Assembly: GCF_900109575.1 (NCBI RefSeq) | Contig: NZ_FOAF01000001.1 | Span: 1,893,662 to 1,957,661 of the forward strand | Length of the DNA: 64,000 bases | Reading direction: 5' to 3' | Origin: Olivibacter domesticus | GTDB lineage: Bacteria > Bacteroidota > Bacteroidia > Sphingobacteriales > Sphingobacteriaceae | Part shown: in pieces, positions 1 to 64,000 of the stretch | Numbering within the stretch: position 1 is the stretch's first letter | Layout: every line of letters begins with the position of its first letter | The notes under the pieces: generated by a model | What the model was told of the DNA's origin: nothing | Database searches by the model: none | The model's input: the letters and a program-made list of their open reading frames with translations, nothing else | Position numbers and translations under genes: made by a program

Positions 1-1
1 G

Positions 2-352
2 CATCATGGAACGTTAACCAAATGGGCTGATCAAGGCGTTTTATTGTTAAATGCTGTTTTAACTGTCAGAGCCCATACCGCAGCCTCGCATCAGAAAAAA
101 GGATGGGAAATTTTTACGGATATGGTTATCAAAGAACTTTCACAAAAGAGAGAACATATAGTATTTATTTTATGGGGGAATTATGCTAAGCAGAAAACAA
201 ATTTAATTGATAGTTCCAAGCATTTAATAATCACCTCAGCTCACCCATCTCCTCTCTCGGCACATAATGGTTTTTTTGGAAGTAAACCTTATTCAAAAAC
301 CAATCAATATTTAATAAATCATAATGAAACACCAATAGATTGGTCACTCTAA
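2..352 (+). CDS. ung: Uracil-DNA glycosylase, 3' part (gene runs off the left edge)
   Basis: This is the C-terminal half of family 1 uracil-DNA glycosylase, which removes uracil from DNA to start base-excision repair. The open frame runs from base 2 with no stop, so the true start lies outside the window. The segment carries [11 protein letters not shown], typical of the UNG core, and the DNA-intercalation loop [13 protein letters not shown], whose histidine is the catalytic residue in this family. The downstream S-K-T-N-Q-Y-L ending is also usual. The TTG at 44 is an internal leucine codon, not a start. A hairpin follows the stop. The family call is secure; only the missing N-terminus with the catalytic Asp motif cannot be checked. 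Confidence 0.93.
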
Positions 353-364
353 GAACTCTTAGGC

Positions 365-389
365 GGCTATCATAGATAGCCCTCCTTTA
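365..389 (+). terminator. Hairpin after ung
   Basis: GGCTATC and GATAGCC (365-371 and 375-381) form a 7-bp stem with a 3-base loop, extended by AGG/CCT with a small bulge. It lies 12 bases after the ung stop and is followed only by a weak T-rich stretch. It is a plausible but not classical intrinsic terminator. Confidence 0.45.
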
Positions 390-450
390 AATTTATCTAT
401 TGACAACAACAATCAAACGCACAGATGACATTCTTTATCGTAGTCCTATT

Positions 451-921
451 TTAGTATTCCATAGGTACAATGGGCTCTTTTTTGGAAGTAGACATAATCA
501 TCATAGTCTGAAAAGTTTTAACACAAGGTATTCTGCTTATCTTTTCCATGATTAGCCTCTCATAAGACTTTATGTCTTTCACATATACTTTCAGCATAAA
601 ATCACATTGACCCGTTACATGATGACACTCTGTAACTTCTGGAATACTTTTTATAGCCTCCACAAATTCAGGGATTGAATTATGTGTATGAAAATCAAGT
701 TGAATTTGAATAAAAGATTTTATCCCAAGTCCTAATAATTCTTCATCTACCAATGCATGATAGCTCTTGATAAATCCTGCGTTTTCAAGCTTACGAACGC
801 GTTCTAATGTAGGAGCAGGAGATAGCCCGATATTTGAAGAAAGTTGTAAATTAGTTATTCTACCGTTTTCCTGAAGTAATTTTATAATCTTCAAATCAAT
901 TTTATCTGGTTCAAAAGGCAT
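451..921 (-). CDS. Lrp/AsnC-family transcriptional regulator
   Basis: A 156-residue protein with the Lrp/AsnC layout. The N-terminal winged HTH begins DKIDLKIIKLLQENGRITN, with the recognition helix around LSPAPTLERVRKLENAGFI (residues about 30-50). The C-terminal RAM/ACT-like domain includes VTGQCDFMLKVYVKD, where the family binds small effectors, often amino acids, and forms octamers. The length matches the family. It stands alone, convergent with ung and upstream of nothing obvious on its own strand, so the regulon cannot be inferred. The intergenic sequence ahead of its ATG has TAACTTTA, a partial match to the Bacteroidota -7 element. The family call is firm; target and ligand are unknown. 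Confidence 0.93.
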   Translation of the reverse strand: MPFEPDKIDLKIIKLLQENGRITNLQLSSNIGLSPAPTLERVRKLENAGFIKSYHALVDEELLGLGIKSFIQIQLDFHTHNSIPEFVEAIKSIPEVTECHHVTGQCDFMLKVYVKDIKSYERLIMEKISRIPCVKTFQTMMIMSTSKKEPIVPMEY

Positions 922-1043
922 AGCTAACAGTTTTTAAGTAAAGTTAGCAAATAACCAAATAAAATTTTACATTTCAGCACATTTTATTTCAAAAATTATG
1001 AATACGTTCTTTCCCAGTAATTGTCAACAAATATATCTTGGAA

Positions 1044-1463
1044 CTATACCTTAGCACTTAAAGCCATCGCATAGAGTTTCATTTGCTTAACCATTGAAAC
1101 CAAACCGTTTGCTCTCGTTGGCGACAAATGTTCTTTTAAGCCAATTTCATCAATAAAATAAAGCTCTGAATTAACAATATCTTTCGGTTGCTGATTAGAT
1201 AAAACTTTAATCATAAGGCTTACTAGCCCTTTGGTGATAATTGCGTCGCTATCTGCGGTAAAAACAACCTTGCCATCTTGGTAATCCGCATGGAGCCAAA
1301 CACGAGACTGGCATCCTTTAATCAATAAATCATCCGTTTTATAAGCTTCATTAATTAAAGGCAATTCTTTCCCCAATTGAATAATATACTCATACTTTGA
1401 CATCCAATCTTCAAAAAAAGAAAAATCTTCAATCAATTCATTTTGTATTTCCTTAATTGTCAT
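1044..1463 (-). CDS. sufE: SufE-type sulfur acceptor
   Basis: A 139-residue SufE-family protein, last gene of the suf operon. SufE takes persulfide sulfur from the cysteine desulfurase SufS and passes it to the SufBCD scaffold. The conserved active-site cysteine is in LIKGCQSRVWL (about residues 48-58), followed by the usual DSDAIITKGLVSLM segment and the C-terminal LSPTRANG motif. The ATG at 1463 gives the normal family length. It lies 20 bases after the sufS stop, so the two are almost certainly co-transcribed. The adjacency to sufS supports SufE rather than the paralogue CsdE. Confidence 0.94.
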   Translation of the reverse strand: MTIKEIQNELIEDFSFFEDWMSKYEYIIQLGKELPLINEAYKTDDLLIKGCQSRVWLHADYQDGKVVFTADSDAIITKGLVSLMIKVLSNQQPKDIVNSELYFIDEIGLKEHLSPTRANGLVSMVKQMKLYAMALSAKV

Positions 1464-1483
1464 TTTAAAATCACTCCTTCAAA

Positions 1484-2707
1484 TTACAACAGCATGCTGG
1501 CCGCTTTTTTAATTGCCAGTACCAATGTATCTATTTCTTCTTTCGTGTTGTACATAGCGATCGATGCACGTACTGTTCCAGGAATGGCAAAACGCTCCAT
1601 TAACGGTTGAGTACAGTGATGACCTGTACGCACGGCGACTCCCAATTTATCCAAAATCACGCCAACGTCATATGGATGAGCACCATCAAGCAAAAAGGAG
1701 ATAACACTAGATTTTTCTTGTGATGTACCAATAATCCGAATACCTTCTACATCGTTCAATGCTTTCGTGGCATACTTCAGCAATTCCGTCTCGTACAAAG
1801 AGATATTATTCAATCCAACTTCATTAATGTAATCAATAGCATTAGCCAGACAGATGCCAGCCTCAATGTTCGGTGTTCCTGCTTCAAATTTAAAGGGCAG
1901 CTCGTTATAGATAGTCTTTTCAAATTTCACCTCCTTAATCATGTCTCCACCACCTTGATAAGGTGGCATCAATTCGAGCCATTTTTCCTTACCATATAAA
2001 ACGCCTACACCCGTTGGGCCATACATTTTATGTCCTGAAAAAACGAAAAAATCAGCATCTAAAGCCTGCACATCAACAGCAATATGTTGAATAGCCTGTG
2101 CTCCATCAATCAATACCGGAACTCCATATTCATGGGCTAATTTGATAATTTCTTTAACAGGATTTATTGTTCCCAATGTATTAGAAACATAGGTAACAGC
2201 AACCATTTTGACGCGATCATTCAAAAGCGACCGGTAAGCACTCATATCCAATTCACCATCATCACTAATAGGGATCACTTTGAGTGTTGCATTACGTTCT
2301 TCACAAAGCATCTGCCACGGCACAATATTGCTATGATGCTCCATGGCAGAAATGATAATCTCATCACCCGCTTTTACAAATTGTTTCCCGTAGCAGGATG
2401 AAACTAAGTTTATACCGTGCGTGGTTCCGCTCGTCATAACTATCTCATGCTCATGAGCAGCATTAATATAGTGTTTAACTTTCTTACGGGTTATTTCATA
2501 GGCATCTGTAGCTACTTGGCTTAAATGATGAACGCCGCGATGTACATTACTATTTTTAAGTGTATAATAGTCAGTAATTGCGTTTATCACAGCTAATGGT
2601 TTTTGGGTTGTCGCCCCATTATCAAGATAAACCAAAGGCTTTCCATTAACCGTAGTTTTCAAAATCGGAAAGTCTGCTCTTATACTATGAATATCGTAAT
2701 GTGTCAA
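1484..2707 (-). CDS. sufS: Cysteine desulfurase SufS
   Basis: A 407-residue PLP-dependent class V aminotransferase-fold cysteine desulfurase that mobilises sulfur from cysteine for Fe-S cluster assembly. Visible marks are the N-terminal YLDNGATTQKP, the PLP lysine in FSGHKMYGPTGVG (about residues 223-235) and the active cysteine in RTGHHCTQPLM (about residue 363). The start is TTG: no in-frame ATG or GTG lies between the sufD stop and this codon, the next methionine is deep in the fold, and the TTG start gives the family's usual N-terminus. The gene sits 23 bases after sufD and 20 before sufE. It is group II (SufS-like) by context and partner. Confidence 0.94.
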   Translation of the reverse strand: MTHYDIHSIRADFPILKTTVNGKPLVYLDNGATTQKPLAVINAITDYYTLKNSNVHRGVHHLSQVATDAYEITRKKVKHYINAAHEHEIVMTSGTTHGINLVSSCYGKQFVKAGDEIIISAMEHHSNIVPWQMLCEERNATLKVIPISDDGELDMSAYRSLLNDRVKMVAVTYVSNTLGTINPVKEIIKLAHEYGVPVLIDGAQAIQHIAVDVQALDADFFVFSGHKMYGPTGVGVLYGKEKWLELMPPYQGGGDMIKEVKFEKTIYNELPFKFEAGTPNIEAGICLANAIDYINEVGLNNISLYETELLKYATKALNDVEGIRIIGTSQEKSSVISFLLDGAHPYDVGVILDKLGVAVRTGHHCTQPLMERFAIPGTVRASIAMYNTKEEIDTLVLAIKKAASMLL

Positions 2708-2730
2708 AACAAGATAATTAAAATATGGAT

Positions 2731-4041
2731 TTACTGTTCTATTATTAGCCCCTCTTCAATCAAATGATCTACATACTCTCTTATTGGTTCACTGCTGAAT
2801 TTTTCGGTTACATCAAATGCAAAAGCATGAACTAAAAGAACGCGTGCCTTTTCTTCACTTATACCTCTGGCTCTTAAATAAAACAATGCATCATCATCAA
2901 ATTGCCCCATTGTACAACCGTGACTACATTTAACATCATCAGCGAAAATCTCTAATTGTGGTTTACTAAAAATCGTCGATTTCTCTCCAATGAGCATATT
3001 ATTATTTTGTTGGAAAGCATTCGTTTTTTGCGCGTCTTCTCTGACGAAAATCTTACCATTAAATACGGCTGTAGATGTATTTTGGGTAATATTCTTATAC
3101 CATTCGTAACTTTCACAATGTGGTTTGCGATGATCTACAATTGTGTGATTATCTACCAATTGATCCTCCGCTGTCAACGTAATTCCATACAAATGGCTTT
3201 CTACTGCACTATCATCCAGTCTAACATTGATGTTATTCCGGATGAAAGCCGAGCCGGGAAACGTACAATTATAGTTATTGTACAAGCTATGTTTTTTCTG
3301 ATGAATTTCAGTGTGATTTAAGTAACTAGATTGTGAATTGGCAGTCTGTAAATAATAATGTTGCAGATGAGCGTTTTCTTCAAGCACAACTTCACTTACA
3401 GTATTATTCAAGCTTAATCCAATATCGTCGGTAATAAAAGATTCTAAAATTTCAGCCTTAGTATTATTTCCTAGTAGGTATAAATTACGTGTTTGATTAA
3501 AAATTGTTTCACTTGAAGACGCAACATGAATAATTTGAATACTTCTCCTGAGTGTAATATTCTTTTCAATTTCGATAACTAAACCTCCTTCATGAAGCGC
3601 AGTATTTAAAGCAACTAAAGGGTTGTCCGTTTTATCTGCATATTGAGCAAAATGCCTAAGCGACAATTTATGCTGGTGTATATCTTCAATTGAATATATA
3701 GAAACCCCTTGCTCGTCCACAACATCTGAAAGATCTGTTCTAAAGTGTCCGTTAACCAGTACAAGCTTATAAGGGTTCAGCCCTTTAATGAAAGCCTTTT
3801 CTATTGAAACACTCTTGCCGGGGAGATTGTCACGCAACAAATAATTTTTACTTAATAATGGTTGTAAATTGGTATACTTCCAATCTTCATCCTTTAAAGT
3901 AGGAAAACCTGTTTCTTGAAAACGAGCAAACGCGTTTCTACGTAAACTAGCTAATGGCTCTAAATCGCCTTTTATAGCTAACCCGTCATCAAAAACGGTA
4001 GTTAATTGATGATATAATGAACTCGAAACTTGTGTAATCAT
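2731..4041 (-). CDS. sufD: Fe-S assembly scaffold subunit SufD
   Basis: A 436-residue member of the SufB/SufD family and partner of SufB and SufC in the SufBC2D scaffold complex. The diverged N-terminal half carries DEDWKYTNLQPLL, common in SufD proteins. The C-terminal beta-helix core contains KTNAFQQNNNMLIG and DDVKCSHGCTMGQ, whose histidine matches the residue implicated in cluster assembly in SufD. The end LRARGISEEKARVLLVHAF is also characteristic. It is 39 bases downstream of sufC and 23 upstream of sufS, in operon order B-C-D-S-E. It is assigned as SufD rather than SufB by length, order and the divergent N-terminal half. Confidence 0.94.
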   Translation of the reverse strand: MITQVSSSLYHQLTTVFDDGLAIKGDLEPLASLRRNAFARFQETGFPTLKDEDWKYTNLQPLLSKNYLLRDNLPGKSVSIEKAFIKGLNPYKLVLVNGHFRTDLSDVVDEQGVSIYSIEDIHQHKLSLRHFAQYADKTDNPLVALNTALHEGGLVIEIEKNITLRRSIQIIHVASSSETIFNQTRNLYLLGNNTKAEILESFITDDIGLSLNNTVSEVVLEENAHLQHYYLQTANSQSSYLNHTEIHQKKHSLYNNYNCTFPGSAFIRNNINVRLDDSAVESHLYGITLTAEDQLVDNHTIVDHRKPHCESYEWYKNITQNTSTAVFNGKIFVREDAQKTNAFQQNNNMLIGEKSTIFSKPQLEIFADDVKCSHGCTMGQFDDDALFYLRARGISEEKARVLLVHAFAFDVTEKFSSEPIREYVDHLIEEGLIIEQ

Positions 4042-4080
4042 TTGTTAATAGTCATAAAATGGATGAAAAAATGTAGTCGA

Positions 4081-4851
4081 TTAAATGGCAGCTCCTTCTT
4101 CTGCATCTACACTTTCTTTCAACCAATCATATCCCTTTTCCTCTAATTCTAACGCTAATTCTTTTGTACCTGATTTTACGATACGTCCCTTATATAATAC
4201 ATGAACGAAATCCGGCACAATGTATTCTAAAAGTCGTTGATAATGTGTTATTACAACGAAAGCATTATCTTTTGAACGCAAATGGTTCACACCATTAGCC
4301 ACAATTCTTAACGCATCGATATCTAGCCCGGAGTCTGTTTCATCTAAAATAGATAACTTCGGCTCTAGCATTGCTAATTGAAAAATTTCATTACGCTTTT
4401 TCTCTCCACCAGAAAAGCCCTCATTTAGTGATCTATTAGCCAGTTTGGCATCAAATTCAACTAATTTTTGCTTTTCTTTCACCTGCTTCAAAAACTCCTT
4501 AGCTTCCATAGGCGCTAAACCTTTATAAGCTCTTATTTCATTCACAGCTGTTTTTAAGAAATTTATATTTGAAACACCGGGAATTTCAATAGGATATTGA
4601 AAAGCAAGAAAAAGACCTTCCCGAGCCCTGTCTTCTGGTGACAATTCTAATAAATCCTTTCCTTCTAAGGTCACTTCGCCGCCGGTAACTTCATAAGCGT
4701 CTCTACCTGCTAAAACAGATGCCAGTGTGCTTTTACCTGAACCGTTTGGCCCCATGATTGCATGAACTTCACCCGCTTTAACTTCTAAATTTAACCCTTT
4801 TAAAATTTGTTTATCATCTACAGATGCCTGTAGGTTTTTTATACTTAACAT
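4081..4851 (-). CDS. sufC: Fe-S assembly ATPase SufC
   Basis: A 256-residue ABC-type ATPase that powers the SufBCD scaffold; it is cytosolic and not a transporter. Walker A is GPNGSGKST (about residues 34-42). The signature is LNEGFSGGEKKRNEI, with the SufC-typical KKRNE in place of the usual QR motif. Walker B is LSILDETDSGLDIDAL, and the H-loop is VITHYQRLL, again SufC-typical. Length matches the family. It lies 70 bases after sufB and 39 before sufD. Confidence 0.96.
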   Translation of the reverse strand: MLSIKNLQASVDDKQILKGLNLEVKAGEVHAIMGPNGSGKSTLASVLAGRDAYEVTGGEVTLEGKDLLELSPEDRAREGLFLAFQYPIEIPGVSNINFLKTAVNEIRAYKGLAPMEAKEFLKQVKEKQKLVEFDAKLANRSLNEGFSGGEKKRNEIFQLAMLEPKLSILDETDSGLDIDALRIVANGVNHLRSKDNAFVVITHYQRLLEYIVPDFVHVLYKGRIVKSGTKELALELEEKGYDWLKESVDAEEGAAI

Positions 4852-4921
4852 ACGATCAATAATTCAAATCTTGTTGATTTGGTGTTTATGCTTTTTATTT
4901 TTATATATTACGTTAGGCCAG

Positions 4922-6373
4922 CTATCCAACACTACCCTCTAAAGAAATAGCCAACAACTTCTGAGCCTCCACTGCAAATTCCATGGGCAACTGATTTAAT
5001 ACCTCTTTTGCATAGCCATTCACAATTAGCTCAACAGCTTTTTCAGAATCAATTCCTCGCTGGTTAAGGTAGAATATCTGATCTTCGCCAATTTTAGAAG
5101 TGGTAGCCTCATGCTCCAACTTAGCAGTCTTATTCTTAGCCTCAATATAAGGAAATGTATGCGCCCCACAACGGTCGCCTATCAATAGCGAGTCACATTG
5201 CGTAAAATTTCGCGCTTTTTCAGCTCCTTTACCTATTTGCACTAAACCTCTGTAGCTGTTTTGGCTAACGCCTGCGGAGATACCTTTCGATACAATCTTA
5301 CTTCTTGTATTTTTTCCTATATGGAACATTTTACTTCCTGTATCCGCTATTTGGTGGTTTCTTGTAAGCGCTACCGAATAAAATTCACCAATTGAGTTAT
5401 CACCTTTCAATATTACACTTGGATATTTCCATGTAATTGATGAACCCGTTTCTACTTGTGTCCACGAAATCTTACTATTATCCCCTCTACAAATACCTCT
5501 TTTAGTAACAAAATTGTAAATACCGCCTATTCCGTTCTTGTCTCCTGGATACCAATTTTGTACAGTACTGTACTTGATTTCTGCATTATCCAAGGCAATG
5601 AGCTCTACAACTGCAGCATGCAACTGATTCTCATCCCGCATGGGAGCAGTACATCCTTCCAAATAGCTAACATAGCTTCCTTCATCAGCTACGATAAGTG
5701 TTCTTTCAAATTGTCCCGTGTTTTGTGCGTTAATACGAAAGTAAGTAGAAAGCTCCATTGGGCAATTCACACCCTTCGGTATATAAACGAAGGACCCATC
5801 TGAAAAAACAGCTGCGTTAAGCGCCGCATAAAGGTTATCTGTTTGAGGAACTACTGTACCCAGATATTTTTTTACTAACTCAGGATACTCTCTTACAGCT
5901 TCGCCGAAAGAACAAAAGATAACGCCAACTTCTTTAAGCTTCTCGCGAAAAGTCGTCTTAACAGATACACTATCAAAAACCGCGTCAACAGCCACTACAC
6001 CTGCCAATATTTTTTGCTCATCTAATGGAATGCCTAGTTTTGCAAAGGTTTCCAATAGTTCAGGATCCACTTCATCTATGCTGTTTACCTTTGGTTTTTC
6101 TTTAGGTGCAGCATAGTAAGAAATGTCTTGAAAATCCACTTTTGGATGTTTAAAATTTTGCCACTGTGGCATTGACATCTTCTCAAAATGCTTCAACGCC
6201 TTTAATCTCCATTCCAATAACCACTCAGGTTCGCTTTTCTTTGCCGAAATAAAACGCACAGTATCTTCAGACAAACCTTTCTTGGCTATGTCCATCTCTA
6301 TATCAGTAGTGAAACCGTATTTATATTCCTCTACCGCAAGCTCGGTCAATATATTATCGTCTTTGGTGCTCAT
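4922..6373 (-). CDS. sufB: Fe-S assembly scaffold subunit SufB
   Basis: A 483-residue SufB, first gene of the suf operon. SufB receives sulfur from SufE and, with SufC and SufD, assembles Fe-S clusters. The N-terminus has [11 protein letters not shown] and [11 protein letters not shown]. The core has [25 protein letters not shown] and [20 protein letters not shown], whose cysteines lie in the conserved SufB region, and the end has [21 protein letters not shown]. Length is as expected. A 187-base gap separates it from pyrF, and that gap holds a good -7 element, so the suf operon probably starts here. Confidence 0.96.
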
Positions 6374-6441
6374 CTCACATTAAATTTACACAATCTAATA
6401 ATCATCTGTATTTGGTTAACGATTGTATACTACATAATTTG

Positions 6442-6449
6442 CAAAGTTA
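6442..6449 (-). promoter_or_regulatory. Candidate -7 promoter element for the suf operon
   Basis: On the minus strand this reads TAACTTTG, a full match to the Bacteroidota -7 consensus TAnnTTTG, about 70 bases upstream of the sufB ATG. No TTG at the ideal -33 spacing was found, so the call rests on the -7 box and its position at the head of the operon. Confidence 0.5.
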
Positions 6450-6560
6450 CAATTTGAAGCGCAATTAATCGAGCTTTTCCTTCGCTCTTTTACCTATTAT
6501 TAATAATCTAAATGTAAATTAATGACCATCGTCATTTTTTCCAACGGTTAAATTATTATC

Positions 6561-7397
6561 CTAGCTTATTATTCCTGCTTTAAGAAGCTCTTCCTGCATC
6601 TCTTTTTGCAAAGACAGGGATTCGGCTCTGGCTTTCTCCGCAAAATCCTCCCCTTCACTTGCATATATAATTGATCTCGTAGCATTTACAAGTAAGCCAC
6701 AGTCCTTATTTAAACCATAAGTGCATACTTCCTGTAAATTACCGCCCTGCGCACCAACACCTGGAACTAGTAAAAAATGGTCGGGCGCATGTTTACGTAT
6801 ATCCTTAAAAAATTCGCCTCTTGTAGCGCCAACAACATACATAATATTATCAGGCCTGCCCCAATTATTTACCTTTCTTATCACTTGCTCAAATAGATGC
6901 ATCTCATCATGATCAGTCAAAAATTGAAAGTCTAAGCTGCCTTTATTCGACGTTAATGCTAATACAATTGCCCATTTATTTTCATATTTAAGAAAAGGAG
7001 TAATAGAATCTTCGCCCATATACGGCGCTATAGTTAATGCGTCAAAATCAAAACCAGAATCATTAGGTGAGAAAAAAGCCTTTGCATACATATCCGACGT
7101 ATTTCCTATGTCACCTCGCTTCGCATCAGCTATACTCAAACAGGTTTTGGGAATGATTTTTAAAGTACGCTGCAAACTTTGCCAGCCCTTAACACCTCTA
7201 CATTCGTAAAAGGCGGTGTTTGGTTTATACGCCACGCATAAATCAGCAGTAGCTTCTACAATACGTTTATTAAATTCAAACACAGGATCTTCATAATCCA
7301 ATAAAAATTTGGGTATTTTTGAAATATCCGTATCTAAACCAACACATAGAAAAGAACGTTTTTGCTTAATTTCGTCAATTAGCTGCTTACGAGTCAT
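6561..7397 (-). CDS. pyrF: Orotidine 5'-phosphate decarboxylase (PyrF, long type)
   Basis: A 278-residue OMP decarboxylase that converts OMP to UMP in the last step of pyrimidine synthesis. The N-terminal strand [10 protein letters not shown] supplies the first conserved Asp. The catalytic Asp-x-Lys-x-x-Asp motif is [11 protein letters not shown] (about residues 92-102). The phosphate-binding C-terminal part has [10 protein letters not shown] and [12 protein letters not shown]. At 278 residues it belongs to the longer PyrF group seen in many Bacteroidota and Actinobacteria rather than the E. coli-size type. It stands upstream of the suf operon on the same strand but is separated by a promoter-bearing gap. 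Confidence 0.95.
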
Positions 7398-7869
7398 ATT
7401 AGGGGGAAATGTATTTTAGAATATTGAAAAATAATGCAAACTTAGTTAAAAATGACTTGATAAACAATTCAACTTAAACTTCGCATATCCATTGTAATAT
7501 TTTATACAGATTTTGACAGTAATAATTTACACTAATACCAATTTGACAACATCTAATATACAAGTTTATCAGGCTGTTAAGCGCTACATCAACACCTAGG
7601 AGTCTATTAGAAAATTAAGTTTATTTTAGAGAGAAGAAGAAAAGCACGCAAAAATAAAAAGCATTTTTTTTGAGTTTTTTTTTGAAATATCAATTCTTAT
7701 GCATACAATTGCAGCGGAATCTCAAAATTTATCCTAATCCGTTGGGGAGAATCAATAAATTCCTTAAGCGATAAAATAATAAAAGCTGATCAATAAAGTT
7801 TTTATTATATGGATGGATTTCTGTAAAAACACAAGCAAAAAAAATCCTTATTACACATAACGACATTTG
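7398..7869. other. Long AT-rich gap between divergent pyrF and rho
   Basis: A 470-base intergenic stretch between the divergent genes pyrF and rho. I see no open frame of note and no RNA gene. It is AT-rich with A and T runs, the densest around 7663-7687. Part of it must hold the two promoters, and the rho side may be a long untranslated leader. No convincing -7/-33 pair could be picked out. Confidence 0.6.
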
Positions 7870-9414
7870 ATGAATATTAATGAATTGAACGCTAAGCTCG
7901 TGTCAGAGCTACGTGAAATTGCAAAATTAATCGGCATCGCAGACGCTGAAAAGTTGAGAAAACAAGAATTGATCAACAAAATAATTGCAACCGAAAACGA
8001 CAAACCTATTCAAGAAGAGGAATCGGAAACTTCCGAAAAGGAAGAAAATGGTGAAGCTAAACACCGCAAGCGAGTTAGAACAACCTTAAAACAGGCGGAA
8101 CCAGTAGAGATACGAAAAAAGAACGAGAAAGAGTCAATTTCTATCAGTCAAGAGGAGGTAACTCCAAATAAAGATAGATCCTCTTCATCTGATAACCGTT
8201 CGCAACGCCCAAGAACGGGGAGTGGCCCAACAAATGCTACAACAAACCCAGCTAAAACAGACTCTCAAGCACCTTTACCTCCAGCTTCAAATCTCGACTT
8301 TGACAATGTTATCGTAAATGAGGGAGTGTTGGAGATAATGCCTGATGGCTATGGTTTTTTACGCTCATCGGACTATAACTATCTCACATCGCCAGATGAT
8401 ATTTATGTTTCTCAATCGCAGATTAAGCTTTTTGGATTAAAAACTGGAGACACCGTAAGAGGCAGTATCCGGCCGCCAAAAGAGGGAGAAAAGTATTTTC
8501 CTTTAGTTCGTGTAGAAGCTATTAATGGACAAGTCCCTGCGGAAGTAAGAGACAGGGTTCCATTTGACTATCTAACTCCTTTATTTCCAACAGAACGCTT
8601 AAGATTATTTACAGACGTAGGTAATCACTCTACGCGTATAATGGATTTATTTACGCCAATAGGTAAAGGACAACGTGGTTTAATTGTTGCACAGCCAAAA
8701 ACGGGTAAAACAGTCTTATTAAAAGAAGTTGCAAACGCAATTGCAAAAAACCATCCAGAGGTATACCTAATCATCTTATTAATTGATGAACGCCCAGAGG
8801 AGGTAACCGATATGGCCAGAAGTGTTCGGGCCGAGGTAGTATCTTCCACATTTGATGAGCCCGCTGAACGCCATGTAAAAATTGCAAACATCGTACTTGA
8901 AAAAGCAAAACGCATGGTAGAATGTGGGCATGACGTTGTCATATTATTGGATTCTATTACGAGGTTAGCCAGAGCTTATAACACAGTTGCACCCGCTTCT
9001 GGAAAAATTTTATCAGGTGGTGTTGATGCGAATGCTCTCCATAAACCGAAAAGATTCTTTGGAGCTGCCCGTAATATTGAACACGGTGGGTCTTTAACGA
9101 TCTTAGCTACTGCATTAACAGATACAGGTTCTAAGATGGATGAAGTGATCTTTGAAGAATTTAAAGGTACAGGTAACATGGAATTGCAGCTTGATCGTAA
9201 GTTATCAAACAAACGTATCTTCCCTGCTATTGATATTACTGCATCCAGCACCAGAAGAGACGACTTGTTAAATGACAAAGAAACGTTGCAACGTATATGG
9301 GTTCTTAGAAACCACTTAGCAGATATGAACTCTACCGAAGCGATGGAGTTTTTGCTATCGCAAATGAGAGGCACTAGATCTAATGAAGAGTTTTTAATCA
9401 GTATGAATGGTTAA
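7870..9414 (+). CDS. rho: Transcription termination factor Rho
   Basis: A 514-residue hexameric RNA helicase that ends untranslated transcripts. The start is the ATG at 7870; the TTG just before it is unlikely. Residues 1-45 form the Rho N-terminal helical domain ([20 protein letters not shown]). About 45-145 is a charged, Ser/Pro/Asn-rich insertion of the sort found in Bacteroidota Rho, making it about 95 residues longer than the E. coli protein. The RNA-binding domain follows ([16 protein letters not shown]). The ATPase has Walker A in [14 protein letters not shown], the [12 protein letters not shown] segment, Walker B with [13 protein letters not shown], and the Q/R-loop area. A strong intrinsic terminator follows. 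Confidence 0.97.
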
Positions 9415-9456
9415 AAGCTATTAAAGCCAATACTAAAAATTATACCATATAATTGT

Positions 9457-9464
9457 TAGCTTTG
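9457..9464 (+). promoter_or_regulatory. -7-like element between rho and its downstream terminator
   Basis: TAGCTTTG matches the Bacteroidota -7 consensus TAnnTTTG. It lies 43 bases after the rho stop and about 40 bases before a strong terminator, so it could start a very short RNA or serve pssA by read-through. No matching -33 TTG was seen. Confidence 0.35.
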
Positions 9465-9505
9465 CGGTTTAAGTGCACAAGCTACAATAATCAATACGAT
9501 TTGTG

Positions 9506-9541
9506 AAAGCTTTCTGACCTTAAAAGGCAGAAAGCTTTTTT
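9506..9541 (+). terminator. Strong intrinsic terminator after rho
   Basis: AAAGCTTTCTG (9506-9516) pairs perfectly with CAGAAAGCTTT (9528-9538). The loop can itself fold as CCTT/AAGG, and a T run follows (9536-9541). It is a textbook intrinsic terminator about 90 bases after rho and 35 before pssA. Confidence 0.85.
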
Positions 9542-9575
9542 AATGAGGCTGATTAATACTTCAAATACATAAAGA

Positions 9576-10283
9576 ATGAAACAACATATACCAAATGCTA
9601 TTACCTGTCTTAATCTGTTTTGTGGATGTGTAGGTACTGTATTGGCCTTCAATGATCAACTGATAGATGCGGGATATGCCATTGTACTTGCTGCCATTTT
9701 TGATTTTTTTGATGGTTTTCTTGCTCGTTTATTGAAAGTAAATTCGCCAACCGGAAAAGAACTCGATTCTTTGGCCGACATGGTAAGTTTTGGGCTTTTA
9801 CCATCAATAATTATTTTCCAAATGCTGGAATTGACTCCAGCTGTTGAGTATGGCGGAAAGTGGGTAAAATACATCGCATTTCTCATCGCTATATTTTCTG
9901 CTTTACGCTTGGCAAAATTTAATCTTGATACCCGCCAAGGTACCATATTTATTGGTTTGCCTACTCCTGCATGTGCCCTATTTGTACTTTCTTTACCTCA
10001 TATCGCCCTGAGCAAAGATCCTATAATCAGTGCTTATGTACAAAACCCTTTAATCCTTCTGATACTAACATTAGCATTAAGCTTTCTACTAGTAGCAGAA
10101 ATACCACTGATGTCACTCAAATTTAAAAACTTCGGTTTAACGAATAACCTTCACCGATATGTGCTCATAGCTGCTGCCATTCTACTGATAGTTTTTTTTC
10201 AACTCACCGCTATTCCTTTAATCATTATCCTCTACATCGTCTTATCGCTCGTACAATTTAACAAATTAAGTCAAGCTTTATAA
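9576..10283 (+). CDS. pssA: CDP-diacylglycerol-serine O-phosphatidyltransferase
   Basis: A 235-residue integral membrane enzyme that makes phosphatidylserine, precursor of phosphatidylethanolamine, from CDP-diacylglycerol and serine. The CDP-alcohol phosphotransferase signature DG-x2-AR-x8-G-x3-D-x3-D is complete in DGFLARLLKVNSPTGKELD plus SLAD (about residues 47-70). N-terminal HIPNAITCLNLFCGC is typical of the bacterial type II PssA found in Bacillus and Bacteroidota. About seven hydrophobic segments follow. Its stop codon overlaps that of the convergent folK gene. Confidence 0.94.
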   Translation: MKQHIPNAITCLNLFCGCVGTVLAFNDQLIDAGYAIVLAAIFDFFDGFLARLLKVNSPTGKELDSLADMVSFGLLPSIIIFQMLELTPAVEYGGKWVKYIAFLIAIFSALRLAKFNLDTRQGTIFIGLPTPACALFVLSLPHIALSKDPIISAYVQNPLILLILTLALSFLLVAEIPLMSLKFKNFGLTNNLHRYVLIAAAILLIVFFQLTAIPLIIILYIVLSLVQFNKLSQAL

Positions 10284-10772
10284 GAGAGAGGCATCAATTG
10301 CTTGAACATCCGAATGGTCCACCAGCTTTTTCAGTAGATCCTCGACAGAAACGCTAAATAGTGGGTGTATAAAGTTTGGAGCAATTTCAACTAATGGAAC
10401 TAAAACGAACTTACGGAGGTGTATAAAAGGATGTGGTATTTTTAGGTCGTCGGTGTTAATAATCATATCATCATAGAATAAAACGTCAATATCAAGGCTT
10501 CTTGCCCCCCACTTAACTACTCGCACCCTACCCAAATCTTTCTCAATTTCCAACACATGCTTCAACGTTTTTTCAGGATTAAGAGTTGTTTTTAACATCA
10601 ACACCTGATTTAGGTAAGCGGGCTGCTCCACTCCACCCCATGGGGCGGTTTCATATATTTTTGATTTTAAAATAACTTCACCAACTTTATCACTAATAAG
10701 AGCAATCGCCTTATTGAGTATAGCCTTTCGATCACCTAAATTCGAACCTAAAATAAGATAAACAATATGCAT
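10278..10772 (-). CDS. folK: Dihydropterin pyrophosphokinase (HPPK)
   Basis: A 164-residue 6-hydroxymethyl-7,8-dihydropterin pyrophosphokinase of folate synthesis. It begins VYLILGSNLGDRKAIL, the family's opening strand and loop. It carries APWGGVEQPAYLNQV (pterin binding), LGRVRVVKWGARSLDIDVLFYDD with the two metal-binding aspartates, and IPHPFIHLRKFVLVPLVEIAP. The ATG at 10772 is preferred because it places the initial strand right at the N-terminus; an upstream start at 10811 would add 13 unlikely residues. The 3' end overlaps the pssA stop in opposite direction. Confidence 0.94.
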   Translation of the reverse strand: MHIVYLILGSNLGDRKAILNKAIALISDKVGEVILKSKIYETAPWGGVEQPAYLNQVLMLKTTLNPEKTLKHVLEIEKDLGRVRVVKWGARSLDIDVLFYDDMIINTDDLKIPHPFIHLRKFVLVPLVEIAPNFIHPLFSVSVEDLLKKLVDHSDVQAIDASLL

Positions 10773-10882
10773 ACACAAAGATACATTCGTTTCTCCTAAC
10801 AGAAACAACACTTAGCTGTCATTTTTTATAAGTACGTATTGAACTTCAACTTCCGTGTAACAAAATGCGCGTTCACTTGTCT

Positions 10883-10890
10883 TATATTTG
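10883..10890 (+). promoter_or_regulatory. Candidate -7 promoter element for sppA
   Basis: TATATTTG matches TAnnTTTG and lies 37 bases before the sppA ATG in an otherwise empty divergent gap. No clear -33 TTG at the right spacing. Confidence 0.45.
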
Positions 10891-10927
10891 TTTAGTAACA
10901 TAGAAATTTTAACATCAACAACCATAC

Positions 10928-12694
10928 ATGAAACAATTTTTCAAATTTGTTTTTGCCTCCATGCTCGGGGTATTTTTATCAACGATAATTTTCTTTTTCA
11001 TTGCTATTGCCATTGTGGGTGCCTTAATTAGCACAGCAAGCTCTGAGAAAACGGTAGAGGTAAGCGATAATTCCGTCTTACGGATTAACCTTGATTATGC
11101 CATTAAGGAACGTACAGAGAAAAATCCGTTCAATAATGTGAATATCCCCAGCTTTAGCTCTGAGAAAACTATCGGTTTAGATGAAATATTACGAAGAATC
11201 GAGGCAGCAAAAAAAGATGACAGAATTAAAGGGATTATATTAGATATTAATGGTGTTGGAGCTAGTTTCGCAACGCTCCAAGAGATCAGAAATGCGCTAC
11301 TGAATTTTAAACAATCTAAAAAATTTATTACCGCCTATAGTGAAGGTTATTCGCAAAAAGGCTATTACTTAGCATCCACTGCAGACAAGGTATACCTTAA
11401 TCCGGAAGGTTCAGTAGATTTTAGAGGATTAGCTACACAACTTTCCTTTTTTAAAGGTACCCTTGAAAAACTAGGAATTGAAGCGCAGGTGATAAAGGTA
11501 GGCACTTACAAAAGTGCAGTCGAACCATTCATCTTAGATAAAATGAGCCCAGCTAATGAAGAACAGATAAACTCTTATCTTAATTCGGTTTATGATTATT
11601 ATCTCGAAAATGTTTCAAAATCCAGGAATCTGCCAATAGATACACTCAGAGGCATTGCAAATAGCTATGAAGGTCGTGACGCGAATTTAGCATTACAAAG
11701 CAAACTGGTTGACGGACTAAAATATAAAGATGAACTCATTGATGAGCTGAAATCTCGGTTGAAGATTGATAAAAAGAAAAAAATCAAAGCTGTCAATATT
11801 GAAGATTATTCTGCCCCCGTTGGTGAAACCAACACCTCGCAAGAGAGAATAGCCATCGTTTATGCAGTGGGAGATATCGTTTCAGGTGAGGGGTCTGATG
11901 AACAGATAGGTTCAGAACGCATTGCCAGAGCTATACGTGCTGTTCGTGAAGACGACAAAATAAAAGCCGTGGTATTTCGTGTAAATTCTCCCGGCGGGAG
12001 TGCACTGGCGTCAGACGTTATTTGGAGAGAGGTAGAATTGACTAAAAAGGCCAAGCCAATTATCGTTTCAATGGGCGATGTAGCAGCGTCTGGAGGTTAT
12101 TACATAGCATGTGCGGCAGATTCTATTTTTGCGCAACCAAATACCATTACAGGATCAATAGGCGTTTTTGGTATTATTCCAAACTTACAGAACTTCTTTA
12201 ATAATAAGCTAGGTATTACTTTCGATGAAGTAAAAACTGGAAAGTATGCAGATCTTATGAGTGTTAATCGGCCACTTACAACAGATGAACGGGATTTAAT
12301 CCAACAAGGAGTAAATAAAACATATAATACCTTTACAAAAAAGGTGTCTGATGGACGAAAAATCAGCCAAGCTAAAGTTGATAGCATAGGGCAAGGCAGG
12401 GTTTGGACCGGAGCTCAAGCCCTACAAATAGGACTAGTGGATAGACTGGGTGGTTTAGAAGATGCGATCAAATCTGCCGCTAAAAAGGCAAAAATAAAGG
12501 ATTATAAATTGATTGCTTACCCTTCGTTAAAAGACCCATTTGAGTCCCTATTAAGTTCATCAACCGATAAAATGAAAAGCTGGGCAATTAAACAAGACTT
12601 AGGAGAAGGTTACACCTTATACAGACAGGCGAAAAGTGTATTAGAACAGAGCGGTATACAGGCTAGACTACCTTATATTCTTAATATACAATAG
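10928..12694 (+). CDS. sppA: Signal peptide peptidase SppA, long (67K) type
   Basis: A 588-residue membrane-bound serine protease of the S49 family with two tandem peptidase domains, as in E. coli SppA, which degrades signal peptides left in the membrane. An N-terminal hydrophobic segment spans about residues 10-36. The N-terminal domain has KGYYLASTADKVYLNPEG, which by family analogy carries the general-base lysine region. The C-terminal domain has FRVNSPGGSALASDVIW and MGDVAASGGYYIACAADSI, whose serine is the nucleophile. The remainder ITGSIGVFG is typical. A terminator hairpin follows the stop. Its own promoter is likely upstream. Confidence 0.95.
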   Translation: MKQFFKFVFASMLGVFLSTIIFFFIAIAIVGALISTASSEKTVEVSDNSVLRINLDYAIKERTEKNPFNNVNIPSFSSEKTIGLDEILRRIEAAKKDDRIKGIILDINGVGASFATLQEIRNALLNFKQSKKFITAYSEGYSQKGYYLASTADKVYLNPEGSVDFRGLATQLSFFKGTLEKLGIEAQVIKVGTYKSAVEPFILDKMSPANEEQINSYLNSVYDYYLENVSKSRNLPIDTLRGIANSYEGRDANLALQSKLVDGLKYKDELIDELKSRLKIDKKKKIKAVNIEDYSAPVGETNTSQERIAIVYAVGDIVSGEGSDEQIGSERIARAIRAVREDDKIKAVVFRVNSPGGSALASDVIWREVELTKKAKPIIVSMGDVAASGGYYIACAADSIFAQPNTITGSIGVFGIIPNLQNFFNNKLGITFDEVKTGKYADLMSVNRPLTTDERDLIQQGVNKTYNTFTKKVSDGRKISQAKVDSIGQGRVWTGAQALQIGLVDRLGGLEDAIKSAAKKAKIKDYKLIAYPSLKDPFESLLSSSTDKMKSWAIKQDLGEGYTLYRQAKSVLEQSGIQARLPYILNIQ

Positions 12695-12714
12695 AATATT
12701 GGAAAACGATTATT

Positions 12715-12741
12715 AAGGCTCAGACATTGTCTGGGCCTTTT
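12715..12741 (+). terminator. Intrinsic terminator after sppA
   Basis: AAGGCTCAG pairs with CTGGGCCTT (one G-T wobble) around a short loop, followed by TTTCT. It starts 20 bases after the sppA stop. Confidence 0.75.
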
Positions 12742-12862
12742 CTATTATGATCGTAAATATTATATACTCCTCATCTTTTGATTGGATTATAATGGCAATT
12801 TATCTAAGTTTGTCGACCGGTTTGACATAAACAACGAGCCATTACCATTAATAATATCCTTT

Positions 12863-14539
12863 ATGGAAAATAAGATCATATCCCGTAAGTTAAAATTGTT
12901 ATCTCAGTTGATGGAGCTCCATGGCGAAAATTCCTTTAAAACAAAGGCTGTTGCCAATGCCTCTTTTAAACTCGATAAATTACCCTTTAGAATAATTGAC
13001 AAAACGGAATTAGAACTTAGTGAACAACAAGGGATAGGTAAGAGCACAGCAGCTAAAGTTTGGGAGCTGCTTAATACGGGTTGCATAAGAGAATTAGAAG
13101 ACTTGCTTTCAAGAACACCGGACGGCATATTGGAAATGCTTACTATTAAGGGCTTAGGACCAAAAAAAATTGTTATAATTTGGCAAACCTTGAACATCGA
13201 GACCATAGGTGAATTATATTATGCATGTAATGAAAATAGATTGATAGAAGCAAAAGGTTTTGGATTAAAAACACAAGAAGAAATAAAAAGGGCCATTGAA
13301 TTTAATATGGCTAGCCAAGGATTTTTTTTGTATTCCCAAGCAGAAAAAATTGCCACCCACGTTGGCAAAGAATTGGAAGAACTACTCCCAAAAGATTGCT
13401 TATTACATATTACAGGAGATTTTCGGAGAAGGGTTGAGATACTAAGTAGAATAGACTTTATTACAACAGCTACTGAAAAGGAGCTGTTAAATGGTATAGA
13501 ACATCTTGCATCCCTAATAAAATTCGAACAAAAGGATGGTCACATCCAGACGATTCATGAAAGCGGTTTACCGATATATTTCTTTATTAGTAACAATACT
13601 ACTTTTCAGCGCGACCTATTAATAAGCACAGGAAATGAAGACCATCTTAATTTGCTCAAACAAAAACTGGATGGGGATATTCCCGATGGTCAAGATGAAA
13701 AGGAGATCTATCGAAAAGCTCATCTTGATTTTATTGAACCAGAACTAAGGGAAGGATTGGACGAAATAGAAAAGGCATCACATCATACCCTGCCTAATCT
13801 AATTAACTATACTGATATCAAAGGCACTCTGCACAATCATAGCACATGGAGCGATGGTGTTCATACGCTAGAGGAGATGGCTCGGCATTGTAAAGAAACT
13901 TTAAAGCTAGGTTATTTAGGAATTTGCGACCATTCTCGTACAGCTGTTTATGCTAAGGGTTTAAAAGACGAACAAGTTTTACAGCAATGGTTAGAAATAG
14001 AAGAGCTTAATAAAAAACTCACCCCTTTTAAAATATTTAAAGGTATTGAGTCTGATATATTAAGTGATGGGTCTTTAGATTACCCCGAAGAACTCCTCAA
14101 GGGCTTTGACTTTGTAGTTGCTTCCATACATTCAAATTTAAAAATGGATGAAGAGCGGGCAACGACACGCCTTATAAAGGCCATTGAGAATCCCTATACT
14201 ACCATTTTAGGACACCCGACCGGCAGGTTATTGTTGAGCAGGAAAGGTTATCCTATTAACTTCAAAAAGGTAATTGATGCATGTGCTGCAAATAAAGTAG
14301 TCATGGAGATAAATGCCAACCCCCTTCGTTTAGATCTCGACTGGCGATGGCATCGTTATGCCTTAGAAAAAGGTGTACTATTGTCAATTAATCCTGATGC
14401 ACATCGAACTGAAGGTTTGAAAGATATGTATTATGGCACATTGATTGGTAGAAAAGGCGGACTAGAAGCGGTTCAATGTTTAAATTGTTTCAGTCTCGAA
14501 GAAATAGACCACTATTTTAAAACACGTAAGCTTCTCTAA
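12863..14539 (+). CDS. polX: PolX-like protein: HhH plus degenerate family X palm plus PHP phosphoesterase
   Basis: A 558-residue homologue of bacterial PolX (family X DNA polymerase with a PHP 3'-5' exonuclease). The ATG at 12863 is chosen because MENKIISRKLKLLSQLMELHGENSFK is the family N-terminus; the TTG 81 bases upstream is doubtful. An HhH domain is seen in LTIKGLGPKKI (about residues 93-103). In the palm the usual Asp-x-Asp is SRIDFI (about residues 194-199), so the first Asp is missing. The strand that normally reads VDLR is IYFF, so the third Asp is missing too. The PHP domain from about residue 318 keeps LHNHSTWSDG, ICDHS, GIESD, ASIHSN, ILGHPTGR, EINANP and NPDAHR. A nuclease or phosphoesterase without polymerase activity is inferred. 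Confidence 0.85.
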   Translation: MENKIISRKLKLLSQLMELHGENSFKTKAVANASFKLDKLPFRIIDKTELELSEQQGIGKSTAAKVWELLNTGCIRELEDLLSRTPDGILEMLTIKGLGPKKIVIIWQTLNIETIGELYYACNENRLIEAKGFGLKTQEEIKRAIEFNMASQGFFLYSQAEKIATHVGKELEELLPKDCLLHITGDFRRRVEILSRIDFITTATEKELLNGIEHLASLIKFEQKDGHIQTIHESGLPIYFFISNNTTFQRDLLISTGNEDHLNLLKQKLDGDIPDGQDEKEIYRKAHLDFIEPELREGLDEIEKASHHTLPNLINYTDIKGTLHNHSTWSDGVHTLEEMARHCKETLKLGYLGICDHSRTAVYAKGLKDEQVLQQWLEIEELNKKLTPFKIFKGIESDILSDGSLDYPEELLKGFDFVVASIHSNLKMDEERATTRLIKAIENPYTTILGHPTGRLLLSRKGYPINFKKVIDACAANKVVMEINANPLRLDLDWRWHRYALEKGVLLSINPDAHRTEGLKDMYYGTLIGRKGGLEAVQCLNCFSLEEIDHYFKTRKLL

Positions 14540-14556
14540 AATAATTATCTTTGACT

Positions 14557-15168
14557 ATGATTTCTGAACAAGCCAACAAGATTTTCGATCAAGCCATAAC
14601 TGATTACCACGTTCATAACTTGATAGATGCGCAATTAAAGAACCCCTACAGCAAGCATTCGTTGGAGCATCTTTTATATTTAAAATGTTGGATAGATACG
14701 GTACAATGGCATATGGAAGACGAAGTACGAGATCCTTCTATTGATCCTGTAAAGGGATTGTTATGGAAGCGGAGAATCGATCAGTCAAATCAGGAACGCA
14801 CCGATACGGTAGAATATATTGATAGTTATTACCTTGATAAGTTCAAAGACGTAGGGCCTTTGCCAGATGCAACAATCAATACGGAAAGTCCTGCTTGGGC
14901 AATTGATAGGCTGTCTATATTAGCGTTAAAAATCTATCATATGCAATTGGAAGCTACCCGGTTGAGCGCTAGCCCAGAACATCGCAGTCAGTGTAACGCA
15001 AAGTTACAGGTGTTATTGGAACAACGAGCAGACCTGTCAGGCAGCATTGACCAATTGTTAGACGATATATCAAGCGGCAAGAAATATATGAAAGTATATA
15101 AACAAATGAAAATGTATAATGACCCTTCGCTAAACCCAATTTTATACGCAGAAGATCCAAAAGTGTAA
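14557..15168 (+). CDS. DUF4254-family protein
   Basis: A 203-residue, soluble, probably all-helical protein recognised as DUF4254 from YHVHNLIDAQLKNPYSKHSLEHLLYLKCWIDTVQWHMED read in parts and DRLSILALKIYHM (about residues 110-122). Its function is not established. In Bacteroidota this family commonly sits next to a family 9 glycosyltransferase, as here (100 bases upstream), which suggests a role in cell-surface glycolipid or LPS core assembly; that is inference. The ATG at 14557 is used; the ORF could begin at an earlier TTG (14551). It starts 17 bases after the PolX-like gene and is probably in the same transcript. Confidence 0.8.
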   Translation: MISEQANKIFDQAITDYHVHNLIDAQLKNPYSKHSLEHLLYLKCWIDTVQWHMEDEVRDPSIDPVKGLLWKRRIDQSNQERTDTVEYIDSYYLDKFKDVGPLPDATINTESPAWAIDRLSILALKIYHMQLEATRLSASPEHRSQCNAKLQVLLEQRADLSGSIDQLLDDISSGKKYMKVYKQMKMYNDPSLNPILYAEDPKV

Positions 15169-15267
15169 ACAACTTGGGCTCCATTTTAAAAAATCACAAA
15201 TAAGATTGAGGAGCTTAAGGAACATTATACATAAAACGCTAACAGTATTACCATAGCAAGCGAATCA

Positions 15268-16296
15268 ATGGAAGAGAAATGCATTTTAGTTTTCAGGTTT
15301 TCGGCAATGGGAGATGTTGCAATGACAGCGCCGGTATTACAGCAATTATGTGAAAATCATTCCTCAATTAAAATTGTGATGGTCAGCAGGCCATTATTTA
15401 AACCATTTTTCGAACATATTCCGAATCTTGTATTTCATGCAATTCATCCAGATAGCATCCATAAAGGGTTGAAGGGGCTTTATAAACTATTCACCGAATT
15501 AAAGCAATATAATCCACATGCTATAGCAGATCTTCACGATAACTTAAGAAGTAGAATTTTATCCTTTTACTTTCGTTCTACCGGCGTACAAATAAAACGG
15601 ATCGATAAGGGACGTGAAGAAAAAAGAGCACTAACTAGAGCTAACAATAAAATTCTGAGGCCCTTACAGCTAACGGTTGATCGCTATGCGGATGTATTTT
15701 GCGCGTTAAATTATCCACTTTCTCTGCAACATACATTAAGGAAGCAAAAAAGGCCCATCCCTCCTCTTTTTCATTCTTATTATGAGAATAAGCGATCACC
15801 AATAATTGGCATTGCGCCATTTGCCCAACACATTTACAAAATGTATCCATTAACCTTAATGGAAGATGTTATAGCAGATTTAAGTAAAAGCTATCAACTT
15901 TTTATTTTCGGAGGTGGGGAAGAAGAAAAAAAAATTGCGGGAGATTGGGAAAACAGATACACTTCTGTAACCAGCGTAATAGGCAAAATAGATTTAGCTC
16001 AAGAATTAAGTTTAATCGCTAATCTTGATCTAATGCTCAGCATGGACTCATCAGGCATGCATTTAGCCTCATTAGTAGGCGTTAGAGTCGTGTCAATATG
16101 GGGGCCTACACACCCGTATGCTGGTTTTCTAGGTTTTGGCCAACTCGAGAGCGATTGCCTACAGATAAACCACCCAGCCAGACCCAATTCTGTTTATGGA
16201 AACAAACCATGTTTATGTGATAATACACCATGTATAGAACTTATTCAACCAAAATTGGTTATAAATAAAATAAAACAATTATTAGAACATGGCTAA
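15268..16296 (+). CDS. Glycosyltransferase family 9 (heptosyltransferase-like)
   Basis: A 342-residue GT-B fold enzyme of the ADP-heptose:LPS heptosyltransferase family. It opens with FRFSAMGDVAMTAPVLQQL, the GDV-type acceptor-side motif. The C-terminal donor domain has PIIGIAPFAQHIYKMYP, LFIFGGGEEEKKIA and LDLMLSMDSSGMHLASLVGVRVVSIWGPTHP, which match the nucleotide-sugar binding part. It would act at the inner face of the cytoplasmic membrane on LPS core. It overlaps the start of the next gene by 8 bases, a sign of translational coupling. The actual sugar donor is unknown. Confidence 0.9.
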   Translation: MEEKCILVFRFSAMGDVAMTAPVLQQLCENHSSIKIVMVSRPLFKPFFEHIPNLVFHAIHPDSIHKGLKGLYKLFTELKQYNPHAIADLHDNLRSRILSFYFRSTGVQIKRIDKGREEKRALTRANNKILRPLQLTVDRYADVFCALNYPLSLQHTLRKQKRPIPPLFHSYYENKRSPIIGIAPFAQHIYKMYPLTLMEDVIADLSKSYQLFIFGGGEEEKKIAGDWENRYTSVTSVIGKIDLAQELSLIANLDLMLSMDSSGMHLASLVGVRVVSIWGPTHPYAGFLGFGQLESDCLQINHPARPNSVYGNKPCLCDNTPCIELIQPKLVINKIKQLLEHG

Positions 16297-16780
16297 ACAT
16301 CTCTTTCTTATTCGTCATGCCAAGTCAGATTGGAATTTTGACCTACCTGATTTTGAGAGACCACTAAATTCACGTGGTCAAAAGAATGCTCCCTACATGG
16401 CTAAAAAACTGGCTGAACATGAGGTACAACCACAGTTATTAGTAAGCAGTCCCGCAAATCGGGCCTTAAGTACAGCTCAACTTTTTCAAGAAGAGTTAAC
16501 GGAACAGCATTTGCAAATTAAAGAAGAGAGCGCTATTTACGAAGCCAGCACGCCAACGCTTTTAAAAATAATTAATGGCTTTGACAATCGATACAGCAGC
16601 ATCGCCCTCTTTGGACACAATCCTGGTTTAAGTAATCTGGCACATTATTTAAGTTCGGCGTTTGAATACGATATGCCAACATGTTCTATTGTGCATATTC
16701 AATTTGGAACAGATGATTGGGCCGAGATAAGTGAGGATGCTGGTGCTATAGTCTGGTTCAATTACCCAAAGCTTGCTTAG
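16289..16780 (+). CDS. SixA-like histidine phosphatase
   Basis: A 163-residue small histidine phosphatase superfamily protein close to SixA. The RHAK catalytic motif is in FLIRHAKSDWNFD (about residues 6-18), followed by FERPLNSRGQKNAPYMA, and the second catalytic histidine is in ALFGHNPGLSNLAHYL. SixA in E. coli dephosphorylates phosphohistidine in signalling or PTS proteins; whether this homologue does so is unknown. The start overlaps the stop of the glycosyltransferase (ATGGCTAA), so the two are coupled. Confidence 0.88.
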   Translation: MAKHLFLIRHAKSDWNFDLPDFERPLNSRGQKNAPYMAKKLAEHEVQPQLLVSSPANRALSTAQLFQEELTEQHLQIKEESAIYEASTPTLLKIINGFDNRYSSIALFGHNPGLSNLAHYLSSAFEYDMPTCSIVHIQFGTDDWAEISEDAGAIVWFNYPKLA

Positions 16781-16838
16781 ATTAAAAGGCTTTATTATAT
16801 TTACCTGTCTATAAAAATATCTATCCAGTTTATTGAAA

Positions 16839-17708
16839 ATGATTGAACTAAGCAATAACAACATTAAAGTTTGTATAAACAAAAAAGGCGCCGAGCTATC
16901 CTCTTTTTATCAGAAAAACTCTTCACTCGAATACGTCTGGCAAGCTGATTCCGAAATCTGGCCCTGGCATGCACCAAACTTATTTCCAATTGTAGGTGGT
17001 TTAGTTGACAATGAGTTACATGTGGACGGTAATGCTTATTCGTTACCACGTCACGGTTTTGCAAGGCATTCAGATTTTATATTAATAGAATCATCAACTA
17101 CGCATGCTATATTTTCGCTCCGGTATAATGCGGAAACTTTGACGTCCTATCCCTACCATTTTGAATTTCAACTAATTTATCACCTCCAAGATTCAACGCT
17201 TACATGCACATATAAAGTCATCAATTTGGAGTCAAAAATAATATGGTTTTCTCTTGGTGGGCACCCCGCATTTAATGTTCCTTTTTTTCCAGATGAAAAA
17301 TATGAAGACTACTTTCTTGAGTTTAATGAAGAGGAGGTATTATTACGACATCATTTATCAGCTGCTGGATATTTCAATGATGAAACCTCGTCCCTTACAC
17401 TAGACAACAGAAAATTATGGCTTAAGTCGGATCTTTTCCAACATGATGCACTCGTTTTCAAGCAATTACACAGCAGAGAAATTAGTTTAAGAAGTAAAAA
17501 TCACGCACATAGCTTAACAATTTCATTTCTTGACTTCAATTCGCTTGGAATTTGGGCGAAACCCGATGCTTCTTTTGTTTGCATTGAACCATGGTTAGGA
17601 TATGCAGATCGGGAAAACAGTAAAGTGTCTATTCAAGAGAAAGAGGGTATTATCTCGCTTTTACCAGGGCATGTTTTTGAAGCAACGTACTCAATTACGG
17701 TAGAATAG
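16839..17708 (+). CDS. Aldose 1-epimerase family protein (YeaD/LacX-like)
   Basis: A 289-residue beta-sandwich protein of the galactose mutarotase-like family. Start ATG at 16839; an earlier TTG is ignored. It has the N-terminal INKKGAELSSF, WPWHAPNLFPIVGGL, LPRHGFARHSDF with the conserved histidine, FSLGGHPAFNVPF with the second conserved histidine, and the C-terminal CIEPWLGYAD. This pattern fits LacX-type hexose-phosphate or aldose mutarotases more than GalM. The substrate is not predictable from sequence alone. It follows the SixA-like gene after 58 bases in the same direction. Confidence 0.88.
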   Translation: MIELSNNNIKVCINKKGAELSSFYQKNSSLEYVWQADSEIWPWHAPNLFPIVGGLVDNELHVDGNAYSLPRHGFARHSDFILIESSTTHAIFSLRYNAETLTSYPYHFEFQLIYHLQDSTLTCTYKVINLESKIIWFSLGGHPAFNVPFFPDEKYEDYFLEFNEEEVLLRHHLSAAGYFNDETSSLTLDNRKLWLKSDLFQHDALVFKQLHSREISLRSKNHAHSLTISFLDFNSLGIWAKPDASFVCIEPWLGYADRENSKVSIQEKEGIISLLPGHVFEATYSITVE

Positions 17709-17796
17709 TAATCGCAAAATAATTCAAGTCGCCCCATTATACGATGGAGCCAAAGCACAATCGCAAAAGACACAGACTATAAAATCAGAACTCGTT

Positions 17797-18630
17797 ATGA
17801 ATAAAATAGAAAACTCACTCGAAAGTTTGATCGATGCATTTATCCTCCGGTTACCCTCCCTACTCCTGGCAATCGTTACCTTACTAGTAGGTATATGGCT
17901 TATAAAAGTATTAATGCGATTCCTTCACAAAAGATTTACAAAAGGAAAAATTGATATCTCATTAGCTGAATTTTTAACAAGCATCTTTAGAGTAATACTT
18001 TATATACTTCTATTTCTTAGTGTTGCCTCCACATTAGGGATCGAAACAACATCTTTTGTTACCATGTTAGGGGCAGCGGGACTAGCAGTAGGCTTAGCCT
18101 TACAGGGAAGTTTATCCAACTTTGCCGGAGGTGTGCTAATTTTACTATTTAAACCTTTTCGCGTTGGTCACTTCATTTCAACAAGTAATGATGTTTCCGG
18201 AACTGTGCTAAAAATAGATATACTTTATACAACGCTAAAAGCGGGAAATGGTACAACAATATACGCTCCAAATGGGCCTTTAGCGAATGCTGTTATAAAC
18301 AATGTATCTGACAATTCAACGAGGCAAGCAGAATATAAAATTGGTATATCTTATAATGCAAATATAGATACAGCTAGAAAAATTATTCTAAGCGTTTTGG
18401 AAAGTGATGAATCTATATTGAAGGATCCAAAGCCAGCAGTACTTGTAGATTCGCTTGGTGACAATGCGGTAGTATTGGTTATTAGAGGATGGGTTGACAA
18501 TAAAAATTTCTGGCCAACCTATCATGCAAATTATCAGAAAATTAAAGAAGCACTTGACGCGAATGGTATCAATATGCCTTTCCCTCAAAGAGAGATACAT
18601 GTTATTTCCACTCCACCCAATAATGAATAA
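17797..18630 (+). CDS. Small-conductance mechanosensitive channel (MscS family)
   Basis: A 277-residue MscS-type channel that opens under membrane tension to release solutes. Hydrophobic segments are at about residues 19-40 and 62-84, followed by the pore helix TM3 with GAAGLAVGLALQGSLSNFAGG (in two parts, about 95-115), where Gly/Ala packing is typical. The KPFRVGHFI segment and the beta domain with TLKAGNGTTIYAPNG follow, then an alpha/beta C-terminal domain. Length matches E. coli MscS (286). It is the last gene of this plus-strand run; a repeat element begins 65 bases later. Confidence 0.94.
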   Translation: MNKIENSLESLIDAFILRLPSLLLAIVTLLVGIWLIKVLMRFLHKRFTKGKIDISLAEFLTSIFRVILYILLFLSVASTLGIETTSFVTMLGAAGLAVGLALQGSLSNFAGGVLILLFKPFRVGHFISTSNDVSGTVLKIDILYTTLKAGNGTTIYAPNGPLANAVINNVSDNSTRQAEYKIGISYNANIDTARKIILSVLESDESILKDPKPAVLVDSLGDNAVVLVIRGWVDNKNFWPTYHANYQKIKEALDANGINMPFPQREIHVISTPPNNE

Positions 18631-19453
18631 ACCATTTTGATAATCTGCAAATGAAGATGACCTTAATAGGGCCTTATTTAAAACGAACTTTTAATTTATG
18701 CACTGATCGTGCAGATCTTTTCCTACTTGGAAGCACCCAAGTAGCAAAGTGCTTCGGCTGACTTGCTCCGTTGCAATCCGTGGCTGTTATGCCGGGCGCA
18801 AAAGAAGCACCCTTTCCGCATGGCCATGCTTCGTTTGTCTTTTGCTCTTTTTTCGTCAGCTTCGCAAAAAAAAGAATTATAGGCATATCAGCTTCCGATT
18901 GCTGCCTATACAAGCCTATGCCATTTTCGTTCTTAGGAACGTCCGTGTTTACTCGCAACGGCTCTCCGTTCTACTTTAAATCCGCCTTAGTCAGCTGCGA
19001 TTTGCAGGTGGATGCACAGCCGTTGTAGCAAAGTTCCAAGCGAGGAGTCTTTGCTCCACTTTCTGCGGAAGAAATTTCTTAAAAATTGACTAAAGAAAAA
19101 GTTCCTATAATATTAACATCCTACACAGGATAACAGCAACGCGGTTTTCCCTGAAGTTTTGCTAAGCTATCAGGTTTTTAGTCCTTTGTGTGAAATTTAC
19201 TTATTAAGGTATTCTTCAGCTTCCAAAAGACAAAAATAACTGTCCATTGAAAGAAGTGATACAAAGTAAAATTGTGTTTAATTCTCATAATTAACAAAAA
19301 TTATTACTCGTATACAATATTAAAAATTATTCATTAACAAGGTATTATCTGTATATTAAATTTTAACGACTATCAGGTACATATAAAAAGTGTCATCCGC
19401 TGTCGTTAAATTTTCCATCAAATTCTCTCTTTGTCCCAACCTTCTAAAATCTA
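18631..19453. other. Gene-free region holding repeat copy A
   Basis: An 820-base gap between MscS and cls, on convergent strands. The first part (18695-19080) is repeat copy A, described separately. From 19081 to 19453 I see no credible gene; the sequence is AT-rich with only weak inverted repeats (for example CCTGA/TCAGG around 19151-19175). Confidence 0.7.
18695..19080 (+). repeat. Dispersed structured element, copy A
   Basis: The 324-base core 18695-19018 is about 90% identical, by eye, to the reverse complement of 30345-30668. The core holds several small hairpins: TGCAC/GTGCA near the start, CTACTTGG/CCAAGTAG with a 6-base loop, GTTC/GAAC, and AACGG/CCGTT. After a diverged stretch both copies end in a related segment with TGCGGAA (19063-19069 here). 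Open frames of about 80-95 codons run through it on both strands. Two single-base length differences between the copies shift the frame, so a conserved protein is unlikely. It may be a non-autonomous mobile repeat or a structured RNA. Confidence 0.75.
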
Positions 19454-20929
19454 CTACAATAAAGGAGAAATCATTCGGGCCGATTTTTCAACTAATCTCC
19501 GCCATCTTGCCCGGTCCGCCCACCGCAAGCCGTCTATTTCCTCTGCGTCTAGCAGATCCCTGTTGAAAACAGCCCGCAAATCTTCTGCCACTAAGTGGTC
19601 AAGAATTAGTGCCATCACTTCAAAGTTCAGATCAAAACTGCGCTGATCCATATTTGCAGTGCCTACAATGGCTAGTTTATTATCAATTACCAAGCTTTTA
19701 GCATGAATAAATCCCTTTTTATATCTAAATATTCTAACTCCCGCTTTTAATAGGTCGCCATAATAAGAATGCGCGGCAGCATTTACAACACGCGAATCGG
19801 AGACGTAAGGCACCAACAATTTCACATTTACGCCACTCATAGAGGCAATAATTAAGGCATCCATTAAACTTTCACCAGGAATGAAATAAGGAGTTGTGAT
19901 TAAAATTTCTTCTTTTGCTGTATCGATCGCTTTCAATAAGGTAAAAAGGATAGACGGAGAAACAGAATCTGGCCCACTCGATACAATTTGAACTAAGCTA
20001 TTTTCATACGTATCTGAAAGTTCACAAAAAAAACGTTGCTCTGGAACAAGCTTATTAGGACTGCAGAAGTTCCAGTCACAAAGAAAAATATATTGTAAGT
20101 ATAATGAACCCGGCCCATCAATTCGTATGTGTGTATCTCGCCAGTATACCTCGTTCTTGTTTATTGGGTCATTTACGTACCTATCTGCTACGTTTATACC
20201 TCCAACAAAAGAGGTACAGGCATCTATTACTATTATTTTTCTGTGGTTACGGTAGTTTAATCTATTTGCTAATAACAGAAACGTAATTTTATGAAACGGA
20301 AAAATTTCAGCCCCTGCCTCTTTTAATTCGCCTGCTATTTTTTTTTCTAACGATCTACTACCAAAATGATCATAAATGAACCTAACCTCTACTCCTTCTT
20401 TAATTTTCGCTATTAACGCATTTTTAATTGTGTTTCCTATACGATCGTCTTCAAAAGTGTAATACTCTAAATGAATATGATTCTTTGCATGCTTAATTGC
20501 CGATAAAATTTCTTTAAACGTATCCTCTCCATTGATCAGAATCTTGATTTTGTTATTAGTCGTTAGCGGACTCATCGAATCTTTAAGGATCATGTGAGCC
20601 AAACCCTTATAATCTGAACCGTATCTTCCACTACTTTGCAATGCATCATAAGAAGATTTATAAATCTCTTTCCTTAGACGTTCCTGCATACCTTGATCTT
20701 TGATGAGCTTTTTACTATACATGCTCTTGTTACGGTAATTTACGCCAATAGAAAAATACAAGATGATACCTGCAACTGGAACAAAAATAGTTAACAATAA
20801 ATAAGCAAGGGTCTTGGTACTGGAGCGCGTTTCATAAATAATTCGAAGGCACACTCCTGCTACGAGGATTACATATAAGATTTCCAGTACAATTAACCAA
20901 TCGAAAGAAGGCATATTAAATTCGATCAT
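19454..20929 (-). CDS. cls: Cardiolipin synthase (phospholipase D family)
   Basis: A 491-residue cardiolipin synthase that joins two phosphatidylglycerol molecules. Two N-terminal membrane segments (about residues 8-28 and 37-58) precede two phospholipase D HKD motifs: HRKIIVIDACTSFVGGIN (about residue 225) and HAKSLVIDNKLAIVGTANMD (about residue 410). The region between, with DTHIRIDGPGSLYLQYIF and ITTPYFIPGE, is characteristic of bacterial Cls. The ATG at 20929 is chosen; a TTG at 20950 would add seven residues and ATG 20914 is a further option. It stands alone between the repeat-bearing gap and the GLPGLI gene. Confidence 0.93.
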   Translation of the reverse strand: MIEFNMPSFDWLIVLEILYVILVAGVCLRIIYETRSSTKTLAYLLLTIFVPVAGIILYFSIGVNYRNKSMYSKKLIKDQGMQERLRKEIYKSSYDALQSSGRYGSDYKGLAHMILKDSMSPLTTNNKIKILINGEDTFKEILSAIKHAKNHIHLEYYTFEDDRIGNTIKNALIAKIKEGVEVRFIYDHFGSRSLEKKIAGELKEAGAEIFPFHKITFLLLANRLNYRNHRKIIVIDACTSFVGGINVADRYVNDPINKNEVYWRDTHIRIDGPGSLYLQYIFLCDWNFCSPNKLVPEQRFFCELSDTYENSLVQIVSSGPDSVSPSILFTLLKAIDTAKEEILITTPYFIPGESLMDALIIASMSGVNVKLLVPYVSDSRVVNAAAHSYYGDLLKAGVRIFRYKKGFIHAKSLVIDNKLAIVGTANMDQRSFDLNFEVMALILDHLVAEDLRAVFNRDLLDAEEIDGLRWADRARWRRLVEKSARMISPLL

Positions 20930-21016
20930 TTTGAATAAATATACCGACAAGTTTCAAGAAACAGAAAGAATTAGCGCAGGTTTTTCAATGTACGCTAGTA
21001 ATGGAAGGAAGCACTG

Positions 21017-21802
21017 CTATAGCATCATTGCCTTAAATACTTCCTGCGCATACTCGCCCCAATCTTCCATACTTGATTTTAAAGAATTGAGCAGTCCTTC
21101 ATTATTAACTTTCTTTGCCTTTTTTGCAGGCGTAATTGTTGAAGGTTGCGTCGGCACGTCGTTCACCTTCGATGCAAACCAGGTAGTATTCTCATGTGGT
21201 AGTGCGAGCCCCAAAATCATTCCTGGTAGTCCAGTAAAAGATTCTGGTCCGCCCGAAACGGGTATCTGGTCAGTATAGAATGCAACGACATAGATAGAAT
21301 CCATTATTAAGGCATTAGCCCTTCGACAGTCATACCCCGCAATCTCACGGGTTTCGCTGGTAATTTTCCATTTAATTTTCCTTAAGGTGTCCTGCACTAA
21401 GAAGACCTCCTCATATATATTCTTTTCGCTGGTAAATGTATTTGCTTTAAAATCGGTGTAGATTGTTTTCTTTAAATCGACAGTTGGGTCATTACCAAAA
21501 AAATTGTTGGTAGGAACAGCTTCTACTTCCACTGGTTTATACAAAGAGGCATCCTTCGAAAACGATAAGGTATTCTTAACTGTTTTAAATTGAGGTTGGG
21601 ATTTTTTATATTGATCATAAACCTGTTGCATCCAACTGGAATTATTCTTGGTAATGCGCTTGGCCAATTTCGCATACATATTTACCTTTTTCTCGTATTC
21701 AATAGTGCCACTATTAACAAATCGAACATTCTGTCCGTATAAGGAATGGCTCATTATTAAAAATAAAAAAGCCAGTTTTACTATTATAATTTTTCTTTCC
21801 AT
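21017..21802 (-). CDS. GLPGLI family protein
   Basis: A 261-residue exported protein. The start is the ATG at 21802, followed by a signal peptide (IIIVKLAFLFLIMSHSLYGQ); the ORF's earlier TTG would spoil it. It carries the family motif as SFTGLPGMILGL (about residues 192-203), with Met in place of the second Leu, preceded by ITSETREIAGYDCRRA and followed by the aromatic strand region. GLPGLI proteins of Bacteroidota are of unknown function and usually sit next to a large outer-membrane barrel protein, as here (67 bases upstream on the same strand). A periplasmic role in concert with that barrel is inference. Confidence 0.88.
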   Translation of the reverse strand: MERKIIIVKLAFLFLIMSHSLYGQNVRFVNSGTIEYEKKVNMYAKLAKRITKNNSSWMQQVYDQYKKSQPQFKTVKNTLSFSKDASLYKPVEVEAVPTNNFFGNDPTVDLKKTIYTDFKANTFTSEKNIYEEVFLVQDTLRKIKWKITSETREIAGYDCRRANALIMDSIYVVAFYTDQIPVSGGPESFTGLPGMILGLALPHENTTWFASKVNDVPTQPSTITPAKKAKKVNNEGLLNSLKSSMEDWGEYAQEVFKAMML

Positions 21803-21869
21803 CAGTTGATTACTTAATATTTTTACTTCCAAAGTCAGCTGAAAAACGTTTATATCACCGCGTTACACT

Positions 21870-24650
21870 TTAAGGTTTAGTTCCCATTTTGTTAAATTCC
21901 CAAATAACGGAAAACATAAAATATCTACGTATGGTAGTATAACTGCTCTGACTGATCGTATTATTAAACGCACTTCTATTAAAGCCCACATTCTGATTCA
22001 GTAGGTCATTACCTGAAATTGTAAAGTGAAGGTTCTCCTCCTTGAAGAATTTCTTCGTGATATGGGCGTTTAAAATAAAGCGCTCAAAATTTTCATCGAA
22101 AGATTGTGTAGCCTGCGTGTACATATAATTGCCGTCCGATCCAATCTGAATTTTTCCAGGGAGATAAATATTAAATCCTGCATTTCCATTTAATCCCCAA
22201 CCGTTGTTATTGAAATCCGGTTGCAAAGAAGATTCCGAAGTGTTATAGCTTGGCCCGATACTTAAATTAAAATCATACTTCTTTTCTTTATATTTAGATA
22301 CGGATAGCTCACCGGAATAATTATAAGATTTTGTCTGGTTAAGGTCATTGTTGGTTAGATTATAATAAACGTTACCATTAGTACCAAGGTTCAATCCTAC
22401 CTGTAAATCTAATTTCTTGATCTTTTTTCCAGCATACATACCACCATAAAAATTGGCAGTATTTTTATCTTTCAAGTTATCAGAACGATAGGTACTAGCA
22501 CCGGAAGCATCCGTAACTGTATTACTTACAATAGGATTAGTGGTAAAAGAATAACTCCCGTAAAAATTGATATATTGATTACTCAGCACTTTATAAGAAT
22601 AATAACTCATATTAAACCTATTGGTGAAAGATGGCTTTAAGTCAGGATTTCCCAGCACAATATTCAATGGATCGGTATTCACCCGTACCGGTTGAATTTG
22701 ATTAATATTGGGTTGTGTATTATTTCCGTTATAACCAATTCTGATTGATTTCTGTTGAGAAAATTTATATTGATAGTTTATCTGCGGATTAAAATTCGTG
22801 AAATTTCTTGTAAATAAGTTATCTGTATATTGATCTAATTGTTTAAACTTAACATCGCTTACCTTCGCGCCAAAATTGACATCCGTCTTTGCTGTTTTAT
22901 AATTAAATATCGCGCCTACCTGGTTGGACGTTTGATCGAGTTTATAGTCATTGCTGTACAAACTATCCAATATGTTATAGTTGCCGTCTGCCGATTGATT
23001 GAACGATTGGCGATTAGAATGTCCGCTGTTAATAGTAAGGCCGTAATTCAAAACAACAGCAAGATTTTTAACTAAGGGTTCTGTATAAGTCACATTAGAT
23101 CGGAAAGCATTATTTACAACGTCGTTTGTCTTATATTGGTCGTCATTTTGAACACTATCTATCACGCCATCCGTTTGTCTATTAAAATAATTAGTACTAG
23201 AATGTAGAAACCCATTTGCTTTACTGGTATTGGAAGATTGATTTAAATTAACGGAAAATGATCTTCCCACTTTCTTAAACTTTTTAGTGAGCAAAGCACT
23301 GGCATTGAATATCCGATCATCAACACTGTTCGTAATACTTCTTTCATTATTGTTCAACAACATACCATCACCATTTCTACTCTCTGATGTATAATTATTC
23401 TCCGTATCACTATTCTTCAGCGTTCCGTCAACAGTAATTCTTAAATTGGTAGTCGAGTCCAACCTAATATCATATTTGGCATCCAGTTTATGCCTGAACA
23501 TATGGTTATCAAATCGTTCATCTGAACGATCATTAATTACCCCGCTGGGTAAATTCCTTTGTACAATATTGCTTCGGGTACCATCCACATCCAAGGTGCC
23601 AATTTTATAATTTGTATTGATCGATTGTTTATCACTGTTCCATTTATTATCATAGTGTACACCTCCCGTTCTTGCCAAAGGAATACCTTGTCCATTATAT
23701 TGTCCGTTGAAAGATTCCAAATCGTCCCCACCACTGGAAAAAAACATTCCACCGTCATCGGAAAGTTCCAAACTCGATGATCCGTACTTATCTGAATCTC
23801 GCCATCCAAGTCCAACCTTCCCAGTGTTTCCAATAGTACCGTAAGCCGACATCTTTTCTTTCCCCTTAAACTTATTGATCATTGCCTGACCCTGATAGAA
23901 GTCTTCCGTTCCGACCCCGGCGTCCACTTTCCCGAAATATCCCTTTTTGCTATCCTCCTTTAATTGAATATTAATCGTTTTAGCCTTTTGTCCATCGTCT
24001 ACGCCTGTAAAAGCAGCTTGGTCGCTTTGCTTATCATACAACTGTACCTTATCTACCATATCACTTCGAATATTTTTGGTTACCAAGGTTGGATCATCAC
24101 CAAAAAATTCCTCACCATCTACAAGCACTTTATTAACAGTTTGTCCCTGAGCTGTTATTTTTCCATCCTTATCAACCTGAATACCCGGCAATTGCTTTAA
24201 CAGATCTTCTACCTTAGCATTAGGTTGTACTTTAAAGCTAGCAGCGTCGTATTCAGTGGTATCACCCTTGATGGTAATAGGCTGTCTACCGGTAATAATA
24301 ACTTCCTCCAGCAATTGAGATTTAAGAAATAGATTTAAATCACCAAAGTCAATTTCCTTTACAGAATCTAACGTAAATTTTTCCACATAATCAGCATATT
24401 TTGGATACGTTACCAATAAAATATAATTACCTTTTTCTAAATCACTTAACATAAATTTACCTCCGTTCGCCGCTCGGGTATATTTATAAAGCATAGAATC
24501 TTGAGCATTTAAAATACTAACAGAAGTATTATTTAATGTTAAACTGGAGGATGTGTCTGTTACAACACCTTTTATTGAATAATCGTTCTGTGCAAATGAA
24601 GTTAGGGAGCACAAGCCCAAAAACACCAGGAATAGGAATAGTCTCTTCAT
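21870..24650 (-). CDS. Outer-membrane beta-barrel protein with carboxypeptidase-regulatory-like domain
   Basis: A 926-residue TonB-receptor-like protein. The start at ATG 24650 places a signal peptide (KRLFLFLVFLGLCSLTSFAQ) at the N-terminus; the upstream start would misplace it. A carboxypeptidase-regulatory-like beta-sandwich (DYSIKGVVTDTSSSLTLNN, about residues 21-105) is followed by a plug domain (EVIITGRQPI, EDLLKQLPGIQVDKDG, KVLVDGEEFFGDDP) and a long Asn/Ser/Tyr-rich barrel ending in FSVIWEFNKMG. This matches the subgroup of TonB-dependent barrels paired with GLPGLI proteins. The substrate is unknown. It is the first gene of a two-gene operon with the GLPGLI gene. Confidence 0.9.
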   Translation of the reverse strand: MKRLFLFLVFLGLCSLTSFAQNDYSIKGVVTDTSSSLTLNNTSVSILNAQDSMLYKYTRAANGGKFMLSDLEKGNYILLVTYPKYADYVEKFTLDSVKEIDFGDLNLFLKSQLLEEVIITGRQPITIKGDTTEYDAASFKVQPNAKVEDLLKQLPGIQVDKDGKITAQGQTVNKVLVDGEEFFGDDPTLVTKNIRSDMVDKVQLYDKQSDQAAFTGVDDGQKAKTINIQLKEDSKKGYFGKVDAGVGTEDFYQGQAMINKFKGKEKMSAYGTIGNTGKVGLGWRDSDKYGSSSLELSDDGGMFFSSGGDDLESFNGQYNGQGIPLARTGGVHYDNKWNSDKQSINTNYKIGTLDVDGTRSNIVQRNLPSGVINDRSDERFDNHMFRHKLDAKYDIRLDSTTNLRITVDGTLKNSDTENNYTSESRNGDGMLLNNNERSITNSVDDRIFNASALLTKKFKKVGRSFSVNLNQSSNTSKANGFLHSSTNYFNRQTDGVIDSVQNDDQYKTNDVVNNAFRSNVTYTEPLVKNLAVVLNYGLTINSGHSNRQSFNQSADGNYNILDSLYSNDYKLDQTSNQVGAIFNYKTAKTDVNFGAKVSDVKFKQLDQYTDNLFTRNFTNFNPQINYQYKFSQQKSIRIGYNGNNTQPNINQIQPVRVNTDPLNIVLGNPDLKPSFTNRFNMSYYSYKVLSNQYINFYGSYSFTTNPIVSNTVTDASGASTYRSDNLKDKNTANFYGGMYAGKKIKKLDLQVGLNLGTNGNVYYNLTNNDLNQTKSYNYSGELSVSKYKEKKYDFNLSIGPSYNTSESSLQPDFNNNGWGLNGNAGFNIYLPGKIQIGSDGNYMYTQATQSFDENFERFILNAHITKKFFKEENLHFTISGNDLLNQNVGFNRSAFNNTISQSSYTTIRRYFMFSVIWEFNKMGTKP

Positions 24651-24778
24651 ATTATTAGGTTCTGAGCCCCTAAAATACAACTAACTATTAGTTATTTTAC
24701 AACAATGACAAACTTTAACATTAATTAACAAAAAAATTAAACAACAGACTATTAAAAACGTCCTTCTTTAACTAAATA

Positions 24779-26653
24779 TTAATTTAAAATAAATAAATTA
24801 TCCTTTTCGTACTGATCTGGTATATATGTACCGCCTAAAACAACTTTTTTTATTTGTTTTTCTGAGCTAAATGGAATGTTAATTTCACTTTCTCCTTTTT
24901 CCCATACCACGATGGATTGTTTTATATTTTTCACTGTACCATCTTTGAAATAAACAGCTAAATGTACAGGGAGAGGTTTGTTACTTTTATTTTTAACTTT
25001 TATTGAATAGGAGTGCTTATCTATCTCATCAACACTGATTATACCCATATCTGTTATGCCGTCTTCAAAAAACCATTTCTTCCAAAACCAATTTAAATCT
25101 TTACCACTGGCATAATTTATACAATTAAAAAAATCTAAGGGTTGCGGATGTTTCCCATTCCAACTTTTAATATAATGGTGCAAAGCGGTCTTAAACAATT
25201 CTTCTCCTAAAAACTCTTCAACAAATAAATAACCAAGTGCTGGTTTGGGATACGAATTAGTAAATTTACCAGCACCCGTCAAGGCAGTAGTCAACGTCAT
25301 AATAGGCGTATCATCTTCAAAACCAGATGTCTGTGCCGTTGGTTTTACCCCGTAATCGTCAATATAGGTACTATCAATAAATGCCGATAGCTTCCATTCT
25401 CCAATAGTTGCCCAGCCCTCATCCATCCAGCCATATTTTGTTTCATTGGTTCCCATATAAAAGGGAAACATTGTATGAAATATTTCATGAGAAGTCAAGG
25501 TAATACCGTCTTCTCGCGTTTTTGTAGGATTATCATTTGCCATCATAGGGTATTCCATTTGGTCTAATCCGTCAAAAACTGTCATATGATTATATGGAAA
25601 AGGCCATGACGGAAATTTAAAACTCATCCCTTCAACAGTTTTTTGAGCGAAATCAATTACCTCATAATAATCCTTATGCTTGGGGTTAAACACCGCATCT
25701 ACTCTGGTTCTGCGCCCTGTTAAGGAATCTACTATTAAACTCGTTGATTTCCATACATAATGATCACTTAGCGCAAAAGCAAAATCAACTACATTCTTGG
25801 CCTCAAACTTAAATACGTTGCTTTTTTCTTTTACAACACCATGTGATTTGATAGCCTTTTCAGAAATTATATCAACTATGGTATCTGACTTTTCCGCTTC
25901 GTCAATTAAGTCGTTTACATAACCTTTAAAAACTTTTTTCTTATTGGTGAGATCACCGGTAGCCCAAACAGTATAGTTTCTTGGAACCTTTATTTCAGCC
26001 TTAAAATCACAAAAGTCATTATAAAATTCTTCTTCTCCTGTATAAGCGTATCTATTCCAACCATCAATATCGTCGTAAACCGCAATACGAGGAAAAAAAT
26101 AGGCAATAAAAAAAGAACCATCATCTACTTTACCCGTACGTAGATGTGATCCTTCATTTAAAACATATTGATAGGTGATTTTAAAAGTCTTTTCCTTTCC
26201 AGGCATTAAACCTTCAATAGCGATCCTCATATTAGTCCCATCGATAACGAGGTCGTTTAACCGCTGGTGTTCCCCATCCACTTCTGCTCTTTTTATATAC
26301 ACGCCGTCACCTAGGTCTTTTTTGGCTATTTTTGATTTTCTCGGCACCCCTTTTTTGTAGATATTCGGATATAATTTAAACCATATTTCATGCAAGGTAT
26401 CAGGACTATTGTTTTTATACACAATCTCCACCGTGCCTTCAAGTAAGCGTGTGTTAGGTTCAAAATTTATTTTCAGCTTATAATCAGCTTTATTCTGCCA
26501 GTACTTACTTCCCGGAATACCTTCCATTGTTCGAGTATTATTCAAAACCGCCTGTTTGAACGAAGTATCCAACGGTAGCTGTAGCTGTGCAACAACAGTC
26601 GAAACGATGAAGAGCTGAGTAAAAAAGAGAAAAACCTGCCTGATAAACCTCAT
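24779..26653 (-). CDS. M1 family metallopeptidase (exported)
   Basis: A 624-residue gluzincin aminopeptidase-like protein with a signal peptide (FIRQVFLFFTQLFIVSTVVAQ). The zinc site is complete: HEIFH at about residue 394 with the third ligand Glu in GWMDEGWATIGEW. The substrate-side GxMEN-type motif reads DQMEYPMM (about residue 366), a diverged form. An N-terminal beta domain (LKINFEPNTRLLEGTVEIVYKN in parts) and a C-terminal helical and beta region complete the M1 layout. It starts 25 bases after the M3 peptidase gene on the same strand, so both are likely in one transcript. It probably digests peptides in the periplasm. Confidence 0.9.
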   Translation of the reverse strand: MRFIRQVFLFFTQLFIVSTVVAQLQLPLDTSFKQAVLNNTRTMEGIPGSKYWQNKADYKLKINFEPNTRLLEGTVEIVYKNNSPDTLHEIWFKLYPNIYKKGVPRKSKIAKKDLGDGVYIKRAEVDGEHQRLNDLVIDGTNMRIAIEGLMPGKEKTFKITYQYVLNEGSHLRTGKVDDGSFFIAYFFPRIAVYDDIDGWNRYAYTGEEEFYNDFCDFKAEIKVPRNYTVWATGDLTNKKKVFKGYVNDLIDEAEKSDTIVDIISEKAIKSHGVVKEKSNVFKFEAKNVVDFAFALSDHYVWKSTSLIVDSLTGRRTRVDAVFNPKHKDYYEVIDFAQKTVEGMSFKFPSWPFPYNHMTVFDGLDQMEYPMMANDNPTKTREDGITLTSHEIFHTMFPFYMGTNETKYGWMDEGWATIGEWKLSAFIDSTYIDDYGVKPTAQTSGFEDDTPIMTLTTALTGAGKFTNSYPKPALGYLFVEEFLGEELFKTALHHYIKSWNGKHPQPLDFFNCINYASGKDLNWFWKKWFFEDGITDMGIISVDEIDKHSYSIKVKNKSNKPLPVHLAVYFKDGTVKNIKQSIVVWEKGESEINIPFSSEKQIKKVVLGGTYIPDQYEKDNLFILN

Positions 26654-26678
26654 TTTAAAAGGGAATTATACGTTAGCA

Positions 26679-28700
26679 TTATACCAATCCGGCCCGTTTC
26701 AACAATGCATCTACAGCAGGTTTCCGTCCTCTAAAATCAATGTATAATTCCATAGGATCTACAGTCCCCCCTTTGCTCAGCAATGTTTTGAACTTATCAG
26801 CTGTTTCAGCATTAAATATTCCTGTCTCCCGAAAATAATCAAAGGCATCCGCATCGAGCACCTCTGCCCATTTATAAGAATAGTAGCCAGCCGAATAGCC
26901 TCCCGGGAATATGTGAGAAAAGGAAGGACTCATTGCACTTCCTTCTACAGTAGGATAGAGTTGCGTTTCTTCGATAATTTTCTTTTCAAATTCTTCTACG
27001 GAGTCCATCGTACTAAAACGGTTCGTATGATATGCCATATCTAACAGACCAAAGCTTAACTGCCGTAAAGTCTGATAACCTTCCATAAAATTTGACGAGG
27101 CAACAATTTTATCTATTTCTTCCAGTGGTAAAATTTCACCTGTTTTATAATGTTTGGCAAACGTAGAAAGAAAATCTTTGTCATAGCAAAAATTCTCCAT
27201 AAACTGTGATGGTAACTCCACGAAGTCCCAATAAACATGCGTCCCAGAAAGACTTTCAAATACAGTATTCGCCATTATACCGTGCAAGGCATGGCCAAAC
27301 TCATGAAATAGAGTAGTCACCTCATTAAAGGTTAATAGCGAAGGCGTATCGGCAGAAGGCCTTGAAAAATTGCATACAATAGAAATATGGGGTCGCATAT
27401 TTTTGCCTCCAACAACTGATTGCCCTCTATAAGATGTCATCCATGCACCTGCACGTTTTCCTTCTCTAGGATGCCAATCGGTATAAAGTAATGCCTTGTG
27501 TACTCCATTTTCCAGTACTTCATATACTGTTACCTCTTCGTGGTATTTCTGGATATCTTCCCGTACCGAGAACGTCAGTCCGAACAACCTATGTGCTGCG
27601 TCAAAAGCTGCGTCAAGCACCTGATATAGTGAAAAATAGGGTTTTAAGGATTCATCAGAAAAATTAAATTTATCTTCTCTCCACTTTTCAGCATAATAAG
27701 CATGATCATAGGGCATCATTTTGTCGATGCCATCTTTTGCTGCAAGCAGACTCAATCCGTCAACCTCCTGTAGAGCAAAGGGTTTAGCTTTTGCCAGGAG
27801 ATCATGAAGAAAGTGATCAACGTTCTGCGGATTACCTGCCATACGTTCTTGTAACACAAAGTCTGCATGACTTTCAAAGCCTAAAAGTTGAGCACGCTCC
27901 TGCCTTAATTGTACAATATCCTTTACATTTTTTTCGTTATTATACTTGTTTTGCTGAAAGGCTTTTCTCGATGAAGCTAGATACAAATCCTTACGTAACT
28001 GCCGATTAGCAGCATACTTCATAAATGGCACAAAACTAGGGTACTGTAAGGTGAAAACCCAGCCTGTTAAATTACGTTTTAAAGCCTCCTCTTTTGCCGC
28101 GGTAGCAATGGAAACAGGTATCCCTTCCAACTGTGCAATATCAGTAAGGTGTAAGAAATAGTCGTTTGTTTCCTGCAGTACGTTTTGCGAAAAACTAACC
28201 TTTAAAGTAGACAATTCCATGTCTATCGCACGTAACTTTTCTTTTTCTACATCTGTTAATAATGCACCGTTTCGCGTAAAGCTTTTATAGGTTTTATCCA
28301 ATAATCGGTATTCTTCGATCGTTAACGAATCTTTTTCGGTATTTTCAAATACATTTTTTACTCGTTGAAACAGCGCTTCATTAAGGGTTATATCATTTCC
28401 ATATTCAGCCAACAAAGGAGAAACTTCTTGAGCAAGCTGTTGTAAATAATCATTTGTCTCGGCCGAGTTGAGATTAAAAAAGGTCTCCGTGACTACTTGG
28501 AGTTGCTTACCTACCTGTTCTAACGCTACAACTGTGTTTTCGAATGTTGGTTCTGCTAAATTGTTTACAATCTGATCTATTTCATTTTTGGCAAATTCAA
28601 TACCATGCAAAATAGCCGGTTTAAAATTTTCTTGTCTTATATCTTCAAAAGGCACACTTTGAAACGGCGTATCAAAGTTTTTTAATAATAGATTGCTCAT
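26679..28700 (-). CDS. M3 family metallopeptidase (Dcp/oligopeptidase A-like)
   Basis: A 673-residue zinc oligopeptidase of the M3A family (peptidyl-dipeptidase Dcp and oligopeptidase A). The ATG at 28700 gives the family N-terminus LLLKNFDTPFQSVPFEDI; an earlier TTG would add 18 basic residues. The zinc motif is LFHEFGHALHGI (about residue 465), with the third ligand Glu downstream. C-terminal hallmarks are MSPSFSHIFPGGYSAGYYSYKWAEVLDADAF in parts and the ending RGRKPAVDALLKRAGL. No signal peptide is seen, so it is probably cytosolic. Dcp and OpdA cannot be separated here. Confidence 0.93.
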   Translation of the reverse strand: MSNLLLKNFDTPFQSVPFEDIRQENFKPAILHGIEFAKNEIDQIVNNLAEPTFENTVVALEQVGKQLQVVTETFFNLNSAETNDYLQQLAQEVSPLLAEYGNDITLNEALFQRVKNVFENTEKDSLTIEEYRLLDKTYKSFTRNGALLTDVEKEKLRAIDMELSTLKVSFSQNVLQETNDYFLHLTDIAQLEGIPVSIATAAKEEALKRNLTGWVFTLQYPSFVPFMKYAANRQLRKDLYLASSRKAFQQNKYNNEKNVKDIVQLRQERAQLLGFESHADFVLQERMAGNPQNVDHFLHDLLAKAKPFALQEVDGLSLLAAKDGIDKMMPYDHAYYAEKWREDKFNFSDESLKPYFSLYQVLDAAFDAAHRLFGLTFSVREDIQKYHEEVTVYEVLENGVHKALLYTDWHPREGKRAGAWMTSYRGQSVVGGKNMRPHISIVCNFSRPSADTPSLLTFNEVTTLFHEFGHALHGIMANTVFESLSGTHVYWDFVELPSQFMENFCYDKDFLSTFAKHYKTGEILPLEEIDKIVASSNFMEGYQTLRQLSFGLLDMAYHTNRFSTMDSVEEFEKKIIEETQLYPTVEGSAMSPSFSHIFPGGYSAGYYSYKWAEVLDADAFDYFRETGIFNAETADKFKTLLSKGGTVDPMELYIDFRGRKPAVDALLKRAGLV

Positions 28701-28808
28701 TCGCTGTTTGGTTTTATTTTTCAATTTTTTGAAAACCCTTATAATAAACACCAAACTTAGAGAAATTGATCTTATTATACAATTTGTGATTGAGTTAGCG
28801 CTGAGCGA

Positions 28809-29033
28809 CTACAATTCATACTCCATATGTTCACAATAGATGCCCTCCGTTCTTAACATGTTTTCTATCGTTTCCGGGAGTATATTTAATGATACTACCC
28901 GTAATATCCTATCGCAATCGTCTAAATCAAAACTCCAGTGTTTGATTAGCTTAATTGATTTAAACAGCGCAGCAACTTGCTGCACATGTTTTTGAGCGTC
29001 TACACTCGTTCTAAAAATTAATATCTGATTCAT
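28809..29033 (-). CDS. Small uncharacterised protein (74 aa), possibly ferredoxin-like fold
   Basis: I do not recognise this 74-residue soluble protein with certainty. It starts QILIFRTSVDAQKHVQQVAALF and contains HWSFDLDDCDRILRVVS, ending with two strands (TIENMLRTEGIYCEHMEYEL in part). The beta-alpha-beta-beta-alpha-beta pattern and size resemble the HMA/ACT-like ferredoxin fold, but the CxxC metal motif of copper chaperones is absent. It starts 6 bases after the membrane-protein gene upstream, so it is the third gene of the sigma-factor operon. A sensing or binding role for that operon is a guess. Confidence 0.6.
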   Translation of the reverse strand: MNQILIFRTSVDAQKHVQQVAALFKSIKLIKHWSFDLDDCDRILRVVSLNILPETIENMLRTEGIYCEHMEYEL

Positions 29034-29039
29034 AGCAAT

Positions 29040-29426
29040 TTAAATAATATTTGAATCCTTTGTATTATCATATTGAGAATTATTTTTATCATCTTGACCG
29101 CCTTCATCATTCCAATTACACCATCTCTTTTGCATATAGCCTTTGAATTTTTCTCTTTCTTCTTCATTCCACTGATTCATATTCTTATGTCTATTTCGCC
29201 CCGCCCATGGAGGCCCCTTCCGGCCGCCACCCCCAAAGCCAAATAAAATTTTACATAAGAAAAACAGCGTCATTGCCTGCCAATAACTTAGTTCTTTCGT
29301 TCCTAGTACATCAGGTAGTGTATAGTTCCATAGGAGCATAACTATTAAACTCACCAAGAACACAAAAGCGATTCCCGCAAGTGGAAAAAAAACAAACCGC
29401 ATTTTACTTCTAAATATCCTTTTCAT
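29040..29426 (-). CDS. Small membrane protein of an ECF sigma operon
   Basis: A 128-residue protein with two hydrophobic segments (about residues 10-34 and 46-63), then a Gly-rich turn FGFGGGGRKGPPWAGR and a charged tail with EEREKFKGYMQKRW and an Asp/Asn-rich end. Similar small proteins with a GGGG-PPW loop sit behind ECF sigma genes in other Bacteroidota, to my recollection; no characterised function is known to me. It lies 28 bases after the sigma gene and 6 before the 74-residue gene. It may act as the membrane partner or anti-sigma factor, but no zinc-finger or FecR-like anti-sigma motif is visible. Confidence 0.65.
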   Translation of the reverse strand: MKRIFRSKMRFVFFPLAGIAFVFLVSLIVMLLWNYTLPDVLGTKELSYWQAMTLFFLCKILFGFGGGGRKGPPWAGRNRHKNMNQWNEEEREKFKGYMQKRWCNWNDEGGQDDKNNSQYDNTKDSNII

Positions 29427-29454
29427 TATTACGTTATATTTAATACTACATTTA

Positions 29455-30003
29455 TTATTTATCTATCAACTCTTTATATAAAACATTTAATTGCTTTCTT
29501 AAATGAAGCACTGCATAGTGTTTTCTCAGTACTAATTTATTTACTGGCTCACCAGTTAGTTTGGAGATTTCTGCAAAGGGAATATTGTCGAGTTCATGCC
29601 ATATAAACACATCCCTTTGTTTAGCAGGCAGCTCTTCAAGAGCTATAAAAAGTTGCTTCCAAACTAAACGATCGTAGTAAACTGTTTCGGGGCTTTCTTT
29701 TGTGATTAACTGGTCATCCCCGATTTTTGTATTGTTGTCTTCATCTGCAAGATCAGCATCCCATGCTACTTCTTTTTTCTTTCGATGTTTATCAATGATC
29801 TTATTTTTGGCAACCCTATACAACCAAGCACTTATCTGTTCAACTGGTTGAGAATTTACTACCGCACTTAATTGATACCAAACATCTTGTAAAATATCCT
29901 CCGCATCCGCCTCATTATTTACACGTTTACGAATAAAGCCAAGCAATTCTTTTCCATACGATTTTATGGAGGTTAAAATTTTGCTTTGCTTTTCTTCAGT
30001 CAT
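29455..30003 (-). CDS. ECF-type RNA polymerase sigma factor
   Basis: A 182-residue sigma-70 family, extracytoplasmic-function type factor. Region 2 is seen in YGKELLGFIRKRVNNEADAEDILQDVWYQL and VEQISAWLYRVAKNKIIDKHRK, read in parts (about residues 12-75). Region 4 is LEELPAKQRDVFIWHELDNIPFAEISKLTG (about 128-157) with its HTH ending VLRKHYAVLHLRKQL. An acidic linker joins the two. Start ATG at 30003. Regulated genes probably include the two small genes behind it and perhaps the M3 and M1 peptidases that follow on the same strand. Confidence 0.92.
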   Translation of the reverse strand: MTEEKQSKILTSIKSYGKELLGFIRKRVNNEADAEDILQDVWYQLSAVVNSQPVEQISAWLYRVAKNKIIDKHRKKKEVAWDADLADEDNNTKIGDDQLITKESPETVYYDRLVWKQLFIALEELPAKQRDVFIWHELDNIPFAEISKLTGEPVNKLVLRKHYAVLHLRKQLNVLYKELIDK

Positions 30004-30757
30004 CTTTATACGATCAAATAATAATTGCTTCTAATAGAGTAGACGAATAGACAATGTAAACATTTCAAAAAAAATAATATTTTTTGAAATAACAGAATAA
30101 AATCCACATAAAAACCAGTATATAAGTCAGTTATATACTATAAGATTTTTGATAAAGCAAGTTTCTCAGAAGGCTCAGTTAGAATAGCTTTATTTATTTC
30201 TTGTTGTCGAATGAAAAGGAACTTTTAATTTATTCAACTTCTTTTTTCCGCAAAAAGAAGTAAACCGAACGCAGTGAGCTCCTATGAACACCTTCAAAAG
30301 CAAACAACGAGTGAATATTCCCCTGTAGACAGCTGCTACACGGTAGTGCATCCACGTGCAAATCGCAGTTGACTAAGGCGGATTTAATTAGAACGGAGAG
30401 CCGTTGCGAGTAAACACAGACGTCCCGAAGTACGAAAATGGCATGGGCTTGTATAGGCAGCAATCGGCAGCTGATATGCCTATAACTCAATTTTTTGGCG
30501 AAGCTGACGAAAAAAAAGCAAAAGACAAACGAAGCATGGCCATGCGGAAAGGGTGCTTCTTTTGCGTTCGGCATGACAGCCACGGATTGCAACGAAGCAA
30601 GCCAGCCGAAGCACTTTGCTACTTGGGTGCTTCCAAGTAGGAAAAGATCTGCACGATCAGTGCATAAAATAAAGCTTCTTTTATTTAATAAATTTACGTT
30701 AAAAAGAAAATGTCATTTCTATGATTCCCTAATTTAAGATTCAATCTAAGGGCTTAA
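30004..30757. other. Gene-free region holding repeat copy B
   Basis: A 750-base gap between the divergently placed 5' end of the sigma gene and the 3' end of the SMP-30-like gene. Most of it (30238-30668) is repeat copy B. Reading frames of 78-120 codons across it are not taken as genes. The rest is AT-rich without visible features, except a 15-base match (GAACTTTTAATTTAT at 30219-30233) to the left edge of copy A. Confidence 0.7.
30238..30668 (-). repeat. Dispersed structured element, copy B (inverted relative to copy A)
   Basis: The core 30345-30668, read on the minus strand, aligns over its whole length to 18695-19018 at about 90% identity with two single-base gaps. The same hairpins are conserved, including CTACTTGG/CCAAGTAG and AACGG/CCGTT. 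Beyond the core the copies differ. Copy B then reaches a hairpin, CTTCTTTTT and AAAAAGAAG around CCGC (30238-30260), which corresponds to the TGCGGAA segment at the end of copy A. No transposase is nearby. Confidence 0.75.
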
Positions 30758-31624
30758 CTAGTTTACGCCTTTAACACGCATTTTCAATGTGAACACTTTG
30801 TCGCTTGCAGTAATAAACAAAAGGTTTTTTTCTTTCCCACCAAAACATAAATTTCCGGTCCATTTTGCTGGTATAGCAATGTATTCAATTTTTTCACCCC
30901 TATTATTGTAAATAGTTATTCCGTTACCGGTGAGATAAAGGTTTCTCTGATTGTCTAAAGTCATCCCATCAGAGCCCTGATTTACAAACAACTGTTTATT
31001 CGTGAGTAAACCGTTTTTTGTGATAGCATACCGATACGTTTTATTATCACCAATATCAGCGACATATAACCACTTACCATCCGGCGTTCCTATGATACCA
31101 TTAGGTTTTTTAAAGCTACTATCCAACTGTATTAGTTTTCCATTCTTACGATATAGATATAGGGCCTGAACGTTTAAATCTGGTTCTTTCCTTGTCCAAT
31201 AGTCTCGCTGATAATAAGGATCAGTAAAATAAATATTCCCATCAGGAGCAACCCAAACATCATTTGGGCCATTTAAAAGAGTATCTTGATAATGCTCCAC
31301 CAGTTTTTCCACTTCTCCACTTTTAATGCGCCAAAGCTGATTATTTTCATCTGCACATGCTATTAAATGATCGTCTTTCGTGAAATATAAACCGTTCGCT
31401 CTACCAGCATTTTCCATATAAACTGACAATCTTCCATCAATGCTGTACTTCCAGATTTTATCATTTGGTTGATCTGTAAAATAAACATTCCCTCTCCTAT
31501 CCGCGGCAGGTCCCTCTGTAAAAGCAAAGTCTTTAGCAATCAATTCCAACTTTGCCCCTGGAGCTATTAAACCAGGCTGACTACTTAAAAATAAAAAGGC
31601 AATAGAAAATATAAAATGACTCAT
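30758..31624 (-). CDS. SMP-30/gluconolactonase/LRE family protein
   Basis: A 288-residue six-bladed beta-propeller with a signal peptide (SHFIFSIAFLFLSSQPGLI). Family marks are AFTEGPAADRRGNVYFTDQPNDKIW in parts, NGLYFTKDDHLIACAD, LLNGPNDVWVAPDGNIYFTDPYY with the metal-binding Asn and Asp, FKKPNGIIGTPDGKWLYVAD, and GSDGMTLDNQRNLYLTG with the catalytic-type Asp. These match calcium-dependent lactonases of the SMP-30 group. The sugar lactone substrate is not predictable. It lies 67 bases downstream of the alpha/beta hydrolase gene on the same strand; the two may form a small operon for exported sugar-derivative breakdown. Confidence 0.9.
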   Translation of the reverse strand: MSHFIFSIAFLFLSSQPGLIAPGAKLELIAKDFAFTEGPAADRRGNVYFTDQPNDKIWKYSIDGRLSVYMENAGRANGLYFTKDDHLIACADENNQLWRIKSGEVEKLVEHYQDTLLNGPNDVWVAPDGNIYFTDPYYQRDYWTRKEPDLNVQALYLYRKNGKLIQLDSSFKKPNGIIGTPDGKWLYVADIGDNKTYRYAITKNGLLTNKQLFVNQGSDGMTLDNQRNLYLTGNGITIYNNRGEKIEYIAIPAKWTGNLCFGGKEKNLLFITASDKVFTLKMRVKGVN

Positions 31625-31691
31625 AATGTTCGCCGACTGATATTTCTTGTTTTACGTTATACTGATCTTCCATACAAAGAAAGAACATACA

Positions 31692-32516
31692 CTAATTCTT
31701 TAAAATTTCTTTTGTCCGATGATCTATTTCTTTGATCAATAAGGGGAAAGCGGGAAATGTCATATTATGCCCATATCCTCCTAATTCAATTAACCGTGTT
31801 TGTGAATGCCCAACAAGCTTCATCATCCTTACCATATAGGCATTCTCCTCATACCTACCCAAAAGCTCCTGCTCGCGATCGCCCGTAATCAATAAAAGAG
31901 GTGGTGCATCAGCCCTTACATGAAATAAAGGGGCATACTGGTCTATTGTTGGTTGTGTCTCTTTGAGTCCCTGCTCTTTTCGTATGGTGAAGTGCGTTAT
32001 TGTTTGACCACTAAAAGGAATTAGTTCAGCTATTCTATTTGCGTCTACGTCGTATGCTTGCAGATAATGCTTATCAAGCGTCACCATCACACCTAAGTAC
32101 CCGCCAGCAGAATGTCCGGAAATAAATATCAGTTGTTCATTACCGCCAAACTCCCGAATATGTTTAAAGGTCCAGGCTACAGCAGCAGCAGCATCTTGTA
32201 TAATTTCACTTCCTTTGGTTTTTGGAGATAACCTATACCCTACTCCTATCACTGCCATTCCTTTTTCCTCTAACGCTTTTGGTATTTCCTTTTCTCCTCC
32301 CGTTAAACCTCCGCCATGAAACCAGATAACAGTAGCGAAATCCTTTTTATTTGTTGGGTAATAAATATCGAGTTTACATCTTTCCTTCTTATAAGCTTCG
32401 GGTGTTGCCTTATTCTCATAATAAGGGACATCTACTTGGAGTTTATATTTCAGTTCCTGAGCTAATAAGATATTAGAAGAAAGTACGATGATCAAAATAA
32501 AGAGGATCTTTTTCAT
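31692..32516 (-). CDS. Exported alpha/beta hydrolase (esterase/lipase-like)
   Basis: A 274-residue hydrolase with a signal peptide (KKILFILIIVLSSNILLAQ). The oxyanion motif is WFHGGGLTGGE (about residues 65-75). The nucleophile elbow is FISGHSAGGYLG (about 131-142). The acid lies in LLLITGDREQELLG and the catalytic His in GGYGHNMTFP. This is the HSL/BD-FAE type esterase pattern, as in carboxylesterases that act on acylated sugars. It is first in the pair with the SMP-30-like gene. Confidence 0.9.
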   Translation of the reverse strand: MKKILFILIIVLSSNILLAQELKYKLQVDVPYYENKATPEAYKKERCKLDIYYPTNKKDFATVIWFHGGGLTGGEKEIPKALEEKGMAVIGVGYRLSPKTKGSEIIQDAAAAVAWTFKHIREFGGNEQLIFISGHSAGGYLGVMVTLDKHYLQAYDVDANRIAELIPFSGQTITHFTIRKEQGLKETQPTIDQYAPLFHVRADAPPLLLITGDREQELLGRYEENAYMVRMMKLVGHSQTRLIELGGYGHNMTFPAFPLLIKEIDHRTKEILKN

Positions 32517-33027
32517 TGTCTATTTGTTGTTTTATTGGTGTTATTTATTAATTCTTGCGGTGACCAAATGGAACCTTTCGATGATTATCGGATGTTATAT
32601 CTAAATTTAGACTGCTCCATTTCGAACCGATGCGTCAGCTACTGTTGACGTGTACCTTTTTTCCGCAAAAAGGTACCCAAAAACTCCTGGCTGCAAATCT
32701 TCTTTCAAAGTTAGTTATTTTACTTAGCCTCTACTACCCGAAGCTTTGGAGGCCAGCTTTTAGCTGACGAACAGCTGTTACCAGAAACCTTCCGTGCCAA
32801 GACATATAACGTCATTAACACTCCTTTGTGTTTGTTAAAAAACTGTCAGCTTGCAGGGACGCTCTGATTTCTGTCATTGTGAAACCGAAGCGTTGGCTTA
32901 TAACCCGGCGTGGAGCAATACAAATGCTATCCAAAAAACTAAATTACGATAATTTTTAATAACTATTATTTGTCGGTTTCATTCTAGTTATCGTAAGATA
33001 ATGTCTATACCTTTGTTATAAAAAATT
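32517..33027. other. Gene-free region with repeat-like GC-richer stretch
   Basis: A 510-base gap between divergent genes. No credible open frame. From about 32630 to 32920 the sequence is richer in GC than the surrounding gaps and holds several short inverted repeats, for example CAGCT/AGCTG near 32756. A near-perfect hairpin with a CCGC loop begins it (listed separately). It resembles a dispersed non-coding element rather than a decayed gene, but only one copy is in the window. Confidence 0.55.
32652..32676 (+). repeat. Hairpin with CCGC loop, same core as the end of repeat copy B
   Basis: GTACCTTTTT pairs with AAAAAGGTAC around a short loop containing CCGC. The central TTTTTTCCGCAAAAAG is identical to that at the outer end of repeat copy B (30242-30257). 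It could be a shared terminal motif of a repeat family or a coincidentally similar hairpin. Confidence 0.6.
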
Positions 33028-33525
33028 ATGAAATTCAAGATGAACTACCTTCTAACCACAGCCTCTCTCCTAAGTACTGCGCTTATTGCAGGCTTATTCT
33101 TTAATTGGAGTAATACAATCATGCCAGGTTTAAAGCAGCTCTCTACCAGAAGCTTTCTAGAGGCGATGCAGTCTTTAAATCGTATTATTTTAAATCCAAG
33201 CTTTCTTGTTACTTTTTTAGTTCCTGTAGCTTTACTTCCGCTAAGTTGCTATTTTCAGTTTAAAGAAAGTGTCGGTTTAAGATTTTATTTCTTATTGCTT
33301 GCCTGTATACTTTATATATTCGGAGTTTTTTTAGTTACCATGGTGGTCAATGTGCCAATAAATGATTCGTTAGATAAATTGGATATCTTAAATGCAAATG
33401 ATAACGATTTATTGCATCAACGCCTTCAATTTGAAAAAAGGTGGATCCCCTTTAATTCAATAAGAGCGATATGTGCTTTCCTCTCTTTATTATGCTTAAT
33501 AATTGCCAAAATAGAACATGAGTAA
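33028..33525 (+). CDS. DUF1772 / anthrone oxygenase-like membrane protein
   Basis: A 165-residue integral membrane protein with four hydrophobic segments (about residues 7-27, 52-74, 81-103 and 140-162). The pattern FFNWSNTIMPGL near the N-terminus, MVVNVPINDSLDK after the third segment, and the C-terminal W-IPFNSIRA region match DUF1772 (anthrone oxygenase family). The biochemical role in bacteria is not established. Alternative start ATG at 33040. It precedes the MBL-fold gene by 48 bases on the same strand. Confidence 0.82.
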   Translation: MKFKMNYLLTTASLLSTALIAGLFFNWSNTIMPGLKQLSTRSFLEAMQSLNRIILNPSFLVTFLVPVALLPLSCYFQFKESVGLRFYFLLLACILYIFGVFLVTMVVNVPINDSLDKLDILNANDNDLLHQRLQFEKRWIPFNSIRAICAFLSLLCLIIAKIEHE

Positions 33526-33573
33526 TTACTTAAGATATTTTATAATATAAAGCACTCCTAATAGTTTAATAAA

Positions 33574-34374
33574 ATGAAAACAACAGCATATTTATGTAAC
33601 ACTTGTGGCGTTCAATATGAACCATTAATAGAGGAGCCGGCAAATTGTAAGATCTGTCAAGATGAACGACAATATGTTAACGTCAATGGGCAAAGTTGGA
33701 CAAGCCTGCCATCCATTAATCAACAACATAAAAATATTATCGAAAAAGTACGGGATGATCTTTATGCACTGTATACCACCCCTTCTTTTGGAATAGGGCA
33801 ACGCGCACATTTACTCCTAACACCTTATGGTAATATCCTTTGGGATTGTATAAGCAATTTAGACGAAAGCACTATAGCAATCATTAGGCTATTGGGCGGC
33901 ATAAAAGCCATCGCAATTTCTCATCCTCATTATTATGGCACAATGGCCGAATGGAGTCAAAGATTTGATGATATACCTGTTTATATCCACGCAAAAGATC
34001 GCGCATGGCTTACAAGAAAAGACTTCAATCTAGTTCTCTGGGAAGAAGAAGAGCGAGCGTTGTGGCCGCAAATTAAGCTTATTAATTGTGGTGGTCACTT
34101 TGATGGAGGCACCATATTACACCATGCAGATGAAGATGGCACACTATTAGTAGGTGATGTTATTCAAGTTTGCCCCGATCGTAGGTCTGTCTCTTTCATG
34201 TATAGCTATCCAAATTATATACCCTTACGTAAAAGAGAAATACTGAGAATACAACAACTACTAAGTCCTCTCCATTACAGATATATGTACGGAGCCTTTG
34301 GGCACTATCTCAAAGACAATGCAAAAGATATTACCGAATATTCATTAAAGAGATATTTACGAATTTATGAATAG
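33574..34374 (+). CDS. MBL-fold protein with N-terminal zinc ribbon and incomplete metal motif
   Basis: A 266-residue protein. Residues 1-35 hold a CxxC-x(14-15)-CxxC zinc ribbon (YLCNTCGVQYEP and CKICQDER). The rest has the metallo-beta-lactamase fold order: the expected HxHxDH is AISHPHYYGTMAEW (about residues 112-125), so the Asp and last His are replaced by Tyr and Gly. The later ligands seem present in INCGGHFDGGTILHH and LLVGDVIQV. The first metal site may persist while the second is lost. Typical MBL lengths fit. Its substrate is unknown. Probably co-transcribed with the DUF1772 gene just upstream. Confidence 0.82.
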   Translation: MKTTAYLCNTCGVQYEPLIEEPANCKICQDERQYVNVNGQSWTSLPSINQQHKNIIEKVRDDLYALYTTPSFGIGQRAHLLLTPYGNILWDCISNLDESTIAIIRLLGGIKAIAISHPHYYGTMAEWSQRFDDIPVYIHAKDRAWLTRKDFNLVLWEEEERALWPQIKLINCGGHFDGGTILHHADEDGTLLVGDVIQVCPDRRSVSFMYSYPNYIPLRKREILRIQQLLSPLHYRYMYGAFGHYLKDNAKDITEYSLKRYLRIYE

Positions 34375-34522
34375 CTTACGAACTAGAATGGTCATTAACA
34401 TGTAAGTTTCCGATTTATCATGTCAGAACCATCTTCCTCTTCTATTTGACGAAAGTCCCAGCTTTAAATTTTTATAAACCAAAAACAAAAGCCGTTCAAA
34501 TTCCAAGATTAAGCATAATTTC

Positions 34523-34556
34523 AATAGTCTATTGATTTAGTAGACTATTTTATTTA
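34523..34556 (+). terminator. Hairpin with T-rich tail between the MBL-fold gene and the HTH gene
   Basis: AATAGTCTA (34523-34531) pairs with TAGACTATT (34541-34549), followed by TTTATTT. It is 150 bases after the MBL stop and could end that transcript. Confidence 0.5.
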
Positions 34557-34639
34557 TGTTTGCTTTTGTTGCGGCGATAGCGAACATAAGAGTACTAACA
34601 ATAGGTACAGCATGAGGGTATTTTTAATAATAGTGGTTT

Positions 34640-35005
34640 ATGAGAATTTTAATACAGAATCCAATGAAGAATAAAGAACTACTCTTGCTCATCAAAAACC
34701 AGAGAAGGGTTAAGGGTCTCTCCCAAACAGATATGGCAAAAAGACTAAATATTGTTTTGAAAACTTATCAAAATATTGAAAGTGGGATAACTCGCCTGGA
34801 TATAGATCGTTTAATGCAAATTGCTCAACTAATTGATTTGGATTTAGCCACTGTATTCCAATTAAACAGGGAAAATACAATAGAGCCAAGTAATGAAAAA
34901 GAGCTCTATAACAGGCTCATTACTGAAAAGGAATATTATATAGCAAAGCTTGAAAATGACATCAAATTTTACCAAGAAATTTTAAAAGAAAACAAACATT
35001 TCTAA
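34640..35005 (+). CDS. Small XRE-type HTH protein with C-terminal coiled coil
   Basis: A 121-residue DNA-binding protein. The XRE/Cro helix-turn-helix is LIKNQRRVKGLSQTDMAKRLNIVLKTYQNIESG in parts (about residues 15-50), followed by LDIDRLMQIAQLIDLDLATVF. The last 40 residues (NEKELYNRLITEKEYYIAKLENDI in parts) look like a coiled coil. The start may instead be the ATG at 34664. It is convergent with a second small HTH protein, and the two share a strong hairpin between their ends. Targets unknown; such pairs occur in accessory regions. Confidence 0.85.
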   Translation: MRILIQNPMKNKELLLLIKNQRRVKGLSQTDMAKRLNIVLKTYQNIESGITRLDIDRLMQIAQLIDLDLATVFQLNRENTIEPSNEKELYNRLITEKEYYIAKLENDIKFYQEILKENKHF

Positions 35006-35075
35006 GAATAGGTTAAACACGACCTTGAATTCCCAAAATAAAATAAAGGGCTTTTAGTCCAATCCCTATTGTAGA

Positions 35076-35103
35076 AAACTGAGTACCGAATGGTACTCAG
35101 TTT
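35076..35103. terminator. Shared hairpin between two convergent HTH genes
   Basis: AAACTGAGTACC (35076-35087) pairs perfectly with GGTACTCAGTTT (35092-35103) around a GAAT loop. It sits between the 3' ends of two convergent genes, so it can act as a terminator in both directions, though T runs are short on either side. Confidence 0.75.
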
Positions 35104-35113
35104 GACATGTTTT

Positions 35114-35509
35114 TTATAGAGCAGAAAATGTCATTGATTTCATTTGGCTGCTATTTACTGCCAAAATTTGATTATATTCTTCTAATAAATTGATGTACTT
35201 GTCTTTCCAGTAGTTGATTTTCTGTCTTTCTTCAAACAAAAGCTCGCTGTTTAATAATTTATGGTTACTAAAAGCATTTTGGAACTCTTCTGAAGAGAAT
35301 AGTTCAGGAAACTCATTTGAAAAATCATGCTTTAACGCGCAACCGATTTTGAAAATAATATCAGGTTTAAATTTCGGCTGATTAAACCAATTGTAAATAG
35401 ATCGCCTATTCACTTTCATTAAACGGGCCAATTCGCTAATGCTATAACCATTGCGTCTTATTGTCCTTTCAATAATCTCGCCATAGTGCTTATCCATAGT
35501 TTTTCTCAT
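35114..35509 (-). CDS. Small HTH protein with coiled-coil tail
   Basis: A 131-residue protein with an N-terminal helix-turn-helix, IIERTIRRNGYSISELARLMKVNRRSIYNWF in parts (about residues 11-42), of the Cro/XRE or Fis-like type, then a middle segment and a helical tail LLFEERQKINYWKDKYINLLEEYNQIL in parts (about 88-115). It may start at the ATG at 35497 instead. It resembles its convergent neighbour in layout (HTH plus coiled coil) but not in sequence. A perfect 18-base palindrome lies 80 bases upstream and could be its operator. Confidence 0.8.
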   Translation of the reverse strand: MRKTMDKHYGEIIERTIRRNGYSISELARLMKVNRRSIYNWFNQPKFKPDIIFKIGCALKHDFSNEFPELFSSEEFQNAFSNHKLLNSELLFEERQKINYWKDKYINLLEEYNQILAVNSSQMKSMTFSAL

Positions 35510-35822
35510 TTTTTGGTAGTAATTAAAAAACTTTATACAAAGAAACTATACAAATAGCACATACGCTAGAGGAAAAATCACAAGAATGAACAGGAAATTT
35601 CCTGTTTTTGCATATGAAGCTTTTTTGACTTGATGCAAATTCGTGTGAAATAAACACTTTTACTCATCTAATAAAAGAGACGTTGGGCAGGTACCGCCAT
35701 CGATGTTTTATATGCGAATTCACACAATACCCTATACATCTTAGTATATAAATCCTATATTAGCATCTTCCAATTAAAATATTCCAAAGATTAACATTTA
35801 ATTACTTTATCAATTAACTGAG
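35510..35822. other. Divergent gap between HTH gene and GNAT gene
   Basis: A 313-base gap with no gene. It contains the 18-base palindrome at 35589-35606; otherwise I see no repeat or RNA feature. Promoters for both flanking genes must lie here, but no clear -7 box was found. Confidence 0.6.
35589..35606. promoter_or_regulatory. Perfect 18-base palindrome, candidate operator
   Basis: AACAGGAAATTTCCTGTT is its own reverse complement. It lies 80 bases upstream of the minus-strand HTH gene and about 215 bases upstream of the GNAT gene. A perfect palindrome in a divergent promoter region beside an HTH gene is a reasonable autoregulation site. A T run follows on the plus strand, so a terminator is the alternative. 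Confidence 0.5.
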
Positions 35823-36422
35823 ATGATCAAAGCCCACAAGAAGGACAAAGATTTGGTTGTAAATTTACTCAGTCATTCCTTTAAAGACAACCAAAGTGTT
35901 GCCTATATAGTAGGTAAAAGAAACGACAAGCAAAAACGCATTCGAGCATTAATTGATTATTCTTTCGAGCTCTGCTTTCTTTTTGGTGAGGTATGGCTGT
36001 CTGATGATAAAAAAGCATGTGCATTAGTTCTTTATCCACATCAAAAAAGAACCACATTAAAATCCACTTTGTTAGATATAAAATTAATTATCCGGGCTAT
36101 TGGCTGGAGAGGTGCATTAAAAGCTATTAAACGGGAATCTAAAATCAAGGGTATCCAATCAAAAGAAGAAATGGCTTACCTTTGGTTTATCGGCGTTCTT
36201 TCAGCAGAGCAGCACAAAGGTATCGGAAGCGCTCTATTAAAGCAAGTACTAGATGGAGCAGCAAATGCAGGTTTATCTGTATATCTAGAAACTTCCACTC
36301 CTAAAAACATTCCTTGGTATAAAAGTTTTGGTTTCCAAAATTATGGATCTATTAATCTAGGATATGATTTACATTTCATGAAATGGGACCCTATAGCGGA
36401 AATCACGCATACAGAGCGCTGA
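35823..36422 (+). CDS. GNAT family N-acetyltransferase
   Basis: A 199-residue acetyltransferase. The acetyl-CoA binding motif A is LWFIGVLSAEQHKGIGSALLKQVLDGA in parts (about residues 120-146), with the Q/R-x-x-G-x-G/A pattern as HKGIGSA. Motif B follows in VYLETSTPKNIPWYKSFGFQNYG. The N-terminal half is divergent and probably binds the unknown amine substrate. The overall shape resembles GNAT proteins seen next to resistance or small-molecule modification genes. It stands alone between gaps. Confidence 0.9.
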   Translation: MIKAHKKDKDLVVNLLSHSFKDNQSVAYIVGKRNDKQKRIRALIDYSFELCFLFGEVWLSDDKKACALVLYPHQKRTTLKSTLLDIKLIIRAIGWRGALKAIKRESKIKGIQSKEEMAYLWFIGVLSAEQHKGIGSALLKQVLDGAANAGLSVYLETSTPKNIPWYKSFGFQNYGSINLGYDLHFMKWDPIAEITHTER

Positions 36423-36558
36423 TCCCCTTCTATAACCGATGATTTAGCGCGAAAAGTACTTTTATAATATCCCATAATCCTATAAGTCTATCTTTAAAAG
36501 CGGGAAGGATTAAATTGCCTGTTAAAAACTTGACAGCACTGCGTCAATCTAAAAAAGC

Positions 36559-37029
36559 TTAATAAAGCTGATGCTCCTGCGAAATAAAGACAATTGACAA
36601 CTCTCCTTTCCCATCTATATATGTTAATTTAGCAATAGCAAATTGTGCAAAAACATCCATTTCCGCTCCACATAACTTCTCAACATGTTTTAGCAATGCT
36701 TGATAAGGGATTGACTCGACGGAACATTTCGGGTTGATATCTGCCAGCATTTCACAAAAAACACTAAGTGGTCTGTCACATTCCTCAGACGTCTTCACCC
36801 AAAAAGGTAAGCGTCTTTTTTTTGGTTTTAGATCTACAGGCCTCCAAAGCGATTGCAATTGAAAAGAATAAATTCTGTAATATAAGCAATAAGTTACTTT
36901 TTCTGGTTTCTTACCCAGATATCTCCATATCCGCCAATTTGAAACGGTTCGGAGAACAAATTTATCCATCATTGATTTTTCCTTTGATACGTTTTTTAAT
37001 GCTTCCATGAATGCCAGATTGATAATCAT
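36559..37029 (-). CDS. Uncharacterised protein (156 aa)
   Basis: I do not recognise this protein. It is 156 residues from the ATG at 37029; the longer frame begins with TTG at 37071 and the ATG at 37008 is also possible. It is soluble and basic in the first half (FVLRTVSNWRIWRYLGKKPEKV, KPKKRRLPFWVK), with a more acidic second half (CEMLADINPKCSVES, CGAEMDVFAQFAIAKLTYIDGKGELSIVF in part). No signal peptide or known motif is visible. It is alone between the GNAT and the DeoR-type gene. Confidence 0.55.
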   Translation of the reverse strand: MIINLAFMEALKNVSKEKSMMDKFVLRTVSNWRIWRYLGKKPEKVTYCLYYRIYSFQLQSLWRPVDLKPKKRRLPFWVKTSEECDRPLSVFCEMLADINPKCSVESIPYQALLKHVEKLCGAEMDVFAQFAIAKLTYIDGKGELSIVFISQEHQLY

Positions 37030-37163
37030 CTTAACATTAGTCGTATTCAAAGAAAAATAAGGAAACAACAATTGAAAATTTATTGGCTCTTATTTGAAGT
37101 CGTGGTATATATACTCGTTAGGATAATATTATTTAATTAGGTTTTATGAAATGTATTGTATTG

Positions 37164-37913
37164 TTAGACCAATTGTATTCCAGTATTCCTAAATGCGTCC
37201 AGTCTTTCGTTTTCACTTGGTATATCAGTAATCATTACCGTGATATCAGCAATACCGCATATTCTGAAGTGGTCCGTGCTTCCTAATTTTTCACTATTGC
37301 TGAGTGCAATAGTATTCAATGATGCGTGTAGCATTGCACGCTTCACTTCCCCATCCTCGCGTATAGCAGCAGTAATTCCAAATTTACTGTCTGCTGCACA
37401 AGTACCCATAAAATAAAGATCGGCTACATATTCTCCTACTTCCCTGCAAGTCCGAGCACCTGTATTTGTTTCCATTATCCTATTATAAACTCCACCTAAT
37501 ACGACTACTTCGATTCCCTTATACTTGGCCAATATAGGAACAAGCGCCTGATTATTGGTCACTACGCGAAGTTGCACATCCGCAGGGAAATGACTTGCTA
37601 TTGCGCAAACAGTAGTACCACCGTCCATAAAGATGGTTTGACCATTCTTTACAAATTGCTGCGCTTTTAGCGCAATCACATTCTTACCCCCAACAAGATA
37701 GGCTGTACGATCCTGAAAACTTAGTGGGTTCTTTGAACGGGGAATAGCTCCACCCCGTACTTTTGATAACAGACCATTTTTGTGGAGGATTTCAATATCC
37801 CTTCTTACAGTATCTTCGGATATCGCTAAGTCTTGCGCCAATAGTTCATACGTAACTATTTGCCTCTTTGCCAGCGTCTGCAAGATATAATCCAAACGTT
37901 CTTCTTTTAGCAT
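37164..37913 (-). CDS. DeoR/GlpR family transcriptional regulator
   Basis: A 249-residue repressor-type protein. The DeoR winged HTH is at the N-terminus: RLDYILQTLAKRQIVTYELLAQ and ISEDTVRRDIEILHKNGLLSKVRGGA in parts (residues about 5-58). The C-terminal sugar-phosphate sensing domain carries IFMDGGTTVCAIASHF, VVTNNQALVPIL and VVLGGVYNR. DeoR proteins usually respond to a phosphorylated sugar. It lies 5 bases after the HAD phosphatase gene, at the end of an MFS-HAD-DeoR operon that it probably controls, which would make the inducer a substrate of that pathway. Confidence 0.94.
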   Translation of the reverse strand: MLKEERLDYILQTLAKRQIVTYELLAQDLAISEDTVRRDIEILHKNGLLSKVRGGAIPRSKNPLSFQDRTAYLVGGKNVIALKAQQFVKNGQTIFMDGGTTVCAIASHFPADVQLRVVTNNQALVPILAKYKGIEVVVLGGVYNRIMETNTGARTCREVGEYVADLYFMGTCAADSKFGITAAIREDGEVKRAMLHASLNTIALSNSEKLGSTDHFRICGIADITVMITDIPSENERLDAFRNTGIQLV

Positions 37914-37918
37914 CCTTT

Positions 37919-38578
37919 CTACATCTTAAAAAATCCATCACCCAATAGCTGCGGCAATTCGTTCATTTTATCGAACACGACAGCACCTTTCTCTGCAAGC
38001 GCTTCCCTATTATAGCCATTTGTTAATGCAAAAACACGAAAGCCTCCCCTAAGCCCTGCTTCTACTCCTGCCAAACTATCTTCGATCACGATACATTGAG
38101 AAGGTAAAAAGTTCATAGCGCTAGCAGCATGCAAAAATATTCCAGGATCGGGCTTCCAACTGCCTATTTCGTAGGAACTAAATATTCTCGCAGCTTCAAA
38201 GAACGGCAGTATACCAGTAAGACGGAGATTCAATTCAATTTTCTCACGCGGGCCGCTAGATGCGACACAATAAGTCACATTAATGGATTGTAATAAATTC
38301 ACTACGCCCTCAATAGGTTTAACCTTCTTTTTAAATTCGTCATAAGCACGCCGCCTAAAATGCTGCTCAAAGTCGTCAGGAAAAGAAGTGCCTGCAATCG
38401 CTTCCAGCATCTTTATCGTCTCCAATATTTGCCTACCACTAAACAACTTAACAGCCTCTTCGATGTCGATCTTAGTTTCAGGTATTGCTGCCATTTCCAG
38501 TAGTACTGAAATCATGATCGTCTCCGTATCTACTAATACCCCGTCGCAATCAAAAATGATACATTCGATATTTTGCAT
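37919..38578 (-). CDS. HAD family phosphatase (beta-phosphoglucomutase-like)
   Basis: A 219-residue HAD superfamily, subfamily IA hydrolase. Motif I is CIIFDCDGVLVDTE (residues about 5-18). Motif II is YCVASSGPREKIELNL. Motif III and IV are in GSWKPDPGIFLHAA and CIVIEDSLAGVEAGLRGG. The cap begins as in sugar phosphatases and beta-phosphoglucomutases. It probably dephosphorylates a sugar or polyol phosphate. The gene lies 5 bases before the DeoR-type gene and 70 bases after the MFS gene. Confidence 0.93.
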   Translation of the reverse strand: MQNIECIIFDCDGVLVDTETIMISVLLEMAAIPETKIDIEEAVKLFSGRQILETIKMLEAIAGTSFPDDFEQHFRRRAYDEFKKKVKPIEGVVNLLQSINVTYCVASSGPREKIELNLRLTGILPFFEAARIFSSYEIGSWKPDPGIFLHAASAMNFLPSQCIVIEDSLAGVEAGLRGGFRVFALTNGYNREALAEKGAVVFDKMNELPQLLGDGFFKM

Positions 38579-38648
38579 ATTGTAAAATAAATTCTCTTGT
38601 CTATTTTATTTTCTTGTTCAGACATCGCCCATAATAATTGGTATCCCT

Positions 38649-39851
38649 TTAACAAGCCGTTGCGTGTTTAACACTTTTTGATACATGTGGCGTTCTTATT
38701 GCATACATCAGAGCGACCAATAAAAGTAGCAACCCAATAAAACCTAAGGCTACCGACAATGATGAATGATAAGCAATAAAGCCCAATAATGCAGGGCCAA
38801 CCAATTGCCCAGCATAGCCCATAGTAGTGATCGCGGGAATCGTCACAGTAGGTGAAACCCCCTTCAATCTTCCACCTTCACTAAAAAAAACTGGGACAAT
38901 GTTAGCAGCTCCCAGTCCTAGTAACACAAATCCTAAAAGGGCCGTGGCAATCCATGGCGTAAAAACAGCTAAAAAAAATCCGGCAGCCCCTAATAGGCTA
39001 CCACCGATAACTACTTTTCTACCATCTAATCTTGCAACTAAATGATCTCCTATCAAGCGCATAGTTGCCATTGCGACAGAAAAAGCAGCGTAACCTGTTC
39101 CGGCTAATTCTGATCCGACTCCTCTATTTTCGCGCAAAAAGATAGCACTCCAATCGAGCATAGCACCCTCAGCAAGAAATACCGCAAAACACATAAAACC
39201 CAAAAAAAGAACACTTCCCTTTGCCCAGGTAAATGCACCTGCGCGCGTTACTTCTTCGTTTGAGGAAAATCCTTTAATAGCATCTTGTTCAGCAGATGCC
39301 GTGAAAAGGCTCTTGTATTGCGATATAGCAATTATGATCAATAACAGCGAAATTCCTATTGCAGCAATGACTGGTGCTAATCCAAATTTTATCAAAAAGC
39401 CTAAACCTAAAGATCCCAATAAACCTCCTACGCTAAAGAGTCCGTGAAAGGAAGACATAATATGTTTACCATAAAGATTTTGCACATGCACAGCGTGCGC
39501 GTTCACTGCTACATCAACCGTACCAACAGCAGCTCCAAAAATAAACAATACAATCCCCATTGTTATTGGAGAGGTCATAGTTAGGAGTAAGGGCAATGTA
39601 AAGGCCATAGTCAAGGAAGAGCATAAGATTACTATCCGACTACCAAAACGCCCTGTTAATACACCGGTGAGCGGCATCATCGTAATGGCTCCCCCACCTA
39701 AAAGAAGTAGTAGCAATCCCAGATCCGCATCATTTAGTCCCAATCGATCCTTCGCATAAGGTACCATCGGTGCCCAGCTCGATATTCCAAGTCCACAAAC
39801 CAAAAAAATAAGCTGCGTCGCTCTTCGACCTTTGAGTATAAAATTTTGCAT
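38649..39851 (-). CDS. MFS transporter
   Basis: A 400-residue major facilitator with twelve predicted membrane segments. It has the YbjJ-like layout: short N-terminus RATQLIFLVCGLGISSWAPMVP, a loop 2-3 motif TGVLTGRFGSRIVIL (about residues 61-75), a long central loop around residues 190-207 and a second half with GDHLVARLDGRKVVIG. Its substrate is unknown; operon context with a HAD sugar-phosphatase and a DeoR-type regulator suggests a sugar or polyol, or export of a related compound. An inverted repeat upstream (39874-39897) may be its operator. Confidence 0.9.
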   Translation of the reverse strand: MQNFILKGRRATQLIFLVCGLGISSWAPMVPYAKDRLGLNDADLGLLLLLLGGGAITMMPLTGVLTGRFGSRIVILCSSLTMAFTLPLLLTMTSPITMGIVLFIFGAAVGTVDVAVNAHAVHVQNLYGKHIMSSFHGLFSVGGLLGSLGLGFLIKFGLAPVIAAIGISLLLIIIAISQYKSLFTASAEQDAIKGFSSNEEVTRAGAFTWAKGSVLFLGFMCFAVFLAEGAMLDWSAIFLRENRGVGSELAGTGYAAFSVAMATMRLIGDHLVARLDGRKVVIGGSLLGAAGFFLAVFTPWIATALLGFVLLGLGAANIVPVFFSEGGRLKGVSPTVTIPAITTMGYAGQLVGPALLGFIAYHSSLSVALGFIGLLLLLVALMYAIRTPHVSKSVKHATAC

Positions 39852-39873
39852 ATCTTGAAATTAAAATTCACGA

Positions 39874-39909
39874 ATGCAAATAAATGCATTTTTGCATGAA
39901 ATTGCAAAA
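39874..39909. promoter_or_regulatory. Inverted repeat ATGCAAA/TTTGCAT upstream of the MFS-HAD-DeoR operon
   Basis: ATGCAAA (39874-39880) and TTTGCAT (39891-39897) form an inverted repeat with a 10-base spacer that itself contains the palindromic core AAATGCATT. A further half site, ATTGCAAAA, follows at 39901. The cluster ends about 23 bases before the MFS start codon, a position suited to a repressor. The DeoR-type protein encoded at the operon end is the obvious candidate ligand; this is inference. Confidence 0.5.
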
Positions 39910-39999
39910 TAAAAATCAATTTGTTGAAGAGCTATCCAAATGGTAAAAAAATCAGCATCCAAAAGCGCTTTTGTAATTAGGTATCGATAACGGCCTGAT

Positions 40000-40752
40000 T
40001 TAAATCGCAGTATAACCACCGTCGATTAAAAAATATCCCCCCGTAATGAAAGAAGCTTTATCTGAACTTAAAAACAGCACCAATTCTGCTACTTCTTCCG
40101 GTTGCCCCAAACGACCTATCGGATGTTTAGCTTTAAGACCTTCCATTTGTTCTTCACTTAAGTGTTCGGTTAATAGAGGCGTTTCAATATATCCTGGACC
40201 AACGGCATTACATCTAATATTTTTACTACCATATTCTGCTCCGATATTTTTGGTAATACCTACCACCCCATGTTTCGAGGCTGTATAAGCGATAGATGAC
40301 GGAGCCGCAACCGTACCATGTACAGAAGCCATGTTTACGATTACGCCTCCACCGTTTTTTTCCATCGCTAGTAATTGGAATTTACAACCATAATAAACAC
40401 CATTAAAATCTACATTTATTACTTTATTCCAATCATCTATCTCATAATCGGCAGCCAATGCGGCAGGGCCGCCAATGCCAGCATTATTACAGGCTATATC
40501 TAATTTCCCAAATTTTTCAATAGTTTGTTTAACTAACAATTCATTGCCTTCAACAGTAGATGTATCTGCTTTGATGAAATACGCTTCTCCGCTTAATGTT
40601 TCTATCTCGCGTACTGTCTGATTACCGCCATTTTCATCAATATCAGAAACGATCACCGAAGCACCTTCTTTTGCATAGGCAATAGCCACTGCTTTTCCAA
40701 TACCGGATCCCGCACCGGTTACAAGCGCAACTTTATTTTTAAGAATACTCAT
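40000..40752 (-). CDS. SDR family oxidoreductase
   Basis: A 250-residue classical short-chain dehydrogenase. The NAD(P) loop is VTGAGSGIGKAVAIAYAKEG (residues about 11-30). DIDENGG marks the end of the second strand. NNAGIGGP is the NNAG motif. The catalytic Ser-Tyr-Lys are in VNMASVHGTVAAPSSIAYTASKHGV in parts (Ser about 142, Tyr about 155, Lys about 159). The C-terminal FITGGYFLIDGGYTA is typical of the glucose-1-dehydrogenase-like and 3-oxoacyl reductase-like groups. The substrate is unknown. It stands alone on the minus strand. Confidence 0.93.
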   Translation of the reverse strand: MSILKNKVALVTGAGSGIGKAVAIAYAKEGASVIVSDIDENGGNQTVREIETLSGEAYFIKADTSTVEGNELLVKQTIEKFGKLDIACNNAGIGGPAALAADYEIDDWNKVINVDFNGVYYGCKFQLLAMEKNGGGVIVNMASVHGTVAAPSSIAYTASKHGVVGITKNIGAEYGSKNIRCNAVGPGYIETPLLTEHLSEEQMEGLKAKHPIGRLGQPEEVAELVLFLSSDKASFITGGYFLIDGGYTAI

Positions 40753-41121
40753 GACAAATTATTTTTGTGTAAACAAATCACTTATTGCTAAGTGTTCATT
40801 GTTGAAACAGCTTGTTAGTTCTTTTGTTCATTTTTTTCAGAAGATTCGTAGAAAGATTTCCTTCATATCAAGAAGCCATTAATTTTTATCCTGGTGAATA
40901 AACTATAAAACAACAACTATTGAGTCATTCATTTGAATAACAATAATAAATAAGCAAATAAAAACTGGTCTATATATTGATTAATGTTACTTTTCTGTTA
41001 AGAAAAGGTGTATTTATTCATTATCAATGAAAAAACAACAAATAAATATTCTTTTCCACAAATTATTCCTAAATAATCCTTATTTTTATCAGCGTTGAAT
41101 CGTAATCAAAAATCCAAGGCC
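40753..41121. other. Divergent gap between SDR and cold-shock-domain genes
   Basis: A 369-base AT-rich gap without a gene. One small hairpin, CTTTTCT/AGAAAAG with a GTTA loop (40990-41007), lies about 115 bases upstream of the cold-shock-domain start and could be part of a structured leader. Nothing else stands out. Confidence 0.55.
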
Positions 41122-41973
41122 ATGTTCATCGGTGCTGTGAAATGGTTTGATAATCAAAAGGGATTCGGGATGCTAGTGTTACCTACCGAAGAAACCCTAT
41201 TTCTACACGTTCGTGGCTTTGCCTCTACTCCATCAACTGTGCAAATTGGTGATGTTGTGATTGGAGAGAAAAAACCAGATAAAAAAAAGGATGGTTTTGT
41301 AGGACACAATTGCCACTTGGCAAGCAACTTAAACGACTGGTTAATAACCATGAGCTTAATTGACCAACCTCATACCGTCAATTTAAATCCTGAGGTAAAA
41401 AAATTCAACTCAAAAAGGGAGGCTCCAAGATCTAATCTGCACCACAACTTACTCCAATTGGCTGCAAAACAAATATTAAAAGATAAGGATATAGAAGAGA
41501 TATTCAGAACTGCAATACACTATCATGAGCATCACTTACCTCCTTCACAATTTATTGCTTACGCAACACTTTTAAATCATACGATCAAAGATTTGCTGGA
41601 TCCAGAAGCTGCAGAACAATTATTAGATAGAATATTTAAATCTTTTGGGGCGTCACTTAATCCAGAAATGTTATTTAAAGTATGGAAAAATCGTGCCTTT
41701 AGATTCATCGGTTACCTAGGAGATGGAGATTTCGAGATCCCTGAAGAAGTACTAGGCCTTTATGCTACAGAGATAGGACACCGGGAATTAAGCCGGATTA
41801 AAAGCTATAGTTTTGGCCCTGCGTTTTGCGCTGATATGGTTGAAGCCAATTTGGACGGGCTGGATTTTAAGAATCAGGAAGAAATGCAAGAGGCCCTGTC
41901 ATATGTTGAAATCCTTGATGGTGAAGAGAAAATCAGATGGGAAAATTATATCAAAAGTAATTTAGAAAAATAA
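41122..41973 (+). CDS. Cold-shock-domain protein with long uncharacterised C-terminus
   Basis: A 283-residue protein. Residues 1-65 are a cold-shock (OB) domain: GAVKWFDNQKGFGMLVLP holds RNP1-like KGFGML, and TLFLHVRGF holds the RNP2-like strand. The remaining ~215 residues are not a domain I recognise; they are mostly helical, for example LQLAAKQILKDKDIEEIF and DPEAAEQLLDRIFKSFG, and end acidic. The ATG at 41122 is used because the frame's earlier TTG adds only nine residues before the domain. Typical CspA-type proteins have about 70 residues, so this is an extended member. It probably binds RNA or single-stranded DNA. Confidence 0.8.
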   Translation: MFIGAVKWFDNQKGFGMLVLPTEETLFLHVRGFASTPSTVQIGDVVIGEKKPDKKKDGFVGHNCHLASNLNDWLITMSLIDQPHTVNLNPEVKKFNSKREAPRSNLHHNLLQLAAKQILKDKDIEEIFRTAIHYHEHHLPPSQFIAYATLLNHTIKDLLDPEAAEQLLDRIFKSFGASLNPEMLFKVWKNRAFRFIGYLGDGDFEIPEEVLGLYATEIGHRELSRIKSYSFGPAFCADMVEANLDGLDFKNQEEMQEALSYVEILDGEEKIRWENYIKSNLEK

Positions 41974-42097
41974 CCGTTTAAAAACAATTAGCCTAGACCC
42001 CTGCTTATTCTACTAATCTATTGCCGTGGTGTTGATTCTTTATAAAAAGAAGTGTAGATACCGTATGTTGTATTTAGGTATTAAACCTCTTTAAAAG

Positions 42098-42138
42098 AAA
42101 TACCCCGCATCTGAAATATTAATCGATACGAGGTATTT
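42098..42138. terminator. Hairpin between convergent cold-shock-domain and TonB-receptor genes
   Basis: AAATACCCCG (42098-42107) pairs with CGAGGTATTT (42129-42138) with one mismatch and a 21-base loop. Its position between convergent gene ends suits a two-way terminator. Confidence 0.5.
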
Positions 42139-42169
42139 TAGAAAGAAAACTGATTTTGATCCTTCTTAT

Positions 42170-44602
42170 TTATTGAACGAATTTATAAGTTAAACTCAAG
42201 CGAAAGTTTGTTGGTAAGTCATAAATCCAATTATAAAAGCTAGCGGCAGCGCTTGGATTTGTCGCGATACTCCCGGATGTATATAATTTTCTATTCAACA
42301 GATTGTTAACCACCCCAGACACCAAAAATTTCCCTCTTTCATAAGAGATTCCTGCATCGAAGCGGTAATAATCGATAAAATTCGGCTTTGTTTGATTTGA
42401 ACCAGCAAAACGATCAATCATCATTTGGTATCCACCACTTAAACCAAAGCCATTTAAGGCCGACGACGTATCGTGAAAGCGGTAGCTTAGCCAGCCGTTA
42501 GAAATATGTTTAGCAGTACCATTTAAATAGGTTCCCGTTAAATTCACACCTGCTGCATTTGTTTCATCCTTCGTTACCTTCGGTTCAGTATAAGCATAAT
42601 TAAAAGTCAATTCAAGTCCTTCCGCCAGTTCTCCTGTCACATCCAATTCAATCCCCCTTGAACGGATTTCACCAATCTGGATTCGATAATTCTGCGGATT
42701 ACCTTCTGCAAAGCGTGGATCGGCTGTTAAAACATTTTTCTTCGTAATCTGATATACTGAAAGGGTGCTGTTCCATTTGCCGTTAAGCCAATCCTTCTTT
42801 AAACCAAACTCAATATTATTACCCTTGATAGGCACAAATTTATTACCATCCGCATCTTCTCCAGCCTGTGGCAGAAAACTCTGATCAAATAAACCATAGC
42901 CTGTAAAGTTCTCCGAAAACGAATAGCTGAGACCAAAACGAGGGGTCACCACATTATCTTTTAAATCACTATCATTGTTTTTACCTACTGTAACGGCACG
43001 TGTAAAGCGCGCAGCCAACGTTAACCGTAGTTTCTCATCTAACATGCGTAACTCATCCTGTACATAAATGCCATTATAAGACACATTGGTAGCATAAGCA
43101 TTGGAGCCCGACCGCTCTTTTATACTTTTACTGCGATCGAAGGTTGGAATACTATCCATTGGTATACCATACACCGGATTATAGATATTAAAGGGTTGGT
43201 TGTCTCCTAAATTAAGACTCAAAATACCTGAACTACTAAAATCTCCCCAGGTTTTCAATTGTCCCATATCTAATCCACCAATTATATGGTGCACAACGCT
43301 ACCTGTCACAGTGCTTCCTTGTATCATAAACTGCGCAATTTTATTGGTCGCTAATTCGTCACCGATATTATAAGCACGAATCATATTACCGGCATCATCT
43401 ATGGAACTGGGCCAAACCGTCCCTCCTCCATTTAATGAATAGTTGAAGTAAGCACCTTTCGCACTAAACTTCCAATTTTCATTAATTTGGTGATCGAGAT
43501 AAATATAGGCATTGTGATCATTTAACATACGTGGATCAAGTGCTGGGTCTCCCATGAAAAAGCTGTGAGGAACATCTCCAAAGCCTTTCCTCGAGAAGCT
43601 GTAATTGCCTAAAGCCTGCGCTTCTACATGCTGGTGAGTGTATTCTGCGGTGATGACAGTTGCACTATCTATCTGATAACTGATTACAGGAGCAATTACA
43701 TAGCGCTTATTATAATTATATTTGTTATAGGAATCTTTATCCTGTGCAGCCAAATTTAAGCGGTATAAAAAGCGTCCGTCTTTTGATAGCTTACCGTCGA
43801 GATCTATTGCTACTCTGGCAGTATTGTAAGATCCAGCAGAAAATGACACAGAACTTTTGTTCTCGCCCGTAGGTTTTTTCGTTACCACATTATAAATACC
43901 GCCAGGTTCACCATTAGCCATCATGAAGCCGGCTGGTCCTTTTACGAACTCTACACGCTCCACGGTTGACATATCGTCGGCCAACGGACCCCATGGCATT
44001 TTCACATTAATACCATTACGGAATGCCGGAATACTCGTACCGCGCATCGAGATATTTGCGTACTGGCTATCCCAATGACCACTTCGTATAGCACCGCTCA
44101 CATTTCTCGTAATACCGTCTACCATGTCAAAGACTTGCTGCTGTGCGATGATTTCTTTTGTTACGACTTTAATATTTTGAGGAGCTTCTAATAATGGTCC
44201 TTGCAGGCGTAAAGATCCTGACGGTTTATCTACTTTATAATGGTTTTTTTGTGTGGAAATCACAACCTCTTGCAATCTTGCATAGTCTTCCTGAAGAGAG
44301 AAATCTGTAATGACGGTTTCCTTGACTTCAATAATGACCGACTTAAATGCGGTGAGTAAACCTACTGCTGTCGCTTTTAAAGAATAAGTGCCTTGGGGGA
44401 TTTTGTTGATTTTATATTCTCCCAACTCATTTGTTTTGGCACCAAAAGAGGTACCGTCTAACGTGATCGAAATACCTTCCGCAGGTTTTCCGTCAGAAGT
44501 TGTAATACGGCCTTTTAGGTTACCATTGACCTGCTGGGCCATGATCGGTGTTGCGTATAAAAAAGTGGCAATTAGCGTAAAAATAAGATAAAGTTTTTTC
44601 AT
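42170..44602 (-). CDS. TonB-dependent siderophore receptor (FhuA/FecA-like)
   Basis: An 810-residue outer-membrane receptor. The ATG at 44602 is chosen for its signal peptide (KKLYLIFTLIATFLYATPIMAQ). A carboxypeptidase-regulatory-like domain (about residues 25-105: LKGRITTSDGKPAEGISI) is followed by a plug with EVVISTQKNHYKVDK (TonB-box region), PQNIKVVTKEIIAQQ, ISMRGTSIPAFRNGI and ERVEFVKGPAGFMMANGEPGGIYN, marks of the TonB-siderophore family. The barrel ends in FRLSLTYKFVQ with terminal aromatic. It likely imports a ferric siderophore across the outer membrane; the ligand is unknown. No FecI/FecR pair is adjacent on this strand. Confidence 0.93.
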   Translation of the reverse strand: MKKLYLIFTLIATFLYATPIMAQQVNGNLKGRITTSDGKPAEGISITLDGTSFGAKTNELGEYKINKIPQGTYSLKATAVGLLTAFKSVIIEVKETVITDFSLQEDYARLQEVVISTQKNHYKVDKPSGSLRLQGPLLEAPQNIKVVTKEIIAQQQVFDMVDGITRNVSGAIRSGHWDSQYANISMRGTSIPAFRNGINVKMPWGPLADDMSTVERVEFVKGPAGFMMANGEPGGIYNVVTKKPTGENKSSVSFSAGSYNTARVAIDLDGKLSKDGRFLYRLNLAAQDKDSYNKYNYNKRYVIAPVISYQIDSATVITAEYTHQHVEAQALGNYSFSRKGFGDVPHSFFMGDPALDPRMLNDHNAYIYLDHQINENWKFSAKGAYFNYSLNGGGTVWPSSIDDAGNMIRAYNIGDELATNKIAQFMIQGSTVTGSVVHHIIGGLDMGQLKTWGDFSSSGILSLNLGDNQPFNIYNPVYGIPMDSIPTFDRSKSIKERSGSNAYATNVSYNGIYVQDELRMLDEKLRLTLAARFTRAVTVGKNNDSDLKDNVVTPRFGLSYSFSENFTGYGLFDQSFLPQAGEDADGNKFVPIKGNNIEFGLKKDWLNGKWNSTLSVYQITKKNVLTADPRFAEGNPQNYRIQIGEIRSRGIELDVTGELAEGLELTFNYAYTEPKVTKDETNAAGVNLTGTYLNGTAKHISNGWLSYRFHDTSSALNGFGLSGGYQMMIDRFAGSNQTKPNFIDYYRFDAGISYERGKFLVSGVVNNLLNRKLYTSGSIATNPSAAASFYNWIYDLPTNFRLSLTYKFVQ

Positions 44603-44685
44603 TTTTATTGATAACAAGTCTAAATAAGCTGCAAATAAAAAAGAAAAAACTTAAACCACCTAATTATTTTGATTAATTCTAAATA

Positions 44686-44720
44686 ACAAAAAACCGCAAA
44701 GATCATTTAACCTTTGCGGT
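44686..44720 (-). terminator. Intrinsic terminator after the epimerase gene
   Basis: Read on the minus strand, ACCGCAAAG (44720-44712) pairs with CTTTGCGGT (44701-44693) and is followed by a T run. It begins 26 bases after the epimerase stop and 84 bases ahead of the TonB-receptor start codon. Confidence 0.8.
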
Positions 44721-44745
44721 ATTATTTATCAATTTTAGATGCCGA

Positions 44746-45633
44746 CTAAATAAAATCGTGTATGGAGCTATATTTTGGGGCCCAGCCAAGTTCTAAGCGT
44801 GCTTTATCTGCACTGCATATGCTATTAGAAGCCAACGCAAAATAAGCACCTTCTAAACCAAAATATTTGACTCCCTCATCTATTGTTATGGATTTAGTAG
44901 CCTTTACACCCATTCGGTCACTAATCGTTTGTGCAATATCTTTTAGTGATGAAGAACCATTTTCTGCATAGTAATAAGCACCTGCTTTCGCTTTTTCCAA
45001 TGCTAATAAATAAAGATTTGCCAAATCTTCGATATGCACGTTAGACCATATGTTTTCGCCTTTTTCAATGTATATTCCTGCTCCCTTTTCTTTTGAAACT
45101 CTTTCTAACATAGGTACCTGAATACTCTCTTTTTTCAGCCCAAAGCCTTCACCATAAATCATAGTAGGAACAATAATAATACTTCGCACACGATTTTTAG
45201 CAGCAAGTAAAATATGATTATTAATCTCCATGCGATGCGCCTTCTCAAAACGAGGTTTTAGCGGAATATCTTCCGTATAAACAAAATCATTTTTCTCACC
45301 ATAATCCTTGTTTCCTAAAATACTTGATCCCGATGTATAAATAAATGTTTTACCCGTCCCTTTTAATGCTTCTAAAAATGTATCCACTGCATAGGGATCA
45401 TCTGCATCTGCAGCGTGGATGACGGCATCTGCTTTAAGTGATTCAGCTTTCAGCAATGGCGCATCTTCTAAACTGCCTTTCACTGGAAGAATACCCAGTG
45501 CTTTTAATTTATCTGCATCAGCGTCCTTTCTAAATAGTCCACTTACCGTATAACCGCGTTTGATTAATAAAGAAGCAATAGAACCTCCGATATACCCTGT
45601 AACGCCTGTTATAAATACTTTTTTAATATTCAT
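44746..45633 (-). CDS. NAD-dependent epimerase/dehydratase family protein
   Basis: A 295-residue extended-SDR protein. The ATG at 45633 is chosen as it puts KKVFITGVTGYIGGSIASLL, the glycine-rich NAD(P) motif, at the N-terminus; the ORF's earlier TTG adds 22 residues. Later features are VIHAADADDP, FIYTSGSSILGNKDYGEKND, and IIVPTMIYGEGFGLKKES. The classical YxxxK is not clearly present; the equivalent region reads KPRFEKAHRMEINNHI. This pattern is closer to atypical extended SDRs such as NmrA- or HSD-like proteins than to sugar epimerases. It has its own terminator. Confidence 0.85.
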   Translation of the reverse strand: MNIKKVFITGVTGYIGGSIASLLIKRGYTVSGLFRKDADADKLKALGILPVKGSLEDAPLLKAESLKADAVIHAADADDPYAVDTFLEALKGTGKTFIYTSGSSILGNKDYGEKNDFVYTEDIPLKPRFEKAHRMEINNHILLAAKNRVRSIIIVPTMIYGEGFGLKKESIQVPMLERVSKEKGAGIYIEKGENIWSNVHIEDLANLYLLALEKAKAGAYYYAENGSSSLKDIAQTISDRMGVKATKSITIDEGVKYFGLEGAYFALASNSICSADKARLELGWAPKYSSIHDFI

Positions 45634-45844
45634 GATATAGTCCTTTATAAGGAATAACAATATTTGGTAATTTGTTTTGCAAATATCAGAAGAATACAAC
45701 TATTACTGAAATAACATAAATCATAATAATAAATCATAAAAATAATAATAAGCTCAAAACCATCCCGGCTGGAATATAGCCGCCTACTGTAACAAAATAT
45801 CTTCCCACCGCTCTAAATTGCAATAATCAGCAAAGAATTTAAAC

Positions 45845-46477
45845 ATGTTACATTTTAGCAATTTCAGCAAATCCTATGGTGCTAATACGGTTCTCCGAAT
45901 TAATGATTTCACCATCGAACCGGGTATTTATTGGCTTCATGGGCCAAATGGTTCAGGAAAAAGTACCTTGCTAAAATCTATTGGTGGTCTTTTATTTTTT
46001 GAAGGAGAATTATTGCTTGACTGTATAAATCTAAAACGCGATAGCACAAATTATAAGCGGAAGGTGAATTTTGGAGATGCTGAACCAATCTTTCCGGAAT
46101 TTTTAACGGGGACTGAGATGATATCCTTATTTGAAGAAGCGAAGAACGCTCCAGCCAAACAAGTAGATGATTTAATTGAGGGGATGAACATGCACGCTTA
46201 TCTACATGAACCGTTGGGAAGTTATTCTAGTGGCATGCTTAAAAAATTGTCGTTGGTACTTGCTTTCGTGGGAAACCCTAAGTTAATACTTTTAGATGAA
46301 CCATTGAATACAATTGACCAGGCATCTTTAGCAGTACTTTATCAGTTTATAAAAGACAAACACGAAGAAGGAGAAATCAGCTTTTTACTGTCATCACATC
46401 AGCCATTGGATAAACAGGCGCTACCGCAGATCAAAGAGCTATTAATCGACCAGCGAACTATTAACCTCTTTAATTGA
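45845..46477 (+). CDS. ABC transporter ATP-binding protein
   Basis: A 210-residue ABC ATPase. Walker A is LHGPNGSGKSTLLKSIGG (about residues 32-49). The signature is EPLGSYSSGMLKKLSLVLAFVG in parts, the SSGM form common in exporters of the bacitracin/lantibiotic or ABC-2 type. Walker B is LILLDEPLNTID and the switch His is in FLLSSHQPLD. It overlaps the next gene by one base (TGATG), so ATPase and membrane protein are translated together as one exporter unit. Cargo unknown. Confidence 0.92.
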   Translation: MLHFSNFSKSYGANTVLRINDFTIEPGIYWLHGPNGSGKSTLLKSIGGLLFFEGELLLDCINLKRDSTNYKRKVNFGDAEPIFPEFLTGTEMISLFEEAKNAPAKQVDDLIEGMNMHAYLHEPLGSYSSGMLKKLSLVLAFVGNPKLILLDEPLNTIDQASLAVLYQFIKDKHEEGEISFLLSSHQPLDKQALPQIKELLIDQRTINLFN

Positions 46478-47604
46478 TGTTGTCTACACAAACAAAAATA
46501 TTAACGAAAACCTTTGCCTCAAGCTTCTTCAAAGCACATGCTGGTTTTCTATTTTTTTTATTTGCCACCCTAATAAGTTATTGCTTCTTCATCAAGACCC
46601 TTGGTAAAGTAAGTCCTGAAGAGGCTACCTTTTTTAATCTTGCCATTACCTTGACTATTTTGAGTACACCAATCATGACTGTTATTTTCTTTTTAGCATG
46701 CATCATTTATACGCTTAAAAGTTGGCAGTATATAACATTACAACTTCAATCTGTTCAAAATGAGTTTTTATATTATAGTATTGCTGCCGCGAGTAAATCG
46801 GCACAGTTAAAAAGCTGGTTTATCGTACAACTTAGAATATTCTTACCGATATTAATTTATGCAATATATTCTGTAATAGTGGGTATTGCTTATGGCTACT
46901 ATTTACATTCCCTCTTTGTTATCTTTTTTATAATACTTCTTACGGCAGCAAGTTCATGGTTCTATGTGCACATAACTAACAAATTAAATCATATAAACAA
47001 TATTTCTGTTCTTATAAAACTTGTCAAGAATTGGAGAAAACCCTTTTTTACACTCTACACATTTTATGTATTTAATCAATCAAAAATAGTTTTTCTCATT
47101 ACAAAAATTAGTTCGTGGTTATTAATAATGGGCATTTTCCAGGTGTTTTCAGATCTAAAAAACGACATCAGAGTGCCATTCCTTATTATGCTCATGGTTA
47201 TTATTACGCACACTGTTTTAATTTACAACGAATATCGATTCAACACCAATTATCTTTCTTTTTCATATAATTTCCCTATTCCTAAAACGACATTATTCTT
47301 TGGATTTACCATCAACTACTTTCTCCTCTTACTTCCTGAAATAATGTGGTTTTTCACACATTATAGTTCTCTTTCAGCATTGGGCATCACACTGTGGGGA
47401 TTTAGTTTAGTGATGTTGCTACGCAGTTTTCTTTACCGTACCGGATTAAAAATAAAGACTTTTATAAAGACCATATTCATCTTATTCTTTTTTCTTCATT
47501 TTGTCATTATGTATCAACTGGTATGGACCATCCTTCCAATCAGTTTGGTTTTATCATACGTTACCTTCAGTCGAAATTACTACTATAAAACCATATTGGA
47601 ATAG
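46477..47604 (+). CDS. Membrane subunit of an ABC exporter (unassigned family)
   Basis: A 375-residue integral membrane protein with about eight to ten hydrophobic segments and few charged residues. The start ATG at 46477 overlaps the ATPase stop by one base. It lacks motifs I can assign; the topology suits an ABC-2-type or similar permease, and coupling to the ATPase is the main evidence for its role. Segments include GFLFFLFATLISYCFF, IVQLRIFLPILIYAIYSVIVGIAYGYY in parts and a Phe/Tyr-rich C-terminus ending TILE. The last codons and the stop already lie inside the 21-bp periodic array that follows. Confidence 0.7.
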   Translation: MLSTQTKILTKTFASSFFKAHAGFLFFLFATLISYCFFIKTLGKVSPEEATFFNLAITLTILSTPIMTVIFFLACIIYTLKSWQYITLQLQSVQNEFLYYSIAAASKSAQLKSWFIVQLRIFLPILIYAIYSVIVGIAYGYYLHSLFVIFFIILLTAASSWFYVHITNKLNHINNISVLIKLVKNWRKPFFTLYTFYVFNQSKIVFLITKISSWLLIMGIFQVFSDLKNDIRVPFLIMLMVIITHTVLIYNEYRFNTNYLSFSYNFPIPKTTLFFGFTINYFLLLLPEIMWFFTHYSSLSALGITLWGFSLVMLLRSFLYRTGLKIKTFIKTIFILFFFLHFVIMYQLVWTILPISLVLSYVTFSRNYYYKTILE

Positions 47605-48230
47605 GTCGCATCTTAGCACAAACAACATTATTGAATACAAAATTCACAATTTCCCCGATCAGCATAAGCACTTCCCCGATTGGAATCGTTGCGCTCCCGG
47701 TCAACGATGGCACAATGCATACCAACTTTAGTCTGAAGTAGGTCAGCATAACAATAAGACTGATCAGGAACTACCTTAAGCTGATCAGAAATCATCTTAT
47801 TCCTGTAGTGTTTAGCTTCAAGTAAATCAGGCCTGCATCATTCCTACCTGAAATTCATACAATGCTGACCAGCATTGCGGTGAAGTCGACTAATATGGTT
47901 TTATTTCTATTCAGAATTAGGTCAATGTTAACCGGAATAAGCACAAAGTAAATCAGCATCAAGGTAAACCTGATTGGGAATGTCATCGGGTCATTTAGAA
48001 TTGGCACTCAGCTGATCAGGAAAGCTATATTCCTGACCGGCATTGCCTTTCCCCTTATTGAAACCAAACTGTTTCTCATTAGACCTGTCGTAATATTAAT
48101 TGAATTTATCACAAAGTCGGTTGGAACCATATTATTCCCTAAAGGGATAAGCACGATGACAATAAAAACAAAAGTAAATCCAATCGGAAAAGCAATACAG
48201 TTGATCGGAAAAATAGCTGCAAAAGCTTAA
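47592..48230 (+). repeat. Degenerate tandem array with strict 21-bp period (about 30 rows)
   Basis: When the sequence is written in rows of 21 from 47634, 28 rows align without any insertion or deletion up to 48221. One row (47592) also fits in phase upstream, overlapping the ABC permease stop; the row at 47613 does not. The consensus starts CTGATCAGGAT and ends AGCACAAAG (positions 13-21). Well-kept examples are the rows at 47655, 47676, 47760, 47781, 47928, 47970, 48012, 48033, 48180 and 48201. Rows differ widely by substitution. In the frame starting at 47739 stops occur only at the first codon of a row (47739, 47823, 47949), and from 47952 to 48230 the frame is open. It is neither a CRISPR array nor an identified gene; function unknown. 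Confidence 0.8.
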
Positions 48231-48253
48231 CATTAGGATAACATCTAAAAAAA

Positions 48254-48261
48254 TACATTTG
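48254..48261 (+). promoter_or_regulatory. -7-like promoter element before the sigma gene
   Basis: TACATTTG matches TAnnTTTG and lies 12 bases before the proposed start codon of the broken sigma gene. No clear -33 element. Confidence 0.4.
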
Positions 48262-48273
48262 CCTACAGGTATA

Positions 48274-48851
48274 ATGTTAATGGAACCCCTGTACGGCCAA
48301 GATTTAATTACACGCATCAAAGAAGGAGACGGGTCCGCTTTCGAGACCTTATATCAGCAAAACTGGCAACAGCTATATGTTTTCGCTGTAAAACGTTTGG
48401 ACGATGAGGAGGAAGCAAAAGATGTGGTACAGGAAGTATTTATTAATTTATGGGCAAAACGCCACAATATTTGATCAATCAAAATGTAGGTGGCTACCTG
48501 ATGCAGATGACCAAAAACGAAATCATCAGAAAGGTACAGCAAGCGCTTCGCAATCAGGAAAAAACGGAACAGTATAGGCTTCATATTATTCCGTCACTAC
48601 TTCAGATCTACGATCGCCTTGATTACAAAGAACTTGAGAAACATCTTCAAAAAGAAGTAAGCTCTCTTCCCAACCGTCAGCAACAAATTTATAAGCTGCA
48701 TAATGAAGAAGATCTCAGTATAAGAGAAATCGCAGAAAATTTGGAAATTTCAGAACAAACAGTAAAGAATCAGCTCGTAACTGCCAACAAAAGAATAAGG
48801 ATAGCTCTTAAGGAGGCCCTTTTACTAATAATTCTTCATCATATACAGTAA
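48274..48851 (+). pseudogene. ECF sigma factor (FecI-like), frame broken once
   Basis: Two overlapping frames together encode one sigma-70 ECF factor. Part one (48274-48474) has region 2: LITRIKEGDGSAFETLYQQNW and LDDEEEAKDVVQEVFINLWAKRHNI in parts. Part two (frame from 48471 to 48851) continues INQNVGGYLMQMTKNEIIRKV, then region 4, LPNRQQQIYKLHNEEDLSIREIAENLEISEQTVKNQL in parts, to the end. The join is at ATATTTGATC (48467-48476): one missing T would restore the FecI pattern. A true frameshift, a sequencing error or a programmed shift are all possible; no classical slippery heptamer is in frame. The start is the ATG at 48274 or 48280. It precedes a FecR-SusC-SusD locus that it would control. 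Confidence 0.8.
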
Positions 48852-48961
48852 TTGCTCAACACTTTCATATTAAACACATAATTTCTTAATAATTTCATAA
48901 CCAAGTTCAACTAGTACCTTTTTCTTCTCAGACACTCATATGACTGTTACAGCACGTCAAT

Positions 48962-49936
48962 ATGGAAGAAAAAGAATTAGATGCACTTTTAGAACGATAC
49001 TTAGCCGGTACAGCATCCGAGCGGGAAAAAGCCATTATAGAAGCCTGGTTTGCAGAAGTCAATGATAAACCTTTTATACTTAATCCAGCACAGTTAATTC
49101 CAAGCGCTCAAAAAATGTTGGAGGAGATTGCCCGGAAAACAAATTATACACAAAAGAAAAGAAATATATTCCATTTAATAACAACCTGGAAAATAGCGGC
49201 TTCCGTCTTGTTATCCCTTTTTGCTTACTTCGCATTTCTATGGGTACAGCAAAAAAATCAACCTATTTCCAATAAAACCAATACGAAGTATTTCTCCTAT
49301 CATACAACACCTGGCCAAAAGGCTAAACTAACGCTTCCCGATAGTAGTATTATCTGGCTAAACGGCAACTCATCTATACGATATAGCAAAAATTTAACAG
49401 ACACTGTGAGAGAAATTTTCCTTGATAAAGGAGAGGCATTTTTTGCGGTAAAGGAGGAAATACAGCGTCCCTTTATTGTCCATACCATGTACATAGACAC
49501 AAAAGTACTGGGTACTTCCTTCAATATCCGAGCGCTCGATTACGAGGGCAACTATGTATTAAGTGTGAGTACAGGTGCTGTACAAGTCAAAGAAAGAAAA
49601 GGCAAGGAACGTATATTAGGTAATTATACTGCTGGCAAACAGTTAAGTTATGCGGTATTAAATCAAATTTATCACGAAAAGCAAGTTAAGGTAAGCGACT
49701 TTATTGCATGGAAAGAGCAGGTGCTTGTTTTCCGAGATGCCTCTTTCCTAGAGGTAAAGCAGCAGCTAGAAGATTGGTATAATATTAAAATAACATTCAC
49801 AAGACACCAACCCAAAAATATAGCCTTCACCGCCACTTTTAAAAATGAATCACTACACACAGTATTACAAGCACTCAGTAAAATAAATCCATTTACTTAC
49901 ACCATTAACGACAAGGAGGTACTCATAAAACACTGA
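48962..49936 (+). CDS. FecR-type anti-sigma factor
   Basis: A 324-residue inner-membrane anti-sigma protein. The cytoplasmic N-terminal part has LDALLERYLAGTASEREKAIIEAWF, one transmembrane segment lies at about residues 74-94, and the periplasmic FecR domain has TPGQKAKLTLPDSSIIWLNGNSSIRY and FLDKGEAFFAVKEEIQRPFIVHT in parts. The DUF4974-like C-terminal domain has FRDASFLEVKQQLEDWYNI and ALSKINPFTYTI. It would hold the upstream sigma in check until the STN-bearing SusC-type receptor signals. It lies 110 bases after the broken sigma and 94 before susC. Confidence 0.93.
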   Translation: MEEKELDALLERYLAGTASEREKAIIEAWFAEVNDKPFILNPAQLIPSAQKMLEEIARKTNYTQKKRNIFHLITTWKIAASVLLSLFAYFAFLWVQQKNQPISNKTNTKYFSYHTTPGQKAKLTLPDSSIIWLNGNSSIRYSKNLTDTVREIFLDKGEAFFAVKEEIQRPFIVHTMYIDTKVLGTSFNIRALDYEGNYVLSVSTGAVQVKERKGKERILGNYTAGKQLSYAVLNQIYHEKQVKVSDFIAWKEQVLVFRDASFLEVKQQLEDWYNIKITFTRHQPKNIAFTATFKNESLHTVLQALSKINPFTYTINDKEVLIKH

Positions 49937-50030
49937 AAAAAATCAACCAAAATGAATAAGCCGGAATTGCGCTAACAACTCCGGCAGTCTGTTTCCAATT
50001 GCTTTCAAAACATTAAAAACATATAAATAT

Positions 50031-53000
50031 ATGGTAAAAATTTTAAAAGGTTATTTTTTATACGGCCTACTCATTATGAAAATTTCGTCATTAGCCTTTA
50101 TTATTCTAACGCTCACTGCTGGCACACTTCTCGCCAAAAAAGGCCATGCCCAACAGCTGAGTGACGTACAGATACACATGAGCGCACCACAACTGACACT
50201 CGATGAAGTATTGCAATCTGTACAGGAGCAAAGCGGTTTTACGATGATGTATAACCCAAAAGCTATCAAAAGCAACAGAAAAATAACGTTAACTACCAAA
50301 CAGCAAAATGCTGCCGACTTATTAACTTTTCTTGCAGAAAATTATGCCTTAACTATTCAGCAAAATGGGCAGTATATATACGTAAAGCCCCTTGCCATAC
50401 CTGCTATTATAAGTGGCACGGTAACCGATGAGTCTGGAATTTCTCTTCCTGGAGCAAGTATTCGGGTAAAGGGCAGCAATCAAGGGTCAATGGCTAATGA
50501 ACAAGGGCAATTCTCCCTTTCCTTAAAGCCAGGCACTTATATCGTCAACGTTTCTTACATAGGGTATCAATCACGTGAATTCGAAAACATTGTTCTCTCA
50601 GAAAATCAACGATATACACTCAATCCCGTTCTAAAAGGAATGGGAGTGTTAAAGGAGGTTGAAGTGAGTTATGGACAGCAACGCCAACGTGAAATTTCCG
50701 GATCTATAGTGGATCTTGATGCCAGTAGTCTTCAAAGTATGCCCGTGGGTCAGTTTGCACAGCAATTACAAGGAAAAGTAGCAGGTGTACAGGTGGGGCA
50801 ACCAAATGGACAACCGGGCCGAGGTATGGAATTCCGCATCCGGGGTGCTGCTTCCTTATCGTCAGGCAATCAACCTTTATTTGTAATTGATGGAATGCCC
50901 ATCACAGGAAGTATTAATAATATCAATCCGGCAGAAATTGAATCGTACACCATTCTAAAAGATGCGTCAGCCAGTTCTCTTTATGGGTCGAGAGCAGCCA
51001 ATGGTGTAGTACTAATCACTACAAAACATGCAAAGCCTGGTGACGCGAAAGTGGATTTTAACAGTTTCTACGGCGTTCAGAAAATCCCGCAGAAAGGGAT
51101 TCCGAAAATGATGACAGCCCGGGAATTTGCTCAGTTTCAAAATGAATATTTCGAAGATCGCGTTAAATACGAAAATTACAAAGGCAAACTTGACCCTGTC
51201 TATGAAAATCCCGATCGTTATGGTGAAGGTACCAATTGGTTTGATGTCTTAACACGTACAGCACCCATTCAGAATTATGACCTAACGATTTCTTCAGCAC
51301 GCGAAAAGTCGTCCTCCACGGTCGTAATGGGTTATCAAAATCAGCAAGGTGTTGTGATCAACACAGGGACTCAATTATTCTCCCTGCGCTTTAATCAAGA
51401 TTTGCGCTTAAATAACGACAAGCTCAAGCTAGGTATCAATTTTGCGCCGAGTTATCGTTTAGATCACAATAATCGCTTACAAACAGAAGGTGTGGGTGGT
51501 TTGATCCAAAAGGCATCAGAAGCGAGTCCGCTCATTGCGCCAATAGATGAAAATGGAGAAATGCCATTATATGTTAATTCTCCAGGCATGGTAGCGAACG
51601 TAAATCCATACAAGCAGTATATGCTGACAAAGGACGATTATAAAACCACCCGTATGTTGGGCAACGCCTATGTAAATTATGAGATCGTCAAAGGATTAAG
51701 CATTAAAGGAAATCTCGGATTAGATATGGGCGCTGAGACCCGGAACCGATTCATCCCGGCGTCCATAACAGCCAGTAATATTGCTACCGGCTCAAGCAGT
51801 TCGGTAAGTAACTACAGCTATACGGCCGAAACTTACCTGAATTATAACAGACGCTTTGGCGATCATTACCTAGAGGCCTTAGTTGGTTATTCAGCACAAC
51901 GTTTCAATCAAGAAGGTAATAGCCTTACTGGTACCAACTTTCCTAATGATGATGTTGAATGGATCAGTGCTGCACCTGTTATTAGTGAGGGCAGCAGCAA
52001 TACGACAGCCTACTCTTTGTTATCCACTATCAGTCGACTTAACTACCACTATAAAGGAAAATATTTATTATCCGCAGCCATGCGTTATGATGGCTCTTCC
52101 CGTTTCGGACAGGACAAAAGATACGGTGTATTCCCATCCATATCTGTCGGTTGGGTAGTAAGTGACGAGAATTTTATGAGGAATTGGCAAGCTATTGAAC
52201 TGTTAAAAATAAGAAGCAGCTACGGCATTACAGGGAATAATAACATAGGAAACTATACCCACATAGCTAATATAGGCAACTACAATTACATTGTAAACGG
52301 CACGTTAACGCCAGGTTTAACAATTAGTAGTTTAGGGAATCCTGAATTAGGATGGGAACGAAACAAACAGTTCGATATAGGTCTTGACCTTTCACTCTTT
52401 CAAAACCGTTTGGCCTTTACATATGATTATTATCACAAAGTATCAGACGGACTTATACAGGCCCGCCCTATTCCGCAAGCATCTGGTTTCTCAAGTGTTA
52501 TTGCTAATATTGGGGTACTTAAATTTTGGGGCCATGAGTTCAGCATACGCAGTAACAATCAATTTGGCCAACTTACCTGGTCGTCCAGCTTCAATATTTC
52601 ATTTGATAGAAACAGAATCCAATCGCTCGTAAGTCCAGGTTTTTTACGTCGTAACAACACCATTAGCTCCGATTATTACCGCAACCAAGAAGGGCAGCCC
52701 TTAGGAATGTTTTATGGTTTTGTATTTGACGGCCTGTACAAGGATGAAGCTGATTTTGAAAACACAGCTAAACACGTCAGCTCTAGTGTAGGCTCTATCA
52801 AAATGCGAGATATAAATAGTGATGGTATTATTGACGATAACGACCGCACGTTTATTGGTGATCCAAATCCTGATTTCTTATTTGGCTTCACTAACGATTT
52901 TAGTTATAAGAATTTCGATCTGGGAATAGCCATCAATGGTTCTGCCGGTGGTAAAATCATTACCCCTTCTAAGTGGGCTTACTTAACCAATCTAGATGGT

Positions 53001-53375
53001 GCTCGTATGATTTTAGCTGCAGCGAAAGACAGATGGCGTTCACCCGAAAACCCAGGATCTGGCGTTTACCCCCGTACCATGACAGGTACCACCGTAATGG
53101 GTAGAAATGTAAACAGTCAATGGGTAGAAAGTGGATCCTTCTTGAAGGTAAATAACATCACCCTTGGTTACCGTTTCAATATACAGAACAATAAATTATT
53201 AAACCAATTGCGTGTGTATGCCTCTGTTCAAAACGCCTTCATTATTACCGGTTACACGGGTATAAATCCCGAGGTTAGTTTAGACGGATTAAACGGCACA
53301 AGTATCGGTATAGATGAAAACGCCTATCCTGTGCCACGCACCTATTCATTGGGTTTAAGTTTAACAATAAAATAA
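50031..53375 (+). CDS. SusC/RagA-type TonB-dependent receptor with STN domain
   Basis: A 1114-residue outer-membrane transporter. Signal region: LIMKISSLAFIILTLTAGTLLAKKGHAQ in parts. An STN (secretin/TonB N-terminal) signalling domain spans about residues 44-120 (LTLDEVLQSVQEQSGFTMMY). A carboxypeptidase-regulatory-like domain follows at about 125-205 (ISGTVTDESGISLPGASIRVKG in parts). The plug has QLQGKVAGVQVGQPNG, RIRGAASLSSGNQPLFVIDGMPI in parts and SLYGSRAANGVVLITTK, classical SusC marks. The barrel ends with YSLGLSLTIK. The STN domain links it to the FecR/sigma pair. Together with SusD it should take up a glycan or other polymer; a phosphate-bearing or ester substrate is hinted at by the adjacent phosphoesterase. 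Confidence 0.96.
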   Translation: MVKILKGYFLYGLLIMKISSLAFIILTLTAGTLLAKKGHAQQLSDVQIHMSAPQLTLDEVLQSVQEQSGFTMMYNPKAIKSNRKITLTTKQQNAADLLTFLAENYALTIQQNGQYIYVKPLAIPAIISGTVTDESGISLPGASIRVKGSNQGSMANEQGQFSLSLKPGTYIVNVSYIGYQSREFENIVLSENQRYTLNPVLKGMGVLKEVEVSYGQQRQREISGSIVDLDASSLQSMPVGQFAQQLQGKVAGVQVGQPNGQPGRGMEFRIRGAASLSSGNQPLFVIDGMPITGSINNINPAEIESYTILKDASASSLYGSRAANGVVLITTKHAKPGDAKVDFNSFYGVQKIPQKGIPKMMTAREFAQFQNEYFEDRVKYENYKGKLDPVYENPDRYGEGTNWFDVLTRTAPIQNYDLTISSAREKSSSTVVMGYQNQQGVVINTGTQLFSLRFNQDLRLNNDKLKLGINFAPSYRLDHNNRLQTEGVGGLIQKASEASPLIAPIDENGEMPLYVNSPGMVANVNPYKQYMLTKDDYKTTRMLGNAYVNYEIVKGLSIKGNLGLDMGAETRNRFIPASITASNIATGSSSSVSNYSYTAETYLNYNRRFGDHYLEALVGYSAQRFNQEGNSLTGTNFPNDDVEWISAAPVISEGSSNTTAYSLLSTISRLNYHYKGKYLLSAAMRYDGSSRFGQDKRYGVFPSISVGWVVSDENFMRNWQAIELLKIRSSYGITGNNNIGNYTHIANIGNYNYIVNGTLTPGLTISSLGNPELGWERNKQFDIGLDLSLFQNRLAFTYDYYHKVSDGLIQARPIPQASGFSSVIANIGVLKFWGHEFSIRSNNQFGQLTWSSSFNISFDRNRIQSLVSPGFLRRNNTISSDYYRNQEGQPLGMFYGFVFDGLYKDEADFENTAKHVSSSVGSIKMRDINSDGIIDDNDRTFIGDPNPDFLFGFTNDFSYKNFDLGIAINGSAGGKIITPSKWAYLTNLDGARMILAAAKDRWRSPENPGSGVYPRTMTGTTVMGRNVNSQWVESGSFLKVNNITLGYRFNIQNNKLLNQLRVYASVQNAFIITGYTGINPEVSLDGLNGTSIGIDENAYPVPRTYSLGLSLTIK

Positions 53376-53401
53376 TTAGACAAAAGTTCAACATAAAGCA
53401 A

Positions 53402-54943
53402 ATGAAAACATTGAACATTTTAATCGCCCTATTGCTAGTTGTCTTATCTTCCTGCAAGAACAATTACCTAGACCTTGTTCCGGAGGACCAGCCTTCGGGC
53501 GCTACCTTCTATCAAACCGAAGAGCAGTTTAGACAAGCACTTACGGCAGCATATACGCCCTTACGTGATCTCCTTGTAAATGATTTCTATACCGCTGAAA
53601 TGCGATCTGATAATACGCACTACGAATTTCTCTCCAACAACCGGGGCACGGCCTATGTGTTCCGCGAAAATATAGCCGACTTCCTTGACGAGCCAAGAAA
53701 TGCCTATGTAAATGCAGTGTATTTTCATTGTTATAAGAGCATTTCCATGGCCAACATAGTATTGGATCGTATCGGCTCCGTAAATTTAAGCGAAAGTGCC
53801 CGAAATGATATCGAAGGACAAGCTAAATTTTTGCGGGCATTTAATTATTTTAAGCTGGTCCGCTATTTCGGTGGTGTACCGCTGTTCCTTCATGAGGTGA
53901 TCAAAGCGGATGATGCATTTCTGGCTCGATCTACTGCTGAAGAGGTATATCAACAGGTTATAAGTGATGCTCAATCCGCCGTCAATCAGCTGAGTGCGCC
54001 CGATAAATTCCCGCAAAGTGGCTTGGCGACCAAAGGCGCGGCCATTATGCTGTTAGGCGAGGTATACATGACACAGAAAAAATATACAGAAGCAGTTGAG
54101 CAGCTTAATGGTCTTACAACCATGGGATACGACCTGTTACCAAATTATGCAGATGTATTTTCAACAGCCAATAAAAACAGCAAGGAGTCAATCTTTGAGG
54201 TACAATATCAGCAGGGCTTGCAAGGCGGACAACAAAGTAATTTTATTTACTCTTTTCTACCTCGTTGTTTAAATACAGGTTTAATAACCTTTGGCGTTGC
54301 AACAAATAATACAGGTTCTGGCGGTTGGAACACACCCACGTCAGATATAATAGCTGCTTATGAAGTGGGCGATAAACGTAAAGATGCTTCAATTGGTATC
54401 GCAGAAGGAAGTTACAATGCCAGTTTAAATTTCCAGCTTAGTGCGTATAAAAGTATAGAGAATTATCAAGCACCTGACGGTAAAGTAGGTGTTCCATTTA
54501 TCAAGAAATACTTAAATCCACATGCAGATAAAAATAATACGGACGATAACTGGCCGATCTACCGTTATGCAGACGCTCTACTTTTACTAGCAGAAGCACA
54601 AAATGAGGGAGGAAATACTGCCAGTGCATTGGAATATTTAAATAAAGTGCGAACGAGAGCGGGTTTAACTCCCATAACAGGAACTAATTCAAGTACGCTT
54701 CGCAACATTATAGAACACGAAAGACGGGTAGAGTTGGCTTTTGAAAACCATCGCTGGCATGATCTTGTACGTACAGGCCAAGCATTAACTGTAATGCAGC
54801 GCTACGGACAAGAGATTAAAAAGCAGTACAGCTATTTATTACCAAGCGCTTACCAGATACAAGAGTTTAGGCTTTTATATCCTATTCCTCAGTCGGAAAT
54901 AGAGCTAAACCCCGCGCTAACACAAAATCCGGGGTATAACTAG
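53402..54943 (+). CDS. SusD/RagB family lipoprotein
   Basis: A 513-residue surface lipoprotein that captures substrate for the SusC-type receptor. The lipobox is LVVLSSC with Cys at residue 18. The N-terminal helical part has DLVPEDQPSGATFYQTEEQF and AQAKFLRAFNYFKLVRYFGGVPLF-like sequence (GQAKFLRAFNYFKLV). TPR-like segments and the C-terminal SusD domain include EHERRVELAFENHRWHDLVRTG and YPIPQSEIELNP. Length is normal. It lies 26 bases after susC. Confidence 0.95.
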   Translation: MKTLNILIALLLVVLSSCKNNYLDLVPEDQPSGATFYQTEEQFRQALTAAYTPLRDLLVNDFYTAEMRSDNTHYEFLSNNRGTAYVFRENIADFLDEPRNAYVNAVYFHCYKSISMANIVLDRIGSVNLSESARNDIEGQAKFLRAFNYFKLVRYFGGVPLFLHEVIKADDAFLARSTAEEVYQQVISDAQSAVNQLSAPDKFPQSGLATKGAAIMLLGEVYMTQKKYTEAVEQLNGLTTMGYDLLPNYADVFSTANKNSKESIFEVQYQQGLQGGQQSNFIYSFLPRCLNTGLITFGVATNNTGSGGWNTPTSDIIAAYEVGDKRKDASIGIAEGSYNASLNFQLSAYKSIENYQAPDGKVGVPFIKKYLNPHADKNNTDDNWPIYRYADALLLLAEAQNEGGNTASALEYLNKVRTRAGLTPITGTNSSTLRNIIEHERRVELAFENHRWHDLVRTGQALTVMQRYGQEIKKQYSYLLPSAYQIQEFRLLYPIPQSEIELNPALTQNPGYN

Positions 54944-55064
54944 TTGTTAATTGCTAGTTGTCAGTTACTAGTTGTTGGTATGATAGATGGTTACCACTTC
55001 GCCTGCAGATTGAATTTAGAAATGAATGTAACGTGGTCATTCGCAAGTTAATACTCAAATCATT

Positions 55065-56846
55065 ATGAAAATAAAACATATTATAGGTTTCTTTTTAGTA
55101 TACAGCTGTTCAAGCTTAATGGCATTTAAAAGTGCATCCAATGATGAAAGGCAAAAAGGTAAATCCTTTTCGATAGCTGTTATTCCTGACACCCAATACA
55201 ACACCAAAGAAAGCCAGGGAGGAAGCAATGCGTTGTTTGAAGCGCAAACGCAGTGGATCATCGAGAATAGAGAGAAAGAAAATATTGCTTATGTGATCCA
55301 CCTGGGTGATATAACGGATGATGGTGATAGTGCTCCGAAACAATGGGAAAATGCTGTAAAGGCAATGTATCCTCTTGAGAAGCCACAGCCGGGTCTTCCT
55401 AATGGTATTCCCTATGGCATGGCGGTAGGAAACCATGATCAATATCCAAGTCAATTTGCCATTAGCGGAAAAACGTATTATTACAACAAATACTTTGGTA
55501 TCGACCATTTTAAAGGCCGTCCGTACTACGGCGATCATTATGGTGAAGACAATGATAGCCATTACGATCTATTTTCCGGCGGGGGAATAGATTTTGTGGC
55601 GATCTATCTAGAGTTTGATGCCTTTGATGAAAACATAGATGCCTTGAATAATTGGGCTGTTGAGGTATTAGAGAAATATGCCGATAGAAAGGCTATTATT
55701 GTGAGCCATTATCTTATAAGCAACAATAAATTGGCGGGCACTAATTTAGCCGGTGAAGCCTCTTTCGGTAAACAAGGGCAACGTATTTACGATCGCTTGA
55801 AAACAAAACCTAATGTCTTTATGATGCTCTGTGGACATGTGGGTGATAATGGTGAGGGATTTAGACAAGACACCTATGCCGGTAGCACCATTAAAACCTT
55901 TTTGTCCGATTATCAGAGCAGACCTATGGGTGGTAATGGATTGATGCGTTTAATGACTTTCCATCCAGATCGCGATATTATTCAGGTTAAAACGCTTTCT
56001 CCATACCACAAGACTTACGAGCGTGACGGAGATAGCGAATTTGTAAAGCCATTGTTCAGAGAGGCTGCTGCAACAAGGATTTTTGATTTCAACAATGACG
56101 GTACCAGCGAAATGGCAAGCTTTGAAATGGGTGCTTGGCAAATAGGTGACACGGCAATAAATTTTGGAGGTAAGGAGGACATTGCTGTTCCCGCAAATTA
56201 TTATGGGGATGGCAAAGCGTCATTGGCTGTATTTCATAAAAAAACGGGTTCCTTTGAAATTCAGGGAAAGGAAATAGCACCTCTCGGAAAAGTAGGTGAT
56301 ATACCCGTACCAGCAGATTACGATGGAGATGGTATTACCGATTTGGCCGTATGGAGACCCAGTAATAGTACTTGGTATATTCAGGATAAAGAGCCCCTTA
56401 AACATGGTTGGACGGAATCCATCCCTGTTCCGGCAGATTATGATGGTGATGGTAAAGCTGAACCGGCAATCGTACGTCTCAGCAACTATACCTGGTATAT
56501 TAGTGAATTGGGTAACGTTCCTTTTGGGCAAACAGGTGATATACCGATACCGGCAGACTATGACGGGGATGGTAGAGTAGATATCGCCGTATATCGTCCG
56601 TCTACAGGTGAATGGTTAATACATGGTAAACCAACCATTAAACTGGGAGATAAGCAAAGTTTACCAGTGCCTGGTGATTATGATGGCACAGGAAAAGTGC
56701 AAGCGGCCGTCTTTGACCCAGCCACAAAAAAAGTACACACTGCTAGTGGAAAGGAATTAGTATTTAATGCATCGGTTGAATCAATTGTAAACCTTCCTTA
56801 TGCAATTAAACGTTTCTATTTAGCTGGGAATAAATATGTGGAATAG
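55065..56846 (+). CDS. Secreted metallophosphoesterase with C-terminal FG-GAP/VCBS-like repeats
   Basis: A 593-residue exported protein. A short hydrophobic N-terminus is followed by a calcineurin-like phosphoesterase domain (about residues 35-310): AVIPDTQYNTKES, HLGDITDDGD, AVGNHDQYPSQF, IIVSHYLISNN and MMLCGHVGDNGEG give the metal ligands in order. From about residue 340 to 560, six repeats of about 40 residues carry Asp-rich turns (NNDGTSE, YGDGKAS, YDGDGIT, YDGDGKAE, YDGDGRVD, YDGTGKV), like the calcium-binding FG-GAP/VCBS repeats. It begins 121 bases after the susD stop and a strong hairpin follows its stop, so it is probably part of the locus. The repeats may bind calcium or a surface glycan. 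Substrate not known. Confidence 0.9.
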   Translation: MKIKHIIGFFLVYSCSSLMAFKSASNDERQKGKSFSIAVIPDTQYNTKESQGGSNALFEAQTQWIIENREKENIAYVIHLGDITDDGDSAPKQWENAVKAMYPLEKPQPGLPNGIPYGMAVGNHDQYPSQFAISGKTYYYNKYFGIDHFKGRPYYGDHYGEDNDSHYDLFSGGGIDFVAIYLEFDAFDENIDALNNWAVEVLEKYADRKAIIVSHYLISNNKLAGTNLAGEASFGKQGQRIYDRLKTKPNVFMMLCGHVGDNGEGFRQDTYAGSTIKTFLSDYQSRPMGGNGLMRLMTFHPDRDIIQVKTLSPYHKTYERDGDSEFVKPLFREAAATRIFDFNNDGTSEMASFEMGAWQIGDTAINFGGKEDIAVPANYYGDGKASLAVFHKKTGSFEIQGKEIAPLGKVGDIPVPADYDGDGITDLAVWRPSNSTWYIQDKEPLKHGWTESIPVPADYDGDGKAEPAIVRLSNYTWYISELGNVPFGQTGDIPIPADYDGDGRVDIAVYRPSTGEWLIHGKPTIKLGDKQSLPVPGDYDGTGKVQAAVFDPATKKVHTASGKELVFNASVESIVNLPYAIKRFYLAGNKYVE

Positions 56847-56854
56847 GTATTATA

Positions 56855-56898
56855 ATGCCCTACCATCTCTGTAATTTTAGAGATGGTAGGGCATTTCC
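56855..56898 (+). terminator. Strong terminator after the phosphoesterase gene
   Basis: ATGCCCTACCATCTCT (56855-56870) and AGAGATGGTAGGGCAT (56879-56894) pair perfectly over 16 bp with an 8-base loop, followed by TTCCTT. The stem begins 8 bases after the stop codon. Confidence 0.85.
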
Positions 56899-56973
56899 TT
56901 CTCATCATCTCAAAAAGGAAAACGCATAGTAACTATCTACAAGTAAAATTAAAAAAGATGAATTTATAGATAG

Positions 56974-57014
56974 AAGGGTAAATTCACAGTACCAACATTT
57001 ATGAATTTACCCTT
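56974..57014. terminator. Second hairpin before the Crp/Fnr gene
   Basis: AAGGGTAAATTCA (56974-56986) pairs with TGAATTTACCCTT (57002-57014), 13 perfect pairs, 15-base loop, then TTAATA. It lies between the phosphoesterase terminator and the next gene; it may be a back-up terminator or a regulatory hairpin. Confidence 0.55.
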
Positions 57015-57080
57015 TTAATATAAGGACATATATTCATTTTACAAATGAACAAAAAACATAAATAATGTAGATAAATGTAA

Positions 57081-57088
57081 TAGTTTTG
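57081..57088 (+). promoter_or_regulatory. -7-like promoter element before the Crp/Fnr gene
   Basis: TAGTTTTG matches TAnnTTTG and lies 28 bases before the ATG at 57117, a typical distance. No -33 TTG at ideal spacing was seen. Confidence 0.45.
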
Positions 57089-57116
57089 CGATACCTTTAA
57101 AACAACGCTCCCAGTA

Positions 57117-57683
57117 ATGGAACAAATTCGTGAATATTTTGAAACATTAGTTAGGTTAACCGATAGAGATTGGCATATTTTTTCCTCAAAACTTATTCGA
57201 CAGGAATTTCCTAAAAAAACCTTGCTCTTGAAAGCTGGACAAACGGAAAATCACCTTTCCTTTATTGAAAAAGGTATTATCCGCTTTTATATTCCGAAAA
57301 CAGAAAGTGAGCTGACTTTTGATTTTGTATTTAACAACGCATTCGTTAGCGGCTACAGCTCATTTTTAACGCAAACACCTTCAACCTATCACGTAGAAAC
57401 ACTTACCGACACCGTACTATGGCGTTTGACGTACGATGACCTACAACATATTTATTCAGAAACCCTTATTGGAAACACCATTGGCAGATATGCCAGTGAA
57501 GGTCTATTTTTAGAAAAAGCCAAAAGGGAACTTTCATTTCTAAATGAATCAGCGGAGCAGCGATACCTTAAATTGTTCAAAGAGCAACCGCATTTAATCA
57601 AACAAATCCCATTAAAATACTTATCGTCTTACATAGGCATAACGCCACAGGCCCTTAGCAGAATTCGTAGACGGGTTACCTAA
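57117..57683 (+). CDS. Crp/Fnr family transcriptional regulator
   Basis: A 188-residue regulator with an N-terminal cyclic-nucleotide-binding-like beta-barrel (about residues 20-115: PKKTLLLKAGQTENHLSFIEKGIIRFYI, in parts) and a short C-terminal HTH (LKYLSSYIGITPQALSRIRRR, about 167-187). The acidic RAL motif that binds cAMP in CRP is absent, and no Fnr cysteines are seen, so the ligand is unknown. Many such single-domain-pair regulators occur in Bacteroidota. It is alone, convergent with the S41 peptidase gene. Confidence 0.92.
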   Translation: MEQIREYFETLVRLTDRDWHIFSSKLIRQEFPKKTLLLKAGQTENHLSFIEKGIIRFYIPKTESELTFDFVFNNAFVSGYSSFLTQTPSTYHVETLTDTVLWRLTYDDLQHIYSETLIGNTIGRYASEGLFLEKAKRELSFLNESAEQRYLKLFKEQPHLIKQIPLKYLSSYIGITPQALSRIRRRVT

Positions 57684-57724
57684 ACTGTAGCCATTAACTT
57701 GGGCGAGTTTCCAGCAGCATAAAA

Positions 57725-58726
57725 TTACTTCCCCTCTACCCTATCTTTTTCGATAAGTTTACGCGTTGCCTCTAAAGCATCCCCTTTACCTGTTTGTACA
57801 TCAGGAATTACGCCTATACCTTCCCAACCTTCATTTGAGTTGGGGCCAATAACCATCTTAAATGGAACGAAGGCAATAAGATTGCTTTTCAATGGAACGA
57901 ATGTACCTGCAATACCAGCGCCAGCAGTCGTATCACCCACAATGGTTGCTCGGCCTAATTTCTGCATGGCATAAGCTAAGCCCTCAGATGCCGATCCAGT
58001 GCCTGGTCCCACCAAAATGTAAACCTTCGCATCTGGATTTCTTCTGCCAGGAACGTACGAATAGGTCCACTCCTGCTCATCCATCTTACGATCTTTATAG
58101 AAGCCATTTAAATAAAACTTTTCATTCCCAGCCTCATAAAAATAAGAAGCTATGAACCGCCCCATATGGCCAGTACCTCCGGGATTATGGCGAATATCCA
58201 GAATAACATATTTACTATAAGCAGCCATATTCATAGCAGCCGCAGCCATTTCAAATGCTTCTTGATTACCCCAAAAAGGCCCAGGAATATTAATATACGC
58301 TGTAGAGGTCTCACCATTTATTTCCACGCTTTTGAAACCATAATTTTGTTTCTTCATTCGAGCTAATTCTACATTGTCTTCAGACCTTCTTTTTTCGGGA
58401 GTGGTAAGCCTTCTGTAGGTGTCTTCATTTCTCATAACTCGTAAGTGCACATCTTTATGTATTTCACGTAAATCATGGGTAAGTTTAACTGCCAAACTAT
58501 CTTCAGACAAGTTTTTATATTGTCCCTTCACTTCCTTCTTTAAAAGGGTCTTTTTATATTGCTCAGCTATCTCAGGAAAAGGATAAACTTCGGTTAGTTT
58601 GGCGGCAAGTTTTTGTACGATATCATGTGTATCAATATCATTAAGCTCCTGAGCTTTAATCGAAAAGGAACACACAAGAAAAACTATTAACAACGCTGGT
58701 GTAAGCTTTAGATAAGATAAATTCAT
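57725..58726 (-). CDS. S41 family peptidase (C-terminal processing peptidase-like)
   Basis: A 333-residue exported protein with a signal peptide (NLSYLKLTPALLIVFLVCSFSIKAQ in part). The N-terminal helical bundle has VQKLAAKLTEVYPFPEIAEQYKKTLLKKEVKGQYKN in parts, common in IRBP/TSP-type S41 proteins. The catalytic Ser is in LVGPGTGSASEGLAYAMQKLG (in parts, about residue 240), with the mobile-domain strand YVILDIRHNPGGTGHM before it. The PDZ domain of CtpA-type proteases is absent. The family degrades or processes periplasmic proteins; this one's target is unknown. Confidence 0.9.
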   Translation of the reverse strand: MNLSYLKLTPALLIVFLVCSFSIKAQELNDIDTHDIVQKLAAKLTEVYPFPEIAEQYKKTLLKKEVKGQYKNLSEDSLAVKLTHDLREIHKDVHLRVMRNEDTYRRLTTPEKRRSEDNVELARMKKQNYGFKSVEINGETSTAYINIPGPFWGNQEAFEMAAAAMNMAAYSKYVILDIRHNPGGTGHMGRFIASYFYEAGNEKFYLNGFYKDRKMDEQEWTYSYVPGRRNPDAKVYILVGPGTGSASEGLAYAMQKLGRATIVGDTTAGAGIAGTFVPLKSNLIAFVPFKMVIGPNSNEGWEGIGVIPDVQTGKGDALEATRKLIEKDRVEGK

Positions 58727-58874
58727 TCAAAAATTTAATAAGTGTATGCAAATATAAGTACGGAATAAGCTACAAAACAGTATATGGAGTAGTTTAACAT
58801 TGTATTAACAAGAAAAATAATCGTAAGTTAATCAAGGTATTGCCGAAATACAATTCCTACAACCTTTCGTTAGG

Positions 58875-58901
58875 TTGCATTAGGAAATATTTTTAAATTT
58901 G
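58875..58901 (+). promoter_or_regulatory. Candidate promoter for the aspartic protease gene
   Basis: TAAATTTG (58894-58901) matches the -7 consensus, with TTG at 58875-58877 sixteen bases before it, close to the expected -33 position. The protease start is about 80 bases downstream. Confidence 0.5.
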
Positions 58902-58980
58902 AGAAGCATTATTCATACTCCAAAAGTAAACCTATAAAAAATGAACCGTCCATCTGACCGATGGAATCAATTATTAACAG

Positions 58981-59835
58981 ATGAAAAAAATAATAATGAT
59001 CCTATTCCTTTTAACGAGTTTAACTGCAAAATCGCAAACGAACATAAACAGCGTACCGTTTACCTTAATGGAATCGGGTCATATCATCATTCAAGCAAAA
59101 GTAGATGGAGTAGAAGGAAAATTTATTTTTGACACTGGCGCCGGCCATAATCTATTATTTAAAAAATTTGCCGAAAAATTGAATCCAAAAAAATCGTATA
59201 ACTTTTTCATTGCCCACCGCGCTACCGGTGAAGCACTAACGGTACTTATTCATTATGCTAAAGATTTAATTATTGGCAATCAGCATTTTAAAAACCAATT
59301 ATATAGCACTTTCGATTTGGAATTTGGAGATATCGATGGCTTGATTTCTCTTCAGGCCTTTCAAAACACACCTATCACGATCGACTATGAAAAACAGACC
59401 CTATCATTTGATGAGTTAACTGCTGCTGACAAAAGGAAGTATATTGATATTCAAATTGCAAACTACGCAGATAAAGCCCTTGACATCTTTACAAATGTTA
59501 AGCTAAACGACAAAATCAGCGCGCAAGTGCTCTTAGACGCCGGCGCCGGTAAGAATTCTTTTTGGCTGAACGCCAGATTTATGGAACCGCTTCAGTTAGA
59601 TAGCACGCAATTTGATATTCAGGACAGAAAAAGTGAATTTGATTCCACTAAAAGCAATAAATTTCTAATAGGCACTATTGCATCCATTAAAACCGAAAAT
59701 GATCTCGCCAAAGTGGTAAACCCAAAGACATTCTTTGTAGAAGGATTAATTTATGAGGGAAAAACCAGCATTGAATGGCTTGGAAAGAAAATCTCCATTA
59801 GCTTACCTGAAAAGAAAATATTTATAATAAAATAA
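58981..59835 (+). CDS. Exported retropepsin-like aspartic protease
   Basis: A 284-residue protein with a signal peptide (KKIIMILFLLTSLTAKSQ). Two aspartic-protease motifs occur in the same chain: FIFDTGAGHNLLF (about residues 48-60) and VLLDAGAGKNSFW (about 178-190), the second with Ala in place of the usual Thr of DTG. The two-lobe arrangement resembles a fused pair of retropepsin-like halves, as in pepsins, rather than a single-lobe dimeric enzyme. Whether the second site is active is uncertain. It is convergent with the GH29 gene, with only 9 bases between stops. Confidence 0.85.
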   Translation: MKKIIMILFLLTSLTAKSQTNINSVPFTLMESGHIIIQAKVDGVEGKFIFDTGAGHNLLFKKFAEKLNPKKSYNFFIAHRATGEALTVLIHYAKDLIIGNQHFKNQLYSTFDLEFGDIDGLISLQAFQNTPITIDYEKQTLSFDELTAADKRKYIDIQIANYADKALDIFTNVKLNDKISAQVLLDAGAGKNSFWLNARFMEPLQLDSTQFDIQDRKSEFDSTKSNKFLIGTIASIKTENDLAKVVNPKTFFVEGLIYEGKTSIEWLGKKISISLPEKKIFIIK

Positions 59836-59844
59836 CACTACCTA

Positions 59845-61242
59845 TCACTTTGCCCCATCCATAGTGTTTTTATTTTCTTTTGTTTGTGCTGATTTTTTGA
59901 AGGTGGCATTTTCAATTTTAAAAACAACCGCATTTGGCCATTGGTTATTTGTATAAAGTCTTTGACCATTTACGGCGCTGATGGTTAAACCAAGCTTGGT
60001 AGGTGCCGCTATTAAATTAGCTGGGTATCCTTCACGATATTCCACCAATTCACTTTTATATCCGAGAATGCTAACCTTGGTGTCCTCATTTGCCTCTATC
60101 ATTGGCAACACAAACGCTCGCCGTTCACCATATGCCCAATCAGATGGCGTTTTACGGGTCACAAAGGCATAGATTGCATGATCATCATTCGACTGTGTAA
60201 ACCAAATATTTTTATCTCTAATAATCGGCAAGGGTTTTACCTTATAAATCGATTCCCGATTAACAAAATTCCACAGCGCCACCTCCCTTAACAAGTTTTG
60301 CTGCTCAATCTGTATCTCTCCATCCGGCTTTGGCCCTACATTCATAAGGAAATTCCCACCTTTTGCTCGAATTTCTATCAACATATCAATAATTTCTGTG
60401 CCTGATTTATGGGGGTCATTGGTAGGTTTATATTGCCAATCTGTACCCATGGTATAGCAAGCTTCCCAAGGTCTTGGCAATGGCGCATCCGGAATATTCT
60501 GTTCGGGTGTTTTCATAAGATCCCGTGTGATCACAAGGTCTGGATTGAGTGTCCAGGCGTATTCCCGAAGCCCATCTCCCGGGCCATCAAAAAAGAGAAT
60601 ATCGATATCCCCGTAGTTGGTCAGCAGCTCCTTAATTTGTGCTTTATCATAGTCAAAGAGCGCCTTATTGTTCTTTGGGTAATGCATGGGGTGTTGCAGA
60701 CGCCCTATAGGAAGCTTTTGCTTATGAAAAAAGTAAAAATCTTCTGGCGAAAAATAAATACCAATAGCGATGCCTTGTTTACGGAATGCCGATATCACTT
60801 CACGAACAACATCTTTGTTTAAAGGGGTGTTCATGACATTAAATGAAGTAGTTTTAGTATCAAACATACAGAAACCCGAATGATGCTTAGCCGTGAAAAC
60901 CACATATTTCATTCCTGCTAATTTTGCAAGCCTTGCCCATTCATCGGGATTAAATTTTGTTGGATTGAAAAAACTGGGTAGTTCTTTGATGTATCGTTCC
61001 ACATAATCGTCAGAAGCCCCTGCAAGCGAATGGCTGATTACGGTTCCTAAAGACACATCTACATTCCAATGAATAAACATACCAAAGGCCAAATCTTGGA
61101 ACCATTCAACACGTGCAGGTTTATTATCTTTTTGCTGTGCCCTCGACGGCATGGATAGACAAAAAACAATAACTAGAACGAAACATGATGTTAAGAACAT
61201 CTTCAATAATTGGGGACACTTCATTTCTGCAGTATATATCAT
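59845..61242 (-). CDS. Alpha-L-fucosidase (GH29)
   Basis: A 465-residue exported glycoside hydrolase family 29 enzyme that removes L-fucose from glycans. A signal peptide (LLKMFLTSCFVLVIVFCLSM) precedes the catalytic barrel. GH29 marks are WFQDLAFGMFIHWNVDVSLG, GMKYVVFTAKHHSGFCMFDTKTT in parts, GIYFSPEDFYF and YGDIDILFFDGPGDG, whose Asp is the nucleophile. The C-terminal beta domain follows. The ATG at 61242 is used; ATG 61224 also works for the signal peptide. It likely acts in the periplasm or at the surface; the nearby glucokinase is on the same strand but across a 235-base gap. Confidence 0.93.
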   Translation of the reverse strand: MIYTAEMKCPQLLKMFLTSCFVLVIVFCLSMPSRAQQKDNKPARVEWFQDLAFGMFIHWNVDVSLGTVISHSLAGASDDYVERYIKELPSFFNPTKFNPDEWARLAKLAGMKYVVFTAKHHSGFCMFDTKTTSFNVMNTPLNKDVVREVISAFRKQGIAIGIYFSPEDFYFFHKQKLPIGRLQHPMHYPKNNKALFDYDKAQIKELLTNYGDIDILFFDGPGDGLREYAWTLNPDLVITRDLMKTPEQNIPDAPLPRPWEACYTMGTDWQYKPTNDPHKSGTEIIDMLIEIRAKGGNFLMNVGPKPDGEIQIEQQNLLREVALWNFVNRESIYKVKPLPIIRDKNIWFTQSNDDHAIYAFVTRKTPSDWAYGERRAFVLPMIEANEDTKVSILGYKSELVEYREGYPANLIAAPTKLGLTISAVNGQRLYTNNQWPNAVVFKIENATFKKSAQTKENKNTMDGAK

Positions 61243-61477
61243 TGGTTAAGAGAAATTCTCAAAAAATAGAGAACCCCATAAAAAACGGGGTGATGGTAAA
61301 AATAAACAAATTGATCTGCAATAAATTTAGCTATTTTAGCTTTTTATGCTGTTTAATTGGTATTTTTTTATTCTTATCGAATTCAGCGAACAGATTGTCT
61401 TATCAAAATTTCATTTCTTTTTATCGCGTCGGAAGTAGAAATAAACCTTGCTTCCAACCCGTAAATACAAGAAAAAT

Positions 61478-62515
61478 TTACACGGCACCATAGGCACCAT
61501 AATAGGCAGCGCCTACTAATGCTGCTTTGCTGTTTAAAATTATATAAATAGGTACATCTCCCAATAATAATTCCATCCGATCACTTTTCTGAAACTGTTG
61601 ATGAAATAATTCGCTACGCAATAAGGGATATATTTTCGGTGGGATACCACCCCCTAGAACCAAACCTCCTGTCGCTTTTAATTTTAGCACTAAACTAGTA
61701 GCCTCTCTTGCTAAATAGGTAATATAGTTCTCCATTGCAAGTACGCAGCCGTCATTTAATGCACGCATTGCGGTATGGCTAATAACCGCCGCCGGGTCTT
61801 CAGTTTCCAATTTTTCGCTAAGCCATGCCGGTTCCTTATACCCTTTCACATCACGTAGAAATCTATAAATATTGTATATACCAGCACCTGAAAGAAGATG
61901 TTCCCAACTGACTATTTCATATTGATCACGTAAAAAGCGAAGTAATTCAATATCTAAATCATTACGCGGTGAAAATTCACTATGCCCACCTTCAGTAGCA
62001 AAGGGCCGATAAGCGCTCCCATCCCAAAACATGCCCGCTTCTCCTAAACCCGTCCCTGGTGCTAAAACGGCCATATTCCCGTTTGCTACTTGTTTGCTAT
62101 TATAGATATAAGCTAGGTCATCATCTCTCACACCGGCCAAACCGTAGGCTGTTGCTTCCAGATCGTTCAATAAATAAACCGCTCTAATACCGGTTTTTTG
62201 TTTTAATTCGTCCGTATTTAAGGTCCAAGATAAATTAGTTAGTTTAACTGTTCCGTTTACTACTGGGCCTGCTACCCCAATGGAAAGAACATCTGGTAAA
62301 TTGGATTTATTTTCTTTGAGAAATAGCTTCACTATATCATAAAAAGAGGAATGCTGCTTTGAAGAAAATGTGGCATCTTTTAATGGTTTTAATTTTCCAT
62401 TCGCTGTTACAAATAAACCAAGGCTGGTTTTAGTTCCTCCAATGTCTGCTGATAAAACGGTAATTGTTTCTTTAATCTTTTTATTTTTCGGGAAAAACAG
62501 TGGGAATGAAATCAT
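61478..62515 (-). CDS. glk: Glucokinase
   Basis: A 345-residue glucokinase that phosphorylates glucose with ATP. The phosphate-1 motif is LSADIGGTKTSLGLF (about residues 22-36). Hydrophobic strands with VLSIGVAGPVVNGTVKLTNLSW in parts, LLNDLEATAYGL, VLAPGTGLGEAG and FATEGGHSEFSPRN follow, in the E. coli Glk (PF02685) order rather than the ROK family, which has a CxCGxxGC zinc motif that is absent here. The N-terminal 20 residues are basic. ATG 62515 is the only reasonable start. Confidence 0.93.
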   Translation of the reverse strand: MISFPLFFPKNKKIKETITVLSADIGGTKTSLGLFVTANGKLKPLKDATFSSKQHSSFYDIVKLFLKENKSNLPDVLSIGVAGPVVNGTVKLTNLSWTLNTDELKQKTGIRAVYLLNDLEATAYGLAGVRDDDLAYIYNSKQVANGNMAVLAPGTGLGEAGMFWDGSAYRPFATEGGHSEFSPRNDLDIELLRFLRDQYEIVSWEHLLSGAGIYNIYRFLRDVKGYKEPAWLSEKLETEDPAAVISHTAMRALNDGCVLAMENYITYLAREATSLVLKLKATGGLVLGGGIPPKIYPLLRSELFHQQFQKSDRMELLLGDVPIYIILNSKAALVGAAYYGAYGAV

Positions 62516-62688
62516 CGTATTTATGTCCTAATTTAACATTTAGTAAATCTACAAGGAAATAGTATGATATGTTTGTATCTTATGTAAAAAAGATAAATTA
62601 TTCCAAATAAGGCCCGTTAAAGTCGGGAAGACTTCACATTATTGGCACATAAGTTAGGAGACAATTAATTACAGCATTTTCCAATGGA

Positions 62689-62720
62689 GCAAACGCGGCC
62701 TCTAAAAAGACAGCGTTTGC
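62689..62720 (-). terminator. Hairpin after the NPP-type gene
   Basis: GCAAACGC (62689-62696) and GCGTTTGC (62713-62720) form an 8-bp stem with a 16-base loop about 40 bases after the phosphodiesterase stop on the minus strand. A T run is lacking, so it is a weak candidate. Confidence 0.4.
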
Positions 62721-62757
62721 CTACAATATGTTGTACTTTCAAAATTCGCTAAAGCAA

Positions 62758-63999
62758 TTAGTTCACAGCATTATAATATTTGACAGAAGATCTTCCTCTA
62801 GCCGTTGGTAAATCCAAATTCAAATATTCTTTTACAAATACGGTTACATCTCTTAGATCTAATTGCTTGATTTCCAATCCCTTTTTTATATTTGGTGCTA
62901 TAGCAATAAAACCCGTTTGAATATTCCTTGTGTTAGGAAAATAACCGTGTGTTCCCCCCTCTCCGGAAAGTATAGCCTCTCCGGTCACTTCTTTGCCAAA
63001 GGCCGCTCCTGATAAACCTGAAAGCGCAAAAGAGACATGTGGGTTAGCACCTATTTCTTTCATTTGCGCAGCGTCTACTATCCGGAAATATTTTTTCTCT
63101 TCCGAAGGCAATGATTTCAGCATTTTCAACACTTGCTTCTTAGTTTGCTGGTCGTGTTCATCTCTTAAAAAAAGAAAGGCAGCTCCTCCTACCTGGAAAA
63201 ATCGGGCCTTCCAATTACTTTCATCCTGCGGATCTAATAAACCCGCTTTCGCCAGCCAAACGTTTGGATTTATTGATTTTTCCACGTTATAAAATCCATG
63301 GTCGCCGGTAACTATGAGCAAGGTGTTATGCTCCATTCCTGCGTCTTTAATGGCTTGTCTAATGATTCCGATGCTCCTATCCGCTTCATGTATTGCGTCT
63401 TCTACCATTTGCCCTTCCCGTCCTACGGTATGCTCTGCATGATCAACTGAGATAAGATGTATGGTCATTAAATTCGGTTTCTTGTTGCGGATGACCCAAG
63501 CCGCAGTTTGCGCATTATACTCGTCTTCACCCCATTTAATCTCCTGCTTGCCTGAAAAAACCTCTCTTCTAATAGTATCCATAATCCCCTTAGGCCATGC
63601 ATACTTTTCTCTGACTTCTTCGCCCATGCTTCCTATATCGGAAATATTAAAATCAATGGGTGCTCCCGCCGAAGCTGGCCACATTAAAGAAGCTACTTTT
63701 AAACCGGCAGACTTTGCTGCTTTCCAAATAGTTGGCGATGTTATCTCATTAAAATTCCAGTAAATTTTCCCTGTTGTGCTATCTGGCTCAAAAACACCAT
63801 TAAAATAAATACCGTGATCTGCCGGCTGTACACCTGTTACAATAGTTGTATGGGATGGGTATGTGACAGATGGGAAAACGCTGTTAACACCATAAGCATG
63901 AACACCTTCTCGTAGCATTTGCTTGAGATTTGGGGTATTCCATTTATCTTCAAAATAAAAATCAGGACGAAAACCATCAATGGTTACCAGAATAACGTG
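62758..63999 (-). CDS. NPP-type alkaline phosphatase superfamily phosphodiesterase, 3' part
   Basis: At least 414 residues; the gene continues past the right edge. It belongs to the nucleotide pyrophosphatase/phosphodiesterase (type I phosphodiesterase) family. The metal Asp is in ILVTIDGFRPDFYF near the window edge, the nucleophile Thr in FPSVTYPSHTTIVTG, and the later metal ligands are in ISVDHAEHTVG, VTGDHGFYNV and GGTHGYFP, the last being a common family ending. A window-internal ATG at 63918 is not the start because the motif Asp lies before it. It would hydrolyse phosphodiester or pyrophosphate bonds outside the cytoplasm. Confidence 0.9.
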   Translation of the reverse strand, partial: HVILVTIDGFRPDFYFEDKWNTPNLKQMLREGVHAYGVNSVFPSVTYPSHTTIVTGVQPADHGIYFNGVFEPDSTTGKIYWNFNEITSPTIWKAAKSAGLKVASLMWPASAGAPIDFNISDIGSMGEEVREKYAWPKGIMDTIRREVFSGKQEIKWGEDEYNAQTAAWVIRNKKPNLMTIHLISVDHAEHTVGREGQMVEDAIHEADRSIGIIRQAIKDAGMEHNTLLIVTGDHGFYNVEKSINPNVWLAKAGLLDPQDESNWKARFFQVGGAAFLFLRDEHDQQTKKQVLKMLKSLPSEEKKYFRIVDAAQMKEIGANPHVSFALSGLSGAAFGKEVTGEAILSGEGGTHGYFPNTRNIQTGFIAIAPNIKKGLEIKQLDLRDVTVFVKEYLNLDLPTARGRSSVKYYNAVN

Positions 64000-64000
64000 C

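Follow-up and report, generated by a model that had tools for sequence, protein, structure and literature searches.

The array of 21-bp rows that lies within the 64,000-nucleotide stretch of DNA analysed here (the window) belongs to a widespread kind of tandem array, which elsewhere is often found just upstream of an uncharacterised gene family that we refer to as c22. Our preferred reading, to which we give about an even chance, places the window array as an orphan within a family of palindrome arrays that show helical phasing and are non-coding at least here, and would have it serve as a track for the binding of a protein. The evidence on which this rests is the period and register of the rows, their palindromic form, the finding of related arrays in other genomes, the persistence of these arrays at their sites while the rows themselves are replaced, and the linkage to c22.

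The mean identity at lags 21 to 210 within positions 47634–48221 is 0.402, compared with 0.263 (sd 0.006, maximum 0.288) for 5000 dinucleotide-type shuffles, which preserve dinucleotides only approximately and among which incomplete ones were left out. Identities at the single lags 21, 42, 63 and 84 are 0.385, 0.380, 0.378 and 0.413 respectively, and those at adjoining lags 0.26–0.29. An earlier, sequence-only reading of this DNA had described rows over the same range that stay in register without indels; in rounded figures the periodicity stands at 0.40 against 0.26 ± 0.006, and extension with a profile places the limits at 47596–48225 (30 rows, 630 bases), so that the range given earlier is off by no more than two rows. 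Neither in the array nor in the 700 bp around it did we find a block out of phase. The array start overlaps the stop codon of the upstream permease gene at 47602–47604, as had also been noticed, and the permease end and the first row share 9 bases. Over 864 kb of this contig, only two places reach 0.40 at period 21, the window array and a repeat within a 1350-codon ORF, and the next best three places (0.363–0.372) are situated within ORFs in two cases and mostly in intergenic DNA in one. Because the rows match their consensus at only 52% (row-to-consensus identity 0.52), Tandem Repeats Finder finds no more than 2.1 copies (47755–47799).

Table 1. Coordinates of the array and of the features next to it in the window.
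Feature	Position	Strand	Remark
ABC transporter ATPase, PF00005	45845..46477	+	
Left neighbour, 376-aa protein after the ABC ATPase gene	46474..47604	+	permease by position and hydrophobicity
Array, 30 rows of exactly 21 bp	47596..48225	.	no indel seen
TAA closing the least-stopped array frame	48228..48230	+	no sign of frame use
Right neighbour, sigma-70-like gene	48259..48851	+	frames 48259-48474 and 48450-48851 overlap

The consensus of the window array, when centred on its dyad, is TCAGAATTAGCATAATGCTGA; the pieces of consensus given in the earlier reading are present, and one of them, CTGATCAG, is the second of the two dyads of the palindromic unit. For the genus the dyad-centred pattern is TYRRVWTTRnnnYAAWBYYRA. 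Column permutation supports a palindrome (p<0.05) in 18 of 21 arrays and permutation of whole codons in 15 of them; for the window array the two tests give p 0.0005 and p 0.065 respectively, the latter only marginal. Outside the window, 99% of rows keep the purine at position -2 and the pyrimidine at +2; for the window rows the figures are 90% and 97% respectively. A symmetric profile, built from 193 rows of three other species only (G001, G003 and G004) and run over the 64 kb, ranks the window array first (best 12-row block at 47869, z 8.4; score +74 versus -68 for the next best) and hits it in the dyad phase that had been found independently; the window array therefore belongs to the family. 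Isolated copies of the site show no excess over a reversed-pattern control in five genomes, for which reason a regulon of isolated operator sites was dropped as a candidate; the site therefore works as an array, if at all.

A DNA-level similarity search with the array itself returned one genome of 60, its own, and a contig search of relatives with the read-through protein found no relative. The read-through translation as query gave further arrays in the same genome and in the genus, and a second amino-acid query of 151 family genomes gave a match in 11. Arrays of this kind are thus clearly present in genomes of the genus and of the family, and the reservation attached to the sequence-only reading, that relatives might carry none, falls away. 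Of the periods from 15 to 29, the best is 21 in all 30 loci L056–L085 (about 20 distinct arrays), a result that is partly by construction as the array queries had a 7-residue period; the arrays outside the genus are possibly of mixed nature for the same reason. The sequence-only genus profile comprises 63 gapless blocks of 84 bp. Hits dropped for an unconvincing lag statistic were L009 from the genus scan and L137, L140 and L141 from the family scan.

Among the matches listed for this profile there are at least three arrays in G000 and at least four each in G003 and G004; together with G001, which has at least three and a weak fourth that was later confirmed, four genus genomes carry at least three to four each. 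G002 has two weak hits only among the matches listed. The number of rows is 23–30 in 12 of the 14 genus arrays measured, and two shorter genus arrays continue, G003_490 in phase and G004_C85 after a shift of 1 bp. Among 21 arrays with 496 rows in total we see two clear phase breaks (G004_C85 and G134) and two marginal ones (G000_C17 and G030). Three loci of G210 (L139, L145 and L148) hold young arrays with lag identity of 0.84–0.90, nearly the same unit and low palindrome scores.

Several sites hold an array in more than one species. The heme-oxygenase locus does so in G000, G001 and G004, with none within 1.5 kb in G003; the locus of a TIM-barrel gene and a TonB receptor does so in G000 and G003, and in G001 an array lies on the opposite side of the receptor pair; the c22 locus does so in G001, G003 and G004. 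At the c22 locus the two flanks, including the c22 gene, are 79% and 87% identical between G001 and G004, an identity that extends up to 32 and 44 bp from the array, whereas the arrays themselves have an aligned identity of 0.417, hardly above the 0.39 obtained at shifted registers. As the flanks are conserved and the rows are turned over, length, symmetry and site persist while the sequence is renewed. Array positions in G003 (3.16, 4.91, 5.35 and 5.87 of 6.12 Mb, with dnaA at 968) show no symmetry about the replication origin.

The c22 protein has 209 aa in G004, with an N-terminal part lacking a Pfam match and a C-terminal fn3 domain that falls below the Pfam cut-off and is backed by profile matches to solved fn3 domains. 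Its homologues adjoin arrays in three genera. When c22 was searched for in its own right, 33 of the 201 genomes of the family proved to contain it, frequently with a high copy number, as did 6 of 395 genomes from the phylum, the window's apart; none was found in viral contigs. An array of period 21 within 1.5 kb lies upstream of 45 of 78 c22 genes and downstream of 2; for 33 of the genes the 1.5 kb upstream contain no scored array. The threshold on the array score (≥0.42) was fixed before the c22 scores were seen, and at this threshold the background is 0 of 188 for 1.5-kb chunks from elsewhere in array loci and 1 of 194 for 3.6-kb chunks from G000, the chunks standing for the flanks of array loci and one G000 stretch rather than for all c22 genomes. 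The 78 genes comprise 30 returned loci, 8 from the phylum search and 40 further places, these last hand-picked roughly by score with several skipped and some near contig starts, and the sample covers about half of the places listed. The test is independent of the array queries save for model A3, which was built from five array-adjoining genes; when the four of its genes present in the sample are left out, 41 of 74 have an upstream array. Outside the window's family, the array is found upstream of 7 of 7 c22 genes from four other families, two of these loci scoring 0.43, just over the threshold.

Of the 45 upstream arrays 28 are palindromic (p<0.05), with words specific to each locus. Only two are in frame with c22, and as a rule the arrays are therefore not the N-terminus of c22. 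Array similarity follows c22 similarity to some extent (Mantel r 0.25, p 0.0005), mainly through close pairs. Among the 14 genomes in which the array search had found an array, 12 are seen with c22, the exceptions being G160 and G210. A scan of 198 reading frames across the 64 kb gave no homologue of c22; elsewhere this genome has two c22 genes, both without an upstream array. When compared with the array-c22 module, the window array is thus not close to c22 and has the genus motif and dyad phase, home arrays included; it is on the basis of motif that we group it with the family, as an orphan.

Some c22 loci show further features. In some small operons (L201 1642–3752, L231 1534–3736 and L205 2002–3219) c22 is accompanied by a CHAP endolysin-like protein, a small membrane protein, a lipoprotein-like ORF or DUF5675, and such operons look like a phage-type lysis cassette present in several copies per genome. 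The array upstream of c22 at L183 has period 22 rather than 21 (0.713). At L194 there is an ORF upstream of the array (335–949, + strand) that we take to resemble a REP-associated tyrosine transposase.

Beyond the array and on the same strand there is an ORF of 70–220 aa at 26 of the 45 arrays, some of these ORFs being probably spurious. Two kinds of putative helix-turn-helix gene can be told apart, HTH-A in 24 of the 78 c22 loci and HTH-B in 11 (35 together), with the reservations that matches anywhere in the locus were counted, whatever their position relative to the array, and that 9 and 5 of the counted loci had also served as training set for the respective models. HTH-A matches HTH_17, mostly below the cut-off; HTH-B has no database match and is read as a probable helix-turn-helix protein from its sequence. 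Of the c22 loci, 22 of the 45 that have an array and 13 of the 33 that lack one contain such a gene, which therefore makes a weaker case as a partner of the array; at the c22 loci outside the family it was found in 0 of 7. HTH-A is associated with c22 and not clearly with the arrays. HTH-B is seen only at array-bearing c22 loci (11 of 11), and occurs at all three of the genus home loci, 93–128 bp from the array. Neither HTH-A nor HTH-B is present among the 198 reading frames of the window.

The sequence-only reading had offered two accounts of the constant row length, a binding array with helical phasing and the remains of a protein gene, and it is the first that is better supported, by the palindrome, the constrained wobble letters and the register kept in nearly all of the 21 arrays. 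Each 21-bp row, equal to two turns of B-DNA, presents one degenerate dyad-symmetric site, such that about 30 sites lie on one face of the helix, and we propose that a symmetric (dimeric) DNA-binding protein may assemble on them side by side as a nucleoprotein filament. Such a protein would read a pattern of purines, pyrimidines and base steps with no fixed word, and the letters could therefore change over time without loss of the spacing, the symmetry or the total length. At the home loci, where the array is upstream of the FN3-type c22 and in part of them a small HTH-like gene lies beyond it on the same strand, candidates for the binder are the HTH protein (in the genus, HTH-B of the home loci) or c22 itself, and the c22 operon might be controlled or silenced by the home array. 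An orphan array such as that of the window would be either another track for this protein or a relic. As the words differ in other genera, one binder cannot serve all. With rather less confidence, and as a tentative suggestion, the arrays may represent an element of several families in the phylum, made up of 10–46 phased units that are often palindromic and whose sequence is private to the locus and quickly renewed, situated upstream of c22, in part with HTH-like and endolysin-like genes, and found also at a distance from these genes, as in the window, which would amount to a satellite-like nucleoprotein track.

The second account, a decayed gene for a heptad-repeat protein (approximately K-x-I-G-I-x-x) that is now a pseudogene and whose seven-codon rows were once under selection, seems to us quite improbable, and the window array is probably not a gene. 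It is true that one frame is much less stopped than most others, and in the window this frame has three stops (TAG, TAA and TAA) where column shuffles lead one to expect 3.8; however, the paired minus frame, with four stops, is nearly as open and has the same motif, as expected of a palindrome, the remaining frames having at least 11. Stops in the best frame sum to 25 versus 43 expected over the 21 arrays, the frame having been chosen afterwards, and 4 of the 21 are less stopped than column shuffles (p<0.05); G004_C93, G004_C94 and G000_C17 are open in one frame, and the arrays that do have stops are mostly free of frameshifts, which does not favour decay. That further arrays came from amino-acid searches with read-through translations is in keeping with a coding ancestor, as is the observation that, for 11 of the 12 genus arrays, conservation is lowest at the third codon positions of the least-stopped frame. 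Codon usage points the other way, with z of -4.2 for the window frame (5% quantile of 70 genes of the same genome -2.9, minimum -5.4) and with 10 of the 12 genus arrays under the corresponding 5% quantile of genes. The preferred synonyms for lysine and aspartate are avoided, the 274 genus rows having AAG 83 times and AAA 13 times (31/69% in genes) and GAC 54 times and GAT once (29/71% in genes), so that the wobble letters of Lys, Asp and Ser track the palindrome rather than codon usage, although Phe codons do match gene usage (TTT 106, TTC 32). One test leans towards coding elsewhere: for synonymous changes in 12 pooled arrays z is +4.8 on the plus strand and -3.0 on the minus strand, with plus-strand values of +4.9 for G000_C17, +4.0 for G004_C94, +3.2 for G004_C93 and +1.1 for the window, in a test that takes no account of transition bias. 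A Pfam scan of the read-through proteins gave no match, and the rarity of upstream arrays in frame with c22 (2 of 45) likewise counts against a coding ancestor. The idea of protein remains is thus disfavoured by stops, codon usage and avoided synonyms, and the arrays of some relatives could have a coding role.

Two further explanations have to be weighed against a phased track for a DNA-binding protein. That the array is a neutral minisatellite, its rows made by tandem duplication, aged by substitution and without function, we consider unlikely, if the least so of the alternatives. Blocks of 3–5 rows suggestive of a higher order can be seen by eye in G000_C17, G004_C93 and G004_C94, near-identical young arrays exist in G132 and G210, row identity is almost wholly lost between species, and the window array is in an orphan position, all of which would suit it. 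However, neutral ageing should bring indels beside substitutions, whereas register is kept in nearly all 496 rows; the sites are kept between species with flanks 79–87% identical although the rows have turned over; palindromes recur in unrelated letters; most genus arrays (12 of 14) have 23–30 rows; and there is linkage to one gene family across several families of the phylum. An RNA gene, whether structured or merely bearing repeats as a sponge or scaffold, is in our estimation the least probable. Most of 42 folds have a lower energy than dinucleotide shuffles, and those of the window also lie below column shuffles (z -2.9 and -1.8), but for the majority of arrays the energy hardly changes when the order of the rows is shuffled (z -1.3 and -0.6 for the window), G007_C13 being an exception. 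Rows on average complement themselves no better than they complement other rows (window p 0.38 and 0.75), a pattern that would fit protein half-sites, unlike RNA stems; self-complementarity is above shuffles in some arrays, for example G115_C1, G134 and G007_C171. The row-order shuffles and the row self-complementarity together disfavour a specific RNA fold, and several arrays, by eye, are located beyond the terminator-like hairpin of the neighbouring gene. Small-RNA roles have been proposed for constant-length repeats of Bacillus (PMC8161180), which lends the RNA explanation some background.

The earlier statement that no named element has this layout is partly wrong, as tandem repeats with a constant length of 20–21 nt and variable sequence are known in many bacteria (PMC8161180). 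Subirana and Messeguer describe such repeats with lengths of 20–21 nt and 52 nt (PMC8161180, PMC6749651), note the length of two helix turns and suggest a polymerising protein or a small RNA (PMC8161180); in the 52-nt class, short signals and 'their reverse' often occur in one repeat, a hint of symmetry (PMC8161180). In the sections of these accounts compared here the repeats are called enigmatic and no specific partner protein is named. The described repeats and the present arrays have in common the two-turn period, a generally non-coding nature, several families per genome and species-specific sequence. The window array agrees with the 20–21-nt class in fixed length, in sequence difference between arrays and in being non-coding, and departs from it in detectability by a standard program, its divergence being so high that Tandem Repeats Finder, with 2.1 copies, misses it. 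The 21-bp palindrome, the R/Y motif, fixed loci with turnover of rows and a linked c22 are absent from the accounts to the extent compared, and the sections of PMC8161180 concerned make no mention of palindromes or of Bacteroid- taxa. The repeat class itself is published, and the palindromic 21-bp unit, the fixed sites with turnover and the linked genes, for which literature searches gave no earlier description, appear to be new. The c22 linkage (45 of 78 genes with a 21-bp array) points to candidate partner proteins, and through them the function of the class can be tested directly.

Other known systems share some of these features. PARCEL elements are likewise tandem palindromic repeats that vary between taxa, often with overlapping open frames on opposite strands, but they have a 75-nt unit encoding a 25-residue domain in ORFs, whereas the window array has a 21-nt unit, is stopped and has no Pfam match. 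CRISPR arrays consist of near-identical repeats with unique spacers, in contrast to the diverged 21-mers placed head to tail without spacers that we see here, and the dismissal of CRISPR in the earlier reading holds. Plasmid centromeres of the parC/ParR type have phased tandem sites near a gene for a small DNA-binding protein and in this respect resemble the present arrays; unlike them, the genus arrays are on large contigs with at least three to four per genome, and a general Pfam scan of 30 proteins neighbouring genus arrays found no partition ATPase (ParA/ParM). If the satellite-like reading is true, there would be a likeness to eukaryotic centromere satellites in fixed monomer length, higher-order repeats, fixed site and fast turnover, and satellite evolution would have a bacterial counterpart in palindromes that are rapidly replaced while their sites stay fixed. 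As a possible model for the mechanism, BldC (PMC5859096) and RdfS (PMC11963761) are small HTH proteins that oligomerise along DNA as cooperative multimers on repeats and show that proteins of this size are able to build filaments on DNA, RdfS having been proposed to read long, poorly conserved DNA by indirect readout (PMC11963761), and the HTH-A of c22 loci matches HTH_17, mostly weakly. BldC binds direct repeats head to tail (PMC5859096), unlike the units described here, which have dyad symmetry and occur in much larger number.

The arrays sit between ordinary genes of many kinds. The sequence-only reading had connected the window array with the sigma gene at its right, a link that loses its force as neighbours vary from array to array; the sigma-70-like gene is outside the array family. 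Region 4 is recognised in its second frame (48450–48851), and the split of the gene is due to frameshift, breakage or misassembly. The putative ABC permease (46474–47601) and its homologues match no Pfam family, and a search based on it for an orthologous locus gave two distant Pedobacter genes (36% and 35%) with no array nearby. A homologue (44%) of the ATPase adjoins a G004 array, at the opposite end of the operon. Downstream of the sigma-70-like gene there are a FecR gene and a 1114-codon ORF resembling a TonB-dependent receptor. Downstream of the G001_C2 array (L095, from 9485) a repeat with a longer unit of about 90–100 bp is seen by eye. The window also contains a second periodic stretch at approximately 56145–56600, with period 60 (lag identity up to 0.445) and also 24, 30 and 72.
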